Positions 1 through 54,916 of a stretch of 54,916 nt of DNA are shown here, in pieces. Position 1 is the stretch's first letter; every line of letters begins with the position of its first letter. Position numbers and translations under genes: made by a program. The notes under the pieces are model-generated. The model was not told where the DNA came from, made no database searches, and saw only the letters and a list, made by a program, of their open reading frames with translations. Source of the DNA: Mycolicibacterium chubuense (GTDB lineage Bacteria; Actinomycetota; Actinomycetes; Mycobacteriales; Mycobacteriaceae); assembly GCF_001044255.1 (NCBI RefSeq), contig NZ_JYNX01000039.1, positions 60,687-115,602 on the forward strand, given 5' to 3'.

Positions 1-759
1 GGTGTCGATGTAGGCCTCCAGCGCCCGCTTGGCCTCCGGGGTGTTCAGCTCGACCTTGCCGTCTTCCTGGGTGAGCTGCAGATGCAGGCGATAGCCTCGC
101 TGTCGGCTCTCCAGTTCGCGCAGCTCGTCGTGGAAGATCACCGACTCGGCCGAGGGCGCCGAGTGGATGTGCACGATGTCGGGCTCTTGGCCGCGGACCC
201 GCAGCGAACGCAGCATCGCCATGATCGGCGTGATGCCGCTTCCCGCCGTGATGAACAGCAGCTGTTTCGGTGGCGGATCCGGCAGCGTGAACTCCCCCTG
301 GGGGGCGGCCAGCCTGATGATCGTTCCCGGTTCGACGCCGCCGACCAGATGCGTGGACAGGAATCCTTCGGGGGTCGCCTTGACGGTGATCGAGATCTCG
401 CCCTCGGTCTGCTCGGGGACCGAGGTGAGCGAATACGACCGCCAGTGCCAGCGGCCGTCGACCCGCAGGCCGATGCCGACGTACTGGCCGGGCTGGTAGT
501 CCCGCGCGAAGCCCCAGCCCGGACGGATGATCACCGTCGCCGAGTCCTCGGTCTCCGACCGGACGTCGATGATCTCACCGCGCAGTTCCCGCGCCGACCA
601 CAGCGGGTTGAGCAGAGACAGGTAGTCGTCGGGCAGCAGGGGCGTCGTCGCGCGGGCAGCGAGCCCGCGGACCATGTTGACCCAGCCCCCGGTGGGCGCC
701 TCGACATCCCGGGCCGGCGCCTTGGTCCAGCGTGTCACCGTCTTCACCAGTCCGGCCAT
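1..759 (-). CDS. Ferredoxin/flavodoxin-NADP reductase-like oxidoreductase (partial, C-terminus off left edge)
   Basis: The visible 253 N-terminal residues form an FNR-type reductase: an FAD-binding beta-barrel with the flavin motif WRSYSLTS, followed by the start of an NAD(P)-binding domain ([18 protein letters not shown]). The N-terminal [21 protein letters not shown] resembles Mtb Rv3230c, the electron-transfer partner of the DesA3 acyl-CoA desaturase; that family carries a C-terminal 2Fe-2S ferredoxin domain, which would lie outside the window. ATG at 759 is preceded by a GGGGAG ribosome binding site. A TGTGA-N6-TCACA palindrome lies 29 bp upstream. Likely role: passing electrons from NAD(P)H to a desaturase or oxygenase. 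The family call is firm; the desaturase partner is inference because the next gene is not visible. Confidence 0.85.
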
Positions 760-787
760 GGATCTCCCCGATCACGTCGCTGAAAGT

Positions 788-811
788 TCGCTGTGACTAC
801 GGTCACAGCGA
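788..811. promoter_or_regulatory. CRP-like palindrome upstream of the reductase gene
   Basis: A perfect inverted repeat with 10-bp arms and a 4-nt centre, containing TGTGA-N6-TCACA (792-807), the consensus of CRP/FNR-family regulators including mycobacterial CRP. It lies 29-52 bp upstream of the ATG at 759. It could instead be a terminator for the monooxygenase ending at 835, but no T-run follows the stem on that strand. Confidence 0.55.
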
Positions 812-834
812 CGAAGGACGGACGGGGAGTATCC

Positions 835-2334
835 CTACCTACCGGTAACTAAACATTTGTTCACCCAACGCGCGAGCGCCGCCTGCAGGCCGGGGTGGGA
901 ACGGTCGTCGGTCGCCCAGGCGACGTAGCCGTCCGGCCGGATCAGCATCGCCACGGGTCCACCCCGGAGGCCGGCCCGCACCACCTCGACCGCACCGGCG
1001 GCGGGCACCGTGGCTCCAACGAGCAGCGGCCGCGCGCTGTGCAGCAGCTCGGCGACACGTCGACCGTCGTCGAGCTGCATATCGGGCACCAGGTATCCCG
1101 ACAGGGGGTGGTCGTCGCCGATGTCGTAGCGAACATCGGAGCCCGCCAGCAGCCCGGCCATATGGCGGGCCACCTCGGGCAGCGCTAGCAACTCGTCGAA
1201 AAGCTCTCGCAGTGCACCGATCTCCGGCCCGGGCGAGAACAGCGCGGTCTGCGCCATCGACTGCAGCATCACGCGCCGACCGACCGGGTGCCGCTCGGTG
1301 TGGTAGGTGTCCAGCAGGCCGGGCGGGGCCCCGCCGCGCACCGTCGCGGCCAGTTTCCAACCGAGGTTCATCGCGTCCTGCAACCCCAGGTTGAGTCCCG
1401 GGCCGCCCATCGCCGAGTGCACGTGGGCGGCGTCCCCGAGCAGCAGTACGCGCCCACACCGGTAGCGCTCGGCCTGGCGCGTGTTCTGCCCTGCGATGCG
1501 CCGCAACGCGTGCGGGCCGTCGCCACGCGGCGGACCGAAGGGGACGTCGACACCCAGCACCCGGCGCGCGCTGCGGTGCAATTCCGGCAACGTCAGCGGT
1601 TCAGTGTCGTCGACGTCGTCGCCGGCGCCGAACTCGATGGTGCCGAGCATCGGGTTGCCGTGCCCGAAGTCGGCGAAGATGATGCCGCCGTGAGCCAGCC
1701 GGGTGTGCCCGAACGGCAGCCTGCCGTAGCCCGGCACCTCCAATCCGCCGCCGGTGATTCGTAATTCGTCGGGGACGGCGACGTGCGCGACCCGCGAGAC
1801 GGTGTCGGAGGTGTGCCCTGGGAACGGGATGCCCGCCAGCTTGCGGACGGTGCTGCGGCCGCCGTCGGCGCCGACGAGGTATCGCGCGTCCAGCGTGATG
1901 CCGCCCTGCGGTCCGGACAATGCCACGCGGACACCGTCGGGTCCGTCCGCCAGGTGCTCCACTGCGTGACCCCAGCGAACGTCGACGCCGAGTTCCGCGG
2001 ACCGCTCGAGCAGCAGGCGCACCAGCGTCGGCTGGGCGATCATCATCGCGTACATCGGGTTGTCGGCCAGACCGGCCAGCGGCACCTGCATGCCCGAGAA
2101 GATCCACGCATCAGTCGGTTCCGGCGCGGCGGCCGCACCACTGAAGCGGCCGTAGAGTCCGCGCATGTCGAGCTGACGCACGACCTGGCCTACCAGCCCG
2201 TTGGCCTTCGGTTCGGCACTGGGCCCCGGCAGACGGTCCAGCACGACGGGCCGGACGCCCGCCAGCGCGAGCTCGCACGCCAGCATCAGCCCGTTGGGAC
2301 CCGCTCCGGCGATCACGACCTCGACGTCAGGCAT
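835..2334 (-). CDS. FAD-dependent aromatic-ring monooxygenase (PheA/TfdB family)
   Basis: A 499-residue group A flavoprotein monooxygenase. It has the N-terminal dinucleotide motif GAGPNGLMLACELA (about residues 9-22), the DG motif (GADGGRSTVRKLAG) and the GD motif LLLGDAAHVHSAMGGPGLN followed by LGLQDAMNLGWKLA. These match the pentachlorophenol/phenol hydroxylase-like family, which use NAD(P)H, FAD and O2 to hydroxylate aromatics or polyketides. ATG at 2334 was chosen because it begins just before the Rossmann strand and overlaps the stop of the upstream TetR gene by 8 bp; in-frame sequence further upstream is a shadow of that regulator. The two are probably co-transcribed and translationally coupled, so the enzyme's substrate is likely the regulator's ligand. 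Substrate unknown. Confidence 0.88.
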   Translation of the reverse strand: MPDVEVVIAGAGPNGLMLACELALAGVRPVVLDRLPGPSAEPKANGLVGQVVRQLDMRGLYGRFSGAAAAPEPTDAWIFSGMQVPLAGLADNPMYAMMIAQPTLVRLLLERSAELGVDVRWGHAVEHLADGPDGVRVALSGPQGGITLDARYLVGADGGRSTVRKLAGIPFPGHTSDTVSRVAHVAVPDELRITGGGLEVPGYGRLPFGHTRLAHGGIIFADFGHGNPMLGTIEFGAGDDVDDTEPLTLPELHRSARRVLGVDVPFGPPRGDGPHALRRIAGQNTRQAERYRCGRVLLLGDAAHVHSAMGGPGLNLGLQDAMNLGWKLAATVRGGAPPGLLDTYHTERHPVGRRVMLQSMAQTALFSPGPEIGALRELFDELLALPEVARHMAGLLAGSDVRYDIGDDHPLSGYLVPDMQLDDGRRVAELLHSARPLLVGATVPAAGAVEVVRAGLRGGPVAMLIRPDGYVAWATDDRSHPGLQAALARWVNKCLVTGR

Positions 2335-2932
2335 CGGCGCGCTCCTCGGGCAGACCCGCGCGGACGGCGGCGAATCCGCGCCGCAGCAGGTCGACGAACG
2401 GTACCGGCGGGTCGGCGCCGACGTAGGCGTCCATCGCCGCCTCGCTGACCGCACGGATGACGCCGGCGACCAGACGCGGATACATGTCACGCGTCGGATC
2501 GGCACCCACCCGGTCCGCGATCGCGGCGACCCAGTCGTCGAGGAGTTGCGCGGACATCGCCCGCCGGGACTCCGGCGCCGCCACCACGTCCATGATCGCG
2601 GCGCGCTGGGCCGCCGTCGGCACCATGTCACCGGCACCTTCGGCCTCCAGCGGTGCGACGATCGCGGCCTCGATCGCCGACCACAGCGGCTCGGATGCCG
2701 GACGCTCGCCGAACAGGCTCAGCGCGAGACGCATTCGCTCGGTCTGCCGGTACGCGACGGCCTCGAACTTGTTGGTGAAGTAGTTGTTGAACGTTCGCAG
2801 GGAGACTCCCGCCCTGGCGGCGATGTCCTCGCGGGTGACCGCCTGTAGGCCGCGCTCGAAGGCGAGTTCGAGTGCGGCGTCGCTGAGCGCTCGGCGGGTG
2901 TCGAGCTTCTTGCGTTCGCGCAGTCCGGTCAT
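2327..2932 (-). CDS. TetR/AcrR-family transcriptional regulator
   Basis: This 201-residue protein has an N-terminal TetR helix-turn-helix (ALSDAALELAFERGLQAVT, then IAARAGVSLRTFNNYFTNK, about residues 15-57) and a C-terminal helical ligand domain. It is the first gene of a two-gene unit with the FAD monooxygenase, overlapping it by 8 bp. A 21-bp near-palindrome lies 35 bp upstream, in the gap shared with the divergent ZIP gene, and is a plausible autoregulatory operator. Ligand unknown. Confidence 0.88.
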   Translation of the reverse strand: MTGLRERKKLDTRRALSDAALELAFERGLQAVTREDIAARAGVSLRTFNNYFTNKFEAVAYRQTERMRLALSLFGERPASEPLWSAIEAAIVAPLEAEGAGDMVPTAAQRAAIMDVVAAPESRRAMSAQLLDDWVAAIADRVGADPTRDMYPRLVAGVIRAVSEAAMDAYVGADPPVPFVDLLRRGFAAVRAGLPEERADA

Positions 2933-2952
2933 GAGGCCACCGTACGCCGAAC

Positions 2953-2987
2953 TTGCCTACTGGGCAATTTTGCATAGAGAGCAAGAT
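2953..2987. promoter_or_regulatory. Putative TetR operator (two inverted repeats)
   Basis: Two adjacent dyads lie in the gap between the divergent TetR (start 2932) and ZIP (start 3036) genes. TTGCC-N5-GGCAA spans 2953-2967 and is perfect. ATTTTGC-N7-GCAAGAT spans 2967-2987 with one mismatch. The AT-rich centre suggests an overlapping promoter. Confidence 0.5.
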
Positions 2988-3035
2988 TCGTGTGCGGTCG
3001 CGTAGAAGTGCCGACAGCGGGCAACACCGGCAGTC

Positions 3036-3812
3036 GTGACCACACTCGCGCAGTCCGCGGTGCCCGGCTGGCTCGCGGCCGGCGGGTGGGGTCTGTTCGC
3101 CGGGGCGGCGCTGGTGGTGGGCGCCGTCATCGCCTGGACCGTGCGTGTGCCCGCGCGCGTGGTGGCGAGTGTCATGGCGTTCGGCGCCGGGGTGCTGATC
3201 TCAGCGCTGGCCTTCGACCTGATGGACGACGCCGAGCGAACCGGTGGATTGCTGCCCACCGCATGCGGTTTCGTCGGCGGAGCACTGGCGTACGTCCTCG
3301 CCAACGCCGTGCTCGCGCGACACGGCGCACGACACCGAAAGCGCTCCCACGACAGGCAGCCGAGCGAGGGCCAGTCCGCCGGCAGCGGCGCGGCGATCGC
3401 GATCGGGGCGCTGCTGGACGGCGTGCCCGAATCGGTGGTGCTCGGCATCTCGCTGATCGGTGGCCAGGGCGTCGGCCTGCCCGTCCTCGCGGCCGTGTTC
3501 ATCTCCAACCTGCCCGAGGGGCTGTCCAGCGCCGCAGGCATGAAGCAGGCCGGCCGCAGCGCCCGCTACGTGTTCGGCGTCTGGGTCGGGATCGCCGTCA
3601 TCAGCGGCGCCTCGGCCATGCTCGGTAACCTGCTGCTGGCCGGCGCCCCACCGTCGGTGGTCGCGGTCATCACCGCGGTCGCGGCGGGCGCCATCCTGGC
3701 GATGATCGCCGACACGATGATGCCCGAGGCGTTCGAGGAGACACACCTGTTCACCGGGCTCATCACGACGCTCGGCTTTCTGGTCGCCTTCGCGATCGAG
3801 CGGTTCAGCTAG
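3036..3812 (+). CDS. ZIP-family divalent metal transporter
   Basis: A 258-residue hydrophobic protein with about eight predicted membrane segments and the ZIP signature pairs: DGVPESVVLGISL in the central helix and FISNLPEGLSS in the next. In this family the H/N/E residues of these helices form the metal site (usually zinc, also iron or manganese); here the usual HNxPEG reads SNLPEG, a common variant in bacterial ZIPs. A short charged, His-containing cytoplasmic loop (RHGARHRKRSHDRQPSEG) sits between helices 3 and 4. GTG start at 3036. The gene diverges from the TetR unit and converges with the DUF3017 gene, their stop codons overlapping by 4 bp (CTAG, 3809-3812). Confidence 0.85.
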   Translation: MTTLAQSAVPGWLAAGGWGLFAGAALVVGAVIAWTVRVPARVVASVMAFGAGVLISALAFDLMDDAERTGGLLPTACGFVGGALAYVLANAVLARHGARHRKRSHDRQPSEGQSAGSGAAIAIGALLDGVPESVVLGISLIGGQGVGLPVLAAVFISNLPEGLSSAAGMKQAGRSARYVFGVWVGIAVISGASAMLGNLLLAGAPPSVVAVITAVAAGAILAMIADTMMPEAFEETHLFTGLITTLGFLVAFAIERFS

Positions 3813-4093
3813 CTGGTGCCCAGCGGGTCGATCGTCCACGCGATGTACAGCATCGCCGCACTGACCGACGCGGTCGTCGCGACGTCGACGATCCTGCTGC
3901 GCACCGCGAGCAGCCCCACCCGGTCCTCCGGCAACGCCAGCCGCAACGCCGAGGCGAGCCCGACGCCGATGGCCATCACCAGCGCGCCGCGGCGCCAGTA
4001 GCCGGCAGCGACCAGCACAAACGCCGCCACCAGGCACAAACCGACGGCCAGGATCGGCCACTGCCCGGCGAACACCCTGCGCGCGAACCTCAC
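3809..4093 (-). CDS. DUF3017 small membrane protein (Rv3355c-like)
   Basis: A 94-residue protein with about three hydrophobic segments ([40 protein letters not shown] and a C-terminal one). Size, topology and position directly downstream of folD match Mtb Rv3355c. The GTG start overlaps the folD stop as GTGA (4090-4093), so the pair is translationally coupled. No catalytic motif is visible and the function is unknown; the conserved link with folD suggests co-regulation only. Confidence 0.8.
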
Positions 4094-4947
4094 GACGCGG
4101 CGGCGGCCTCGGCGCGCTCGACGACGTTGGTGAGCAGGAACGCGCGCGTCAGCGGACCCACCCCACCGGGGTTGGGCGAGACGTGACCGGCCACCTCCCA
4201 GACATCCGGGTGCACGTCGCCGACCAGCTTGCCCGCGTCGTCACGGCTCACCCCGACGTCGACCACCGCGGCGCCGGGCCGCACCATCTCCGCGGTCACC
4301 ATGTGCGGCACGCCCGCCGCGGCGATGATGATGTCGGCCTCCCGGGTGATCTGCGGCAGGTGCCGGGTTGCGGTGTGGCACAGCGTCACCGTGGCGTTCT
4401 CCGATCGCCGGGTGAGCAGTAGACCCAACGGACGGCCGACGGTGACGCCGCGCCCGATGACCACGACGTGCGCGCCCGCGATCTCCACCTGATAGCGCCG
4501 CAGCAGATGGACGATGCCGCGCGGGGTGCACGGCAGGGGCGCCGGCTCGTTGAGCACCAGCCGGCCCAGGTTCATCGGGTGCAGCCCGTCGGCGTCCTTG
4601 CCGGGGTCGACGCGCTCGAGTGCCGCGTTCTCGTTGAGATGCTTGGGCAGCGGCAGCTGCACGATGTAGCCGGTGCACTCCGGGTTGGCGTTGAGTTCGT
4701 CGAGCGTGTCGAGCAGTTCGGCCTGGCTGATGTCGGCGGGCAGGTCGCGGCGGATCGAGTTGATGCCGACCTTCGCGCAGTCGGCGTGCTTGCCCCGCAC
4801 ATACGCCTGCGACCCCGGGTCGTCGCCGACGAGCACGGTGCCGAGCCCCGGCGTGCGCCCGGCCTCGGTCAACGCAGCGACGCGCTTGGTGAGGTCGACG
4901 AAGATCTCGTCGCGCGTGGCCTTACCGTCCAAAGTGATCGCACCCAC
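4090..4947 (-). CDS. folD: Bifunctional methylenetetrahydrofolate dehydrogenase / methenyltetrahydrofolate cyclohydrolase
   Basis: FolD interconverts 5,10-methylene-, methenyl- and 10-formyl-tetrahydrofolate in the cytoplasm, feeding purine and formyl-Met synthesis. The protein shows the family signatures: [22 protein letters not shown] with the catalytic Lys region, [11 protein letters not shown], the DKDADG-like segment ([12 protein letters not shown]), [17 protein letters not shown] for NADP binding, and C-terminal [21 protein letters not shown] at 4947 gives 285 residues and the [17 protein letters not shown]-terminus of mycobacterial FolD; a CACAAT -10-like hexamer ends 7 nt before it, consistent with a leaderless mRNA. 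ATG at 4956 is the alternative. Coupled to the DUF3017 gene downstream and divergent from the flavin oxidoreductase with only 27 bp between starts. Confidence 0.95.
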
Positions 4948-4974
4948 GGCGAACATTGTGACAGGCTCACCGAC

Positions 4975-6180
4975 ATGACAGCTGTCCGCGATGTGTTCAG
5001 TCCCGCCGCGCTCGGTCCGATCACGCTGCGCAACCGCGTCATCAAGGCGGCGACGTTCGAGGCGTCGACCCCGAACGCTCTGGTCACCGACGACCTGATC
5101 ACCTACCACCGGCTGCCTGCCGCGGGCGGCGTCGGCATGACCACCGTGGCCTACCTCGCGGTGGCACCGGGCGGGCGGACCGAGGGCAATCAGATCTACT
5201 GGCGGTCCGAGGCGATGGCGGGGCTGCGCCGGCTCACCGACGCCATCCACGCCGAGGGCGCCAAGATCAGCGCGCAGATCGGCCATGCCGGGCCGGTGGC
5301 CAACGCCCGGTCGAACAGAGCGACCGCCTACGCGCCGGTGCGCTTCTTCAATCCGCTGTCGATGCGATTCGCCAAGCGGGCCACCCGCGAGGACATCCTC
5401 GACATCACCGAGGCGCACGCCCAGGCCGCGCGGATGGCCATCGAGGCCGGCTTCGACGCGGTCGAGGTGCATCTGGGCCACAACTACTTCGCCAGCTCGT
5501 TCCTGTCCCCGCTCATCAACCGGCGCGACGACGAGTTCGGCGGCTCGTTGGCCAACCGAGCCAAGGTCGCGCGCGGCACCGTGCTCGCGGTGCGCCGGGC
5601 GGTGGAGAAGGCGGACTCGCCGATCGCCGTGACGGCCAAGCTCAACATGAGCGACGGCGTGCGCGGCGGCATCTCCACCGAGGAGGCGCTGCAGACCGCT
5701 AAGTGGCTCGAAGAAGACGGCGGGCTGGACGCCATCGAGTTGACCGCGGGCAGTTCCCTGGTCAACCCGATGTACCTCTTCCGAGGCGACGCCCCCATCA
5801 AGCAGTTCGCCAACGCGTTCAAACCGCCGCTGCGCTGGGGCATCCGGATGACGGGGACGAAGTTCCTGCGCGAGTACCCCTACCGCGACGCCTACCTGCT
5901 GCGCGACGCGCGACTCTTCCGCGCCGAACTGTCGCTGCCGCTCATCCTGCTGGGCGGCATCACCAACCGCGAGACGATGGACCTGGCCATGGCCGAGGGC
6001 TTCGACTTCGTGGCGATGGGACGCGCGCTGCTCGCCGAGCCGGACCTGCTGCACCGCATCCAGGCCGACAGCAGTGTGAAGTCGCTGTGCACGCACTGCA
6101 ATCAGTGCATGGCCACCATCTACAGCCACACCCACTGCGTGGTGACGGGCTCGCCCTCGGTGGTCAGCTCGGGCGGATGA
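4975..6180 (+). CDS. Old-yellow-enzyme-family NADH:flavin oxidoreductase (Rv3359-like)
   Basis: A 401-residue FMN TIM barrel: [20 protein letters not shown] at the N-terminus, QIGHAGP in the active-site strand, [27 protein letters not shown] with the FLSP motif, and the phosphate-binding end [22 protein letters not shown]...[14 protein letters not shown]. The C-terminus holds a Cys cluster, C372-x2-C375-N-x-C378-x9-C388, like the 4Fe-4S site of 2,4-dienoyl-CoA reductases, but the protein ends there without the FAD/NAD domains of that family. Position next to folD matches Mtb Rv3359. It probably reduces an activated C=C bond; substrate unknown. The 3' end overlaps the convergent TetR gene by 17 bp. 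Confidence 0.88.
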
Positions 6181-6727
6181 GCGCCCGGGCGCAGTCCTCG
6201 ACGATCGCGTCCGCGCTGGCCGGGATGGTCTGCCGGGCGCGTAGGTGACGGCGCACGATCGCGTACGGCACGTCGATCACGGCGGCACTGACCCGTCCCG
6301 CGTCGTCCGGGATGTCTCCGAGCGCTTTTTTCAGCCTGCGCTGCAAGCGTTTCCGGCGGCCGGTGAGCTGTTCGGGCCACTCCGCGATGCCCAGTTCGTC
6401 GGGGCCGGCCAGCAGCACCTCGGCCTCCACGGGATGCGCGCGACACCACGCCACGATGCTCAGGGCGCCGGACACGCACCGCTGCTGAGGGTCGTCCTCG
6501 GCGACGAGAGCCTCGATCAGTCCGTCCTGGAAGCGCTCCTCCGTGCGCACCCACAGCTCGCCGCACAGCGCCGCCCGCGTCGGGAACCGGTGGTACACCG
6601 AACCACTCGGCGCACCGGTGCTCCGCGCGACCGCCGACATGGTGACCGCAGCCGGGCCGTCGGCGGCCAACAGGTCCGCCGCGGCGTCGAGCAGAGCGTC
6701 GACGGTGTATCGGGCGGGCCGGGGCAT
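6164..6727 (-). CDS. TetR/AcrR-family transcriptional regulator
   Basis: This 187-residue protein has a clear N-terminal HTH ([42 protein letters not shown] in consecutive segments, about residues 7-50) and an alpha-helical C-terminal domain. It is divergent from a SnoaL-like gene, with a dyad in the 48-bp gap, a typical local repressor/target layout. The C-terminus overlaps the end of the convergent flavin oxidoreductase gene. Ligand unknown. Confidence 0.87.
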
Positions 6728-6742
6728 TGCTCCACCCTAAAA

Positions 6743-6758
6743 TAGAGGTTACTCTCTA
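6743..6758. promoter_or_regulatory. Putative TetR operator
   Basis: TAGAG-N6-CTCTA, a perfect dyad in the AT-rich gap between the divergent TetR (start 6727) and SnoaL (start 6776) genes. It would overlap promoters of both. The SnoaL gene's AAGGAG ribosome site follows at 6765-6770. Confidence 0.5.
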
Positions 6759-6775
6759 ATAAAGAAGGAGCCGCC

Positions 6776-7177
6776 GTGCCGACCGCAACAGACGTCGCCC
6801 AGAGCTTGTACACCGCCCTCGCCGACCATGATGTCGACGCACTATTCGCCTTGCTCACAGAGGATTTCGAGGCAAAGGTCAGTGCAGGCATGCCCCGCGG
6901 CGTAGGAGGTGATCACCATGGGCGTGTCGCGATGATCACCGGCGTGTGGGGTCGCATCGCCGCCGACTACGACATCGCCGTCGAGCCGGCGGAGTTCCTG
7001 GAGGTGCCCGACGGAGACGCGCGCCGCGTCGTCGTGCTCGGCACCTACCGCGGATGCGCTCACGACGGTGCATCGGCGGTCGACGCCGCCTTCGCCCATG
7101 TGCTCACCATCGAGAACGACCGGATAACAGCGCTGCAACAGATCACCGACACCGTCAGCTGGCACATTCGTCCCTGA
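6776..7177 (+). CDS. SnoaL-like / NTF2-fold protein
   Basis: A 133-residue single-domain protein with the SnoaL-like pattern: N-terminal helix AQSLYTALADHDVDALFALLTEDFEAKV, then a beta-rich half (ARRVVVLGTYRG, AFAHVLTIENDRITALQQITDT). The fold includes ketosteroid isomerases, dehydratases and limonene-epoxide hydrolases, as well as non-enzymatic ligand binders, so the reaction cannot be assigned. GTG at 6776 has AAGGAG five bases upstream. Likely controlled by the divergent TetR. Confidence 0.8.
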   Translation: MPTATDVAQSLYTALADHDVDALFALLTEDFEAKVSAGMPRGVGGDHHGRVAMITGVWGRIAADYDIAVEPAEFLEVPDGDARRVVVLGTYRGCAHDGASAVDAAFAHVLTIENDRITALQQITDTVSWHIRP

Positions 7178-7188
7178 CTGCCTACCGA

Positions 7189-7194
7189 TAGAGT
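7189..7194 (+). promoter_or_regulatory. -10 hexamer for the 10-codon leader / FHA-ABC gene
   Basis: TAGAGT fits the mycobacterial TANNNT -10 pattern and ends 8 nt before an ATG at 7203, so a leaderless transcript could start at or next to that ATG. Confidence 0.35.
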
Positions 7195-7202
7195 TGGCCG
7201 CG

Positions 7203-7235
7203 ATGTCTAATGTCGCCGCCGGAGCGGCTCCGTGA
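7203..7235 (+). CDS. Possible 10-codon leader peptide overlapping the FHA-ABC start
   Basis: ATG at 7203 opens a frame encoding MSNVAAGAAP and stops at TGA 7233-7235. That stop overlaps the GTG start of the transporter (7232) in a GTGA arrangement, the geometry of translational coupling. A TANNNT hexamer ends 8 nt upstream, compatible with leaderless translation. The GGAG inside it (7221-7224) is also the ribosome site of the transporter. Ten codons can arise by chance, so this is a candidate only. Confidence 0.35.
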   Translation: MSNVAAGAAP

Positions 7236-9802
7236 GCCGACCGACACCCCCTGCGCTGACCGTCCGCTACGACGGATCCACACGCACCTTCGCGGCCGGC
7301 AACGACGTCGTCGTCGGCCGCGACCTGCGCGCCGACGTCCGGATCGCCCACCCGCTGATCTCGCGCGCCCACCTGGTGCTGCGCTTCGACCAGGGCCGTT
7401 GGCTGGCGATCGACAACGGATCGCTCAACGGAATGTTCGTGAACGGGCGTCGGGTGCCGGCCGTCGACATCGCCGACGGGGCGCAGATCCACGTCGGCAA
7501 CCCGGACGGTCCGCTGCTCACCTTCGAGGTGGGCCGGCACCAGGGCTCGGCGGGAAGCCCGCCGCCCACCACAGCGGTTCCGGTGGCGGCGGCCCGGCCC
7601 AGCGCCACGTGGCCGAGCCAGTCGCCGACGACGCGCCCTCCGGCGCCGCGGTCCTATCCCACCGGTCCGCGCACCGGGTATCCCCCGCCACCGCCGTCGC
7701 GGCCCCTACCGTCGCCGGCTCCAGCGCATCAGCAGATCTCGTCACCGGCGATGGAGCCGGCCACCCAGATGGGGCCCGCCGCGGCGCCCCGCTCGGGCGG
7801 CGACGGCAACCTCGCCACCAGCATGCTCAAGATCCTGCGGCCCGGCCGCGCGCCGGAGGTGCCGCCCGGGTCGATCAAGATCGGCCGCGCGAGCGACAAC
7901 GACATCGTCATCGCCGACGTGCTGGCCTCGCGCCACCACGCCACGCTGGTCTCGACCCCGACCGGGACCGAGATCCGGGACAACCGCAGCATCAACGGCA
8001 CGTTCGTCAACGGGTCCCGCGTCGAGACCGCCCGGCTCGACGACGGCGACACCGTCACGATCGGCAACGTCGACCTGGTGTTCCGGGACGGCACCCTGGT
8101 CCGTCGGACCGAGACCGCCGCCGCCACCGCCACCGGCGGCCTCGAGGTGCACGGCGTGACGTGGACGATCGAGAACAACAAGACGCTGCTCGACAACATC
8201 TCGATGTCGGCGCGGCCCGGCACACTGACCGCGGTGATCGGCCCGTCGGGTGCCGGCAAGTCGACGTTCGCCCGACTGGTCGCCGGCTACACCCATCCGA
8301 CCGCCGGGCAGGTGTCGTTCGAAGGCCACGACGTCCACGCCGAGTACGCCTCGCTGCGCTCCCGAATCGGCATGGTGCCGCAGGACGACGTCGTACACGG
8401 GGAGCTCACCGTCCGCCAGGCACTGATGTATGCCGCCGAGCTCCGACTGCCCCCCGACACCACCAAGGCCGACCGCGAACAGGTCGTCAACGAGGTGCTC
8501 GAGGAACTCGAGATGACCAACCACCTCGACACCCGCGTCGACAAGCTCTCCGGCGGACAGCGCAAACGCGCATCGGTCGCACTCGAACTGCTCACGGGCC
8601 CGTCGCTGCTGATCCTCGACGAACCGACCTCGGGTCTGGACCCCGCCCTGGACCGCCAGGTGATGACGATGCTGCGCCAACTGGCCGACGCCGGACGCGT
8701 GGTTCTCGTCGTCACCCACTCGCTGACCTATCTCGACGTCTGCGATCAGGTGCTGCTGCTCGCCCCGGGCGGCAAGACCGCGTTCTACGGTCCGCCCAAT
8801 CAGATCGGCCACGAATTGGGCACCACCAACTGGGCCGACATCTTCAGCTCGGTGGCCAGCGATCCGGACAGCGCCAAACGGCGCTACCTCGAACGCCACG
8901 GTCCACCGCCACCCCGGCCGGCGACCCAACAGCCGGCAGACCTCGGCTCGCCCACGCGCACCAGCGTGCGAAAACAGTTCTCCACGATCGCTCGCCGCCA
9001 GATGCGGCTCATCGTCTCCGACCGCGGTTACTTCATCTTCCTGGCGTTCCTGCCGTTCATCATGGGCGCTCTGTCGCTGTCGGTACCGGGCGACGTGGGC
9101 TTCGGCGTACCCGTGCCCGCGATCCAGGGCGGGGAGGCGCCCAATGAGCCGGGGCAGATTCTGGTGCTGCTCAACGTCGGCGCCATCTTCATGGGCACGG
9201 CACTGACGATCCGGGCGCTCATCGGCGAACGGGCGATCTTCCTGCGCGAGCAGGCCGTCGGATTGTCGACGACCGCATACATGTTCGCCAAGGTCGTCGT
9301 CTTCGCCGGGTTCGCACTGCTGCAGTCGGGCATCGTCGTGGCCATCAACATCTGGGGGAAGGGCTGGGGTCCCGGCGCCGTCGAGAGCGGCGTGGTGATC
9401 CCCAGCCGGTCCCTCGAGTTGTACGTCGATGTGGCGGCCTGCTGCGTGGGCGCAGCCATGGTCGGCTTGGCCCTGTCGGCCATTGCCAAGTCGAGCGAGC
9501 AGATCATGCCTCTGCTGGTGATCGCGATAATGTCGCAGCTGGTGTTCCAGGGCGGCATGATCCCGGTGACCGGACGCATCGGTCTCGACCAGCTGTCCTG
9601 GGTCACGCCGGCCCGATGGGGATTCGCCTCCACGGCATCGACGATCGATCTGCTCAGGCTCGTACCCGGCCCGCTCACGCCGCAGGACTCGCACTGGAAA
9701 CACGAAGCAGGCACGTGGTGGTTCAACATGGCGATGCAAGGGGCGATCTGCATCGGGTATCTGAGCCTGGTTCGCTGGAAGATCCGGCTGAAAGCCGCGT
9801 AA
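7232..9802 (+). CDS. Double-FHA ABC transporter (Rv1747-like)
   Basis: This 856-residue protein combines two N-terminal phosphothreonine-binding FHA domains (about residues 8-95 with GRDLRADVRIAHPLISRAH, and 205-290 with GRASDNDIVIADVLASRHH), joined by a Pro-rich linker. Next come an ABC ATPase (Walker A GPSGAGKST at 337-345, signature LSGGQ at 439-443, Walker B LLILDEPTSGLDP) and an ABC-2-type membrane domain with about six helices (from residue 590). Length and order match Mtb Rv1747 (about 865 aa), a cell-envelope exporter regulated by PknF phosphorylation and linked to lipooligosaccharide export. No kinase gene adjoins it here. GTG start with GGAGCG upstream. Substrate is inference from Rv1747. 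Confidence 0.92.
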   Translation: MSRPTPPALTVRYDGSTRTFAAGNDVVVGRDLRADVRIAHPLISRAHLVLRFDQGRWLAIDNGSLNGMFVNGRRVPAVDIADGAQIHVGNPDGPLLTFEVGRHQGSAGSPPPTTAVPVAAARPSATWPSQSPTTRPPAPRSYPTGPRTGYPPPPPSRPLPSPAPAHQQISSPAMEPATQMGPAAAPRSGGDGNLATSMLKILRPGRAPEVPPGSIKIGRASDNDIVIADVLASRHHATLVSTPTGTEIRDNRSINGTFVNGSRVETARLDDGDTVTIGNVDLVFRDGTLVRRTETAAATATGGLEVHGVTWTIENNKTLLDNISMSARPGTLTAVIGPSGAGKSTFARLVAGYTHPTAGQVSFEGHDVHAEYASLRSRIGMVPQDDVVHGELTVRQALMYAAELRLPPDTTKADREQVVNEVLEELEMTNHLDTRVDKLSGGQRKRASVALELLTGPSLLILDEPTSGLDPALDRQVMTMLRQLADAGRVVLVVTHSLTYLDVCDQVLLLAPGGKTAFYGPPNQIGHELGTTNWADIFSSVASDPDSAKRRYLERHGPPPPRPATQQPADLGSPTRTSVRKQFSTIARRQMRLIVSDRGYFIFLAFLPFIMGALSLSVPGDVGFGVPVPAIQGGEAPNEPGQILVLLNVGAIFMGTALTIRALIGERAIFLREQAVGLSTTAYMFAKVVVFAGFALLQSGIVVAINIWGKGWGPGAVESGVVIPSRSLELYVDVAACCVGAAMVGLALSAIAKSSEQIMPLLVIAIMSQLVFQGGMIPVTGRIGLDQLSWVTPARWGFASTASTIDLLRLVPGPLTPQDSHWKHEAGTWWFNMAMQGAICIGYLSLVRWKIRLKAA

Positions 9803-9880
9803 CGCGCCTGAATTGGTGTTCAAGGTTCGTTGCGGGCGCAATAGGATCGACACCGGGTGTTCTGCGAGGGGGACGTGCCG

Positions 9881-10447
9881 GTGAGCGATACCGATTCAGC
9901 GATGCGTGCCATCGCCCTGGACGCGGCTCTCGCGGAGTTGCAGCAGTGGGGCATGGACCGCTTCAGCATCGAAGGTGTCGCCCAGCGCTCCCGGCTCGAG
10001 CACGACTACATCCAGAGAACGTGGGGCGGCAAGCAGCAACTCATCCTCGACGCGCTGCTCAGCTACAGCGAGATGATGACCACCACCCCCGACACCGGCA
10101 CACTGCAGGGAGACCTGACCGAGCTGGCGCTGTGGGTGGGGCACTACCTCAACGAGCCCGTGGGCCGCCGGATCGTCCGGATGCTCGTCATCGACTCCAA
10201 GTCCTACACCGTGGACATCGAGAGCCGGCTCGCGTTCTGGGCCCTGCGTCGGGACGTCATCGAGACGGTCCTCGAGCGCGCTGCCCGCCGCGGCGAGTTG
10301 CGCTCCGACGTCCGACCCACGGTCGCGTTGCACCTGCTGACCGCGCCGCTGCACACGTTCGCGTTGTTCAGCAACGACGACGTCGACCCCGACTACTGCC
10401 GGGCGATCGCCGAGTTGGTGACCCGCGCGGTCAGCGCCGGGGACTGA
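9881..10447 (+). CDS. TetR-family transcriptional regulator
   Basis: About 188 residues with an atypical TetR N-terminus: AALAELQQWGMDRFSIEGVAQRSRLEHDYIQRTWGGKQQLILDAL (listed as consecutive helices, roughly residues 11-55) followed by a C-terminal domain with a helix rich in Arg (VGRRIVRMLVIDSKSY). GTG at 9881 was preferred because GAGGGG lies 9 nt upstream; GTG at 9857, 3 nt beyond the expected start point of a TAGGAT -10, is an alternative adding 8 residues. It follows the FHA-ABC gene by 78 bp and its stop abuts the convergent hmp stop. Ligand unknown. Confidence 0.75.
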   Translation: MSDTDSAMRAIALDAALAELQQWGMDRFSIEGVAQRSRLEHDYIQRTWGGKQQLILDALLSYSEMMTTTPDTGTLQGDLTELALWVGHYLNEPVGRRIVRMLVIDSKSYTVDIESRLAFWALRRDVIETVLERAARRGELRSDVRPTVALHLLTAPLHTFALFSNDDVDPDYCRAIAELVTRAVSAGD

Positions 10448-11671
10448 TCAGCCGAGCAGCCAGTCGTTGGGGGCGAACAGCTCGCAGTGCACGCGCGCCG
10501 CATCGACGCCCTTGGCCGCCAGTTGCTTGCGGACCGCCTGCACGAAGCCGTTGTTGCCGCACAGGTAGACCTGCACGTCGCCGGCGATCGCGACGCCGTC
10601 GAGGTTCAGCAGACCCGGGTGAGCTCCCGATGTGCCGGCGGTCAGCCCGTCCTCGTACCAGACGTCAAAAGTCGCGTGGGGCAGCGCGGCGATCAACTCG
10701 TGCTGACGCTCGCGCAACGGGTGCGCCCGGTCGCTGCGGTCGGCGTGCAGAACGTGCACGGGGGTGTGCGGCGCCGCCGAGGCGAGGTGCGCGAGGATGC
10801 CCACCATCGGGGTCACCCCGATGCCTGCGGAGATCAGCATCAGCGGTTCTCGGCCGGTCGGGGCCGGCAGATCGCCGAACGGCACCGTCACGTCGAGCAG
10901 ATCACCGACACAGACGTGGGCCGCGATCCAGCTGGACACCTCGCCGGCGGGCCGGCCGTCGACGGCGGCGACGGGCTTCACCGCGAACGTCAGCTCCCCC
11001 TCGCCTGCCGCGTCGACGAGGCTGTACTGCCGCAGCTGCCGCGCCCCGTCGGCCATCGTCACACCGACCGAGACATATTGTCCTGGAACGTAATCGGCGA
11101 GGGGATGACCGGCACAGCGCACCGTGATGAGCACCGCACCCGACGGATCGTCCACCCGGGACACCACGCGTGCGCGGCGGAACACGTCGCCCTCGGCCAC
11201 GCCGGCACTGCGGTAGAGATCGCGCTCCATGTCGATCAGCGTCTCGGCCATGATCCAGAACACGCGGTCCCACGCTTCGGCGACGTCGGGGGTGACCGTG
11301 TCGGCCCCGAGCACCTCGACGATCGCGGCGAAGAGGTTGTCGTGCACGATCGGGTACTGGTCGGCGGTGACGCCGAGAGACGCGTGCTTGTGCCCGATGC
11401 GGGACAGCAACTCCACCGGGTGCGGCAGATCCGGGTCGACGAGATGGGTGGCGAAGGTCGCGATGGACGCGGCGAGCGCGCGCTGCTGCGCACCCTGGGC
11501 CTGGTTTCCGCGGTTGAACAGGTTTCGCAGCAGTTCGGGGTGCGCGGCGAACATCCGGCGGTAGAACTCCGTGGTGATCTCGTCGATGTGGGCGCCGATC
11601 AGCGGGAGCGTCGCGGACACGATCTGCGCGTGCGCGGGTTCCAGTGCGACCGGAGCTGCGGTGAGGGTCAT
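10448..11671 (-). CDS. hmp: Flavohemoglobin nitric oxide dioxygenase
   Basis: A 407-residue flavohemoprotein that converts NO and O2 to nitrate using NAD(P)H, in the cytoplasm. The globin domain (about 1-145) shows B10 Tyr37 in FYRRMF, E7 Gln57 in GNQAQG and the proximal His96 in IGHKHASLGV. The FAD barrel has RQYSLVD, and the NAD(P) domain has LISAGIGVTPMVGIL and a C-terminal CGNNGFV-type motif. ATG at 11671 overlaps the nsrR stop as ATGA (11668-11671), so the two genes form a coupled operon with an upstream NO sensor. That context supports NO detoxification rather than a generic globin role. Confidence 0.94.
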   Translation of the reverse strand: MTLTAAPVALEPAHAQIVSATLPLIGAHIDEITTEFYRRMFAAHPELLRNLFNRGNQAQGAQQRALAASIATFATHLVDPDLPHPVELLSRIGHKHASLGVTADQYPIVHDNLFAAIVEVLGADTVTPDVAEAWDRVFWIMAETLIDMERDLYRSAGVAEGDVFRRARVVSRVDDPSGAVLITVRCAGHPLADYVPGQYVSVGVTMADGARQLRQYSLVDAAGEGELTFAVKPVAAVDGRPAGEVSSWIAAHVCVGDLLDVTVPFGDLPAPTGREPLMLISAGIGVTPMVGILAHLASAAPHTPVHVLHADRSDRAHPLRERQHELIAALPHATFDVWYEDGLTAGTSGAHPGLLNLDGVAIAGDVQVYLCGNNGFVQAVRKQLAAKGVDAARVHCELFAPNDWLLG

Positions 11672-12126
11672 CGGGGGTTCCTTTCGGGGATCGTCTGCGG
11701 GGAGCCCAGCAGCACAGTGAAATTCGGCGACCGCGTCAGGTCGGCGACGGTGTAGCGATCGAGTTCGGCGTAGAACGCCTCCTTGGCCTCGGCGAGCGCG
11801 CGCCGCAACCGGCAGGCGGGCACCAGCGGGCACGGGCGCTCGCCACCGCACTCGATGACCTCACGGTCGCCCTCGAGGCTGCGTACGAGCCCGCCGATCG
11901 AGGCGACGCGGCCCTGTTCGGTCAGCTCCAGGCCGCCGATGCGCCCGCGCCGCGCCGACACCATGCCGAGGTCGGCCAGCCGGGACACGGCCTTGGCGAT
12001 GTGATGCTCGGAAGCGTTGGCGCCGGAGGCGATGGACCGGGTGGTCACCCGCCGCCCCTCGGCCTCCCCGGCCGCGAGCAGCATCATGGCCCGAAGTCCA
12101 AGATCGGTGAACCGGGTGAGCTGCAT
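11668..12126 (-). CDS. nsrR: Rrf2-family NO-sensing repressor NsrR
   Basis: A 152-residue Rrf2 protein: winged HTH (MQLTRFTDLGLRAMMLLA, SEHHIAKAVSRLADLGMV) with the ARRGRIGGLEL wing. Three cysteines, C93-x5-C99-x5-C105, have the spacing and numbering of the 4Fe-4S ligands of Streptomyces coelicolor NsrR. Cluster nitrosylation in that family relieves repression. ATG at 12126 was chosen because MQLTRFTDLGLR is the canonical Rrf2 N-terminus. The ATGA overlap with hmp makes flavohemoglobin the obvious target. Confidence 0.92.
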   Translation of the reverse strand: MQLTRFTDLGLRAMMLLAAGEAEGRRVTTRSIASGANASEHHIAKAVSRLADLGMVSARRGRIGGLELTEQGRVASIGGLVRSLEGDREVIECGGERPCPLVPACRLRRALAEAKEAFYAELDRYTVADLTRSPNFTVLLGSPQTIPERNPR

Positions 12127-12143
12127 GCCGCTGACGCTAGTTA

Positions 12144-12162
12144 AATACGCACCGCGAATACG
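12144..12162. promoter_or_regulatory. Candidate NsrR operator/promoter
   Basis: Two direct AATACG copies (12144-12149 and 12157-12162) lie 18-36 bp upstream of nsrR in the only AT-rich part of this gap, overlapping a TATTTA-like -10 on the minus strand. Between them is a partial dyad, TACGC-ACC-GCGAA. Placement fits autoregulation; the match to known NsrR sites is weak. Confidence 0.35.
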
Positions 12163-12219
12163 ACTTTTCGGTTGTGGGGTCAAACACCCCGTCACGTGCG
12201 GTTTTTTGACCTGCCGATT

Positions 12220-12570
12220 TCAGTGGACGTCGGGGTGCACCCGGGCCAGCTGTGCACTGTCCCAGTAGCCGCGTTGGTGAACGATCACCCCGTCGCGCAC
12301 GCAGAAGAACCCGCAGCCGCGGAAGCCCTCGGGGTCGGTCCACTCGAGCGCGCCCCAATCACCGTCGACGACGAGGTTGACAGGGATACAGGTCAGGGGG
12401 CCGCCGGCGAAGGTGTCGCGGTGGAAGTCCGCGATCGCGGGCCGGCCGACCACCGGCGACAGCGGGATCTGGTGATTGACCGCATCCTCGGCGTACAGGT
12501 CCGCGATGCCGTCGGCATCACCTGCATTGAACAGCGTCAGCCACCGCTCCATCACCGCACGCGTACACAC
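12220..12570 (-). CDS. SnoaL-like / NTF2-fold protein
   Basis: A 116-residue protein with the SnoaL pattern (ERWLTLFNAGDADGIADLYAEDAVNHQ at the N-terminus, then FHRDTFAGGPLTCIPVNLVVDGDWGALEW). It differs from the 6.8-kb SnoaL protein and looks like the polyketide-cyclase-like subgroup often annotated as a nuclear transport factor 2 family protein. GTG at 12570 has GGTAGGAC upstream; ATG at 12552 is an alternative. It lies between nsrR and mfpA on the same strand. The gap to nsrR holds the short hairpin GGGGT-CAAAC-ACCCC near 12177-12191, too weak to call a terminator. Function unknown. Confidence 0.75.
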   Translation of the reverse strand: MCTRAVMERWLTLFNAGDADGIADLYAEDAVNHQIPLSPVVGRPAIADFHRDTFAGGPLTCIPVNLVVDGDWGALEWTDPEGFRGCGFFCVRDGVIVHQRGYWDSAQLARVHPDVH

Positions 12571-12612
12571 AGCTTTGTCCTACCCGAGAACTACGCGCCG
12601 CCGCAACCGATT

Positions 12613-13164
12613 TCAGCCGCCGCGGATGTCAAGACCGTGCGCCGCGGCGAAGGCCAGCGCCTGCTCGATGTCGATCCGGGCGCCGCGCAGCGCGGCCGTC
12701 GTCCAGAACGTCGGATCGGCGCGGGCGCCGCGCAGGTCGGCCTTTTCCAACCGCGCTCCCTGCACCCGCGCCCCGGTCAGGTCCGCGCGCGCCAGCACCG
12801 CCTCCCGCAGGTCGGCGCCGACCAGGCCGGCTTCGCGCAATCGGCAGTCGGACAGATCGACCTTGCGCAGGTCGGCCCCGCCCAGCACCGCCAGAGTGAA
12901 GTCCGCCTCGACCACGGTCAGCGGCCGCATGCGACACTCGACGAACGTCGACCCGAGAAAGCTACAATGACGAAAAGTGCTGTGCCAGAGAGTAGTCCGG
13001 CGGAACGTGCAATTACGGAACGCCGAGCCGATGTGCTCGGACTCCGCCATGTCGACTCCGGAGAAGTCGCAGCCGTCGAACACCACCCGTTCGGTGCGGA
13101 TCCGGCTGAAGTCCTCGTCGCGGAAATCGTGGCCGTCGAACTCCCTGTCGGTCTGATCGTCCAT
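12613..13164 (-). CDS. mfpA: Pentapeptide-repeat gyrase-binding protein MfpA
   Basis: At 183 residues it has the exact length of Mtb MfpA (Rv3361c) and consists of pentapeptide repeats A(D/N)LXX throughout (for example ADLRKVDLSDCRL, ADLREAVLARADL, ARLEKADLRGA), ending in the family's FAAAHGL. These fold into a right-handed quadrilateral beta-helix that mimics B-form DNA, binds DNA gyrase and lowers fluoroquinolone sensitivity. It is the last gene of the conservon starting at 16947, 5 bp below the GTPase gene, matching the mfpA/mfpB pairing of mycobacteria. It should act in the cytoplasm on GyrA/GyrB. Its physiological trigger remains unclear in the family. Confidence 0.93.
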   Translation of the reverse strand: MDDQTDREFDGHDFRDEDFSRIRTERVVFDGCDFSGVDMAESEHIGSAFRNCTFRRTTLWHSTFRHCSFLGSTFVECRMRPLTVVEADFTLAVLGGADLRKVDLSDCRLREAGLVGADLREAVLARADLTGARVQGARLEKADLRGARADPTFWTTAALRGARIDIEQALAFAAAHGLDIRGG

Positions 13165-13169
13165 CCCGG

Positions 13170-13739
13170 TCAGCCGGTCGGCGCCAACCGGCTCAGTGCG
13201 TATTCGGTGACGGCGATCAGTGCGGCCTTGGCCGATTCGCGGCTACGGGCGTCGACGCTGATGAGCGGCACGTGGTCGGGAAGAGCGAGAGCGGTCCGCA
13301 CCGCCTGCAACGAATGCCTTGGGGCGCCGTCGAACTCGTTGACCGCGACCAGGAACGGCAGGTTGCGGGCTTCGAAGAAGTCGACCGCGGCGAAGCTGTC
13401 GGCCAGGCGGCGGACGTCGACGAGGATGATCGCGCCGATCGCGCCGCGCACCAGGTCGTCCCACATGAACCAGAATCGGCGCTGCCCCGGCGTACCGAAC
13501 AGGTAGAGCACCAGGTCGTCGGCCAGGCTGATGCGGCCGAAGTCCATCGCGACGGTCGTCGTCGACTTGTCCGGGGTGGCGGCGAGTTCGTCGTGTCCTT
13601 CCGAGGCGTCGGTGACCAGTGCCTCGGTGCGCAGCGGCACGATCTCCGACACCGCGCCGACGAACGTCGTCTTGCCGGCGCCGAAGCCGCCGGAGATGAC
13701 GATCTTGGTCGAGGCGGTCCTAGAGTGCCTTGAGGCCAC
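13170..13739 (-). CDS. mfpB: Conservon Ras/Arf-like GTPase (MfpB, Rv3362c-like)
   Basis: A 189-residue small GTPase: P-loop GGFGAGKTT (17-25), switch II GTPGQ (82-86) and G4 motif NEFD (134-137, a relaxed NKxD). Such proteins are the D component of actinobacterial conservons, which combine a sensor, a roadblock protein, a DUF742 protein and this GTPase at the membrane. In mycobacteria this paralogue (MfpB) has been reported to modulate MfpA action on gyrase. GTG start at 13739 overlaps the DUF742 gene by 20 bp, and mfpA follows after 5 bp, so stoichiometric expression is likely. Confidence 0.9.
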   Translation of the reverse strand: MASRHSRTASTKIVISGGFGAGKTTFVGAVSEIVPLRTEALVTDASEGHDELAATPDKSTTTVAMDFGRISLADDLVLYLFGTPGQRRFWFMWDDLVRGAIGAIILVDVRRLADSFAAVDFFEARNLPFLVAVNEFDGAPRHSLQAVRTALALPDHVPLISVDARSRESAKAALIAVTEYALSRLAPTG

Positions 13740-14082
13740 GCAGTGTCCTTCCGATCAGTTCGCGTCGTTCGTCGGCCGTCGTCGCGTCGGCCAGGGTGTC
13801 GTGCACGGTCACATAACCCTGCATCACCAGGTCGCCCACCAGCACGCGCGCCACGCCGAGCGGCAGACCCAGATGCGCGGCGATCTCGGCGACCGAGGGC
13901 CGTCGCGCACACAGCGCCACGATCTGGGCGCGCACGTCGGCGCCCGGCCAGTCGGGGGGCTGCGGCGGCGTCGCCGCTGCGACCGGGGCCTCCCACGGTA
14001 ACTCGACACGTGAGTCGGTCCGGCCCGCCGTCAGGGTGTACGGGCGGACCAGTCGCGGCGCCGGATCCGCGCCCTCGGTCAC
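13720..14082 (-). CDS. DUF742 conservon protein (Rv3363c-like)
   Basis: This 120-residue protein has the DUF742 hallmarks: [12 protein letters not shown] near the N-terminus and a predicted winged-helix C-terminal half ([34 protein letters not shown]). It is the third conservon component. The GTG start overlaps the roadblock stop by GTGA and the C-terminus overlaps the GTPase gene by 20 bp. The biochemical role of DUF742 is not well established; it is thought to bridge the receptor complex and the GTPase. Confidence 0.9.
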
Positions 14083-14465
14083 AGCGTGCTTCGCCGCGCC
14101 GATGCGACCACCGCGCCCACCCGTTCCACCAGGATCGCCATCTCGTAACCGATCTGGCCGATGTCGGAGGTCCGCGCCGCCAGTGTCGCCAGGTTCGAGC
14201 CGTCGCCCACCCGCATCAGCAGCAGGTAGCCGTTCTCCATCTCGACCACCGACTGCAGCACGTAGCCGCCGTCGAACAGTTGCGCGGCGCCGGTCGACAG
14301 GCTGGCGAGCCCCGACGCGACGGCGGCCAGCTGATCGGCCCGCTCCCCCGGCATGTGCTCGCTCGCCGCCACCAGCAGGCCGTCGGCCGACACCAGGATC
14401 GCGTGCGAGACCCCCGGCGTCTCGCGGGCGAACCGCGCCACCAGCCAGTCGAGCGACTCACTCAC
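14079..14465 (-). CDS. Roadblock/LC7 domain protein (Rv3364c-like)
   Basis: A 128-residue single roadblock/LC7 domain ([34 protein letters not shown] in successive segments, ending in [10 protein letters not shown]), the second conservon component and expected regulator of the downstream GTPase. The Mtb homologue Rv3364c has been described as a cathepsin G inhibitor. GTG at 14465 overlaps the sensor stop by 8 bp; in-frame sequence further upstream is a shadow of the kinase C-terminus. Confidence 0.9.
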
Positions 14466-16947
14466 CGGGGGTCCCCCGCTCCTGTTGGGCCCGCAGGCGT
14501 CCGGCGTGCACGCCGCCGAAGTGGTTGACGATTCCGGCGCGCACGGCGTCGGGATCCCGGGCGGCATGGGCGCCGGAACCGTTGCCGGCATCGTCGGGGG
14601 CTCCGGGCACCAGCCGCGCGCCGGGGCGCCGCACCGGCAGCCCCTCGACGGTGTGGTCGAGCACCGGTGCGTTGTCCGCGGCGGCGGCCGCCGACCATCC
14701 GTGGTCCCAGACCGTCTGCCAGTTCAGGTCGGCGCTGTGGGACAGCTCGTGCGGGTCGACCAGCCACTCGGAAAGCATCTTCTGATAAATCGCGTCGTCG
14801 TCGGCGCTGTCGTCTTTCGCGTGCCGAGCGTGCCGGGCCTGCCCGTTGCCGTCGGACGGACGCGGCGCGAAGAACGCGGCGACGTCGGACCGTATCGGCT
14901 CGGGGCGAGGCTCGGGCTCGGGGGCCCGTGCAGGCGGCTGAGGCGGTACCGGCTCGGCGATGCCGCTGGCCCCCGGCCGGCGCTGGGGCAGCAGACCGGC
15001 CGGAGCGGGCTCGGGGGGCGCCTCGATCACCGGCGCGGCGACGGCGACGGGTTCCACGGGGGCCGGCGCGGGCTCGGGAGACGGTGAGGGTTGGGCCGCC
15101 GCGACCAGCAATTCGGCCGGGACGTAGACGCCCGCCGTGGTTCCCGAGTCGCGCTGACCGGAGACGGTGGTGCGCAGCCGGACCACCAGCCCGTGCTGGG
15201 CGGCGAGCCGGCCCACCACGAACAACCCCATGTGGCGCGCGGTGTACGGATTCACCTCACCGCCGGACTGCAGCCGCGTGTTGGCGACCCGCAGGTCGGA
15301 TTCGGTCATGCCCAGACCGGTGTCGGCGATCTCGAGGACGAGGCCGCCGTTGCCGGTGTACACGGCCGACACCCGCACCTGCGTCGCCGGCGGCGAATAG
15401 CGCAGCGCGTTGTCGAACAGTTCGGCGAGCAGGTGCATCAGGTCGCCGGCGGCGGCACCGGTGACCGCGCTGTCGGGCAGGCTCTCGGCGATGATCCGGG
15501 TGTAGTCCTCCACCTCGGAGGCCGCGGCGTTGACCAGCTCCACAATCGGCACCGGCTCGGCCTGGTCGCGGGCGATACGCGCCCCGGCGAGCACCATCAG
15601 GTTGGCGCCGTTGCGCCGCATTCGCGCAGCGAGGTGATCCAGGCGGAACAGGCTGTCGAGCCGGTCGGGGTCCTGCTCGTTGCTCTCGAGCCGGTCGATG
15701 AGCGCGAGCTGCTGGTCGACCAGGGATCGATTGCGCCGCGAGAGTGTCTCGAACATGTCGGTGACCTGCATCTGCAGCCGGGCCTGTTCCCCTGCGAGCA
15801 GGATGGCCTGCTCGTGCAATTCGTCGACGGCGTGGGCCACCTGGCCGATCTCCTCGGAGGTGTGCACCCCGATGGGCTGCACCGGCGGGGTCTTGCCGTC
15901 GGCGCGGACCTGTTCCACTTCGCGGGCGAGGTCCTCGTGGGCCACCTTCAGCGCGCTGGTGCGCAGCGTGCGCAGCGGCCGGATCAGCGACCGCGCCACC
16001 AGGGTGACGACCAGCAACGCCACCACGATGGCGGCGCCGACGAGCACGGCGTCCCGCAACGCGGCGGTGCGGGCGGCGGCGGCCTGGTCCTCGACAGTGG
16101 CCGGGATCGTGCGGGAGGTCTCAGCGATGACGCCCTCGGCGATGCCGCGGGTGATCCGCTGCGAGGACAGCAGGTCGGGGTTGCCGGCGAGCACGACGGC
16201 GGGGTCGGACAGCAGCGACATGCGCTTGACCATCTCCGACCGCAGCGAGGCGGCGGGGTCGGACGAGCCGCCGAGGTAGGCGCCCATCGCCGAGACGTTC
16301 GAGGGCTCGGTGCCGGCGAGCGTGATCATCGACGACCGCAGGTCGGGTTCGGGCAGATCGCCACCGCGGTCGACGAGCATCTGCTGCATCGTCATCTGGC
16401 CGCGGGCGCCGACAGCGCGGGCGAGCGCATCCCCCGCCGAGCGCACCGTGTCGTCGTCGCCGGACACCAGGCCGGTGATCGCGGTCTCGGCGGTGATGAG
16501 CAACGGCGCGTAGGTCATCACGCGGGTGCGCAGATCGATCGCGTTCGCGACGGTCTTGTCGGCCAGGTCCTTGCCGTAGTCGAGCAGTGTGTTGGTGGCC
16601 AGCCGCACGGCGTCGTCGACCTCGGTGCTGTCGAGTCTGCTGCGCAACGCCGACGTGCGGTCACCGAACGTCGTCACCGCAGCCGGGACGTCGCCGCCGG
16701 CGGTGGCCGCCGACAGCACGCCTTCCAGCGCGGCCATGTAGTCCGCGACCGGGGGGACCATGTCGGCGCGGGTGGCGGCGACGCGCAGATCCCGGGCGGC
16801 AGAAACCGATGCCGAGATGCGCAGGCCGCCGAAGGCGCACGCCAGCAGTAGCGGTACCAGCACGATGGCCAGGACCTTCGCGCGGACCGGCCAGTTGGAC
16901 AGCGCCAACCGCGGCGGCCGCTTGATCGGGGATCGAGCGTCGTTCAT
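14458..16947 (-). CDS. Conservon sensor kinase-like protein (Rv3365c-like, nitrate/nitrite sensor type)
   Basis: An 829-residue membrane sensor: TM1 ([20 protein letters not shown], about 25-45), an extracytoplasmic helical NIT-like domain, TM2 ([21 protein letters not shown], about 292-316), HAMP, a dimerisation-like helix ([14 protein letters not shown]) and an HATPase domain with N-box [12 protein letters not shown] (about 505) and G1 box DTGLGM. The canonical phospho-acceptor His of an H-box is not evident, as in other conservon CvnA proteins. A Pro/Ala/Glu-rich disordered tail follows (about 640 to 829). ATG at 16947 has AGGAAG just upstream. First gene of the five-gene conservon-mfpA operon. 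Confidence 0.9.
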
Positions 16948-17184
16948 AAAGCTTCCTGCTGAGGGCGCCCTCGTCGGGCGGGCGTGAAGCGCCTGGCAAT
17001 TCGATGAGTATGCCAGCCCGAACACCGTGTTTCCACAGTTCGACATCCGAACGTGATTTCAGCAAAGGCCCTGAACAGAACGCCCTTGTGGGCGTTGCCG
17101 TTTCGTTTCCGACCCGTTGCGTGTCACCGATACGGGCGGGCCCGCGAGCAGGCACAATCGAGGGAGACGAACTGGAGGAGTGCA

Positions 17185-17337
17185 ATGATCCACAACGGCG
17201 TGGAGATGGCTCTGCTGGCCGATGCCTCGGAAATCGGTGATTCACCCCTGATGCGAGCGATGAGCAGCGAGATGGTCGACGTCGACACTCTCGCCGGGCT
17301 GATCTCGATCGCGACCTACGAGACCTGTCTGGACTGA
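17185..17337 (+). CDS. Small 50-residue protein of unknown function
   Basis: A strong GGAGGAG (17174-17180) lies 4 nt before ATG 17185. The 50-residue product begins MIHNGVEMALLADASEIGDS and ends ATYETCLD, acidic overall with no signal or membrane segment. The frame fits the high-GC third-position preference. It lies between the divergent conservon operon and trmL, which starts 39 bp later. The gap upstream (16948-17184) contains CTGGCA-N12-TGCCAG (16993-17016). I do not recognise the family. Confidence 0.55.
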   Translation: MIHNGVEMALLADASEIGDSPLMRAMSSEMVDVDTLAGLISIATYETCLD

Positions 17338-17363
17338 CACCGAACGGGGCGTCGCCGGAGAAC

Positions 17364-17369
17364 TACCCT
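17364..17369 (+). promoter_or_regulatory. -10 hexamer for leaderless trmL mRNA
   Basis: TACCCT (TANNNT) ends 7 nt before the GTG at 17377, the spacing expected when transcription begins at the start codon. No convincing Shine-Dalgarno sequence is present. Confidence 0.45.
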
Positions 17370-17376
17370 GCCAAGG

Positions 17377-17841
17377 GTGTTCCGGGTGATGTTCTACTCC
17401 CCGCGCATCGCGCCCAATACCGGCAACGCGATCCGCATGGTGGCGGGCACCGGGTGCGAACTGCACCTCGTCGAGCCACTGGGCTTCGACCTGTCCGAAC
17501 CGAAGCTGCGCCGCGCCGGGCTGGACTACCACGACCTCGCGTCGGTCACCGTGCATCCCGATCTGAGCGCGGCGTGGGCGGCCGTGATGCCGGCCCGGGT
17601 CTTCGCGTTCACCGCTCATGCGACCACGTCGTTCGCCGAGATCGCCTACCAACCGGGTGACGTGCTGCTGTTCGGGCCGGAACCGACGGGTCTCGACGAG
17701 ACGACGCTGGCGGATCCGCACCTCACCGCGCGGGTGCGGATCCCCATGCTGTCGGGACGGCGGTCACTGAACCTGTCGAATGCGGCCGCGGTAGCCGTCT
17801 ACGAGGCGTGGCGCCAGCACGGTTTCGCCGGCGCCACGTGA
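17377..17841 (+). CDS. trmL: tRNA (cytidine/uridine-34 2'-O)-methyltransferase, SPOUT family
   Basis: A 154-residue minimal SPOUT methyltransferase with the TrmL motifs: FYSPRIAPNTGNAIRMVAGTGCELHLVEPLGF (in consecutive parts), LLFGPEPTGL in the knot, and the C-terminal motif RIPMLSGRRSLNLSNAAAVAVYEAWRQ. TrmL methylates the wobble 2'-O of tRNA-Leu isoacceptors using S-adenosylmethionine. Position matches Mtb Rv3366 (annotated spoU). GTG at 17377 is supported by a leaderless-type promoter; ATG at 17389 is possible. It converges with the nitroreductase gene, one base separating the stops. Confidence 0.92.
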   Translation: MFRVMFYSPRIAPNTGNAIRMVAGTGCELHLVEPLGFDLSEPKLRRAGLDYHDLASVTVHPDLSAAWAAVMPARVFAFTAHATTSFAEIAYQPGDVLLFGPEPTGLDETTLADPHLTARVRIPMLSGRRSLNLSNAAAVAVYEAWRQHGFAGAT

Positions 17842-17842
17842 G

Positions 17843-18484
17843 TCACCAGGTGTCCCAGTGCGTGACCTGCTCGGCGGGAAGCCGCTTGGCCTTCTTGAAG
17901 TCGGTGCCCTTGGTATAGGCGATCGGGAACAGCCCGGCCTGGCTGTAGGAGTCGAACGGGATCCCCAGCAACTCGGCGGCCTGGCGCTCGCCGTCGCCGA
18001 GCAGATGCAGTGACGTCCACGCCGAGCCCAATCCGCGCGAACGCAACGCCAGCATGAAGCTCCACACCGCAGGCATCAGCGACCCCCAGAATCCGGCGCT
18101 GGCGCCCGACACCGCGTCCTGCGGCTTGCCCTCCAGGCACGGAATCAACATGACCGGCACCTTCTCCAGGTGGTCGTTGAGGTAGCGCGCCGAATCCTCC
18201 ACCCGTGGGCGCTGCTCGTCGCGAATATCGCCCATCTGCGGCTTGGCCTGGTTCAGGTAGGGCGTGGCGTTGGTGCGGTAGATCTCCGCGAGCGCGAGCT
18301 TCTTGTCGGGGTCGGTGACGAACACCCACTGCCAGCCCTGGCTGTTCGAACCGGTCGGCGCCTGCAACGCGATGTCGAGGCATTCCATCAGCACCTCGCG
18401 GGGTACCGGCTTGTCGAAATCGAGGCGCTTGCGCACCGAGCGAGTAGTCGTCAGAACGTCATCGGCGGAGAGGTTGAGCGTCAT
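17843..18484 (-). CDS. Nitroreductase-family FMN oxidoreductase (Rv3368c-like)
   Basis: A 213-residue nitroreductase with the FMN-binding N-terminus TRSVRKRLDFDKPVPREVL, the APTGSNSQGWQWVFVTD motif, and the C-terminal GLGSAWTSL and GIPFDSYSQAGLFPIAYTKG elements. Mtb Rv3368c has this length and position. Members reduce nitro groups, quinones or flavins with NAD(P)H. ATG at 18484 is preceded on its strand by TAGTCT ending 7 nt upstream, so the mRNA is probably leaderless and the promoter overlaps that of the divergent PPOX gene. Confidence 0.9.
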   Translation of the reverse strand: MTLNLSADDVLTTTRSVRKRLDFDKPVPREVLMECLDIALQAPTGSNSQGWQWVFVTDPDKKLALAEIYRTNATPYLNQAKPQMGDIRDEQRPRVEDSARYLNDHLEKVPVMLIPCLEGKPQDAVSGASAGFWGSLMPAVWSFMLALRSRGLGSAWTSLHLLGDGERQAAELLGIPFDSYSQAGLFPIAYTKGTDFKKAKRLPAEQVTHWDTW

Positions 18485-18491
18485 TGTGCCG

Positions 18492-18501
18492 AGACTACAT
18501 T
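18492..18501. promoter_or_regulatory. Overlapping divergent -10 elements (nitroreductase / PPOX)
   Basis: TACATT on the plus strand (18496-18501) ends 7 nt before ATG 18509. TAGTCT on the minus strand (18497-18492) ends 7 nt before ATG 18484. The two hexamers share 18496-18497, so the 24-bp gap looks like one bidirectional promoter with both mRNAs starting at their start codons. Confidence 0.55.
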
Positions 18502-18508
18502 CGGTCGC

Positions 18509-18922
18509 ATGGCAGCTGAATTTCCCTACGAGGTCGTTCACCGTCTCACCTCCGATCAGTTCGGATGGCTCACCACCGTGGCGAAATCCGGCCAACCGGT
18601 ACCGAGGTTGGTGTGGTTCCACTTCGACGGTGCCGGCATCACCGTCTACACCGAACCGTCCGCGGCGAAGGTGCGTCACATCCAGGCACACCCACGGGTG
18701 AGTCTGAACCTGGACTCCAACGGGCAGGGCTCGGGCATCATCGTCGTCGGCGGCATCGCGACCATCGACGCGCGGGACGTCGACCCCCGCGAGGACGGTC
18801 CGTACTGGGAGAAGTACCGCGCACAGGCCGAGCAGATCGGCTTGGCCGACGCAATGGCGAGTTACGGCACGCGTCTGCGGATCGACGTCGACAAGGTGTG
18901 GACGACGCCGACCCCGGGCTGA
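18509..18922 (+). CDS. PPOX-class / F420-dependent flavin-fold protein (Rv3369-like)
   Basis: A 137-residue split-barrel protein of the pyridoxamine-phosphate-oxidase-like class (FGWLTTVAKSGQPVPRLVWFHFDGAGITVYTEP in consecutive strands, then KVRHIQAHPRVSLNLD and a C-terminal RLRIDVDKVWTTP). The pattern matches the TIGR03667-type F420-dependent enzymes of mycobacteria, and the position matches Mtb Rv3369. The family reduces substrates with F420H2 or simply binds flavin or F420; the substrate is unknown. Its pairing with a nitroreductase across a shared promoter suggests a common redox role (inference). Confidence 0.87.
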   Translation: MAAEFPYEVVHRLTSDQFGWLTTVAKSGQPVPRLVWFHFDGAGITVYTEPSAAKVRHIQAHPRVSLNLDSNGQGSGIIVVGGIATIDARDVDPREDGPYWEKYRAQAEQIGLADAMASYGTRLRIDVDKVWTTPTPG

Positions 18923-18932
18923 GAGTCACCCC

Positions 18933-21900
18933 TCATCGGAAGTCGCGGGACTTCGAGGCCACCCGCAGGCTCAGCGGACCCATCCGGTCGGCGACCACGG
19001 TCACCGCACCGGTGGCGTTCTGCACGATGCCGCGGATCAGCAGCGCCGACGCGGTCTGCGCCAGCCTGCGGTGCCGCGCCCAGACCGCAGGCATACACAG
19101 CACATTGACCATCCCGGTCTCGTCCTCGAGGTTGACGAACGTCACCCCCTGCGCGGTCGCGGGACGCTGCCGGTGCGTCACCGCCCCCGCCACCAGCACC
19201 CGGGTGCCGTCGGGTACCGACAGCAGTTGATCGGCAGGCACCACCCCCATCGCATCGAGGTCCTCCCGCAGGAACTGGGTCGGGTAGCGGTCGGGTGACA
19301 CCCCGGTGGCCCATACGTCGGCGGCGGTCAGCTCCAGTTCGGTCATCCCCGGCAACGACGGAACGTGCGAGGACGACCCGACGCCGGGCAGCCGGTCCGG
19401 ACGCTCGGCGGCCGCGGCGCCCGCCGCCCACAGCCCCTCACGCCGGGTGATCCCGAAACATCCCAGCGCTCCGGCGGTGGCCAGCGCCTCGGTCTGGGGC
19501 ACCGACAGCTGCACCCGCCCGGTCAGGTCCAGCAGAGAGGTGAACGGGCCGTGGGCTTTCCGCTCCTCGACCAGCCGCTCGGCCAGCTCCTCGCCGATGT
19601 GCCTGACACTGCCGAGGCCGAGCCGCACCTCCATACCCGCGTTCTCCAGCGTGGCGTGCGCGAGGCTGGCATTAACGTCCGGACCGTGCACGGTGACCCC
19701 GTGCCGGCGCGCGTCGGCCACCAGTGACTGCGGCGAGTAGAACCCCATCGGCTGCGCACGCAACAGCGCCGCGCAGAACGCCGCGGGGTGGTGCAGCTTG
19801 AACCACGACGAGTAGAACACCAGCGACGCGAAGCTCAGCGAATGACTCTCGGGGAAGCCGAAATTGGCGAACGCCTCCAGCTTCTCGTAGATCCGCTGCG
19901 CCACCTCCCCGGTGATGCCGTGCACCTCGGCCATCCCGTCGAAGAACCGGCCGCGCAGCCGGCGCATCTTCTCCGTCGAGCGTTTGGAGCCCATCGCGCG
20001 GCGCAACTGGTCGGCCTCGGCCGCCGAGAACCCGGCGCAGTCCACCGCCAGCTGCATGAGCTGCTCCTGGAACAGCGGCACGCCCAGTGTCTTTCGCAGC
20101 GCCGACTCCATCGACGGATGGTCGTAGGTGACCGGCTCCTCCCCGTTGCGTCGCTTGATGTACGGGTGCACCGACCCGCCCTGGATCGGCCCGGGCCGGA
20201 TCAGCGCCACCTCCACCACGAGGTCGTAGAACACCCGCGGTTTGAGCCGGGGCAGGGTGGCCATCTGCGCGCGCGACTCCACCTGGAACACCCCGACGGA
20301 ATCGGCGCGCTGCAGCATCTCGTACACGGCGGCCTCGGACAGGTCCAGCGTGGCCAGATCCACCTCGATACCCTTGTGTTCGGCGACCAGGTCGATGCAG
20401 TAGTGCAGCGCCGAGAGCATGCCCAGCCCCAGCATGTCGAATTTCACCAAACCGATGGCCGCACAGTCGTCTTTGTCCCACTGCAGGACACTGCGGTTCT
20501 CCATGCGGGCCCACTCGACCGGGCACACGTCGGCGATCGGTCGGTCGCAGATCACCATGCCGCCGGAGTGGATGCCCATGTGGCGCGGCAGGTTGGAGAT
20601 CTGCGTGGCCAGCTCGATGACCTGTTCGGGGATGCCTTCCACATGGGTGTCGTCGGTCAGGTTCCCCCACTGGCTGAGCTGTTTACTCCACGCGTCCTGC
20701 TGGCCCTGAGAGAAGCCGAGTGCGCGCGCCATGTCCCGGACCGCACTGCGACCACGGTAGGTGATCACGTTGGCCACTTGCGCGGCGTATTCGCGGCCGT
20801 ATCGCTGATAGACGTACTGGATCGCCTGCTCGCGCAGATCCGATTCGATGTCGATGTCGATGTCGGGTGGCCCGTCGCGGGCCGGGGACAGAAACCGTTC
20901 GAAGAGCAGGTCGTTGGCCACCGGGTCGACGTTGGTGACCTTCAGCGCGTAGCAGACCGCCGAGTTGGCCGCCGACCCCCGGCCCTGCGAGAGGATGTCG
21001 TTCTCCCGGCAGAACCGCGTGATGTCGTGCACCACCAGGAAATAGCCCGGGAAGTTCAGCGCCTCGATGACCCGCAGCTCGTGTTCGATCTGGGCGTACG
21101 CGCGGGGCGCCCGCTCGGGAGGTCCGTACCGTTCCCGGGCGCCCTGCATCACCAGGTGCCGCAGCCAGCTGTTCTCGGTGTGGCCGGGCGGTACGTCGAA
21201 CGGCGGCAGCTGCGGCGCGATGAGCGCGAGACCGAATGCGCACTGCTCCCCGAGTTCGGCGGCGGCGCTGACCACCTCGGGGCAGTGGGCGAACACCCGG
21301 GCCATCTCCTCCCCTGAGCGCAGATGCGAACCTCCAAGCGGGGCAAGGTAACCCGCGGCCTCGTCCATCGAGTTCCTGGCCCGGATCGCACCCATCGCCA
21401 TGGCCAGCCTGCCGCGGGCCGGCTCGGCGAAATGCGCCGCGGTGGTGGCCACGACGTCCAGACCGAACCGCGGCGCGAGCACGGCCAACGCGGCATTGCG
21501 TTCGTCGTCGTGCGGATGGCCGTGATGGGTGAGTTCCACGGTGACGCGGTCCCTGCCGAACCGGTCGACCAGGTCGGCGAGCGCGGCGTCGGCCGCCTCC
21601 GGGCCACCGGCCGACAGCGCCTGCCGGACATGACCTTTGCGGCATCCGGTGAGAATCTGCCAGTGCCCCCCCGCGGCCTCGGTCAACGCGTCGTAGTCGT
21701 AGCGCAGCACGCCTTTCTCGCCGCCGGCCAGATGCGCGGCGGCCAGCTGCCGCGACAGCCGCCGGTACCCCTCCGGGCCCCGCGCGAGCACCAGCAGGTG
21801 CGGCCCGGGCGGGTCGGGATCGTCGGTGCGGCTGCCCCCGCCCAGCGACAGCTCCGCGCCGAACACCGTCGCGATGTCGAGTTCCCGGGCCGCCTCGGCG

Positions 21901-22229
21901 AACCGGACCACCCCGTAGAGGCCGTCGTGGTCGGTCAGCGCGAGAGCACGCAGCCCGAGCCGCGCCGCCTCCTCCACCAGTTCCTCGGGCGTGCTCGCCC
22001 CGTCGAGGAAGCTGTAGGCGGAATGGGTGTGCAGTTCGGCATACGGCGTCGACGACCCCGCACCGGTGGGCGGGTCCGGCGGTTGGTACCGCCCCCGCTT
22101 CCGCGACCAGGCGGGACTGTCACCGCCGTCACCGATCTGGCCGTCGATGGGCCAGCCGGCGCGGCGGGGCTTGCTGTTGAGGACGCGCTCCATCTCGCCC
22201 CAGCCCGGCGGACCGTTGTGCCAACCCAC
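18933..22229 (-). CDS. dnaE2: Error-prone DNA polymerase DnaE2 (ImuC)
   Basis: A 1098-residue C-family polymerase: PHP domain with ELHTHSAYSFLDGAS (65-79), palm motif PDIDIDIESD with catalytic Asp residues, finger segment GRGSAANSAVCYALKVTNVDP (in two parts), helix-hairpin-helix LPGVGSSSHVPSLPGM region, and a C-terminal OB domain (RVLVAGAVTHRQRP, VTFVNLEDETGMVNVLC). It replaces the replicative DnaE1 at lesions and, with ImuB and ImuA', forms the mycobacterial mutasome responsible for damage-induced mutagenesis. GTG at 22229 is 12 bp from a perfect LexA box, with a TACACT -10 between. Position matches Rv3370c. Confidence 0.96.
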   Translation of the reverse strand: MGWHNGPPGWGEMERVLNSKPRRAGWPIDGQIGDGGDSPAWSRKRGRYQPPDPPTGAGSSTPYAELHTHSAYSFLDGASTPEELVEEAARLGLRALALTDHDGLYGVVRFAEAARELDIATVFGAELSLGGGSRTDDPDPPGPHLLVLARGPEGYRRLSRQLAAAHLAGGEKGVLRYDYDALTEAAGGHWQILTGCRKGHVRQALSAGGPEAADAALADLVDRFGRDRVTVELTHHGHPHDDERNAALAVLAPRFGLDVVATTAAHFAEPARGRLAMAMGAIRARNSMDEAAGYLAPLGGSHLRSGEEMARVFAHCPEVVSAAAELGEQCAFGLALIAPQLPPFDVPPGHTENSWLRHLVMQGARERYGPPERAPRAYAQIEHELRVIEALNFPGYFLVVHDITRFCRENDILSQGRGSAANSAVCYALKVTNVDPVANDLLFERFLSPARDGPPDIDIDIESDLREQAIQYVYQRYGREYAAQVANVITYRGRSAVRDMARALGFSQGQQDAWSKQLSQWGNLTDDTHVEGIPEQVIELATQISNLPRHMGIHSGGMVICDRPIADVCPVEWARMENRSVLQWDKDDCAAIGLVKFDMLGLGMLSALHYCIDLVAEHKGIEVDLATLDLSEAAVYEMLQRADSVGVFQVESRAQMATLPRLKPRVFYDLVVEVALIRPGPIQGGSVHPYIKRRNGEEPVTYDHPSMESALRKTLGVPLFQEQLMQLAVDCAGFSAAEADQLRRAMGSKRSTEKMRRLRGRFFDGMAEVHGITGEVAQRIYEKLEAFANFGFPESHSLSFASLVFYSSWFKLHHPAAFCAALLRAQPMGFYSPQSLVADARRHGVTVHGPDVNASLAHATLENAGMEVRLGLGSVRHIGEELAERLVEERKAHGPFTSLLDLTGRVQLSVPQTEALATAGALGCFGITRREGLWAAGAAAAERPDRLPGVGSSSHVPSLPGMTELELTAADVWATGVSPDRYPTQFLREDLDAMGVVPADQLLSVPDGTRVLVAGAVTHRQRPATAQGVTFVNLEDETGMVNVLCMPAVWARHRRLAQTASALLIRGIVQNATGAVTVVADRMGPLSLRVASKSRDFR

Positions 22230-22235
22230 CGGGCC

Positions 22236-22257
22236 AGTGTATCGAACACGCGTTCGA
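22236..22257 (-). promoter_or_regulatory. LexA (SOS) box and -10 of dnaE2
   Basis: TCGAAC-ACGC-GTTCGA at 22242-22257 is a perfect mycobacterial LexA operator. Directly below it on the minus strand is the -10 TACACT (22241-22236), which ends 6 nt before the GTG at 22229. LexA here would sit over the core promoter, and the mRNA is probably leaderless. Confidence 0.9.
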
Positions 22258-22260
22258 TCG

Positions 22261-23427
22261 TCAGGCGCTCTTTCCGGTATCGGGCCGGGGATCGTCGCCG
22301 TCGTTGTCCGGGTCCTCGTCCAGCGTCGGCCGCAGCACGTAGCGGACCTGGTTGCCGCCCGCCATCCGGGCCTGCTCGATGGCCTGGGTGGCGATCGCGA
22401 TGAGCTTGTCGAGCACCTCGTCGGGCGGCTCGGCGGCCAGCGGCGGCAGCGGGGTGCACACCACCCCGATGCTCGCCGTGAGCCGCTGAGGCGTCGCGGC
22501 GATCGCCCCGCGGATCCGCTCGACCAGAGGTGAGGCGTCGGCGGTGGTGAAGCTGTCGGCGATGAGGAAGTCGTCGTCGGAGACGTGCGCGACGATCGCG
22601 TTGTGCCGGACGGTCTCGCGCAGCGCCTGGCCGACCGTCACCCGCGCGCGGTTCCCGCCGCTCGGTCCGGACAGCCCGAGCAGCAGCGAGAAACTGTCGA
22701 TGTTCACCGCGACGACCACGAGGTACTTGTCCGCGCTGCGGCTCCGCGAGGCGAGCAGCGTGGCGACCGACTGATAGAAGGCGTCCCGGTGCAGCAGGCC
22801 GGTGAGCTGCTCGATGTCGCCGTGATGGGTGTCGGGCTGAATCAGCAGGATCATCGCCCGACAGGCGAACGCGACGAAGACGTTGAGCAGGATGATCATG
22901 CCGGCCGCGCAGATCGCCAGTGCCAGATCCGTCGCCGCCAGCCGCACGATCAGCACGCCGAGTGCGAAGACGGCGACCGTCCACACCAGCGCCAGCAACC
23001 GCTGGGTGTGGAAGCACACCACGAACGCGGTCAGCACGGCATAGCTGGCGGCCCCGGTCAGCCCGACAACCGGATTGGTCTGGATCAGCGCCGACACCGC
23101 GATGCCGACGGACCCGACCAGCACGCACAGCAGCGATTGCGCGCGCGTCGGCCAGTGGTCCCGCAGCCACACCGTCGCCAGCCCGAAGCAGGCCACCGCG
23201 ATCACCACGGCAGCGGTCCGTCCCACCGTGCCCTGAGGACCCGTGGGGCTCGCCAGCAGCCCCACCGGGATCAACCCGAGTGCCGCAATGCAGACCGCGA
23301 CCAGTCGGCATGTCGCCGTCTGCATCCCGCGGGCGGCCAGCACGGCAGTAAACCAGTAGTACTGATCGGAGCCCCACAGTGCTGGGCCGATCGAACGGGC
23401 GGAGGAACTCCGCAAACCGTCAAACAT
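22261..23427 (-). CDS. Membrane GGDEF-domain protein with degenerate active site
   Basis: A 388-residue protein with about six N-terminal membrane segments (residues 25-200) and a C-terminal GGDEF-like domain (IEQLTGLLHRDAFYQSVATLL, VVVAVNIDSFSLL, SIGVVCTPLP). The catalytic GG(D/E)EF is replaced by VSDDDF (282-287), so cyclic-di-GMP synthase activity is doubtful; it may bind nucleotide or act as a structural signalling domain. ATG at 23427 was chosen because the hydrophobic region begins soon after it. The stop is only 3 bp from the dnaE2 LexA box. An Asp-rich tail (DEDPDNDGDDPRPD) ends the protein. The 117-bp gap upstream shows no clear signal. Confidence 0.82.
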   Translation of the reverse strand: MFDGLRSSSARSIGPALWGSDQYYWFTAVLAARGMQTATCRLVAVCIAALGLIPVGLLASPTGPQGTVGRTAAVVIAVACFGLATVWLRDHWPTRAQSLLCVLVGSVGIAVSALIQTNPVVGLTGAASYAVLTAFVVCFHTQRLLALVWTVAVFALGVLIVRLAATDLALAICAAGMIILLNVFVAFACRAMILLIQPDTHHGDIEQLTGLLHRDAFYQSVATLLASRSRSADKYLVVVAVNIDSFSLLLGLSGPSGGNRARVTVGQALRETVRHNAIVAHVSDDDFLIADSFTTADASPLVERIRGAIAATPQRLTASIGVVCTPLPPLAAEPPDEVLDKLIAIATQAIEQARMAGGNQVRYVLRPTLDEDPDNDGDDPRPDTGKSA

Positions 23428-23544
23428 CGGCCCACCCCTGCCGGACGCATCCGCGGTCCAGATCAATACCCCCGCCCACAGGCGAAGGCTACCAGCCCAG
23501 CAAACCGTTTCCCAGGGCAACCAGCGTCTTCGTCGCGATCCCGA

Positions 23545-24411
23545 TCATTCGGCGAACTCGGCGGTGCCGTCCTCGAGCACCAGGCGGGCATCGGATCCGT
23601 CGGGGCCCGCCGCCTCGGTACGGAACACCGCGGCACCGGCATCCAGCCGCCAGATCGACGTCGACAAGGTGTCGCCGGGGAACACCGGCGACGTGAAGCG
23701 GGCCGAGATCGCGGTGATCCTGGTGGCGTCACCGCCCCCCAGAGCCGCCACCAACGCGCGGCCGGCAACGCCGTAGGTGCAGAGCCCGTGCAGGATCGGC
23801 TTCGGGAACCCGGCCAGCGCAGCGAACCACGGGTCGCTGTGCAGGGGGTTGCGATCGCCGGACAGCCGGTAGATCAGCGCCTGGTCCTCCCGGGTGGGCA
23901 GGGTGACCGTCGCGTCGGGTTCCCGCTCGGGGATCTGCGGCGCCACCGGCCGCTGGCCGGGTTGGCCGCCGAACCCGCCTTCGCCGCGGATCACCAGGGT
24001 GGTGAGCGTCTCGGCCACGGCGGCTCCGGTGTCGGGATCGCTGCCGGTCGCCTTGAGCATCACGATCGCGTTCTTGCCCTCGCCCTTGTCCTGGATGTCG
24101 GCGACTTCGCTGACGACGCTCAGCGCGCCCGCGGCCGGCAGCGGCGCGAACAGCCGGATGCTCTGCGAGCCGTGCAGCAGCCGGCTGAAGTCGAACGAGC
24201 CGATGCTCCCGGCCGCGGCGAACGGGGAACACGCGATCACGGCGTAGGTCGGCAGCACCTGCTGGGAGATGTCGTGACTGTTCTCGGTGGTGAAGGCGAG
24301 GTCGGCAGTGCCCGCGCCGACGCCGAGCGCGTAGAGCAGCGTGTCGCGGTCCTTCCAGCGGAAGGTCTGCGGCGGGGGGGTGACGCCAACGGCGTTCGGA
24401 TCGATCGGCAT
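23545..24411 (-). CDS. htdY: MaoC-like 3-hydroxyacyl-thioester dehydratase (HtdY/Rv3389c-like)
   Basis: A 288-residue double-hotdog hydratase with the hydratase-2 motif YRLSGDRNPLHSDPWFA and HGLCTYGVAGRAL in the C-terminal hotdog, and the N-terminal RDTLLYALGVGAG typical of the eukaryote-like type. Mtb Rv3389c (290 aa) is the positional homologue. It should hydrate trans-2-enoyl-CoA or dehydrate (R)-3-hydroxyacyl-CoA in lipid or sterol side-chain metabolism. ATG at 24411 has GGAGAG upstream. Divergent from acrA1 across a 101-bp gap in which no specific operator was seen, which suggests shared lipid-related control. Confidence 0.9.
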   Translation of the reverse strand: MPIDPNAVGVTPPPQTFRWKDRDTLLYALGVGAGTADLAFTTENSHDISQQVLPTYAVIACSPFAAAGSIGSFDFSRLLHGSQSIRLFAPLPAAGALSVVSEVADIQDKGEGKNAIVMLKATGSDPDTGAAVAETLTTLVIRGEGGFGGQPGQRPVAPQIPEREPDATVTLPTREDQALIYRLSGDRNPLHSDPWFAALAGFPKPILHGLCTYGVAGRALVAALGGGDATRITAISARFTSPVFPGDTLSTSIWRLDAGAAVFRTEAAGPDGSDARLVLEDGTAEFAE

Positions 24412-24512
24412 GTGTCTCTCCTATGCCATGCCGCTGTCGGTTGGCAAGCCTCCCGCCGTGTTCCGGGCTCGCCGTCCGGCAGGTGTTGACCTTTCCCCGG
24501 TCAGAGGTGACC

Positions 24513-26519
24513 ATGTCCCGCATGCGCTATGTCGTTACCGGCGGTACCGGGTTCTTGGGCCGCCATCTCGTGACCCGACTGCTGGCTCGCCCCGGCACCG
24601 AGGCGGTGCACGTGCTCGTGCGCCGCGAATCCCTCGGCCGCTTCGAACGGATGGCCCAGCGCTGGGACGGGCGGGTGACGCCGCTGGTCGGCGACCTCAC
24701 CGCGCCGGACCTCGGGGTGACCGACGACGACGTCGCGACGCTGGGAACCGTCGATCATGTCGTGCACTCCGCGGCGATCTACGACATCACCGCTCCCGAG
24801 GAGCGGCAGCGGGAGGCCAACGTCGAAGGCACGCGCGCGGTCATCGCGCTGACCCGCCGCCTCGGCGCGACAATGCACCACGTGTCGTCGATCGCGGTCG
24901 CGGGCAGCTTTCGCGGTGAGTTCACCGAGGACGACGTCGACGTCGGACAGGAGCTGCCCACGCCCTATCACCGGACCAAGTTCGAGGCCGAACTGCTGGT
25001 CCGGGCGGCCCCCGGATTGCGGTTCCGCGTCTACCGGCCCGCGGTCGTCGTGGGCGATTCGCGCACCGGGGAGATGGACAAGATCGACGGTCCCTACTAC
25101 TTCTTCCCGATCCTGGCCGCGCTCGCCACGCTGCCCCGATTCACGCCGATGCTGCTGCCCGACACCGGACGCACCAACATCGTGCCGGTGGACTTTGTCG
25201 TTGAAGCGGTCGACACACTCATGCACCTCGACGGCCGCGACGGTGAGACGTTCCACCTGACCGCGCCGACCACGATCGGCCTGCGCGGCATCTACCGCGG
25301 CGTCGCCTCCGAGGCCGGGCTGCCGCCCCTGGTCGGATCGCTGCCCCGCGCGACCGCAGCCCCACTGCTCGGGGCGACCGGGCGCGCAAAGGTGTTGCGC
25401 AACATGGCCGCCACTCAGCTGGGCATCCCGGGCGAGGTCCTCGATGTCGTCGAACTCGCCCCGACCTTCACCCGCGACCACACCGACGACGCGCTGCGAG
25501 GCACCGGAATCGTGGTGCCGGAGTTCGCGAGCTACGCACCACGACTGTGGCGGTACTGGGCCGAGCACCTCGACCCCGAACGGGCCCGGCGCGAGGATCC
25601 GGCGGGACCGCTGGTCGGCAAGCACGTCATCATCACCGGGGCGTCGAGCGGGATCGGGCGTGCCTCGGCGATCGCGGTGGCCGCCCGCGGGGCGACGGTC
25701 TTCGCGTTGGCGCGCAACGGCGACGCCCTCGACGAACTGATCGCCGAGATCCGCGCGGCCGGCGGTGATGCGCACGCCTTCACGTGCGACGTCACCGACT
25801 CGGCCGCGGTGGAACACACCGTCAAGGACATCCTCGGCCGCTTCGGCCACGTCGACTATCTGGTCAACAACGCCGGCCGGTCGATTCGGCGGTCGGTGGT
25901 CGCTTCGACCGATCGGCTGCACGACTACGAGCGGGTGATGGCGGTCAACTACTTCGGGCCCGTGCGGCTGGTGCTGGCGCTGCTGCCGCACTGGCGCGAG
26001 CGACGGTACGGCCACGTGGTCAACGTCTCCAGTGCCGGGGTGCAGGCCGCCAGCCCGAAGTACAGCGCCTACGTCGCCAGCAAGGCCGCACTGGATGCGT
26101 TCACCGAAGTCGTTGGCACCGAAACCCTTTCGGACCACATCACTTTCACCACCATCCACATGCCGCTGGTCGCGACGCCGATGATCGCGCCGTCGCGTAG
26201 GCTCAACCCGATGCCTCCGATCTCCGCCGAACACGCGGCCGCGATGGTGGTCCGCGGCCTGATCGACAAACCGCCGCGCATCGACACCCCGGTCGGCACG
26301 CTGTCGGATCTCGGCACGTACTTCACCCCGCGGCTGACGCGGCGCATTCTGCACCAGCTTTACCTGGGCTATCCCGACTCGGCGGCCGCGCGCGGTGTGG
26401 CCGAGAGCCGGCCCGCGGTGGTACGGCGCCCGCGACGGCCCGCCCGGCCGGTGCCCTCGGTGCGGGTCCCCCGCCAGGTCAAGCGGGCGGTGCGGTTGGT
26501 GCCCGGCGTGCACTGGTGA
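24513..26519 (+). CDS. acrA1: Multifunctional fatty acyl-CoA/aldehyde reductase (AcrA1, Rv3391-like)
   Basis: A 668-residue fusion. The N-terminal half is an extended SDR of the acyl reductase type (YVVTGGTGFLGRHLVTRLLA, HVSSIAVAG, then the YHRTKFEAELL active-site Tyr/Lys). The C-terminal half (from about residue 370) is a classical SDR with ITGASSGIGRASAIA, NNAGRS and the YVASKAALDAF motif. Mtb Rv3391 has this architecture and is implicated in making fatty alcohols for wax esters. ATG at 24513 has GAGGTG upstream. The stop overlaps the iunH GTG by GTGA. The Mtb neighbours lpqD and cmaA1 are absent here. Confidence 0.92.
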   Translation: MSRMRYVVTGGTGFLGRHLVTRLLARPGTEAVHVLVRRESLGRFERMAQRWDGRVTPLVGDLTAPDLGVTDDDVATLGTVDHVVHSAAIYDITAPEERQREANVEGTRAVIALTRRLGATMHHVSSIAVAGSFRGEFTEDDVDVGQELPTPYHRTKFEAELLVRAAPGLRFRVYRPAVVVGDSRTGEMDKIDGPYYFFPILAALATLPRFTPMLLPDTGRTNIVPVDFVVEAVDTLMHLDGRDGETFHLTAPTTIGLRGIYRGVASEAGLPPLVGSLPRATAAPLLGATGRAKVLRNMAATQLGIPGEVLDVVELAPTFTRDHTDDALRGTGIVVPEFASYAPRLWRYWAEHLDPERARREDPAGPLVGKHVIITGASSGIGRASAIAVAARGATVFALARNGDALDELIAEIRAAGGDAHAFTCDVTDSAAVEHTVKDILGRFGHVDYLVNNAGRSIRRSVVASTDRLHDYERVMAVNYFGPVRLVLALLPHWRERRYGHVVNVSSAGVQAASPKYSAYVASKAALDAFTEVVGTETLSDHITFTTIHMPLVATPMIAPSRRLNPMPPISAEHAAAMVVRGLIDKPPRIDTPVGTLSDLGTYFTPRLTRRILHQLYLGYPDSAAARGVAESRPAVVRRPRRPARPVPSVRVPRQVKRAVRLVPGVHW

Positions 26520-27550
26520 GCACCGAACGCCTGCCGGTATTCCTCGACGTGGACACCGGCGTCGACGACGCGATGGCCCTGGTGTACCTGTTCGGCAGCC
26601 CGGAGGCGGAGTTGGTCGGCATCGCCTCCACCGCGGGAAACGTCGGCGTGCATCAGGTCTGTGAGAACAACCTCGGACTGCTCGAACTGTGCGGCATCAC
26701 CGATGTGCCGGTGTCCAAGGGATCGGAGTCGCCGCTGACGGCCCCGCTGCGCACCGCGGAGGACACCCACGGACCGCAGGGCCTCGGATATGCCCGGCTG
26801 CCGGCCACCTCGGCCCGGCTCACCGACCACGACGCCGCGCAGGCCTGGATCCGGGCGGCACACGCCCATCCCGGCACGCTGATCGGCATCGCCACCGGGC
26901 CGCTGACCAACCTGGCGCTCGCCCTGCGCGCCGAACCGGCGCTGCCCCGGCTGATCCGGCGGCTCGTGATCATGGGCGGCGCGTTCGACTACCGCGGCAA
27001 CACCACCCCCGTCGCGGAGTGGAATACCAGCGTGGACCCGGAGTCGGCGGCCGAGGTGTTCGCCGGCTGGGCGGACGCGCCGAGCCTGCCGATCGTGTTG
27101 GGCCTCAACGTCACCGAGAACATCGCGCTGACCCCGGAATTGCTGAGTCGGCTCGCCGACGCCGCGGGGGCGCCGTCTGCCCCGATGTCGGTACACGACA
27201 CCCGCGGCACGGCCTCCGCAGCCGGCAACGCGCTGATCCGGGTGCTCGAAGACGCGATGCGGTTCTACTTCGAGTTCCACCACGATCAGGGCGAGGGCTA
27301 TCTGGCCCACCTGCACGACCCGCTGGCCGCCGCGGTCGCGCTGGACCCGGAGCTGGTGGCGTGCCGCGCCGCCCCGGTCGACGTCGAACTGACCGGCACG
27401 CTGACGCGCGGGATGACGATCGCCGACTGGAGCGGGCACTGGGGACGGGAACCCAACGCGCTCATCGGTGTCGAGGTCGATCCTGCGGCGTTCTTCGACC
27501 GGTTGATCGACCGGGTCGGCGCGTTCGCGCAGACACTCAGTCGTCGGTGA
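26516..27550 (+). CDS. iunH: Inosine-uridine preferring nucleoside hydrolase
   Basis: A 344-residue nucleoside hydrolase with the calcium-binding N-terminus VFLDVDTGVDDAMAL (Asp11, Asp13, Asp17, Asp18), IASTAGNVGV, TGPLTNLALAL and IMGGAFDYRGNTTPVAEWN. It releases bases from ribonucleosides for purine/pyrimidine salvage. Translationally coupled to acrA1 by a GTGA overlap. Position equals Mtb Rv3393. The C-terminus converges with ohr, the last 14 bp overlapping. Confidence 0.92.
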   Translation: MSTERLPVFLDVDTGVDDAMALVYLFGSPEAELVGIASTAGNVGVHQVCENNLGLLELCGITDVPVSKGSESPLTAPLRTAEDTHGPQGLGYARLPATSARLTDHDAAQAWIRAAHAHPGTLIGIATGPLTNLALALRAEPALPRLIRRLVIMGGAFDYRGNTTPVAEWNTSVDPESAAEVFAGWADAPSLPIVLGLNVTENIALTPELLSRLADAAGAPSAPMSVHDTRGTASAAGNALIRVLEDAMRFYFEFHHDQGEGYLAHLHDPLAAAVALDPELVACRAAPVDVELTGTLTRGMTIADWSGHWGREPNALIGVEVDPAAFFDRLIDRVGAFAQTLSRR

Positions 27551-27959
27551 CGTTGAGCGTGACGTCGATGTTGCCGCGGGTGGCGTTGGAGTACGGGCAC
27601 ACCTGGTGGGCCTTCTCGGTCACCTGACGGGCCGTCTCGGCGTCGACGTTGGGCAGGGTGACCTCCAGCTCGACCGCCAGGCCGAAGCCGCCGTTGTCGA
27701 GCTGACCGATCGAGACCCGTGCTCCGACAGACGAATCGGAGACGTCGACCTTGTCCTGCCGAGCGACCAGTCGCAGCGCGGAGTGGAAGCAGGCGGCGTA
27801 GCCGACGGCGAAGAGCTGCTCGGGGTTGGTGCCGTTGCCGCTGCCGCCCATCTCCTTGGGGATGGCCAAGTCGAAGTCGAGCCGGCCGTCGGAGGACCGG
27901 CCGTGGCCGTCGCGTCCCTCGCCGGTGGCCAGGGCCTCTGCGGTGTACAGCGTCTTCAT
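27537..27959 (-). CDS. ohr: Organic hydroperoxide resistance protein (Ohr/OsmC fold)
   Basis: A 140-residue Ohr peroxidase with the reactive Cys57 in YAACFHSAL and the resolving Cys121 in HQVCPYSNATRGNIDV, plus NPEQLFAVGYAACF. It reduces organic and lipid hydroperoxides using lipoyl thiols. ATG at 27959 overlaps the ohrR stop (ATGA), forming an ohrR-ohr operon under OhrR control. Not part of the Mtb gene order, so it is an insertion relative to that genome. Confidence 0.95.
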   Translation of the reverse strand: MKTLYTAEALATGEGRDGHGRSSDGRLDFDLAIPKEMGGSGNGTNPEQLFAVGYAACFHSALRLVARQDKVDVSDSSVGARVSIGQLDNGGFGLAVELEVTLPNVDAETARQVTEKAHQVCPYSNATRGNIDVTLNVTDD

Positions 27960-28402
27960 GGGTGTTCCTTTCCGTGGTTGTGAACAAGGGTCTGCGTGAG
28001 CGTGTGGATCGCCTCACGAAGCTCGGCAGCCTGCGTGGCGGTCAATCCGGTTGCGGGAAAGAGCTTTTCGGGTATGCACTCGGCCTTGGCGGCTGTCCGC
28101 CGGCCCGCCGCGGTGAGGGTCACCTCGACCTGGCGCTCGTCGTCGGCGCTGCGCTCCCGCCGGACGATGCCGCCGGCCTCCATCCGCTTGAGCAGCGGCG
28201 ACAGGGTCCCCGAATCCAGCTGCAGGCGCTCGCCGAGGTGACCGACCGACACCCGGCCTTCCTCGCGCAGCACCAGCAGGGCGAGGTACTGGGGGTAGGT
28301 CAGCCCCAGTTCGGCCAGCAGGGGCCGGTACGCCGCCGTCATCGCCCGCGACGCGGAGTACAGCGCGAAGCACAGGTGGTCGTCGAGGGCGAGCGTGGCC
28401 AT
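27956..28402 (-). CDS. ohrR: MarR-family organic peroxide sensor OhrR
   Basis: This 148-residue MarR protein carries the redox-sensing N-terminal Cys11 in LCFALYSASRAMTAAYRPLL, the HTH GHLGERLQLDSGTLSPLLKRME and the wing RSADDERQVEV. Oxidation of Cys11 by organic hydroperoxides releases it from DNA. Two CACAAT/ATTGTG-type palindromes lie immediately upstream, in the gap to imuB, and are the expected operators. Coupled to ohr by an ATGA overlap. Confidence 0.93.
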   Translation of the reverse strand: MATLALDDHLCFALYSASRAMTAAYRPLLAELGLTYPQYLALLVLREEGRVSVGHLGERLQLDSGTLSPLLKRMEAGGIVRRERSADDERQVEVTLTAAGRRTAAKAECIPEKLFPATGLTATQAAELREAIHTLTQTLVHNHGKEHP

Positions 28403-28417
28403 GCCTCAGACTATAGG

Positions 28418-28447
28418 GCACAATTTAATTGTGCACAACCAATTGTG
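28418..28447. promoter_or_regulatory. Tandem OhrR operators
   Basis: The 17-bp palindrome GCACAATT-T-AATTGTGC (28418-28434) is followed directly by CACAA-N4-TTGTG (28434-28447). Both resemble OhrR/MarR boxes. They fill most of the 48-bp gap between the imuB stop and the ohrR start. Confidence 0.75.
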
Positions 28448-28450
28448 TGC

Positions 28451-30028
28451 TCACTCATATCGGCCTTCGACGTACCACCGTCGCTGGCGGTAGCACAGCA
28501 GCAGGGCCTCCCCCTGGTCGCGGTCGCCGCCGACCAGCACCTGGGCCCGCGCCGTCCGGCCACTCGGGGACGCCGCGGTGTCCCACCAACGTTCGTCGAC
28601 GGGCCACGGCCCGGTCCACCACGACAGCCGGCCCGCCCGCCCGGGCGCGTCCAGCCGGGCGGGGGTGGCCGAGAACAGTCCGCGGGAGGTGACCCGCACC
28701 GGATCGCCCGCCTCGTCGAGCAAGTCGACCGGATCGTCGAGCAGCACCGTCGGTGACGGCTCGGGCAGCTGCCCGGGCCAGGGCGCCGCGGGATCCGCGC
28801 GGGGCACCAGCTCATCGCCGAGCGGGGTCAGCGTGATGCGTTCGGCCGGACCCCTCCCCCCGCTGAGGACCGGAACCTTCACCGCGTCGGGACCGAGCAG
28901 TCCCTGCACCCGCACCAGCGCCCGCCGCGCGCGCAGTCTGTCCTCCTCCCCGATCCCACCCCACAGCGGCAGCTGCAACGCCTCGGCCGACACCACCTCT
29001 ACCGGGCGCAGCCGCAGCATGGTGATCGGCGCCCCGGGCCGCTCGTCGGGACGACGGCGGTTCAGCCAGCCGTCGAGTTGCCAGCGCACCCGGTCGGCGG
29101 TGGCATCCTCGGTCAGCGGTTCCGCACAGCGCCAGACACGTTCGAGCTCCGCGCCGGTGGCGGTCACCGCGTGGATGGCCAGCCGGGTGCATCCCACGCC
29201 CGCGGCCTCGAGGGTGCGGTGCAACCGGCCCGCGAGCGACCGGCCGGCGAAGGCGGCCGCATCCACCCGGTCGATGGGCGGATCGCAGTCCAGCACGGCA
29301 TCGAGTTCCTGCTCGGGGTCGCGGCCGGACGGTCCGCGACCGGGCTCCCCCCGTGCCAGGCGGTGGGCGGCCACCGCATCGACCCCGAAGCGGGAGGCCA
29401 CATCGCTGCGGGACAGCTCGGCGAACTGTCCGATCGTTCGAATACCCATGCGCCACAACAGATCCACCAGGTCTGCTCGACTCCCGGAGGCCAGGCTGGG
29501 TTCGGTGGCCAGCTGCCGGATGGAGAGCCCGGACAGGAACTCCGCATCCCCACCCGGGTCGATGATCCGACCCGCCCGGGCGGCGAAGACCGCCGTGGGC
29601 AGCTGATCGGCGATGCCGACCTGACATTCGGCGCCCACCGCGGCCACCGCATCGACCAGCCGTTCGGCGGTGGCCTGTTCGGAGCCGAAGTACCGCGCCG
29701 CCCCCCGCACCGTCAGCGCCAGCAGCCCCGGGCGCAGCACCTCCGCCCTGGGCACCAGGTCGTCGACGGCCGTCGTGACATGTTCGAAATGCCGCGCGTC
29801 GCGGGCCGGATCGGCGGTGACGACGTGCAGTTCCGGGCAGCGCGCCTGCGACTCCCGCCGCCGCAGCCCGCGCCGCACCCCCGCCGCCCGCGCGGCCGCC
29901 GAACACGCGACCACCCGGTTGGCCAGGGTCACCGCGACCGGCACCGTCGGCGGCAGCCCGGCCGCCGCCGCGGCGGCGACAGCAGGCCAGTCCATGCACC
30001 AGAGCGCCAGCACCCTGGACGCGGACAT
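28451..30028 (-). CDS. imuB: Mutasome hub protein ImuB (inactive Y-family polymerase)
   Basis: A 525-residue DinB-related protein (Mtb Rv3394c) that lacks the conserved acidic catalytic residues of Y-family polymerases (N-terminus VLALWCMDWPAVAAAAAAG rather than a DxD-type start). It keeps a beta-clamp binding motif QLPLWG at 352-357 and a C-terminal partner-binding region. In mycobacteria ImuB links the sliding clamp to DnaE2 and ImuA' during translesion synthesis. It starts immediately after the imuA' stop (no gap) and is driven by the LexA-controlled promoter at 30752-30767. The stop lies 4 bp from the OhrR operators. Confidence 0.94.
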   Translation of the reverse strand: MSASRVLALWCMDWPAVAAAAAAGLPPTVPVAVTLANRVVACSAAARAAGVRRGLRRRESQARCPELHVVTADPARDARHFEHVTTAVDDLVPRAEVLRPGLLALTVRGAARYFGSEQATAERLVDAVAAVGAECQVGIADQLPTAVFAARAGRIIDPGGDAEFLSGLSIRQLATEPSLASGSRADLVDLLWRMGIRTIGQFAELSRSDVASRFGVDAVAAHRLARGEPGRGPSGRDPEQELDAVLDCDPPIDRVDAAAFAGRSLAGRLHRTLEAAGVGCTRLAIHAVTATGAELERVWRCAEPLTEDATADRVRWQLDGWLNRRRPDERPGAPITMLRLRPVEVVSAEALQLPLWGGIGEEDRLRARRALVRVQGLLGPDAVKVPVLSGGRGPAERITLTPLGDELVPRADPAAPWPGQLPEPSPTVLLDDPVDLLDEAGDPVRVTSRGLFSATPARLDAPGRAGRLSWWTGPWPVDERWWDTAASPSGRTARAQVLVGGDRDQGEALLLCYRQRRWYVEGRYE

Positions 30029-30730
30029 CTAGCCGTTCACCGCACGGGCCGGCCGGGTCGCACGTCCCCGGGTCCGCATCGCCAGCCGCACCCGGCTGAT
30101 CCGGCCGCACCCCGGCGTGGGCGTCCCGCCACCGGCACCGGCGATGTCGTAGCCGCTGACCTTCGCCTCCAGCCGGGCCGAGGCCCCCTGCCAGTTCCCG
30201 TCCGTGACGAGCAGCGTGCAGCCGCGCTGACGGGCCCGGGCCACCACCGCCCGGGCCCGGGAGGGCGGGACCGACCGGCCACCCAGACCGAGGACCACCA
30301 GATCCATCCCGTCCATCAGGACCGCGGCCACCTCGACAGGGTCGGCGCCCGGCTCGGGGATCACCGCGATCCGGCTCAGGTCCGCCCCCATCTCCACCGC
30401 CGCGAGCAAGCCGACGTCGGGCTGGCCGATGATCGCGACATGGCCCCCCTCGGCCGTCACGGCCGCCACGATGCTCAACTCCAGCGACCGCGCCCCCGAC
30501 AGAATTGCCACGGTTCCCCGAGGCAAGGACAGCGAATCAGGCATAGGCAGCAAAGAATCCGGGGGCGAAAAAGCCGCGGGCTCCGCGGCCGCCGCGGGCT
30601 CCGGACGACGGCCGGTACCCACTTTCCCGGACACCGCCGCCATCTGCCGACGAAGCTGTTCCAGCTGCTCAGCACGGGTGACCGAGGGTCGATCCAGTGC
30701 TTTCACCCCCGTCACAGCAGCACCTTGCAC
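30029..30730 (-). CDS. imuA': Mutasome accessory protein ImuA'
   Basis: A 233-residue RecA/SulA-like protein matching Mtb Rv3395c in position and partner: [15 protein letters not shown] near the N-terminus, a RecA-like core ([27 protein letters not shown], split here), and a basic C-terminal tail ([21 protein letters not shown] region). It is required with ImuB and DnaE2 for damage-induced mutagenesis. GTG at 30730 has GGTGAGG about 9 nt upstream; GTG at 30715 is an alternative. The LexA box sits 22 bp upstream. Confidence 0.9.
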
Positions 30731-30751
30731 ATCATCGGCCTCACCCTGTGT

Positions 30752-30767
30752 TCGAATATGTGTTCGA
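30752..30767 (-). promoter_or_regulatory. LexA (SOS) box of imuA'-imuB
   Basis: TCGAAT-ATGT-GTTCGA differs by one base from the consensus TCGAAC-N4-GTTCGA. It lies 22-37 bp upstream of imuA', as in the SOS-controlled Mtb operon. Confidence 0.85.
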
Positions 30768-30814
30768 TACGGCCAGTAAACACCGGGCCACCGACAACGT
30801 CAACCGGCGCAACC

Positions 30815-30849
30815 ATGACACTGCCGAATAGTGTCATTGACAAATGTCA
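30815..30849. promoter_or_regulatory. Tandem TGACA/TGTCA palindromes at the oxidative operon promoter
   Basis: ATGACACT-N7-AGTGTCAT (30815-30837) is a perfect inverted repeat, followed at once by TGACA-AA-TGTCA (30838-30849). Together they give four TGACA/TGTCA half-sites. The second repeat contains TTGACA (30837-30842), a consensus -35. This is a strong operator candidate for the MerR protein encoded at the end of the operon. Confidence 0.65.
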
Positions 30850-30872
30850 TCATTGGGCGTTGTATCCGATCC

Positions 30873-31865
30873 GTGCTCATCGACGAGACGGCAGCCGCGC
30901 TGCCGCAGCGCGGTTCCTGGCGATCCCGCGGCGCCGCCGCCCTGGCCGGCCTGACCCTGCGCCAACTCAGCCTCGTGATCCCGCCCGGCCAGCCGTGGGG
31001 ACTGTGGACCTCACGTCAGATCGTCGCCCGACTGATGGACACGTTCGGACCCTCCCTGGCTGGGACCCGGGTCGAGCCGGTCGACGTCCACACTCCCGAC
31101 GGGCACCGCGTGAAAGGCGAATGGGTCTGGGGCGCGGGCGTTCCCCGCGACACCTCCCGGGCGATCTACTTCGTGCACGGCAGCGGCTACGTCCTGTGCT
31201 CGACCCGCACCCACCGGCGGTTGGTCTCCTGGCTCTCCCGGCTGACCGGAGTCGGCGTCTTCAGCATCGACTACCGCCTGGCGCCGCGGCACCGGTTCCC
31301 CACCGCCGCAGACGATGTCCGCCACGGCTGGGATTGGCTGACCGGGCACTGCGGTATCACGCCCGACCGCATCGTGCTGGCCGGTGACTCCGCAGGCGGC
31401 CACCTCGGCGTCGACCTGCTGCTGCAGCCCGACGTCCGCCACCCCGCCGGCGTGGTGCTGATGTCGCCGCTGGTGGACCTGACGTTCACCCTTGCCCGGT
31501 CGCGGGAACGCACCCGTCCCGACCCCACCATGCGTTCGCACCACGCCATCCGGCTTGTGGACTTGTATTGCACCGGAACAGAATCCGCCCATCCCCGGCT
31601 GACCCTCGACGTCGCCGGCGGACGACCGCTGCCACCGACGCTGATCCAGGCCGGTGAGGCCGAGATGCTCTCCGCCGACGCGATCGCGCTCACCGAGGAT
31701 CTGCGCGCCGCCGGCGGCCGCGCTCATCTGCAGCTCTGGCCCGACCAGGTCCACGTCTTCCAGGCGCTGCCGAGGCTGATCCCCGAGGCGGTGCCCGCGA
31801 TGCGCGTCGTCGCCGCGTTCGTCACCGACGTCCTGGCCGACAACGCCGTCGAACAGGCCGGCTGA
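30873..31865 (+). CDS. Alpha/beta hydrolase of the hormone-sensitive lipase type
   Basis: A 330-residue esterase/lipase with the oxyanion motif IYFVHGSGYV (HGGG-like), DYRLAPRHRFP, nucleophile elbow GDSAGGHLG, and C-terminal Asp/His region (IQAGEAEMLSADA, WPDQVHVFQ). Family members cleave short- or medium-chain acyl esters. I place the start at GTG 30873 because an in-frame GTG at 30831 lies inside the operator palindromes and the TTGACA element; the longer form would add 14 residues. First gene of a five-gene operon; one base separates it from the SDR gene. A plausible role is hydrolysing the ester made by the downstream Baeyer-Villiger enzyme (inference). Confidence 0.85.
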   Translation: MLIDETAAALPQRGSWRSRGAAALAGLTLRQLSLVIPPGQPWGLWTSRQIVARLMDTFGPSLAGTRVEPVDVHTPDGHRVKGEWVWGAGVPRDTSRAIYFVHGSGYVLCSTRTHRRLVSWLSRLTGVGVFSIDYRLAPRHRFPTAADDVRHGWDWLTGHCGITPDRIVLAGDSAGGHLGVDLLLQPDVRHPAGVVLMSPLVDLTFTLARSRERTRPDPTMRSHHAIRLVDLYCTGTESAHPRLTLDVAGGRPLPPTLIQAGEAEMLSADAIALTEDLRAAGGRAHLQLWPDQVHVFQALPRLIPEAVPAMRVVAAFVTDVLADNAVEQAG

Positions 31866-31866
31866 C

Positions 31867-32706
31867 ATGGGGCTGTTCGGTTCCCGACGCAGCCACCGCG
31901 CCGACGCGGTGATCACCGGAGCGGGCAGTGGCATCGGCGCCGCGTTCGCCGCCGAGCTCGCCCGCCGCGGCGGCCGGGTGCTGTGCAGTGACATCGACCT
32001 CGACGCCGCCCAGGTGACCGCCGATGCCCTGGTCGCCGACGGCGGGACCGCACAGGCCGTCCGCTGCGACGTCACCGACGTCGACGACGTGTACCGGCTG
32101 GCCGAGGCGGCACACTCATGGTTCGGCGGAGCGCCGACACTGGTGGTCAACAACGCCGGGGTCGGCGCGGGCGGGGCACCGATCGGCGAGACCGACCTCG
32201 CCGACTGGCGATGGGTGCTGGGGATCAACCTGTGGGGCCCGATCCACGGGTGCCACGTGTTCGCCCCGATCCTGCGCGACGCCGGCCGGCCCGCGGGCAT
32301 CATCAACGTCGCCTCCGCCGCGGCGTTCGGCGCCGCGCCCGGCATGGCCGCCTACAACGTCAGCAAGGCCGGCACGCTGTCCCTGTCGGAGACGCTGGCC
32401 GCCGAACTCGCCGGCACCGGCGTCAACGTCACCGTGCTGTGCCCGACGTTCGTGAAGACCAATATCATCAGATCCGGCGGCGCCGCAGGCCGGATCTCGG
32501 ACCGGTCCACCCAGCTCGCCGACAACCTGATGCGCTGGATCGGCTTCTCTCCCCAGCGCGTCGCCCGCACGTGCCTGGACACCCTCGACCGCGGCGGGCT
32601 CTACTGCATGCCGCAACCCGAGGCCCGAATCGGCTGGGGCATCAAACGTTTCACCCCGACGGTGTACACCCGCGCCGCCGGTCTGGTCACCCGCGTCACC
32701 ACCTGA
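31867..32706 (+). CDS. Short-chain dehydrogenase/reductase
   Basis: A 279-residue classical SDR: cofactor motif TGAGSGIG (17-24), Asp42 after strand 2 (CSDIDL, favouring NAD), NNAG (95-98), catalytic Ser150 (NVAS) and Tyr163/Lys167 (AAYNVSKAG). The C-terminus extends with a basic helix (GIKRFTPTVYTRAAGLV) as in lipid-active SDRs. It starts one base after the hydrolase stop. In context it may oxidise an alcohol to the ketone used by the Baeyer-Villiger monooxygenase (inference). Confidence 0.88.
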   Translation: MGLFGSRRSHRADAVITGAGSGIGAAFAAELARRGGRVLCSDIDLDAAQVTADALVADGGTAQAVRCDVTDVDDVYRLAEAAHSWFGGAPTLVVNNAGVGAGGAPIGETDLADWRWVLGINLWGPIHGCHVFAPILRDAGRPAGIINVASAAAFGAAPGMAAYNVSKAGTLSLSETLAAELAGTGVNVTVLCPTFVKTNIIRSGGAAGRISDRSTQLADNLMRWIGFSPQRVARTCLDTLDRGGLYCMPQPEARIGWGIKRFTPTVYTRAAGLVTRVTT

Positions 32707-32716
32707 GAGGATCACC

Positions 32717-33646
32717 ATGGCCACCGCATCGATCGACATGGACGCCATGCTGGCGAAGATCAAGGACCGGCAGTGGGCGCTGGCCGACATCGACTGGGCC
32801 GCACCCGGTGCGGAGAGGATCACCGACGAGCAGCGGCCCAAGCTCAAGGCGTTCATGGCCGACCTGTGCTGGATCGAGAACATCGGCGCACGCGGCTTCG
32901 CCGCGCTGGCCAAGAAGGCGCCCACCCCGACGATCGCCGAGATCTACCGTTACTTCCACGCCGAGGAGCAGCGGCACGCCAATGCCGAACTGGCGCTGAT
33001 GAAGCGGTGGGGCATGCTCGACGACGGCGAGATGCCCGAACCGAACGTCAACATCCGGCTGGCGATGGACTGGCTGGACCGCTACGCCGACGGCATGTCG
33101 CTGTCGATCCTGGGCACCGTGATCCCGATGCTGGAGGTGGCACTCGACGGCGCGCTGCTGAAGTTCCTGCTCGAGGAGGTCGACGATCCCGTCTGCCATC
33201 AGGTGTTCGAGAAGATCAACAACGACGAATCCCGGCATCTGGTGGTCGATTTCGCGGTGCTCGACATGATCGGTCACGCCGACGTGCGGCGGCTGGCCAT
33301 CGAGTTCGTCGGCACCGTCGCCTCGCCGAGCCTGATCATCGGCGCGCTGATGTACATCCCGCTGCTGAACCGGGTGGTCGACGAGATCGCGGCGATGGGC
33401 CTGGAGCCCGAACGCCTGCACCAGGCGATGCTGCGCTTCAAGTCGCTCGGCGATCGCGGCGAGAACACCTGGCGCGTACCGACCTACCAGGTGCTCAAGC
33501 GTCACGCCGCGGTGGTCGTCAACCCGCGCCATCCCTACCACCTGCTGGCCAACACGATGGTCCGGCTGTCGGACTTCTATCCGCGGTCCCTGCTCAAGCC
33601 GATCCCCAGCTGGTTCAAGGAACTCACCCACGAGCCGGCGGCCTGA
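32717..33646 (+). CDS. Ferritin-like diiron-carboxylate protein
   Basis: A 309-residue helical protein with a complete four-helix diiron ligand set: Glu54 (WIENIG), Glu84-x-x-His87 (AEEQRH), Glu140 (PMLEVAL) and Glu171-x-x-His174 (NDESRH). This E...ExxH...E...ExxH layout is that of ferritin-like di-iron oxygenases and desaturases. A hydrophobic C-terminal half and basic tail suggest membrane association. RBS GAGAGGA precedes ATG 32717. Reaction unknown; it could be an oxygenase or N-oxidase-like enzyme acting on the same substrate as its neighbours. Confidence 0.8.
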   Translation: MATASIDMDAMLAKIKDRQWALADIDWAAPGAERITDEQRPKLKAFMADLCWIENIGARGFAALAKKAPTPTIAEIYRYFHAEEQRHANAELALMKRWGMLDDGEMPEPNVNIRLAMDWLDRYADGMSLSILGTVIPMLEVALDGALLKFLLEEVDDPVCHQVFEKINNDESRHLVVDFAVLDMIGHADVRRLAIEFVGTVASPSLIIGALMYIPLLNRVVDEIAAMGLEPERLHQAMLRFKSLGDRGENTWRVPTYQVLKRHAAVVVNPRHPYHLLANTMVRLSDFYPRSLLKPIPSWFKELTHEPAA

Positions 33647-33649
33647 CCC

Positions 33650-35149
33650 GTGGCCCGACCCCGCATCCATGACACCCTGATCGTCGGCGCCGGCTTCTCC
33701 GGACTGGGCGCCGCGGTCAAACTGCGCCAGGCCGGTGTCGACGACGTCGTGATCGTCGAACGCAGCGACCGCGTCGGCGGTACCTGGCGGGACAACACCT
33801 ACCCCGGCGTCGCCTGCGACATCCCGACGATGCTGTACTCGTTCTCGTTCGCCGACAACCCCACCTGGTCACGGATGTACCCGTCGGGCGGTGAGATCTA
33901 CGCCCACATCGAAGACCTGACCGACCGGCACGGGCTGCGGCCGCTGATCCGGTTCGACACCGAGATCACCGGCCTGAGCTTCGACGAGCGAGCCGGGGTG
34001 TGGACCGCGACGACCAAGGGCCGCAAGCGCTTCGCGGCCCGCACCGTCGTGTTGGCCGCCGGACCGCTGGCCGACCACAAGCTGCCCGACATCCGCGGCA
34101 TCGACACCTACCGAGGCCGCACGATCCACAGCGCGGCCTGGGATCACGACTTCGACGTCACCGGCAAGCGGGTCGCGGTCATCGGCACCGGCGCCAGCGC
34201 CGTGCAGATCGTGCCGGAACTGGTCAAGACGGCGGCCTTCGTCAAGGTGTTCCAGCGCACCCCGGGCTGGGTGCTGCCCCGCCCGGACGTCGAGATGCCC
34301 ACGTCGGTCCAGGCGCTGTTCGCCAAAGTGCCTGCCGCACAGGAGCTGGCACGCCAGGTACTGTTCTGGGGACACGAGGCGTGCGCGGCGGCGCTGGTGT
34401 GGAACACGCCGCTGAGCGGGCTGGTCGCCGCGCTGGGCAAGGCGCATCTGCGGGCGACGGTCAAGGACGCCTGGCTGCGGCGGCAGCTCACCCCGGGCTT
34501 CACGCCGGGCTGCAAACGCATGCTGATCTCCAACGACTACTACCCCGCGCTGCAGCGCGACAACTGCAAGCTCATCGACTGGCCGATCGCCACGATCAGC
34601 CCGGCCGGCATCCGCACCAGCGACGGCGTCGAACACCATCTCGACGCGATCGTGTTCGCCACCGGATACGACGTGCACCTTTCGGGTCCGCCGTTCCCGG
34701 TCACCGGGCTGGGCGGCCGCTCGTTGCAGCAGGAGTGGGCGGATCACGCCGAGGCCTTCAAGAGCGCCAGCGCGCACGGCTTCCCGAACCTGTTCTTCAT
34801 GACCGGCCCCAACTCCGGACCGGGGCACAATTCCCTGCTGGTGTACATCGAGGGCCAGATCGACTACGCGGTCAGCGCCGTCACCACGATCCTGGGCCAG
34901 AACCTGCGCTACCTCGACGTCCGCGCCGACACGCAGCGCCGCTACAACGCCGCGATCCAGCAGCGGTTGACCAGGACGACCTGGATGTCGGGCTGCCGCA
35001 GCTGGTATCTGACCGCCGACGGGTTCAACGCGTCGATGTACCCGGGGCTGGCGACGCAGTATCTTCGACAGATGCGCCAATTCCGGCTCGACGACTACCA
35101 CGCGGTGGCACACGAGGTGCGGGCACGCACCGTCACCTCCACTGCCTGA
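33650..35149 (+). CDS. Baeyer-Villiger-type flavin monooxygenase
   Basis: A 499-residue class B flavoprotein monooxygenase: FAD Rossmann motif GAGFSG (13-18), NADPH Rossmann motif GTGASA (179-184), and between them the Baeyer-Villiger fingerprint with Tyr154, Gly156, His160, Trp164 and Asp165 (YRGRTIHSAAWDHD). It inserts oxygen next to a carbonyl, turning ketones into esters; related mycobacterial enzymes include EthA and MymA. GTG at 33650 lies 3 bp after the diiron gene stop. The MerR gene follows after 10 bp. Substrate unknown. Confidence 0.92.
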   Translation: MARPRIHDTLIVGAGFSGLGAAVKLRQAGVDDVVIVERSDRVGGTWRDNTYPGVACDIPTMLYSFSFADNPTWSRMYPSGGEIYAHIEDLTDRHGLRPLIRFDTEITGLSFDERAGVWTATTKGRKRFAARTVVLAAGPLADHKLPDIRGIDTYRGRTIHSAAWDHDFDVTGKRVAVIGTGASAVQIVPELVKTAAFVKVFQRTPGWVLPRPDVEMPTSVQALFAKVPAAQELARQVLFWGHEACAAALVWNTPLSGLVAALGKAHLRATVKDAWLRRQLTPGFTPGCKRMLISNDYYPALQRDNCKLIDWPIATISPAGIRTSDGVEHHLDAIVFATGYDVHLSGPPFPVTGLGGRSLQQEWADHAEAFKSASAHGFPNLFFMTGPNSGPGHNSLLVYIEGQIDYAVSAVTTILGQNLRYLDVRADTQRRYNAAIQQRLTRTTWMSGCRSWYLTADGFNASMYPGLATQYLRQMRQFRLDDYHAVAHEVRARTVTSTA

Positions 35150-35159
35150 GCACCCCGGG

Positions 35160-36032
35160 ATGTCCCAGCCGAAGTCCAGCGGGCCGATTCCGACCATCCT
35201 GCGCCGCATCCGGCGCGGCTCCCGCGACGTCGTCGAGACCGCGGTGTCGCAGTTGTTCGACGCCGCGGTGCAGCCGCACGGCGCCGCGGAATCCGGCGAG
35301 TACCGCATCGACGAACTGGCCCGGCTGGCCGGCACCACCACCCGCAACATCCGCGTCTACCGGGACCGCGGGCTGCTCCATCCGCCGCTGCGGGTCGGCC
35401 GGATCGCGCTGTTCAACGACACCCATCTGACCCGGCTGCGGCTGATCACCTCGCTGCTCGACCGCGGGTACAACCTCGCGCACGTGCACGAGATGCTCTC
35501 GACGTGGGAGCAGGGCAAGGATCTGGGCGACATGCTCGGTCTGGAGTCGGCGATCGCGGGCAGCTGGGCCACCGAGAAGCCGCAACGGATGACGCTCGCC
35601 GAGGCGCGGCGGCTGATCGACGACGACGGCGCCTTCACGCGGCTCGTCGCGCTCGAGATCATCCGTGTCGAGCAGGAGCACGCCACCGTCGTGCGGCCCA
35701 CCCTGGTCGATGCGTTCACCGAGATCCACCGGTACGGCGTCGCCTACGACAAGCTCATCGACATCCACGAGCAGGTCAGCCCGCTGCTCGATCAGATCAG
35801 CGCGATCCTGGTGCAGGCCGGCCTCGACGAAGTGCTCGACAAGATCAACCCGGGCGCCGCGATGCCCGACGACGTCAAGGTCGCCGAGCTGATCACCACG
35901 TTGGTGCGATTCCGCACTCAGGCCGTCACCGCCGTCGCCGCCACCCTGGCGTTCTCGATCGAGACCGCCGTCGAGACGACCGTCGCGCAGATGCTGGGCG
36001 ACCTCGTCGAGAAGAACACCGACCCCGAGTGA
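35160..36032 (+). CDS. MerR-family transcriptional regulator
   Basis: A 290-residue protein with a MerR winged HTH at about residues 42-110 (YRIDELARLAGTTTRNIRVY, RDRGLLHPPLRVGR) preceded by a basic N-terminal extension (RRIRRGSRD) and followed by a long helical C-terminal domain without the Cys clusters of metal-sensing MerR proteins. It is the last gene of the operon starting near 30873 and most likely regulates it through the palindromes at 30815-30849. An organic or lipid ligand is likelier than a metal (inference). Converges with the antigen-85-like gene, 7 bp between stops. Confidence 0.87.
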   Translation: MSQPKSSGPIPTILRRIRRGSRDVVETAVSQLFDAAVQPHGAAESGEYRIDELARLAGTTTRNIRVYRDRGLLHPPLRVGRIALFNDTHLTRLRLITSLLDRGYNLAHVHEMLSTWEQGKDLGDMLGLESAIAGSWATEKPQRMTLAEARRLIDDDGAFTRLVALEIIRVEQEHATVVRPTLVDAFTEIHRYGVAYDKLIDIHEQVSPLLDQISAILVQAGLDEVLDKINPGAAMPDDVKVAELITTLVRFRTQAVTAVAATLAFSIETAVETTVAQMLGDLVEKNTDPE

Positions 36033-36039
36033 GCAGGCC

Positions 36040-37011
36040 CTAGGCGCCCAACGCCGGGCCGATCGTGGTGTTCCAGGACTCCTGCATCTCGGACTCGAAG
36101 AGCCCCCAGGTGTGCGAGCCGTCCGGGCGCACGATGTAGGTGATCGGAATGCCCGCCGCCGCAGCGGAATCGGCGAACACCCGGGTGCTGTCGGCGATGA
36201 TGCGCTCGATGAATCCACCGGTGATGTTGGGGCCGAACCCGTCGGGCAACCGATCGACCGCGCCCACGTTGCCCGAGCCTGACGCGGCCACGTACACGGC
36301 CGTGCCCGCCAGCTTCGCGACGTTCTTCGACGGATCGTGCGCGATCCACAACGGGCCGCCGGGCGGGCCCCACATCGCGTCGGCACTCGCACCTCCGGAC
36401 CCCAGCGTCAACGCCACCTGCTGGGCGTTGTCCGCCGGGGTGAGGAAACCGCTGTAGGAGCCGACGGCCCGATAGAGGCCGGGCGCCTGGACCGCATAGT
36501 CGACGGCGGTGCCGCCGGTGCTCGACAACCCGCCGACGGCGTTGCGCCCGTTGGCCTTGTATTCGGCGTTGATCAGTGGCGGCAGTTCGCGCGTCATGTA
36601 CGTCTGGTACTGCTTGCCCGGGTCGGCGACCCAGTCGGTGTACCAACTGAACGCACCCCCCAGCGGGGAGACCACGTTGACGTTCTTGTTCGCGAAAAAG
36701 CCCTGGATGTCGGTCATTCCGAACCAGCTCTTGGTCCCCGGCGGCCGGGGACCGTCGAGATCGTCGCCGCCGTCGATACCGGGCAACAGGTAGAAGGTGG
36801 GAGCCCCCGCTTTCGAGGCCTTGAACACGTCGTTGACGATGACCTTGTTCATCGACGGGGAGGACACCGAGACCTTGTCCCACCGGTCGTTGACGTGCTC
36901 GATGCCGGTGATGTGCGCCCCCTGCGGCTGCGCGTGCGCCGGAAGGGGCACTCCCAGAACGGCGATCACGAAAGCGATCACGACAGCGACGATGCGGCCC
37001 CGGCTGATCAT
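36040..37011 (-). CDS. Secreted antigen 85-family esterase (mycolyltransferase-like)
   Basis: A 323-residue exported alpha/beta hydrolase. A signal peptide (MISRGRIVAVVIAFVIAVLG then PLPAHA, cleavage near 28) precedes an Ag85/MPT51-type domain: VSVSSPSMNKVIVNDVF, YLLPGIDGGDDLDG, TDIQGFFANKNVNVVSP, nucleophile region GLSSTGGTA and C-terminal His in DGSHTWGLFESEMQESW. FbpA-C transfer mycolic acids between trehalose monomycolates and to arabinogalactan. The elbow reads GLSST rather than GLSM, so this is a divergent paralogue whose mycolyltransferase activity is unproven. 48 bp separate it from guaA on the same strand. Confidence 0.85.
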   Translation of the reverse strand: MISRGRIVAVVIAFVIAVLGVPLPAHAQPQGAHITGIEHVNDRWDKVSVSSPSMNKVIVNDVFKASKAGAPTFYLLPGIDGGDDLDGPRPPGTKSWFGMTDIQGFFANKNVNVVSPLGGAFSWYTDWVADPGKQYQTYMTRELPPLINAEYKANGRNAVGGLSSTGGTAVDYAVQAPGLYRAVGSYSGFLTPADNAQQVALTLGSGGASADAMWGPPGGPLWIAHDPSKNVAKLAGTAVYVAASGSGNVGAVDRLPDGFGPNITGGFIERIIADSTRVFADSAAAAGIPITYIVRPDGSHTWGLFESEMQESWNTTIGPALGA

Positions 37012-37059
37012 GACGGAATTATGACAAGACTCGCCATTTCCGCTCGAGAATTGGAGACA

Positions 37060-38634
37060 TTACTCCCATTCGATGGTGCCGGGCGGCTTGCTGGTGATGT
37101 CCAGCACCACCCGGTTCACCTCGCGCACCTCGTTGGTGATGCGCGTCGAGATCCGTTCCAGCACTTCGTACGGCACCCGAGTCCAGTCGGCCGTCATCGC
37201 GTCCTCGCTGGAGACCGGGCGCAGCACGATCGGATGTCCGTAGGTGCGGCCGTCGCCCTGTACACCGACCGACCGGACGTCGGCCAGCAACACCACCGGG
37301 CACTGCCAGATCTGGTGGTCCAGCCCGGCCGCGGTCAGTTCCTCGCGGGCGATCGCGTCGGCACGGCGCAGCGTGTCGAGCCGGTCCGCGGTGACCTCAC
37401 CGACGATCCGGATCCCCAACCCTGGCCCCGGGAAGGGTTGGCGCGCAACGATTTCCTCAGGCAGACCGAGCTCCCGGCCCACCGCGCGCACCTCGTCCTT
37501 GAACAGCAGACGCAGCGGCTCGACGAGCCTGAACTTCAGGTCACCGGGCAGCCCGCCGACGTTGTGGTGGCTCTTGATGTTCGCCGTGCCCGCGCCGCCG
37601 CCGGATTCCACGACGTCCGGATACAGCGTGCCCTGCACCAGGAACTCCACGGATACATTGGAACCCTCCGCGCCCTCCAGCGCGTCGCGCACCGCGCCCT
37701 CGAACGCCCGGATGAACTCACGGCCGATGATCTTGCGCTTGCCTTCGGGGTTGGTGACCCCGGACAGCGCCTCGAGAAAGCGGTCGGCCACGTCGACGGT
37801 GACGAGGTTCGCCCCCGTCGCGGCGACGAAGTCGCGCTGCACCTGGGCGCGCTCCCCGGCGCGCAGCAGACCGTGGTCGACGAAAACGCATGTGAGCCGG
37901 TCGCCGATGGCGCGCTGCACCAGCGCCGCCGCGACGGCGGAGTCCACGCCGCCGGACAACCCGCAGATCGCCCGTCCGTCGCCGATCTGGGCGCGCACCT
38001 GCTCGACCAGCGCGTCGGCGATGTTGGCCGGCGTCCACGCCGCGTCGATACCGGCGAATTCGTGCAGGAAGCGACTGAGCACCTGCTGGCCGTGCGGGCT
38101 GTGCATGACTTCGGGGTGGTACTGCACGCCGGCCAGGCGCCGCGACCGGTTCTCGAACGCCGCGACCGGAGCGCCGGAACTGGTGGCCACCACCTCGAAC
38201 CCGGCCGGCGCCTCGGTGACCGCGTCACCGTGGCTCATCCACACCGGCTGCGTCTCGGGCAGGTCAGAATGCAGCTCGCCGCCAACGACTTTCAGCTCGG
38301 TGCGGCCGAATTCGCTGGTGCCGGTGTGCGCGACGGTGCCGCCGAGCGCCTGCGCCATCGCCTGGAATCCGTAGCAGATCCCGAAGACCGGGACGTCGAG
38401 GTCGAACAGTGCCGGGTCGAGCTGCGGCGCTCCCTCGGTGTAGACGCTGGCCGGCCCGCCCGAGAGCACGACGGCGCGCGGGTTACGCGCCTTGATCTCG
38501 TCGACGGTCGCGGTGTGCGGGATGACCTCGGAGAACACCCGCGCCTCACGCACGCGACGCGCGATGAGCTGGGCGTACTGGGCACCGAAGTCGACCACCA
38601 GTACCGGGCGGGGAGCAGCAGAATCCACCCGCAC
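37060..38634 (-). CDS. guaA: GMP synthase (glutamine-hydrolysing)
   Basis: A 524-residue GuaA: class I amidotransferase with nucleophile Cys87 (GICYGFQ) and catalytic His-x-Glu ([11 protein letters not shown]), ATP pyrophosphatase domain with PP-loop SGGVDSAV, and C-terminal dimerisation domain ending in [14 protein letters not shown]. It converts XMP to GMP with ATP and glutamine. GTG start at 38634. It lies downstream of choD, guaB3 and guaB2 on the same strand; in Mtb guaA (Rv3396c) is separated from choD by a set of isoprenoid and other genes that are missing here. Confidence 0.97.
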
Positions 38635-38657
38635 AGTCTAGTGGGGATGCTCGCGGG

Positions 38658-40424
38658 TCAGGCGCCCTGCGCCTCGGCGGTGGTCGGATCCCGCCGGTTC
38701 ACCGTCTCGGCGCTGACCCCCCAGTCCAGGGCCGCGGGCGCACCCGCGGGCACCACCGGATGCGCGGGCTCGATGGGATCCAGCCGCCGGTACGGCTGGC
38801 CCTGCGCGGGCCGCAGGTCCTCTTCACCCTTGTTCGGCCACAGCGAGGCGGCCCGTTCGGCCTGAGCGGTGATCGAAAGCGAGGGATTCACACCGAGATT
38901 GGCCGAGATCGCCGCGCCGTCGACCACGGACAGCGTCGGATAGTTGTACACCCGGTGGTACGGATCGATGACGCCGCGAGCGGCGTCCTCACCGATGGCC
39001 GCACCGCCGAGGAAATGCGCGGTGAGCGGGATGTTGAACAACTCACCCCAGGTGCCGCCCGCGACACCGTCGATCTTCTCGGCGATGCGGCGGGTGACCT
39101 CGTTGCCCACCGGGATCCACGACGGGTTCGGTTCCCCGTGGCCCTGCTTGCTCAGATAGCGGTGGAACCCGAACCGGGTGCGCTTGGTGAACGTGGTGAT
39201 CGAGTTGTCCAGGTTCTGCATGACCAGAGCGATCATCGTGCGCTCGCTCCAGCGCCGCGGGTTGAGCAGCCGCAGTGTGCCCTTCGGATCGTTGCGCGCG
39301 GTGCGCACGAGTTGCTTCCACCGGGGCACGTCGGTGCCTTCGGGTCCGGCACCGTCGGTCATCAAGGTCTGCAGCAGACCCATGGCGTTGGACCCCTTGC
39401 CGTAACGGCACGGCTCGACATGGGTGTCGGAGGTGGGATGGATGGACGACGTGATCGCCACGCCGTGGGTCAGATTCAGGTCGTCGGTGGCGCGCAGTCG
39501 GCCGGCCCCGACGATCGACTCGGAGTTGGTGCGCGTGAGCATGCCGAGCCGGTCGGAGAGTTTCGGCAGCCGGCCGGTGTCGCGCATCTTGAACAGCAGC
39601 CGCTGCGTGCCGTAGGTGCCGGCGGCCAGGACGACCTGGTTCGCGGTGAAGGTGCGCCGGGTGCGGCGCAACCAGCTTCCCGTCCGCACGGTGCGGATCT
39701 GCCAGGTGCCGTCGGGACGCTGGGAGAAGTCGGTCACCGTGGTCATCGGGCGCACCGTCGCGCCGGCCCGCTCGGCCAGCCCGAGATAGTTCTTGACCAG
39801 GGTGTTCTTGGCGCCGAAGCGGCAGCCCGTCATGCAGGAGCCGCACTCGATGCACCCGGTGCGCTCCGGCCCGGCACCACCGAAATAGGGATCGGGCACG
39901 GTCTTGCCGGGTGTCTTCTCGCCGTCGGGACCGAAGAACACCCCGACCGGCGTCGGCACCCATGTGTCGCCGACCCCCATGTCGTCGGCGACCTCCTTCA
40001 TGATGCGGTCGGCGTCGGTGAACGTCGGGTTGGTGACCACGCCGAGCATCCGCTGGGCCTGGTCGTAGTGCGGCAGCAGCTCGGAGCGCCAGTCGGTGAT
40101 GTCGCGCCACTGCGGGTCGTTGAAGAACGGCTCCCTCGGCACGTAGAGCGTGTTGGCGTAGTTCAGCGACCCGCCGCCCACCCCGGCGCCGGCCAGGATC
40201 ATCACGTTGTTGAGCAGGTGGATGCGCTGGATGCCGAACATGCCGAGCCGCGGCGCCCACAGGAACTTGCGCAGGTTCCACGAGGTCTTGGCGAACTCGG
40301 GGTCGGCGTAGCGCTTGCCGGCCTCGAGCACGAGGACCTTGTAGCCCTTCTCGGTCAGGCGCAGCGCGCTGACGCTGCCGCCGAAGCCGGAGCCGATGAT
40401 GACGACGTCGTAGTCGGTCTGCAT
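38658..40424 (-). CDS. choD: GMC-family oxidoreductase annotated as cholesterol oxidase
   Basis: A 588-residue GMC flavoprotein: FAD motif IIGSGFGGSVSALRL (9-23), GVGGGSLNYAN, and C-terminal AHFLGGAAIGEDAARGVID with VVDGAAISANLGVNPSLSI. It corresponds to Mtb ChoD (Rv3409c). A ferredoxin-like cysteine set C191-x2-C194-x2-C197-x3-C201 is inserted in the middle, unlike true secreted cholesterol oxidases, and no signal peptide is present. Mtb ChoD's role in cholesterol degradation has been questioned, so the substrate should be taken as open. A 12-bp palindrome lies 17 bp upstream of the ATG at 40424. Confidence 0.88.
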   Translation of the reverse strand: MQTDYDVVIIGSGFGGSVSALRLTEKGYKVLVLEAGKRYADPEFAKTSWNLRKFLWAPRLGMFGIQRIHLLNNVMILAGAGVGGGSLNYANTLYVPREPFFNDPQWRDITDWRSELLPHYDQAQRMLGVVTNPTFTDADRIMKEVADDMGVGDTWVPTPVGVFFGPDGEKTPGKTVPDPYFGGAGPERTGCIECGSCMTGCRFGAKNTLVKNYLGLAERAGATVRPMTTVTDFSQRPDGTWQIRTVRTGSWLRRTRRTFTANQVVLAAGTYGTQRLLFKMRDTGRLPKLSDRLGMLTRTNSESIVGAGRLRATDDLNLTHGVAITSSIHPTSDTHVEPCRYGKGSNAMGLLQTLMTDGAGPEGTDVPRWKQLVRTARNDPKGTLRLLNPRRWSERTMIALVMQNLDNSITTFTKRTRFGFHRYLSKQGHGEPNPSWIPVGNEVTRRIAEKIDGVAGGTWGELFNIPLTAHFLGGAAIGEDAARGVIDPYHRVYNYPTLSVVDGAAISANLGVNPSLSITAQAERAASLWPNKGEEDLRPAQGQPYRRLDPIEPAHPVVPAGAPAALDWGVSAETVNRRDPTTAEAQGA

Positions 40425-40440
40425 TCGACCATTATGAACT

Positions 40441-40452
40441 TACCGGCCGGTA
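40441..40452. promoter_or_regulatory. Palindrome in the choD promoter region
   Basis: TACCGGCCGGTA is a perfect 12-bp palindrome 17-28 bp upstream of the choD ATG, in the 88-bp gap after guaB3. Its form and place are typical of TetR-family operators; no candidate regulator gene is adjacent. Confidence 0.4.
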
Positions 40453-40512
40453 GATCTCTAGACAGGGCGGCCTAATTTGTAAAGTGAGCCCTTTCACACT
40501 GGCGCCGAAGCC

Positions 40513-41649
40513 TCAGCTGCCGACCGTGAGACCGACCTTCTGGAATTCCTTGAGGTCGCAGTAGCCGGCCTTGGCCATCGACCGGCGCAGGCCGCCGACC
40601 AGGTTGAGCGCTCCGAACGGATCGTCGGACGGGCCGGTCAGCACCTGCTCGAGCGTGGGACGTTCCCCGACAGCCACCTGCAGCAGCGCGCCGCGCGGGA
40701 GCGACGGGTGCGCCGCCGCGGCGGGCCAGAACCAGCCCCCGCCCAGCGCCTCGGCGGCCGAGGCCAGCGGCGTGCCGAGCACCACGGCGTCGGCGCCGCA
40801 TGCGATCGCCTTGGCCAGGTCGCCGGAGGTGTGGATGTCCCCGTCGGCCAGCACGTGCACGTACCGGCCGCCGGTCTCGTCGAGGTACTCCCGGCGCGCG
40901 GCGGCGGCGTCGGCGATCGCGGTGGCCATCGGCACGCTGATGCCGAGCACCTCGTCGGACGTCGTCACCCCGGTGGTCGAGCCGTATCCGACGATGACGC
41001 CCGCGGCGCCGGTGCGCATCAGGTGCAGCGCGGTGCGGTGGTCGAGCACGCCACCCGCCACCACCGGCACGTCGAGTTCGGAGATGAAGGTCTTGAGGTT
41101 CAGCGGCTCCCGGTCCTGCGCGACCCGCTCTGCCGAGATGATCGTGCCCTGGATGACCAGCAGGTCGATGCCGGCCGCCACCAGCGTCGGCGTCAGCGCC
41201 TGCGCGTTCTGCGGCGAGACACGCACCGCGGTGGTGACCCCGGCCTCCCGGATCCGCGCGACGGCTGCGCCCAGCAACTCGGGATCCAAAGGCGCAGAAT
41301 GCAATTGCTGCAGCAGGCGGATCGACGCCGACGGGTCGGGCTCCTTCGACGCGGCCTCGATGACCTCGGCGATGCGGGCCTCGACGTCGGCGTGGCGCCC
41401 GATCAGGCCCTCGCCGTTGAGAATTCCGAGCCCACCCTGGCGTCCCAGCTCGATCGCGAATTCCGGTGACACCAGCGCATCGGTCGGGTGGGCGAGCACC
41501 GGGATCTCGAACCGGTAGGCGTCGAGCTGCCAGGCCGTCGACACGTCCTGGGACGAGCGGGTGCGCCGCGACGGCACGATGTTGATGTCACCCAGTTCGT
41601 AGGTTCGTCGCGCCGTCCGACCCATGCCGATCTCGACCATGTCTCGCAT
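40513..41649 (-). CDS. guaB3: GuaB3-type IMP dehydrogenase-family protein
   Basis: A 378-residue TIM-barrel protein of the GuaB3 family (Rv3410c), N-terminus GMGRTARRTYELGDINIVPSRRTRS in two parts. It has no CBS domains. At the loop where IMP dehydrogenase has its catalytic Cys (GPGSICTTR), the sequence reads GYGSTTGVTT without a Cys. The family is conserved next to guaB2 in actinobacteria; its activity in mycobacteria is not settled. ATG at 41649 follows guaB2 by 31 bp on the same strand, so it is co-transcribed. Confidence 0.93.
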   Translation of the reverse strand: MRDMVEIGMGRTARRTYELGDINIVPSRRTRSSQDVSTAWQLDAYRFEIPVLAHPTDALVSPEFAIELGRQGGLGILNGEGLIGRHADVEARIAEVIEAASKEPDPSASIRLLQQLHSAPLDPELLGAAVARIREAGVTTAVRVSPQNAQALTPTLVAAGIDLLVIQGTIISAERVAQDREPLNLKTFISELDVPVVAGGVLDHRTALHLMRTGAAGVIVGYGSTTGVTTSDEVLGISVPMATAIADAAAARREYLDETGGRYVHVLADGDIHTSGDLAKAIACGADAVVLGTPLASAAEALGGGWFWPAAAAHPSLPRGALLQVAVGERPTLEQVLTGPSDDPFGALNLVGGLRRSMAKAGYCDLKEFQKVGLTVGS

Positions 41650-41680
41650 TTCTCGCTCCCCTGTTCAGCCCGCAACGACC

Positions 41681-43291
<1,611 letters not shown>

Positions 43292-43368
43292 TTATCGGCA
43301 TCAAGCTCGGCATTTCTGTTCGCCATGACGTGCCGGGCGAGTGCTGGCGCGATCCCCCGGGGGCTGCG

Positions 43369-43374
43369 TACTCT
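43369..43374 (+). promoter_or_regulatory. -10 hexamer for leaderless DUF5319 mRNA
   Basis: TACTCT ends 6 nt before GTG 43381, matching the TANNNT-to-start spacing of leaderless mycobacterial transcripts. Confidence 0.5.
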
Positions 43375-43380
43375 TGTGTC

Positions 43381-43785
43381 GTGCGAGACCACCTGCCGCC
43401 AGGATTACCGCCTGACCCGTTCGCCGACGACCCGAGTGATCCGTCGGCGGCGCTGGATGCGCTGGAGCCGGGTCAGCCGCTGGATCCGCAGGAACGCACC
43501 GCCGTGGAGGCCGACCTGGCCGACCTGGCTGTCTACGAAGCGCTGTTGGCGCACAAGGGGATTCGCGGTCTCGTCGTCTGTTGCGACGAATGCCAGCAGG
43601 ACCACTACCACGACTGGGACATGCTGCGCGCAAACCTGTTGCAGCTGCTGGTCGACGGAACCGTCCGCCCGCACGAGCCGGCCTACGATCCCGAGCCCGA
43701 CTCCTACGTCACCTGGGATTACTGCCGCGGCTACGCCGACGCGTCCCTCAACGAGGCCGCCTCGGAGTCCGACGGCTATCGCTGA
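43381..43785 (+). CDS. DUF5319 protein (Rv3412-like)
   Basis: A 134-residue acidic cytoplasmic protein, starting VRDHLPPGLPPDPFADDP and containing a conserved CCDECQQDHYHDWDMLR block (two adjacent Cys plus Cys and His residues) that could bind a metal, then RPHEPAYDPEPDSYVTWDYCRGYADASLNEA in successive parts. It matches Mtb Rv3412 closely in length and sequence as I remember it. GTG at 43381 was chosen on that match and the leaderless promoter; in-frame starts further upstream are unlikely. It is divergent from guaB2 and convergent with rsdA. Function unknown. Confidence 0.87.
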   Translation: MRDHLPPGLPPDPFADDPSDPSAALDALEPGQPLDPQERTAVEADLADLAVYEALLAHKGIRGLVVCCDECQQDHYHDWDMLRANLLQLLVDGTVRPHEPAYDPEPDSYVTWDYCRGYADASLNEAASESDGYR

Positions 43786-43803
43786 CGGCTGAACCGACTA
43801 CGG

Positions 43804-44964
43804 TCAGCGCACCTGTCCCGGCGGCGTCGCCGGGATCACCGGAGCCGCAGGCTCTGCGGGAATCACCAGCAATGTCGTCGTGGTCGGCACCACCTGCTGG
43901 ACCGGTGAGGGCACCGTGGTGGCCGGCGCCAGCGTCGAGGTCGGTAGCGGTGTCGGCGACGGCTGGGGTGTCGGCTGGGGTGTCGGCGTCGCCCGAGGGG
44001 CGGACGTCGCCGACGCGGTCGTCGACTGCTGAGTCACCACCGACGTCGACGTGGGCGTCGGCGCCACGGTCGTCGTCGGCGTCGGTGACGGCGCCGCGGT
44101 CGTGACGGTGGTCGTCGGTGTCGGGCTCGGTGCGGCCGTCGTCGATGACGGTGTCGGTGTCGGCGACGAGGCGCCGACCGAGGTGGACGTCTCCGACGAC
44201 GGCGCCGGCGAACCGCTGGTCGACGTCTCCGACGACGGCGATGTCGCCGACGGGTCGGTCGACGAACTGGTCGACGTCGTCTCCGTCGGCACGGTGAGCG
44301 ACAACGTGTTCGGGTCGACGCTGATCGACGGGAACGTGGGCAGCGGGGCGCCCGGAGACACCGTCGCAGCCGGATCCTGAGCCTCGACCTTGACGGTCAA
44401 CTCCTGCCACTGGGACACGAGCTCGGCCTTGCGCTCGTCGTTGCCGACTCCGGCGACCGTGGTGGTGACGGCCTCGAGCTTGGCCTGAGCGCCCTGCCAG
44501 TCGCCCTGTTCGATGAGCTTCTGCACCTGCTGCATCTCGGTCTGAGCGGCCAGCGCCACCGCGTCGTCACGGGCCTGGGTCTGCTCCCCGAACAGCACGG
44601 TGCGCAGACCGTAGAGAGCATCGCCCGGTCCGGATCCGGCGATCACGGCGCCGAAGCCACCCAGGCACAGCACGGCCGCGGCTGCCGAGCCGACCACCGC
44701 CAGCGACAACCGCCGCCGTCGGCCCGGGGACGACGCGCGGTCCAGCGCCGCCGCGGCCTCCTCGGTGGTCAGCACCGATCCCATTGGGGTCTCACGCACA
44801 TCGTCGCGCCAGCCGGCCAGCAGGTACGCCAGCTCGGCGTCGCCGCGGTCGGTGGAGTAAACGGGTTGCTGCGACGCCAGCGCGTCGAGGAACTGGTCGG
44901 TGCGGTTGATCTCGTTCAGCGACGGATCACCGCCATTGGCGTTCCAGCGTCCGAAATCAGGCAT
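43804..44964 (-). CDS. rsdA: Anti-sigma-D factor RsdA
   Basis: A 386-residue membrane protein: an N-terminal cytoplasmic sigma-binding region (about 1-80, LNEINRTDQFLDALASQQP and LAYLLAGWRDDV), one membrane segment (86-110) and a long extracytoplasmic part. The last ~180 residues are a Ser/Thr/Pro low-complexity tract with repeats such as PSPTPTTTV. Mtb RsdA (Rv3413c, about 299 aa) is shorter, so the tract is expanded here. RsdA sequesters SigD until proteolysed. The start at 44964 overlaps the sigD stop by 8 bp, coupling regulator and sigma factor. Confidence 0.9.
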   Translation of the reverse strand: MPDFGRWNANGGDPSLNEINRTDQFLDALASQQPVYSTDRGDAELAYLLAGWRDDVRETPMGSVLTTEEAAAALDRASSPGRRRRLSLAVVGSAAAAVLCLGGFGAVIAGSGPGDALYGLRTVLFGEQTQARDDAVALAAQTEMQQVQKLIEQGDWQGAQAKLEAVTTTVAGVGNDERKAELVSQWQELTVKVEAQDPAATVSPGAPLPTFPSISVDPNTLSLTVPTETTSTSSSTDPSATSPSSETSTSGSPAPSSETSTSVGASSPTPTPSSTTAAPSPTPTTTVTTAAPSPTPTTTVAPTPTSTSVVTQQSTTASATSAPRATPTPQPTPQPSPTPLPTSTLAPATTVPSPVQQVVPTTTTLLVIPAEPAAPVIPATPPGQVR

Positions 44965-45535
44965 GGTCACGTCCTGTCGCCATGATCTCCGCCTTGAGAC
45001 GCGACAGCGCGCGGTGCTGGGCCACCCGCACCGCACCCGCGGTACTGCCGACGGCCTCGGCGGTCTCCTCCGCGCTCATCCCGACGACCACGCGCAGGAT
45101 CAGGATCTCGCGCTGCTTCTCGGGGAGCACCTGCAGGAGGGCGTTCATGCGGGCCGACGATTCGGATTCGATGGCCTTCTGCTCGGGACCGGCCTCACCG
45201 GAGAAGCGCTCGGGCACCACATCCATCGGATCGGCCTTGTTCCGCCCGGCGGCGCGGTGCGCGTCAGCAACCTTGTGCGCTGCAATGCCGTACACGAAGG
45301 CCAGGAACGGTCGTCCCTGATCCTTGTACCGCGGCAGCGCCGTGATGGCAGCCAAGCACACCTCCTGAGCAACGTCATCAGCTGAGAGACCGCTACGTTC
45401 CGCGGTCCCCACGCGCGCCCGGCAGTACCGGACGACGAGGGGGCGGATGATCTCCAGCACCTCCCGGAGCGCGTTCCGATCACCGGCGATCGCTTCAGCA
45501 ACGACAGCATCGAGACGTTCTCCCGAAATTGTCAT
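44957..45535 (-). CDS. sigD: ECF RNA polymerase sigma factor SigD
   Basis: An ECF sigma factor with region 2 (DDVAQEVCLAAITALPRYKD, FLAFVYGIAAHKVADAHRA) and region 4 (LPEKQREILILRVVVGMSAEE, GSTAGAVRVAQHRALSRLK). It directs RNA polymerase to stationary-phase/starvation genes and is held by RsdA, encoded by the overlapping next gene. ATG at 45535 (192 aa) has GGAGAG 10 nt upstream. A TTG at 45598 would add 21 residues (MVQPPPLPGCVPDVTLESLL), and that segment resembles the Mtb annotated N-terminus, so the longer form is possible. Confidence 0.93.
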   Translation of the reverse strand: MTISGERLDAVVAEAIAGDRNALREVLEIIRPLVVRYCRARVGTAERSGLSADDVAQEVCLAAITALPRYKDQGRPFLAFVYGIAAHKVADAHRAAGRNKADPMDVVPERFSGEAGPEQKAIESESSARMNALLQVLPEKQREILILRVVVGMSAEETAEAVGSTAGAVRVAQHRALSRLKAEIMATGRDHA

Positions 45536-45657
45536 CGTGAGCAGGCTCTCCAGCGTTACGTCGGGGACACATCCCGGAAGGGGAGGTGGCTGTACCAACC
45601 GGTACCTATCGGTGCCGGCTCAGACAAACAATAACGACCGGGATGGGCGCAACCGCG

Positions 45658-46425
45658 TTAGCGCGAGCGCCACACGCCGCCTCGTCTGATCACGGTTTCG
45701 GCGCAAACGTCGCGGATGTCCGTGACCTGGGCGGGGGAATACTCGGCGCTGCCGATGCCGACGAGCAGCGATGCGACCGCCCAGCGCAGAGGCACGAGAC
45801 CGTGCTCGCCGGTCTCGGCCAGCGCGCGGTCGCCCTCCCGGCGGGCCGCGTCGAGATCGCCGGCGGCGCAGTGCGCGGCGGCGAGGACCACCCGTGACTT
45901 GACCCGGTGCCGGACCGAGGGAGCCGCGTCGGCCAGGCGCACGGCGCGTTCGGCGTGCGCGAGCGCGGCGCCCTCGCCGCGTGCCATCGCCAGCTCCGCC
46001 GACACCCACGCCAGCCGGATCGGCAACCGCGCGCACGGGGTGGCGGCGACGAGTTCGGCGGCGCGCTCCAGCGCGCGCTGCGAGGCGGCGAACCGCCCCA
46101 CCCCGAGCGCATCGGCGGCCAGACCGATGAGAGCGTCGGCTCCGGCCTCACCGGTCCCGCCGGAGCGCGCCCACGCCGCGCCGTCGAGCGGGCGGGCGCG
46201 GTCGTGCCAGCCGAGTTGACGAAGGAAGGAGGCGCGGGTGCTCTGCGCCAGCGACCCGAGCCGGCCGCCCGGGCGCAACCGCATCAGCGCATCGAGATCG
46301 GAGTTGGCGCACGCGTAGCGGCCCTGCCCGGCCGCGGCGACGGCACGCAACCACAGATCCTCCGGCGTCGCTGCGCCCGGCAGCGGCCACGCACCGGGGT
46401 TGCTGCCGAAGGCCTCGTCGTCCAT
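45658..46425 (-). CDS. TPR-like helical-repeat protein (Rv3415c-like)
   Basis: A 255-residue Ala/Arg-rich protein of antiparallel helices: AVAAAGQGRYACANSDLDAL, FAASQRALERAAELVAA, AALAHAERAVRLADAA and AAGDLDAARREGDRAL are TPR-like units. It matches Mtb Rv3415c in size and in position between sigD and whiB3. No enzymatic motif; probably a protein-interaction scaffold. ATG at 46425 is preferred; an in-frame TTG at 46446 is the only nearby upstream alternative. Function unknown. Confidence 0.82.
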   Translation of the reverse strand: MDDEAFGSNPGAWPLPGAATPEDLWLRAVAAAGQGRYACANSDLDALMRLRPGGRLGSLAQSTRASFLRQLGWHDRARPLDGAAWARSGGTGEAGADALIGLAADALGVGRFAASQRALERAAELVAATPCARLPIRLAWVSAELAMARGEGAALAHAERAVRLADAAPSVRHRVKSRVVLAAAHCAAGDLDAARREGDRALAETGEHGLVPLRWAVASLLVGIGSAEYSPAQVTDIRDVCAETVIRRGGVWRSR

Positions 46426-46819
46426 CTCAGGACGCGACGCTATCAACCCCGCCGATCTGTTGAGCGCGTCAGTTAACAGTTCGTGGTGACCATGTTACGA
46501 ACAGGAAAACTGATCGACGAATGTCGACTTCGATTCGGGCAGCGCGGAATTAACTGACCGGGAGAAATGGCGCCTAAAGAGGCGGTGGATCGGTCGGCGA
46601 TATCACCTCACTCGTTGCGAACGGGTCGCACCGATGAACGTGATGTAAATTTTCTGCCTGCGCGTATGCGGTTTCGCACACAGGGGCGGTATTGACGGAA
46701 ATTCGTGAGCCCTTCTACGTTGTGTGCACGAGTGGTCATCGGCGACTGTGCTCGGATCTTTTCCACGACTGACACAACCACGTCGTCCGCGAAATGGGTG
46801 TGCAGAGAGGGGTTTCGCA
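46426..46819. promoter_or_regulatory. 394-bp intergenic region upstream of whiB3
   Basis: No credible gene is visible here. A SigA-like promoter for whiB3 is present: -35 TTGACG (46692-46697), 18-bp spacer, -10 TACGTT (46716-46721), giving a leader of about 90 nt. Closer to the divergent gene lies GTTCGT-N12-ACGAAC (46479-46502), whose centre contains GGTGACC, in an AT-richer stretch with TTAACAG/TTAACTG motifs. WhiB3 is a redox and acid-responsive regulator in Mtb, so long-range control is expected. Confidence 0.55.
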
Positions 46820-47110
46820 GTGCCACAGCCGCAGCAGCTTCCCGGTCCGAACGCCGACATCTGGGATTGGCAGATGCAAGGCCTTTGCCGGGGAGTCGAT
46901 TCCTCGATGTTCTTCCATCCCGACGGGGAGCGTGGCCGGGCCCGCGCCCAGCGGGAGATGCGCGCCAAAGAGATGTGCCGCAGTTGCCCGGTGATCACCC
47001 AGTGCCGTTCGCACGCGCTGGCCGTCGGTGAGCCCTACGGCATCTGGGGCGGGCTGAGCGAGTCCGAGCGCGAGCTTCTGCTCAAGCGGGGGATCCGCCG
47101 GTCGGCCTGA
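46820..47110 (+). CDS. whiB3: Redox-sensing iron-sulfur regulator WhiB3
   Basis: A 96-residue WhiB protein with the four cluster ligands Cys23, Cys53, Cys56 and Cys62 at the same positions as Mtb WhiB3, the GIWGG turn (75-79) and a C-terminal basic end (LLLKRGIRRSA). It binds a 4Fe-4S cluster responding to O2 and NO, interacts with the principal sigma factor and controls lipid and redox metabolism. GTG at 46820 was chosen because VPQPQQLPGPNADIW is the family N-terminus; GAGAGGGG precedes it. Mtb neighbours are the same on the left, but here a thiocyanate hydrolase operon follows instead of groEL1. Confidence 0.95.
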   Translation: MPQPQQLPGPNADIWDWQMQGLCRGVDSSMFFHPDGERGRARAQREMRAKEMCRSCPVITQCRSHALAVGEPYGIWGGLSESERELLLKRGIRRSA

Positions 47111-47166
47111 TCGCGGCGCGGCCGCGGCTTCGGCGCGAAACCGCCCGAGACGGCCGGACCCGACGT

Positions 47167-47172
47167 TAGGCT
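47167..47172 (+). promoter_or_regulatory. -10 hexamer for the thiocyanate hydrolase operon
   Basis: TAGGCT (TANNNT) ends 7 nt before the GTG at 47180, consistent with a leaderless mRNA. No ribosome binding site precedes the start. Confidence 0.45.
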
Positions 47173-47179
47173 GCGACAG

Positions 47180-48016
47180 GTGAGCACGGCCGCTGAACGC
47201 GCTGCCCAACTCGACCTCGTCGCCCGGCTGAAGTCGGCGTTCCCCGAACTCCCCGACGCTCCCCCGCCCGACATGCTCGATCCCGCGCGAATCAAGGCCT
47301 ATCTCAAGCCGGTTCACGATGTCGGCGGGGAACCCGACGCGCCGATGAAGTACGAGAACAAGCAGTACGAAACCTGGGAAGAGCTCACCTACGTCATGTG
47401 CGAGGTGCTGGCCTGGCGCGGCATCTGGCTCTCCGAGGAACGTCGCCGCATCGGCAACGTCGACGTCGGCCGGGCCGAGTACCTGGGACTGCCCTACTAC
47501 GGCCGGTGGCTCCTCGCGGTCGCCCGGGTGCTGGTGGAGAAGCACCACATCGGCCTCGGTGAGCTCAGCGAGCGCATGGCCGAGGTCAAGGACCGCTACG
47601 CCGGCGGACTCGACGGCCGGACCCCTGACGCCGCGCCCAAGTCGGAGGGCGACGGCGCCGGGGTGCGGCGCAACGCCCACCATCGGCACGCCGTCGGCAA
47701 AGGCGATCCGCAGGTGTACGCCGGTCTGGCCGGGGAACCGAAGTTCGCGGTCGGCGACGCCGTCGTCGTGCGGGATCTGCCGGTGGTCTTCTACACCCGC
47801 ACCCCCGAGTACGTGCGCGGGGCGACGGGACGGATCGCCACCGTGGCCTACGAGAGTCCGGCCGCCGAGGACGAGACCTGGGACCGCCCCGACGCCCGGC
47901 CCGAGTGGTTCTACGTGGTCGAGTTCAACCAGTCGCAGCTGTGGCACGGCTACACGGGCACCGCCACCGACACTTTGCGCACCGAACTGCCCGAGCGCTG
48001 GCTCGCCGCCGTCTGA
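47180..48016 (+). CDS. scnBA: Fused thiocyanate hydrolase beta-alpha subunit (nitrile hydratase beta superfamily)
   Basis: A 278-residue protein with two parts. Residues 45-140 (HDVGGEPDAP, CEVLAWRGIWLSEERRR, YLGLPYYGRWLLAVARVLVEK) correspond to the beta subunit (ScnB) of thiocyanate hydrolase from Thiobacillus thioparus. Residues 170-278 (GKGDPQVYAGLAGEPKFAVGD, FYTRTPEYVRGATGRI, YESPAAEDE, LRTELPERWL) correspond to its alpha subunit (ScnA). A linker of about 28 residues joins them. The order equals the scnB-scnA order of that operon and also the two domains of nitrile hydratase beta. The complex would hydrolyse SCN- to COS and NH3. Assignment rests on remembered sequences; a nitrile hydratase beta chain is the alternative. 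Confidence 0.78.
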   Translation: MSTAAERAAQLDLVARLKSAFPELPDAPPPDMLDPARIKAYLKPVHDVGGEPDAPMKYENKQYETWEELTYVMCEVLAWRGIWLSEERRRIGNVDVGRAEYLGLPYYGRWLLAVARVLVEKHHIGLGELSERMAEVKDRYAGGLDGRTPDAAPKSEGDGAGVRRNAHHRHAVGKGDPQVYAGLAGEPKFAVGDAVVVRDLPVVFYTRTPEYVRGATGRIATVAYESPAAEDETWDRPDARPEWFYVVEFNQSQLWHGYTGTATDTLRTELPERWLAAV

Positions 48017-48044
48017 ACGCTGCTGTCGGAGAAGGGAAACCGCC

Positions 48045-48752
48045 GTGTCCCACGATCATGACCACGATCACGATCGGACCGTGAAGCCGATGGTGGACGA
48101 GATCACCGACTTCGAGGTTCTCGAGATCGCATTGCGCGAACTGTGTATCGAGAAGGGTATCTTCACCGCCGAAGAGCACCGGCGGTTCACCGAGTTCGCC
48201 GAGCAGATCGGCCCGACGCCCGCGGCCCGCCTGGTCGCCCGCGCGTGGCTGGATCCGGACTTCAAGCGCCTCGCGCTCACCGAACCGATGACGGCGAGCA
48301 AGGAGGTCGGCGTCGATTGGATGGAGCCGACCGGATTCGGAACACCCAGCGACTTCACGGCTTTCGAGATCCTCGAGGACACACCCACCGTCCACCATGT
48401 GATCGTGTGTGCGCTGTGCTCCTGCTACCCCCGGCCGATCCTGGGCAATTCGCCCGAGTGGTACCGCACCCCGAATTATCGCCGGCGCCTGGTGCGCTGG
48501 CCGCGGCAGGTGCTCGCCGAATTCGGCCTGTACCTGCCCGACGACGTCGAGGTCCGGGTGCAGGATTCCAACCAGAAGCACCGCTTCATGGTGATGCCGA
48601 TGCGCCCCGACGGCACCGACGGCTGGTCCGAAGACCAACTCACCGAGATCATCACGCGTGACTGCCTGATCGGGGTGGCGCTGCCCAAGCCCGGCGTCAC
48701 CACCAACGTGATCACCGATACCCGCCCGGCCCTGCACCCGATGAGCGACTGA
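48045..48752 (+). CDS. scnC: Thiocyanate hydrolase gamma subunit / nitrile hydratase alpha family (metal-binding chain)
   Basis: A 235-residue chain with the metal claw V121-C-A-L-C-S-C127 (Cys122, Cys125, Cys127), in which the last two Cys are oxidised to sulfinic/sulfenic acids around low-spin cobalt in thiocyanate hydrolase. Flanking YPRPILGNSPEWYR, RRLVRWPRQVLAEFGL and WSEDQLTEIITRDCLIGVALP resemble T. thioparus ScnC more than typical nitrile hydratases, as does the His-Asp N-terminus (SHDHDHDHD). GTG at 48045 has GAAGGGAAA upstream. It follows the fused subunit by 28 bp and precedes a small accessory gene by 3 bp. Confidence 0.85.
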   Translation: MSHDHDHDHDRTVKPMVDEITDFEVLEIALRELCIEKGIFTAEEHRRFTEFAEQIGPTPAARLVARAWLDPDFKRLALTEPMTASKEVGVDWMEPTGFGTPSDFTAFEILEDTPTVHHVIVCALCSCYPRPILGNSPEWYRTPNYRRRLVRWPRQVLAEFGLYLPDDVEVRVQDSNQKHRFMVMPMRPDGTDGWSEDQLTEIITRDCLIGVALPKPGVTTNVITDTRPALHPMSD

Positions 48753-48755
48753 GTC

Positions 48756-49091
48756 GTGGAGAGCTCAGCGCTGCAGCAGATCGTCGAACGCAACCAGGTG
48801 TGGACGCGAATGGCGGCCAAGTACGGCGTCGAGAATCCGGTGCCGCCGTGGAAGACCAGCCTCGACGGACTGTGTGACGCACTCGATCGGGCGGCGTGCG
48901 AGGCCGACGTCCCGACCTTCAAGGAGCGTCGCGACGAGGAGGACTCTCTGGTGGCCACGATGTACGCCGAGTTGCCGTACCCGGAGAATCAGCTAGTGGC
49001 GCTGGCCCATTCCCTGCTGGCGCGCGGCGTGATCACCGAGGCGGACCTGCAGCAGCGGATAGCCGCGATCCGCGCACGCCTGGAGGCCTAG
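48756..49091 (+). CDS. Nitrile hydratase/thiocyanate hydrolase accessory (maturation) protein
   Basis: A 111-residue protein resembling the N-terminal domain of nitrile hydratase beta subunits (PWKTSLDGLCDALDRAACEADVPTF in parts, YAELPYPENQLVALAHSLLARGVITEADLQQRI). Such small proteins (P15K of T. thioparus, P14K/NhlE of Rhodococcus) act as chaperones inserting cobalt into the metal chain, often by subunit swapping. Gene order beta, metal chain, accessory is that of cobalt-type systems. GTG at 48756, 3 bp after scnC. The stop overlaps that of convergent thrE by 4 bp (CTAG). Confidence 0.78.
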   Translation: MESSALQQIVERNQVWTRMAAKYGVENPVPPWKTSLDGLCDALDRAACEADVPTFKERRDEEDSLVATMYAELPYPENQLVALAHSLLARGVITEADLQQRIAAIRARLEA

Positions 49092-50515
49092 TCCGCAGAG
49101 CTGAGCGCGGTCTGTCCCGGCAGTCGGGTGCGACGGTCGGCGCGGCGAGCCTGCAGCCGGCGTCGGCGCACCTTCCACGAACTCCACTCGCCCAGCGTGA
49201 CGCCGGCGGCCAGGGCCGTCCCGATCGCGAAAGCGCCGAGAACCGAGGCGAATCCGAGCGCGTGCTGGTCGTTGAGGATCGCGTAGATGCCGTGCAGCAG
49301 CGCAAGACCGGGCAACAGCGGGACGATGCCGGCGATCGACACCACCAGCGGCGGTGCCAGGTTGCGGCGCTCCATCAGCCGGCCGACCAGACCGATCGGC
49401 ACGGCGGCCAGGAACGATGCGACGACGGCGCCCAGACCGGCGCCCTGGGCCAGCAGGAACGCGATGGTGCCCGCGGCCCCGCCGAATGCGGCGGCGATCG
49501 CCGCGGAGCGCTCGGCGTAGCAGGCCAGCGCGTAGGCGGCGGCGCTGGCAGCACCGAACGCGACACGAGCCGGGAACTCGGCCAGCGCGGGCGGAGCGTG
49601 CGCGTCGATGGCGACGAACGGTGCCCCGAAGCGGTTCGCGAGGTGCAGCACCAGCGCGACGCCGGCGATCGTCGCGCCGGTCATCATGACCAACTCGAAG
49701 AACCGGCCGGCCGCGGTGACGGGTGCGCCACTGATGACGTCGCCGACGGAGCCGACGAGCGACAGCCCGGCCAGCAGCACGACGAGGCCTGCGGCGATGG
49801 CCACGGTCGGTTCGAAGTGCAGTCCGAGCCGTGGGCTGAGCCAGTACAGGATGATGGGCGGCGCGGCGGCGATCGCTCCGCCGACGGCGTACTGGAAGAA
49901 GAACGGGAGGCCGTGGCGGTTGAGCCGCCGGTTCACCCGGTCGATGGTCATCGTGCTCAGCGCGCTGACCACACACGCCAACCAGCTCGCGCCGAGGGTG
50001 CCCGCGGTGGCGAACGCCAGCGCGCCCCAGGCGAGCGTCGCGATCCACCGCCGATAGGGATGGGGCGCGGTGATGATGGTGTCGAGTTCGGCGCGGGCCT
50101 CCGACGGGGAGACCTCCCCGGCGCGGATCTTGCCGATCAGCCGGTCGACGGCGGCCAGCCGGCTGAAGTCGATAGAGCGCGACTGCACGATGTGCAGCGT
50201 GCTGACCGGAGACGACGGCCCGCGGTAGGCCGCGACGTGGATCGTCGTGTTGATGACGTCGACCTCGCAGCGGTCGACGCCGTAGGCGGCGGCGATGGCG
50301 GTGACCTGATCCATCGTCGCGGTGGCCGGGGTGCCGGAGGCCATCAGGAGGGCGCCGATGTTGCCGGCGAGATCGAGCACCTCACCGACACGCGCGTAGT
50401 AGGCCTCGTCCGCCGCGGTGTCCGACAGCGGGATGCGCGGCATGGCGCCGGTCGGCGGATCGGTCTCCCGAATGATGCGACTCAGGATCCCGCGCTGACG
50501 TGACTGCGCGCCCAC
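49088..50515 (-). CDS. ThrE-family threonine/serine exporter
   Basis: A 475-residue membrane protein with a soluble N-terminal region (to about 165) containing the ThrE pattern (LDLAGNIGALLMASGTPATAT, VDVINTTIHVAAYRG, SRSIDFSRLAAVDRLIGKI) followed by about ten membrane helices in two blocks (ThrE and ThrE_2/DUF3815-like). Corynebacterium ThrE exports threonine and serine by proton motive force. GTG start at 50515. A cluster of ATGAG/CTCAT repeats lies just upstream. Convergent with the thiocyanate operon. Confidence 0.86.
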   Translation of the reverse strand: MGAQSRQRGILSRIIRETDPPTGAMPRIPLSDTAADEAYYARVGEVLDLAGNIGALLMASGTPATATMDQVTAIAAAYGVDRCEVDVINTTIHVAAYRGPSSPVSTLHIVQSRSIDFSRLAAVDRLIGKIRAGEVSPSEARAELDTIITAPHPYRRWIATLAWGALAFATAGTLGASWLACVVSALSTMTIDRVNRRLNRHGLPFFFQYAVGGAIAAAPPIILYWLSPRLGLHFEPTVAIAAGLVVLLAGLSLVGSVGDVISGAPVTAAGRFFELVMMTGATIAGVALVLHLANRFGAPFVAIDAHAPPALAEFPARVAFGAASAAAYALACYAERSAAIAAAFGGAAGTIAFLLAQGAGLGAVVASFLAAVPIGLVGRLMERRNLAPPLVVSIAGIVPLLPGLALLHGIYAILNDQHALGFASVLGAFAIGTALAAGVTLGEWSSWKVRRRRLQARRADRRTRLPGQTALSSAD

Positions 50516-50562
50516 GACTGTGCCCCTCTTTCCTTTCTCGGATTCACTCAGCCTTCGCGGTC

Positions 50563-50586
50563 ATGAGCAAAACTCATTTTACTCAT
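50563..50586. promoter_or_regulatory. ATGAG/CTCAT repeats upstream of thrE-like gene
   Basis: ATGAG-N5-CTCAT (50563-50577) followed by a second CTCAT (50582-50586), in the AT-rich part of the 120-bp gap, 48 bp from the start codon. Probable operator; cognate regulator unknown. Confidence 0.35.
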
Positions 50587-50635
50587 GGCAGCGGCGTTGA
50601 CCAGGCCTCGCCGGGGTGAGAGTGGGCACACCAGG

Positions 50636-51022
50636 TCAGGGGACGCGGACCCAGGGCCGGCAGTTGTGCGACTCGAAGGATTGCACCGTCGGGTTGATGT
50701 TCGCGTACATCGGGCCGAGGGACATGTTCGTCGCGACGACGTGGGCCTTGTCCGGGTCCGGCGTGCTGTAGGTGAACCACAGACACATCGAGTCCTGGGT
50801 GGGCACGTCGTTGATCCACACCCCGAACGTCGAGGCGGTGCCGTCGGTGCGATACAGACCGAGCCCGACGTCGGGTCCGACGACGAAGAACCCCTCACCC
50901 GGAATCGGATCCAGGGGTTCTGCGCTTGCCGGCGGCCCGAGCGCGACCGCGATCACGCCGGCGACGAGCCCGGCCGCGGCGAGCCGTCGCCATGTGCTGG
51001 ACGACGAAGTCTTGATCGCCAC
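50636..51022 (-). CDS. Small secreted protein of unknown function
   Basis: A 128-residue precursor: basic N-terminus (MAIKTSSSSTWRR), hydrophobic core (LAAAGLVAGVIAVALG) and AXA site (PPASA), giving a mature chain of about 94 residues starting EPLDPIPGEG. The mature part is beta-rich with two Cys (in DSMCLWF and SHNCRPW) that could form one disulfide. GTG at 51022 was chosen as the start of a proper signal peptide; its ribosome site would fall inside the 12-bp terminator stem that begins 5 bp away, so this gene may depend on that structure. Family not recognised. Confidence 0.72.
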   Translation of the reverse strand: MAIKTSSSSTWRRLAAAGLVAGVIAVALGPPASAEPLDPIPGEGFFVVGPDVGLGLYRTDGTASTFGVWINDVPTQDSMCLWFTYSTPDPDKAHVVATNMSLGPMYANINPTVQSFESHNCRPWVRVP

Positions 51023-51026
51023 ATCA

Positions 51027-51058
51027 AAACACCCCCGGCCTGACGACCGGGGGTGTTT
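51027..51058 (-). terminator. Strong intrinsic-type hairpin after groEL1
   Basis: AAACACCCCCGG (51027-51038) and CCGGGGGTGTTT (51047-51058) form a perfect 12-bp stem with an 8-nt loop. For groEL1 transcripts the stem ends in TTTT. It begins 14 bp after the groEL1 stop and ends 5 bp before the next start codon. Confidence 0.8.
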
Positions 51059-51071
51059 CGACGTTGCGCGA

Positions 51072-52715
<1,644 letters not shown>

Positions 52716-52737
52716 CTAAAGGCGGGTATGACGCGCA

Positions 52738-52780
52738 CCGCCCCGGACATCACCCGCGCGTGCGGGAACGTCCGGGGCGG
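52738..52780 (-). other. Intercistronic stem-loop between groES and groEL1
   Basis: CCGCCCCGGAC (52738-52748) pairs perfectly with GTCCGGGGCGG (52770-52780), and inside CCCGC pairs with GCGGG around a GCGT loop (52753-52766). No T-run follows. It may mark an mRNA processing site or partial terminator that sets the GroES:GroEL1 ratio. Confidence 0.7.
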
Positions 52781-52792
52781 AACACGATTCGC

Positions 52793-53095
52793 TTACTTGG
52801 AGACGACAGCCAGCACGTCGCGGGCCGAGAGGATCAAGTACTCCTCGCCGTTGTACTTGATCTCGGTGCCGCCGTACTTGCTGTAGATGACGACGTCGCC
52901 CTCCGACACGTCCAGAGGAATCCGCTTCTCGCCATCCTCATCCCAGCGGCCGGGGCCAACTGCGACGACGGTGCCTTCCTGCGGCTTCTCCTTGGCGGTG
53001 TCGGGGATGACCAGACCGGAAGCGGTCGTGGTCTCGGCCTCGTTGGCCTGAACGAGGATCTTGTCCTCGAGTGGCTTGATGTTCACGCTCGCCAC
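52793..53095 (-). CDS. groES: Co-chaperonin GroES
   Basis: A 100-residue Hsp10: [48 protein letters not shown] in family order (mobile loop included) and C-terminal [16 protein letters not shown]. It caps GroEL rings during ATP-driven folding. GTG at 53095 with GAAGGGGC upstream. First gene of groES-groEL1 under CIRCE/HrcA control. Confidence 0.97.
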
Positions 53096-53195
53096 GATGG
53101 AGCCCCTTCACTGATGTAGGTGTGTGTACTCGGTGACCGGTGTCCGCCCCCGCGCCGTCGTCGCGGGTGTCGACACGGGGAGGTCCGGTTGCCAC

Positions 53196-53230
53196 CTAGC
53201 ACTCTATACATGAGAGTGCTAGGTCCTCAA
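53196..53230 (-). promoter_or_regulatory. CIRCE element and groES promoter
   Basis: CTAGCACTC-N9-GAGTGCTAG (53196-53222) matches the CIRCE operator of HrcA except for the outermost bases. On the minus strand -35 TTGAGG (53230-53225) and -10 TATAGA (53208-53203) flank and overlap it with a 16-bp spacer, so HrcA binding would block the promoter. It lies about 100 bp upstream of groES. Confidence 0.9.
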
Positions 53231-53373
53231 GGCTCACGGGCAGCGAGTACGCCGACAGCGAAAGTCGTGCCCGCTGAGCTGCGGCGATGCGTAGTTATCC
53301 ACAGGCCGTTCGGCAGGCCCGAGGTTATCCACAGGACGAAGATCCGCGCATCGCGCTCAGCACCGCACAAACC

Positions 53374-53394
53374 TAGGATCGAACGTATGTACGA
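53374..53394 (+). promoter_or_regulatory. LexA-like box and -10 at the DUF222 gene start
   Basis: TAGGAT (53374-53379) ends 7 nt before ATG 53387, a leaderless layout. TCGAAC-GTAT-GTACGA (53379-53394) differs by one base from the LexA consensus and overlaps both the -10 and the start codon. Confidence 0.6.
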
Positions 53395-54916
53395 TTCCGC
53401 GGTGCCGCCGATGGCGTCGCTGGCTGGTGCCGGCGATGCGGATCTGGTCGACATCGTGACCGGGTGTGGGGCGGCGGCGGCGCGGGCCGAGGCGGTGAAG
53501 CTGGCTGCGATCGTGGAGTTCTGGGAGCGTCGTCGTGCACCGGAGCGGGCCGGCTGGGCCTGTGATGATTGGGACGCCGCCGCGGAGATCGGGTGTGCGC
53601 TCAACATCAGCTCCGGACGCGCCTCGGGGCAGATGACCCTGGGGTTGGCGTTGCGGGACCGGTTCCCGCGGCTGGGCCGACTGCTGGCGGCCGGGCGGGT
53701 GCCGGTGTCGCTGGTGACGACGATCGTGTTCCGCAGCGCGCTGGTGGTGGACCCGGCCATCCTGGCCAGGGTGGACGGCATCGTCGTCGACGTCGTGCGG
53801 GAGTGGGGGCTGCTGTCGCAGAAGAAACTCGAGACCGCCATCGACGCCACGATCGAGGCGCACGACCCGGATGCGGTGCGCCGGTTGCGTACCGGAATGC
53901 GGGGCCGCTCGTTCACCATCGGTGACCGCGATGACCGCACCGGTCTGACGAGCGCGTTCGGGAAGTTGGCCACCCCCGATGCCGCGGTGCTGGCCCACCG
54001 GCTGTCGGTGATGGTGCACTCGGTGTGCGAGAACGACCCCCGCACACTGGATCAGCGCCGCGCCGACTCGCTCGGGGCGATGGCGGCGGGGTCGTTCGTG
54101 CTGACCTGCCGCTGCGGCACCCCGGACTGCCCGGCCGCGCAGGTCGACGACGGTCGTGGGTCGCGTTTCACGATCACCGTGATCGCCGAGCCCAGCGCGC
54201 TGGATGCCACCGTCGACCCCCAGCTGCACGGCGAACCCGCCGAGCAGCCCGCGCCGGCGCCAGAACCGGAACCCGTCGAGCCGGAACCGGATTCACAACC
54301 TGCGCCTGAGCCCGATCCCGCGTCCGCACGCCGCACGGCGGCGTTGATCCCTGGCTTCCGCAATGCGATCGTGCCCGCGCCGCTGCTGGCCGAGTTGATC
54401 GCCCACGGCGCGACCGTGCGGTTCCTCACCGACCCGGCCGCCCTGGGCGCCACCGACGGCTACCGCCCCTGCGCTGCGCTGGAGCGGTTCGTCCGCGCCC
54501 GCGACCTGACCTGCCGCTTCCCCGGCTGCGACCGGCCCGCGATGTTCGCCGACATCGACCACACCCAGCCCTACCCGTACGGCGCCACTCACGCCTCGAA
54601 CACCAAATGCTATTGCCGCCAACATCATCTGGTGAAAACGTTCTGGGACGGCTGGGCCGACACCCAGGCCGCCGACGGGACCGTGCGGGTCACCACACCC
54701 ACCGGACACACCTACACCACCACACCGTTCTCCACACTGCTGTTCCCATCCTGGAACACCACCACCGGACCCCCACCACCGGCATCGGGGACCACACCGC
54801 CACGCCGCCCCGGGCGGAGGCTGATGATGCCCACCCGACGACGCACCCGCGCCCAGAACCGCGCCGCCTACATCACCCGCGAACGCGAACTCAACGCCCT
54901 CCAACGCCAACACGAA
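53387..54916 (+). CDS. DUF222 / HNH endonuclease-like protein, 13E12 repeat family (partial)
   Basis: The visible 510 residues start MYDSAVPPMASLAGAG, contain the DUF222 domain (RAEAVKLAAIVEFWERRRA, AAEIGCALNISSGRASGQM, RDRFPRLGRLLAAGRVPVSLV), a Cys-rich insert (LTCRCGTPDCPAAQ), a Pro/Glu-rich linker (about 285-310) and an HNH domain from about residue 376 (CRFPGCDRPAMFADIDHTQPY, CYCRQHHLVKTFW). The gene is open at the right edge. Mycobacterial genomes carry many such REP13E12 genes; some in Mtb are SOS-induced and one copy is a prophage attachment site. Whether they are active nucleases is unknown. The 164-bp gap before it shares its left part with the groES promoter. Confidence 0.88.
   Translation, partial: MYDSAVPPMASLAGAGDADLVDIVTGCGAAAARAEAVKLAAIVEFWERRRAPERAGWACDDWDAAAEIGCALNISSGRASGQMTLGLALRDRFPRLGRLLAAGRVPVSLVTTIVFRSALVVDPAILARVDGIVVDVVREWGLLSQKKLETAIDATIEAHDPDAVRRLRTGMRGRSFTIGDRDDRTGLTSAFGKLATPDAAVLAHRLSVMVHSVCENDPRTLDQRRADSLGAMAAGSFVLTCRCGTPDCPAAQVDDGRGSRFTITVIAEPSALDATVDPQLHGEPAEQPAPAPEPEPVEPEPDSQPAPEPDPASARRTAALIPGFRNAIVPAPLLAELIAHGATVRFLTDPAALGATDGYRPCAALERFVRARDLTCRFPGCDRPAMFADIDHTQPYPYGATHASNTKCYCRQHHLVKTFWDGWADTQAADGTVRVTTPTGHTYTTTPFSTLLFPSWNTTTGPPPPASGTTPPRRPGRRLMMPTRRRTRAQNRAAYITRERELNALQRQHE

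Follow-up and report, generated by a model that had tools for sequence, protein, structure and literature searches.

A probable two-chain thiocyanate hydrolase with joined beta and alpha subunits in Mycolicibacterium chubuense

Mycolicibacterium chubuense carries three consecutive genes, all on the + strand, that probably encode a cobalt thiocyanate hydrolase (SCNase) built from two structural chains and acting on thiocyanate (SCN-). The textbook case of an enzyme that arose through division of a nitrile hydratase (NHase) subunit is SCNase, with its separate ScnA (alpha), ScnB (beta) and ScnC (gamma, metal-binding) chains, whereas here the two pieces occupy a single polypeptide. The assignment draws on homology, gene order, SCNase-specific residues, conservation and purifying selection, and what we propose for metal, cysteine oxidation, activity and assembly is carried over from the enzyme of Thiobacillus thioparus. 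The window, by which we mean the whole 54,916-nucleotide stretch of DNA analysed, lies on one contig (G000:C39) of a 5.95-Mb assembly of 96 contigs. Its relevant features are as follows.

46724..47110, + strand: WhiB-family regulator (Pfam Whib), the upstream neighbour, outside the conserved core of the operon
47167..47172, + strand: candidate -10 element TAGGCT, for a putative leaderless transcript from the GTG of the fused gene
47180..48016, + strand: fused SCNase beta-alpha chain, 278 amino acids (ScnB-like approximately 1-144, linker approximately 145-163, ScnA-like approximately 164-276)
48045..48752, + strand: scnC, probable SCNase gamma (metal) chain, 235 amino acids, with the claw VCALCSC; named from TIGR03887, 2dd4_C and its clade
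48756..49091, + strand: putative P15K-type activator or maturation protein, 111 amino acids, named from position and homology

The fused chain and its operon

In phmmer searches, residues 9-144 of the 278-residue chain align with residues 11-146 of ScnB (2dd4_B, E 1e-38) and residues 164-276 align with residues 12-124 of ScnA (2dd4_A, E 3e-33); the matches to NHase beta chains are at E 2e-11 or weaker. Pfam divides the chain into NHase_beta_N and NHase_beta_C. A first-pass annotation, made from the sequence alone, had described a natural fusion with an ScnB-like N-terminal third and 110 ScnA-like C-terminal residues. Its coordinates and its reading are correct except for the size of the ScnB-like region, which makes up about half of the chain.

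The fusion itself is borne out, because both parts lie in one intact open frame and each of the 50 genomes of the genus whose flanking sequences were read has them joined as well, which together exclude a sequencing artefact. The gene is under purifying selection (pN/pS 0.17-0.32 in five pairs), and within the linker A151, P153, G157, D158, R164 and N165 are invariant in 18 aligned rows. The predicted structure of the fused chain, computed from an 18-row alignment, is of low confidence (mean pLDDT 52.7), which we count against the SCNase reading. Since ScnB and ScnA are not separate polypeptides but share one frame, we classify the operon as an SCNase variant rather than as the textbook three-chain enzyme.

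Compared with the T. thioparus enzyme (ScnA/ScnB/ScnC; PDB 2dd4, 2dd5), the operon has the same three modules, the same claw cysteines and serine, and the same pocket arginines, and its order of B, A, C and activator is that of L061, a Hydrogenophilales metagenome-assembled genome (MAG). It differs in joining ScnB and ScnA by a conserved linker and in having alanine for threonine in the claw. The split operon of this MAG (L061:5187-6618) runs ScnB, ScnA, ScnC, and the order given for T. thioparus in a passage of PMC7193024 is alpha, beta, gamma.

The small accessory gene that the first-pass annotation had placed after the metal chain is recognizable as part of the same system. Its 111-residue product shares 41% identity with the protein encoded after scnC in L061, whose own ScnC shares 96% identity with T. 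thioparus ScnC, and fused and split loci alike have an accessory gene after scnC. Against NHase_beta_N it scores 20.9 bits, just under the cut-off of 21.5. A title within the reference list of PMC3511329 names P15K as an activator of SCNase, and by its position the L061 gene may well be P15K.

By analogy with T. thioparus, the 278-residue chain would stand in for both ScnB and ScnA and dock on ScnC, whose CALCSC claw would hold Co(III) after oxidation of two cysteines, and the small downstream protein would act as an activator that helps to load the metal into the gamma chain. The assembled enzyme would hydrolyse SCN- to carbonyl sulfide (COS) and NH3, with NH3 entering nitrogen assimilation and COS being cleaved by a COS hydrolase of the beta-carbonic anhydrase type whose gene lies elsewhere. 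We count it against this reading that the literature passages we searched yielded no enzyme assay for the fused group.

The metal chain and the active-site residues

One alternative is that the operon encodes an ordinary nitrile hydratase, composed of beta, alpha and activator proteins, that acts on organic nitriles. Cobalt NHases have a beta subunit colinear with the fused chain and a homologous metal chain, the Pfam names are those of NHases, and the order beta, alpha, activator is that of most cobalt NHases according to the portion of PMC7193024 available to us. Yet the metal chain scores 394 bits against TIGR03887, the SCNase gamma equivalog (cut-off 291.45), and falls short of the NHase alpha model TIGR01323 (206.9 bits, cut-off 249.85); the NHase beta equivalog is likewise missed (86.2 bits, cut-off 152.2). 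Its best PDB match is ScnC (2dd4_C, 369 bits), aligned from residue 2 and thus including the His-Asp N-terminus, and the best NHase alpha chain, at 193 bits, lies 176 bits behind. In the phylogeny that the first-pass annotation had proposed as a check, the chain does not fall inside NHase alpha but groups with T. thioparus ScnC in an SCNase clade apart from the NHases (support 100/100).

Residue-level comparison gives the same answer. We defined 80 diagnostic columns that distinguish split SCNases (four loci and T. thioparus) from 64 NHase-like rows, and the window retains 57 of these, compared with 44 to 59 in other fused rows and 0 to 8 in NHase-like rows. The other 23 positions (22 changed, one gap) count against an SCNase.

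The residues that weigh most are two arginines of the active-site pocket, beta R90 and gamma R136, which reportedly control the selectivity of SCNases. Both are present in the window: the fused chain has the first as R88 and ScnC has the second as R130. The residue equivalent to ScnB R90 is arginine in all five split SCNase rows and in 18 of the 19 fused rows, the exception being a gap (the 19 include one gene twice), versus none of the 64 NHase-like rows. The second position is arginine in all 24 SCNase rows and tryptophan in 15 of 16 classical NHases, and PDB entry 3vyg differs from 2dd4 by an arginine-to-tryptophan change at this site. However, R130 alone is no proof of an SCNase, because arginine also occupies this position in 46 of 48 rows from a group of three-gene NHase-like loci.

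On the models, the tree and the residues, including arginine where classical NHases have tryptophan and an equivalent of ScnB R90, we rejected an NHase identity as very improbable. The earlier description of the second gene as a cobalt-claw chain (VCALCSC) with an ScnC-like His-Asp N-terminus, and of the enzyme as SCNase-type rather than NHase, is upheld by these same data.

The claw, at residues 121-127 of the metal chain, keeps the cysteines and serine of C-x-L-C-S-C but replaces threonine with alanine, and this departure from T. thioparus and from the sampled NHase-like rows also counts against an SCNase. Alanine is found here in 66 of 83 fused SCNase locus rows, threonine in 15 and serine in two (several rows repeat one gene), in contrast to threonine in all seven split SCNase rows and in 71 of 72 other rows, the last of which lacks the motif.

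Because alanine thus occurs in no split SCNase (0/7) and in none of the 71 NHase-like rows with a readable motif, it might mark a shift of an SCNase-derived enzyme toward another small substrate, for example cyanate, cyanamide, isothiocyanate or CS2. In one close relative the operon adjoins an HD gene that resembles cyanamide hydratase, although the match is below the family cut-off. This explanation is improbable, as the fused relatives with a threonine claw (15/83 rows) belong to one clade with the alanine ones, both pocket arginines are kept, and the HD gene occurs in just one of 40 regions searched, some of them overlapping. A thiocyanate hydrolase is still the reading that we prefer.

The ScnC gene (48045-48752) scores 53.4 bits against the NHLP leader-peptide model TIGR03793 (cut-off 50.9), a route to false annotation as a ribosomally synthesized peptide (RiPP). 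A second, divergent SCNase type, with ScnC 73-74% identical to that of the window, occurs in one genome of the same genus (L038) and in another genus of the family (L039), the latter with the claw CCSLCSC. Serine in this claw position is typical of Fe-type NHases. The three-gene NHase-like group (most of L041-L060 and L114-L146), found in Actinomycetota and Alphaproteobacteria and mostly with arginine at the ScnC R136 position, may be mistaken for either SCNase or NHase.

Distribution and origin of the fusion

Strong relatives across the genus rule out an operon unique to the M. chubuense genome. A match at E 1e-20 or better is present in 290 of 396 genomes of the genus, and 264 remain as carriers of a strong relative after removal of the 26 whose best E value, counted from the listing, is weaker than 1e-100; these 26 are perhaps NHases or fragments. 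All 75 locus rows of the window's family, drawn from the 50 genomes, from named loci and from a second genus represented by two genomes, are fused, with several rows repeating one gene.

Beyond the genus, a draw of 396 Actinomycetota genomes gave nine above the SCNase cut-off, all in the family of the window, and an order-level draw gave 16 of 200 genomes, in two of 60 genera. SCNase is rare in Pseudomonadota: the phylum draw (1/398) and the Alphaproteobacteria draw (1/385) each recovered only the centre genome itself, and two families in the phylum gave 1/105 and 1/82 genomes. Among plasmid records, 178 have any match and two exceed 60% identity, both annotated scnC. Both fused and split SCNases occur outside mycobacteria. 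The sets at L068, L069 (another actinobacterial MAG), L118 and on two plasmids are fused, and those at L061-L064 and L165 are split.

The two-chain build is an unusual architecture of known enzyme chemistry that is widespread in the genus, and our search of thiocyanate hydrolase literature, in the passages available, found no description of a fused ScnB-ScnA chain. The plasmid SCNases of Roseomonas marmotae and Azospirillum ramasamyi are two-chain enzymes as well, annotated as an 'SH3-like domain-containing protein' plus scnC, but their fused chains are 35-37% identical to that of the window, with a different, longer linker and a threonine claw. IS elements surround these plasmid genes (L116, L117), and genes for cobalt transporters (CbtAB or HupE) and for TauE/SafE exporters lie alongside. 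Natural subunit fusion has another precedent in the superfamily, the NHase of Monosiga brevicollis as outlined in part of PMC2603476; that enzyme unites its metal chain with the other subunit, whereas the present operon keeps the metal chain apart and joins the halves of beta to each other.

The nearest outgroup of the SCNases is the three-gene group, which is large and encodes the two halves of beta separately; its first two genes overlap in 44 of 48 loci, by 4 nt in 37 of 48, when the start codon nearest the stop of the first gene is used. The split SCNase loci overlap in three of four cases, by 14-17 nt, and classical NHases with a whole beta subunit form a clade of their own. Our first trees, computed without L165, nested the split SCNases among the fused ones (95/90), while a single clade of all fused rows was not rejected (p 0.075), and removal of the two plasmid rows brought the remaining fused rows into one clade (60/34).

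L165 is a split SCNase with a 14-nt overlap that is placed beside the fused plasmid pair (94/86). The plasmid pair thus sits next to a split enzyme, and its fusion is probably a separate event. With L165 included, one clade of all 18 fused rows is rejected (AU p = 0.0075), which eliminates a single shared origin of all fused chains. The best concatenated tree then implies two fusions from a split ancestor (three changes), compared with four changes for a fused ancestor, although the other 16 fused rows form a clade at only 86/64 and a position of L165 outside the rest of the SCNases is not rejected (p 0.24). These results support at least two separate changes between fused and split states within SCNases.

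The first-pass annotation had offered an evolutionary intermediate or a re-fusion, and of these we lean toward the mycobacterial chain being a re-fusion of formerly separate subunits. It may instead be an ancestral, unsplit beta subunit kept from NHase, with the three-chain Thiobacillus enzyme as a later split, a possibility that we rate a little below an even one. Agreeing with this alternative are the trees without L165 and a quick tree of the ScnB and ScnA block, which roots the SCNase clade among fused rows. Against it stand the best concatenated tree with L165 and the three-gene split enzymes as nearest relatives, and our initial reading of the trees, that the fused state is ancestral, was weakened both by adding L165 and by removing the two plasmid rows. 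The quick block trees (ScnB plus ScnA alone, and ScnC alone) root the SCNase clade elsewhere, with three and four changes, and the stem of this clade is long (0.9-1.7 changes per column) and its placement weakly supported.

Genomic setting and a candidate role in nitrogen supply

The first-pass annotation had also treated the insertion of the operon between whiB3 and groEL1 as a hint that SCN- may be a source of nitrogen or sulfur or a target of detoxification. The upstream WhiB gene is presumably whiB3, judging from synteny, and a ThrE-type exporter gene plus a smaller open reading frame separate the operon from groEL1. A functional link to this site is not supported, as a WhiB gene adjoins the operon in the window but in only three of 20 other fetched mycobacterial regions (G054, G275 and G342), two of which also have groEL1, and is missing from that place in the remaining 17. 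The arrangement is local to close relatives and so says little about function. Beyond the operon itself, each gene family is found in at most eight of 32 regions, and a different neighbourhood is common to seven of them.

Among these 32 regions, whose gene clusters were unannotated, we saw no transporter-like partner that recurs in most of them, and we count this against an SCNase, as we do the WhiB and ThrE-type exporter genes that directly border the operon in the window. Thiobacillus loci, by comparison, have transporter and sulfur genes as neighbours (PMC5328954, in excerpt), including a NitT/TauT transporter, and alphaproteobacterial loci have cobalt transporters; we count this contrast in the same way.

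In the close relative L093, the genes on either side of the operon are an HD gene (L093:10287-10877, - strand), which resembles the cyanamide hydratase family below the family cut-off, and an NAD(P)-binding gene (L093:7496-8260, - strand). Genes of these types were not found in the window, where approximately 70 nt separate the WhiB gene from the operon.

A TANNNT hexamer that begins 13 nt before the start codon is present in three of 59 non-redundant upstream stretches (the window and its near relatives L002 and L004), which suggests that the transcript may be leaderless, with the GTG start codon as its first nucleotides. At many other loci the sequence ahead of the start codon is rich in purines and lacks this hexamer. 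A GlnR-like box was found in none of the 59 upstream stretches of 130 nt by a strict pattern, a weak test whose outcome we count against the SCNase reading.

Published expression data from Mycobacterium smegmatis strengthen the first-pass suggestion that thiocyanate serves as a nitrogen source. MSMEG_6266 and MSMEG_6267, which have adjoining locus numbers and are comparable to the genes of the window by their annotation as SCNase beta and gamma, are induced 3.68- and 3.42-fold under nitrogen limitation (PMC4617892, in part), and they are about 2.4-fold up in a PII mutant on nitrate (PMC11001197, in part). MSMEG_6266 is probably fused as well, since the portions of the expression tables available to us include no alpha subunit. 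From such expression in print we infer a role in nitrogen supply.

For the second product, COS, the genome of the window has three beta-carbonic anhydrase family matches, one of which reaches 290.8 bits with Rv1284 and matches the T. thioparus COS hydrolase 3vqj at E 3e-36. With an Rv1284-like beta-carbonic anhydrase related to COS hydrolase in the same genome, the COS step is plausible but not specific. Mycobacterium strains are described as COS degraders in passages of PMC7308577 and PMC5745022.

Our broadest proposal is a tentative one, and we hold it to be rather unlikely as a whole: that mycobacteria as a genus possess a separately re-fused, two-chain, mostly alanine-claw SCNase as an enzyme of nitrogen starvation. 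If this were true, the genus would represent a large unrecognised sink for thiocyanate and source of COS in soil, and its host-associated species would be consumers of host thiocyanate. Because the members of the genus that were read lack the cut between ScnB and ScnA, and other lineages alternate between fused and split forms, natural enzymes offer a test of what joining or splitting these chains does to activity and assembly. Should the enzyme prove active, it would explain in molecular terms why mycobacteria make as well as consume COS, and it would give the nitrogen-regulated M. smegmatis genes, whose role is unproven, a function that can be tested.
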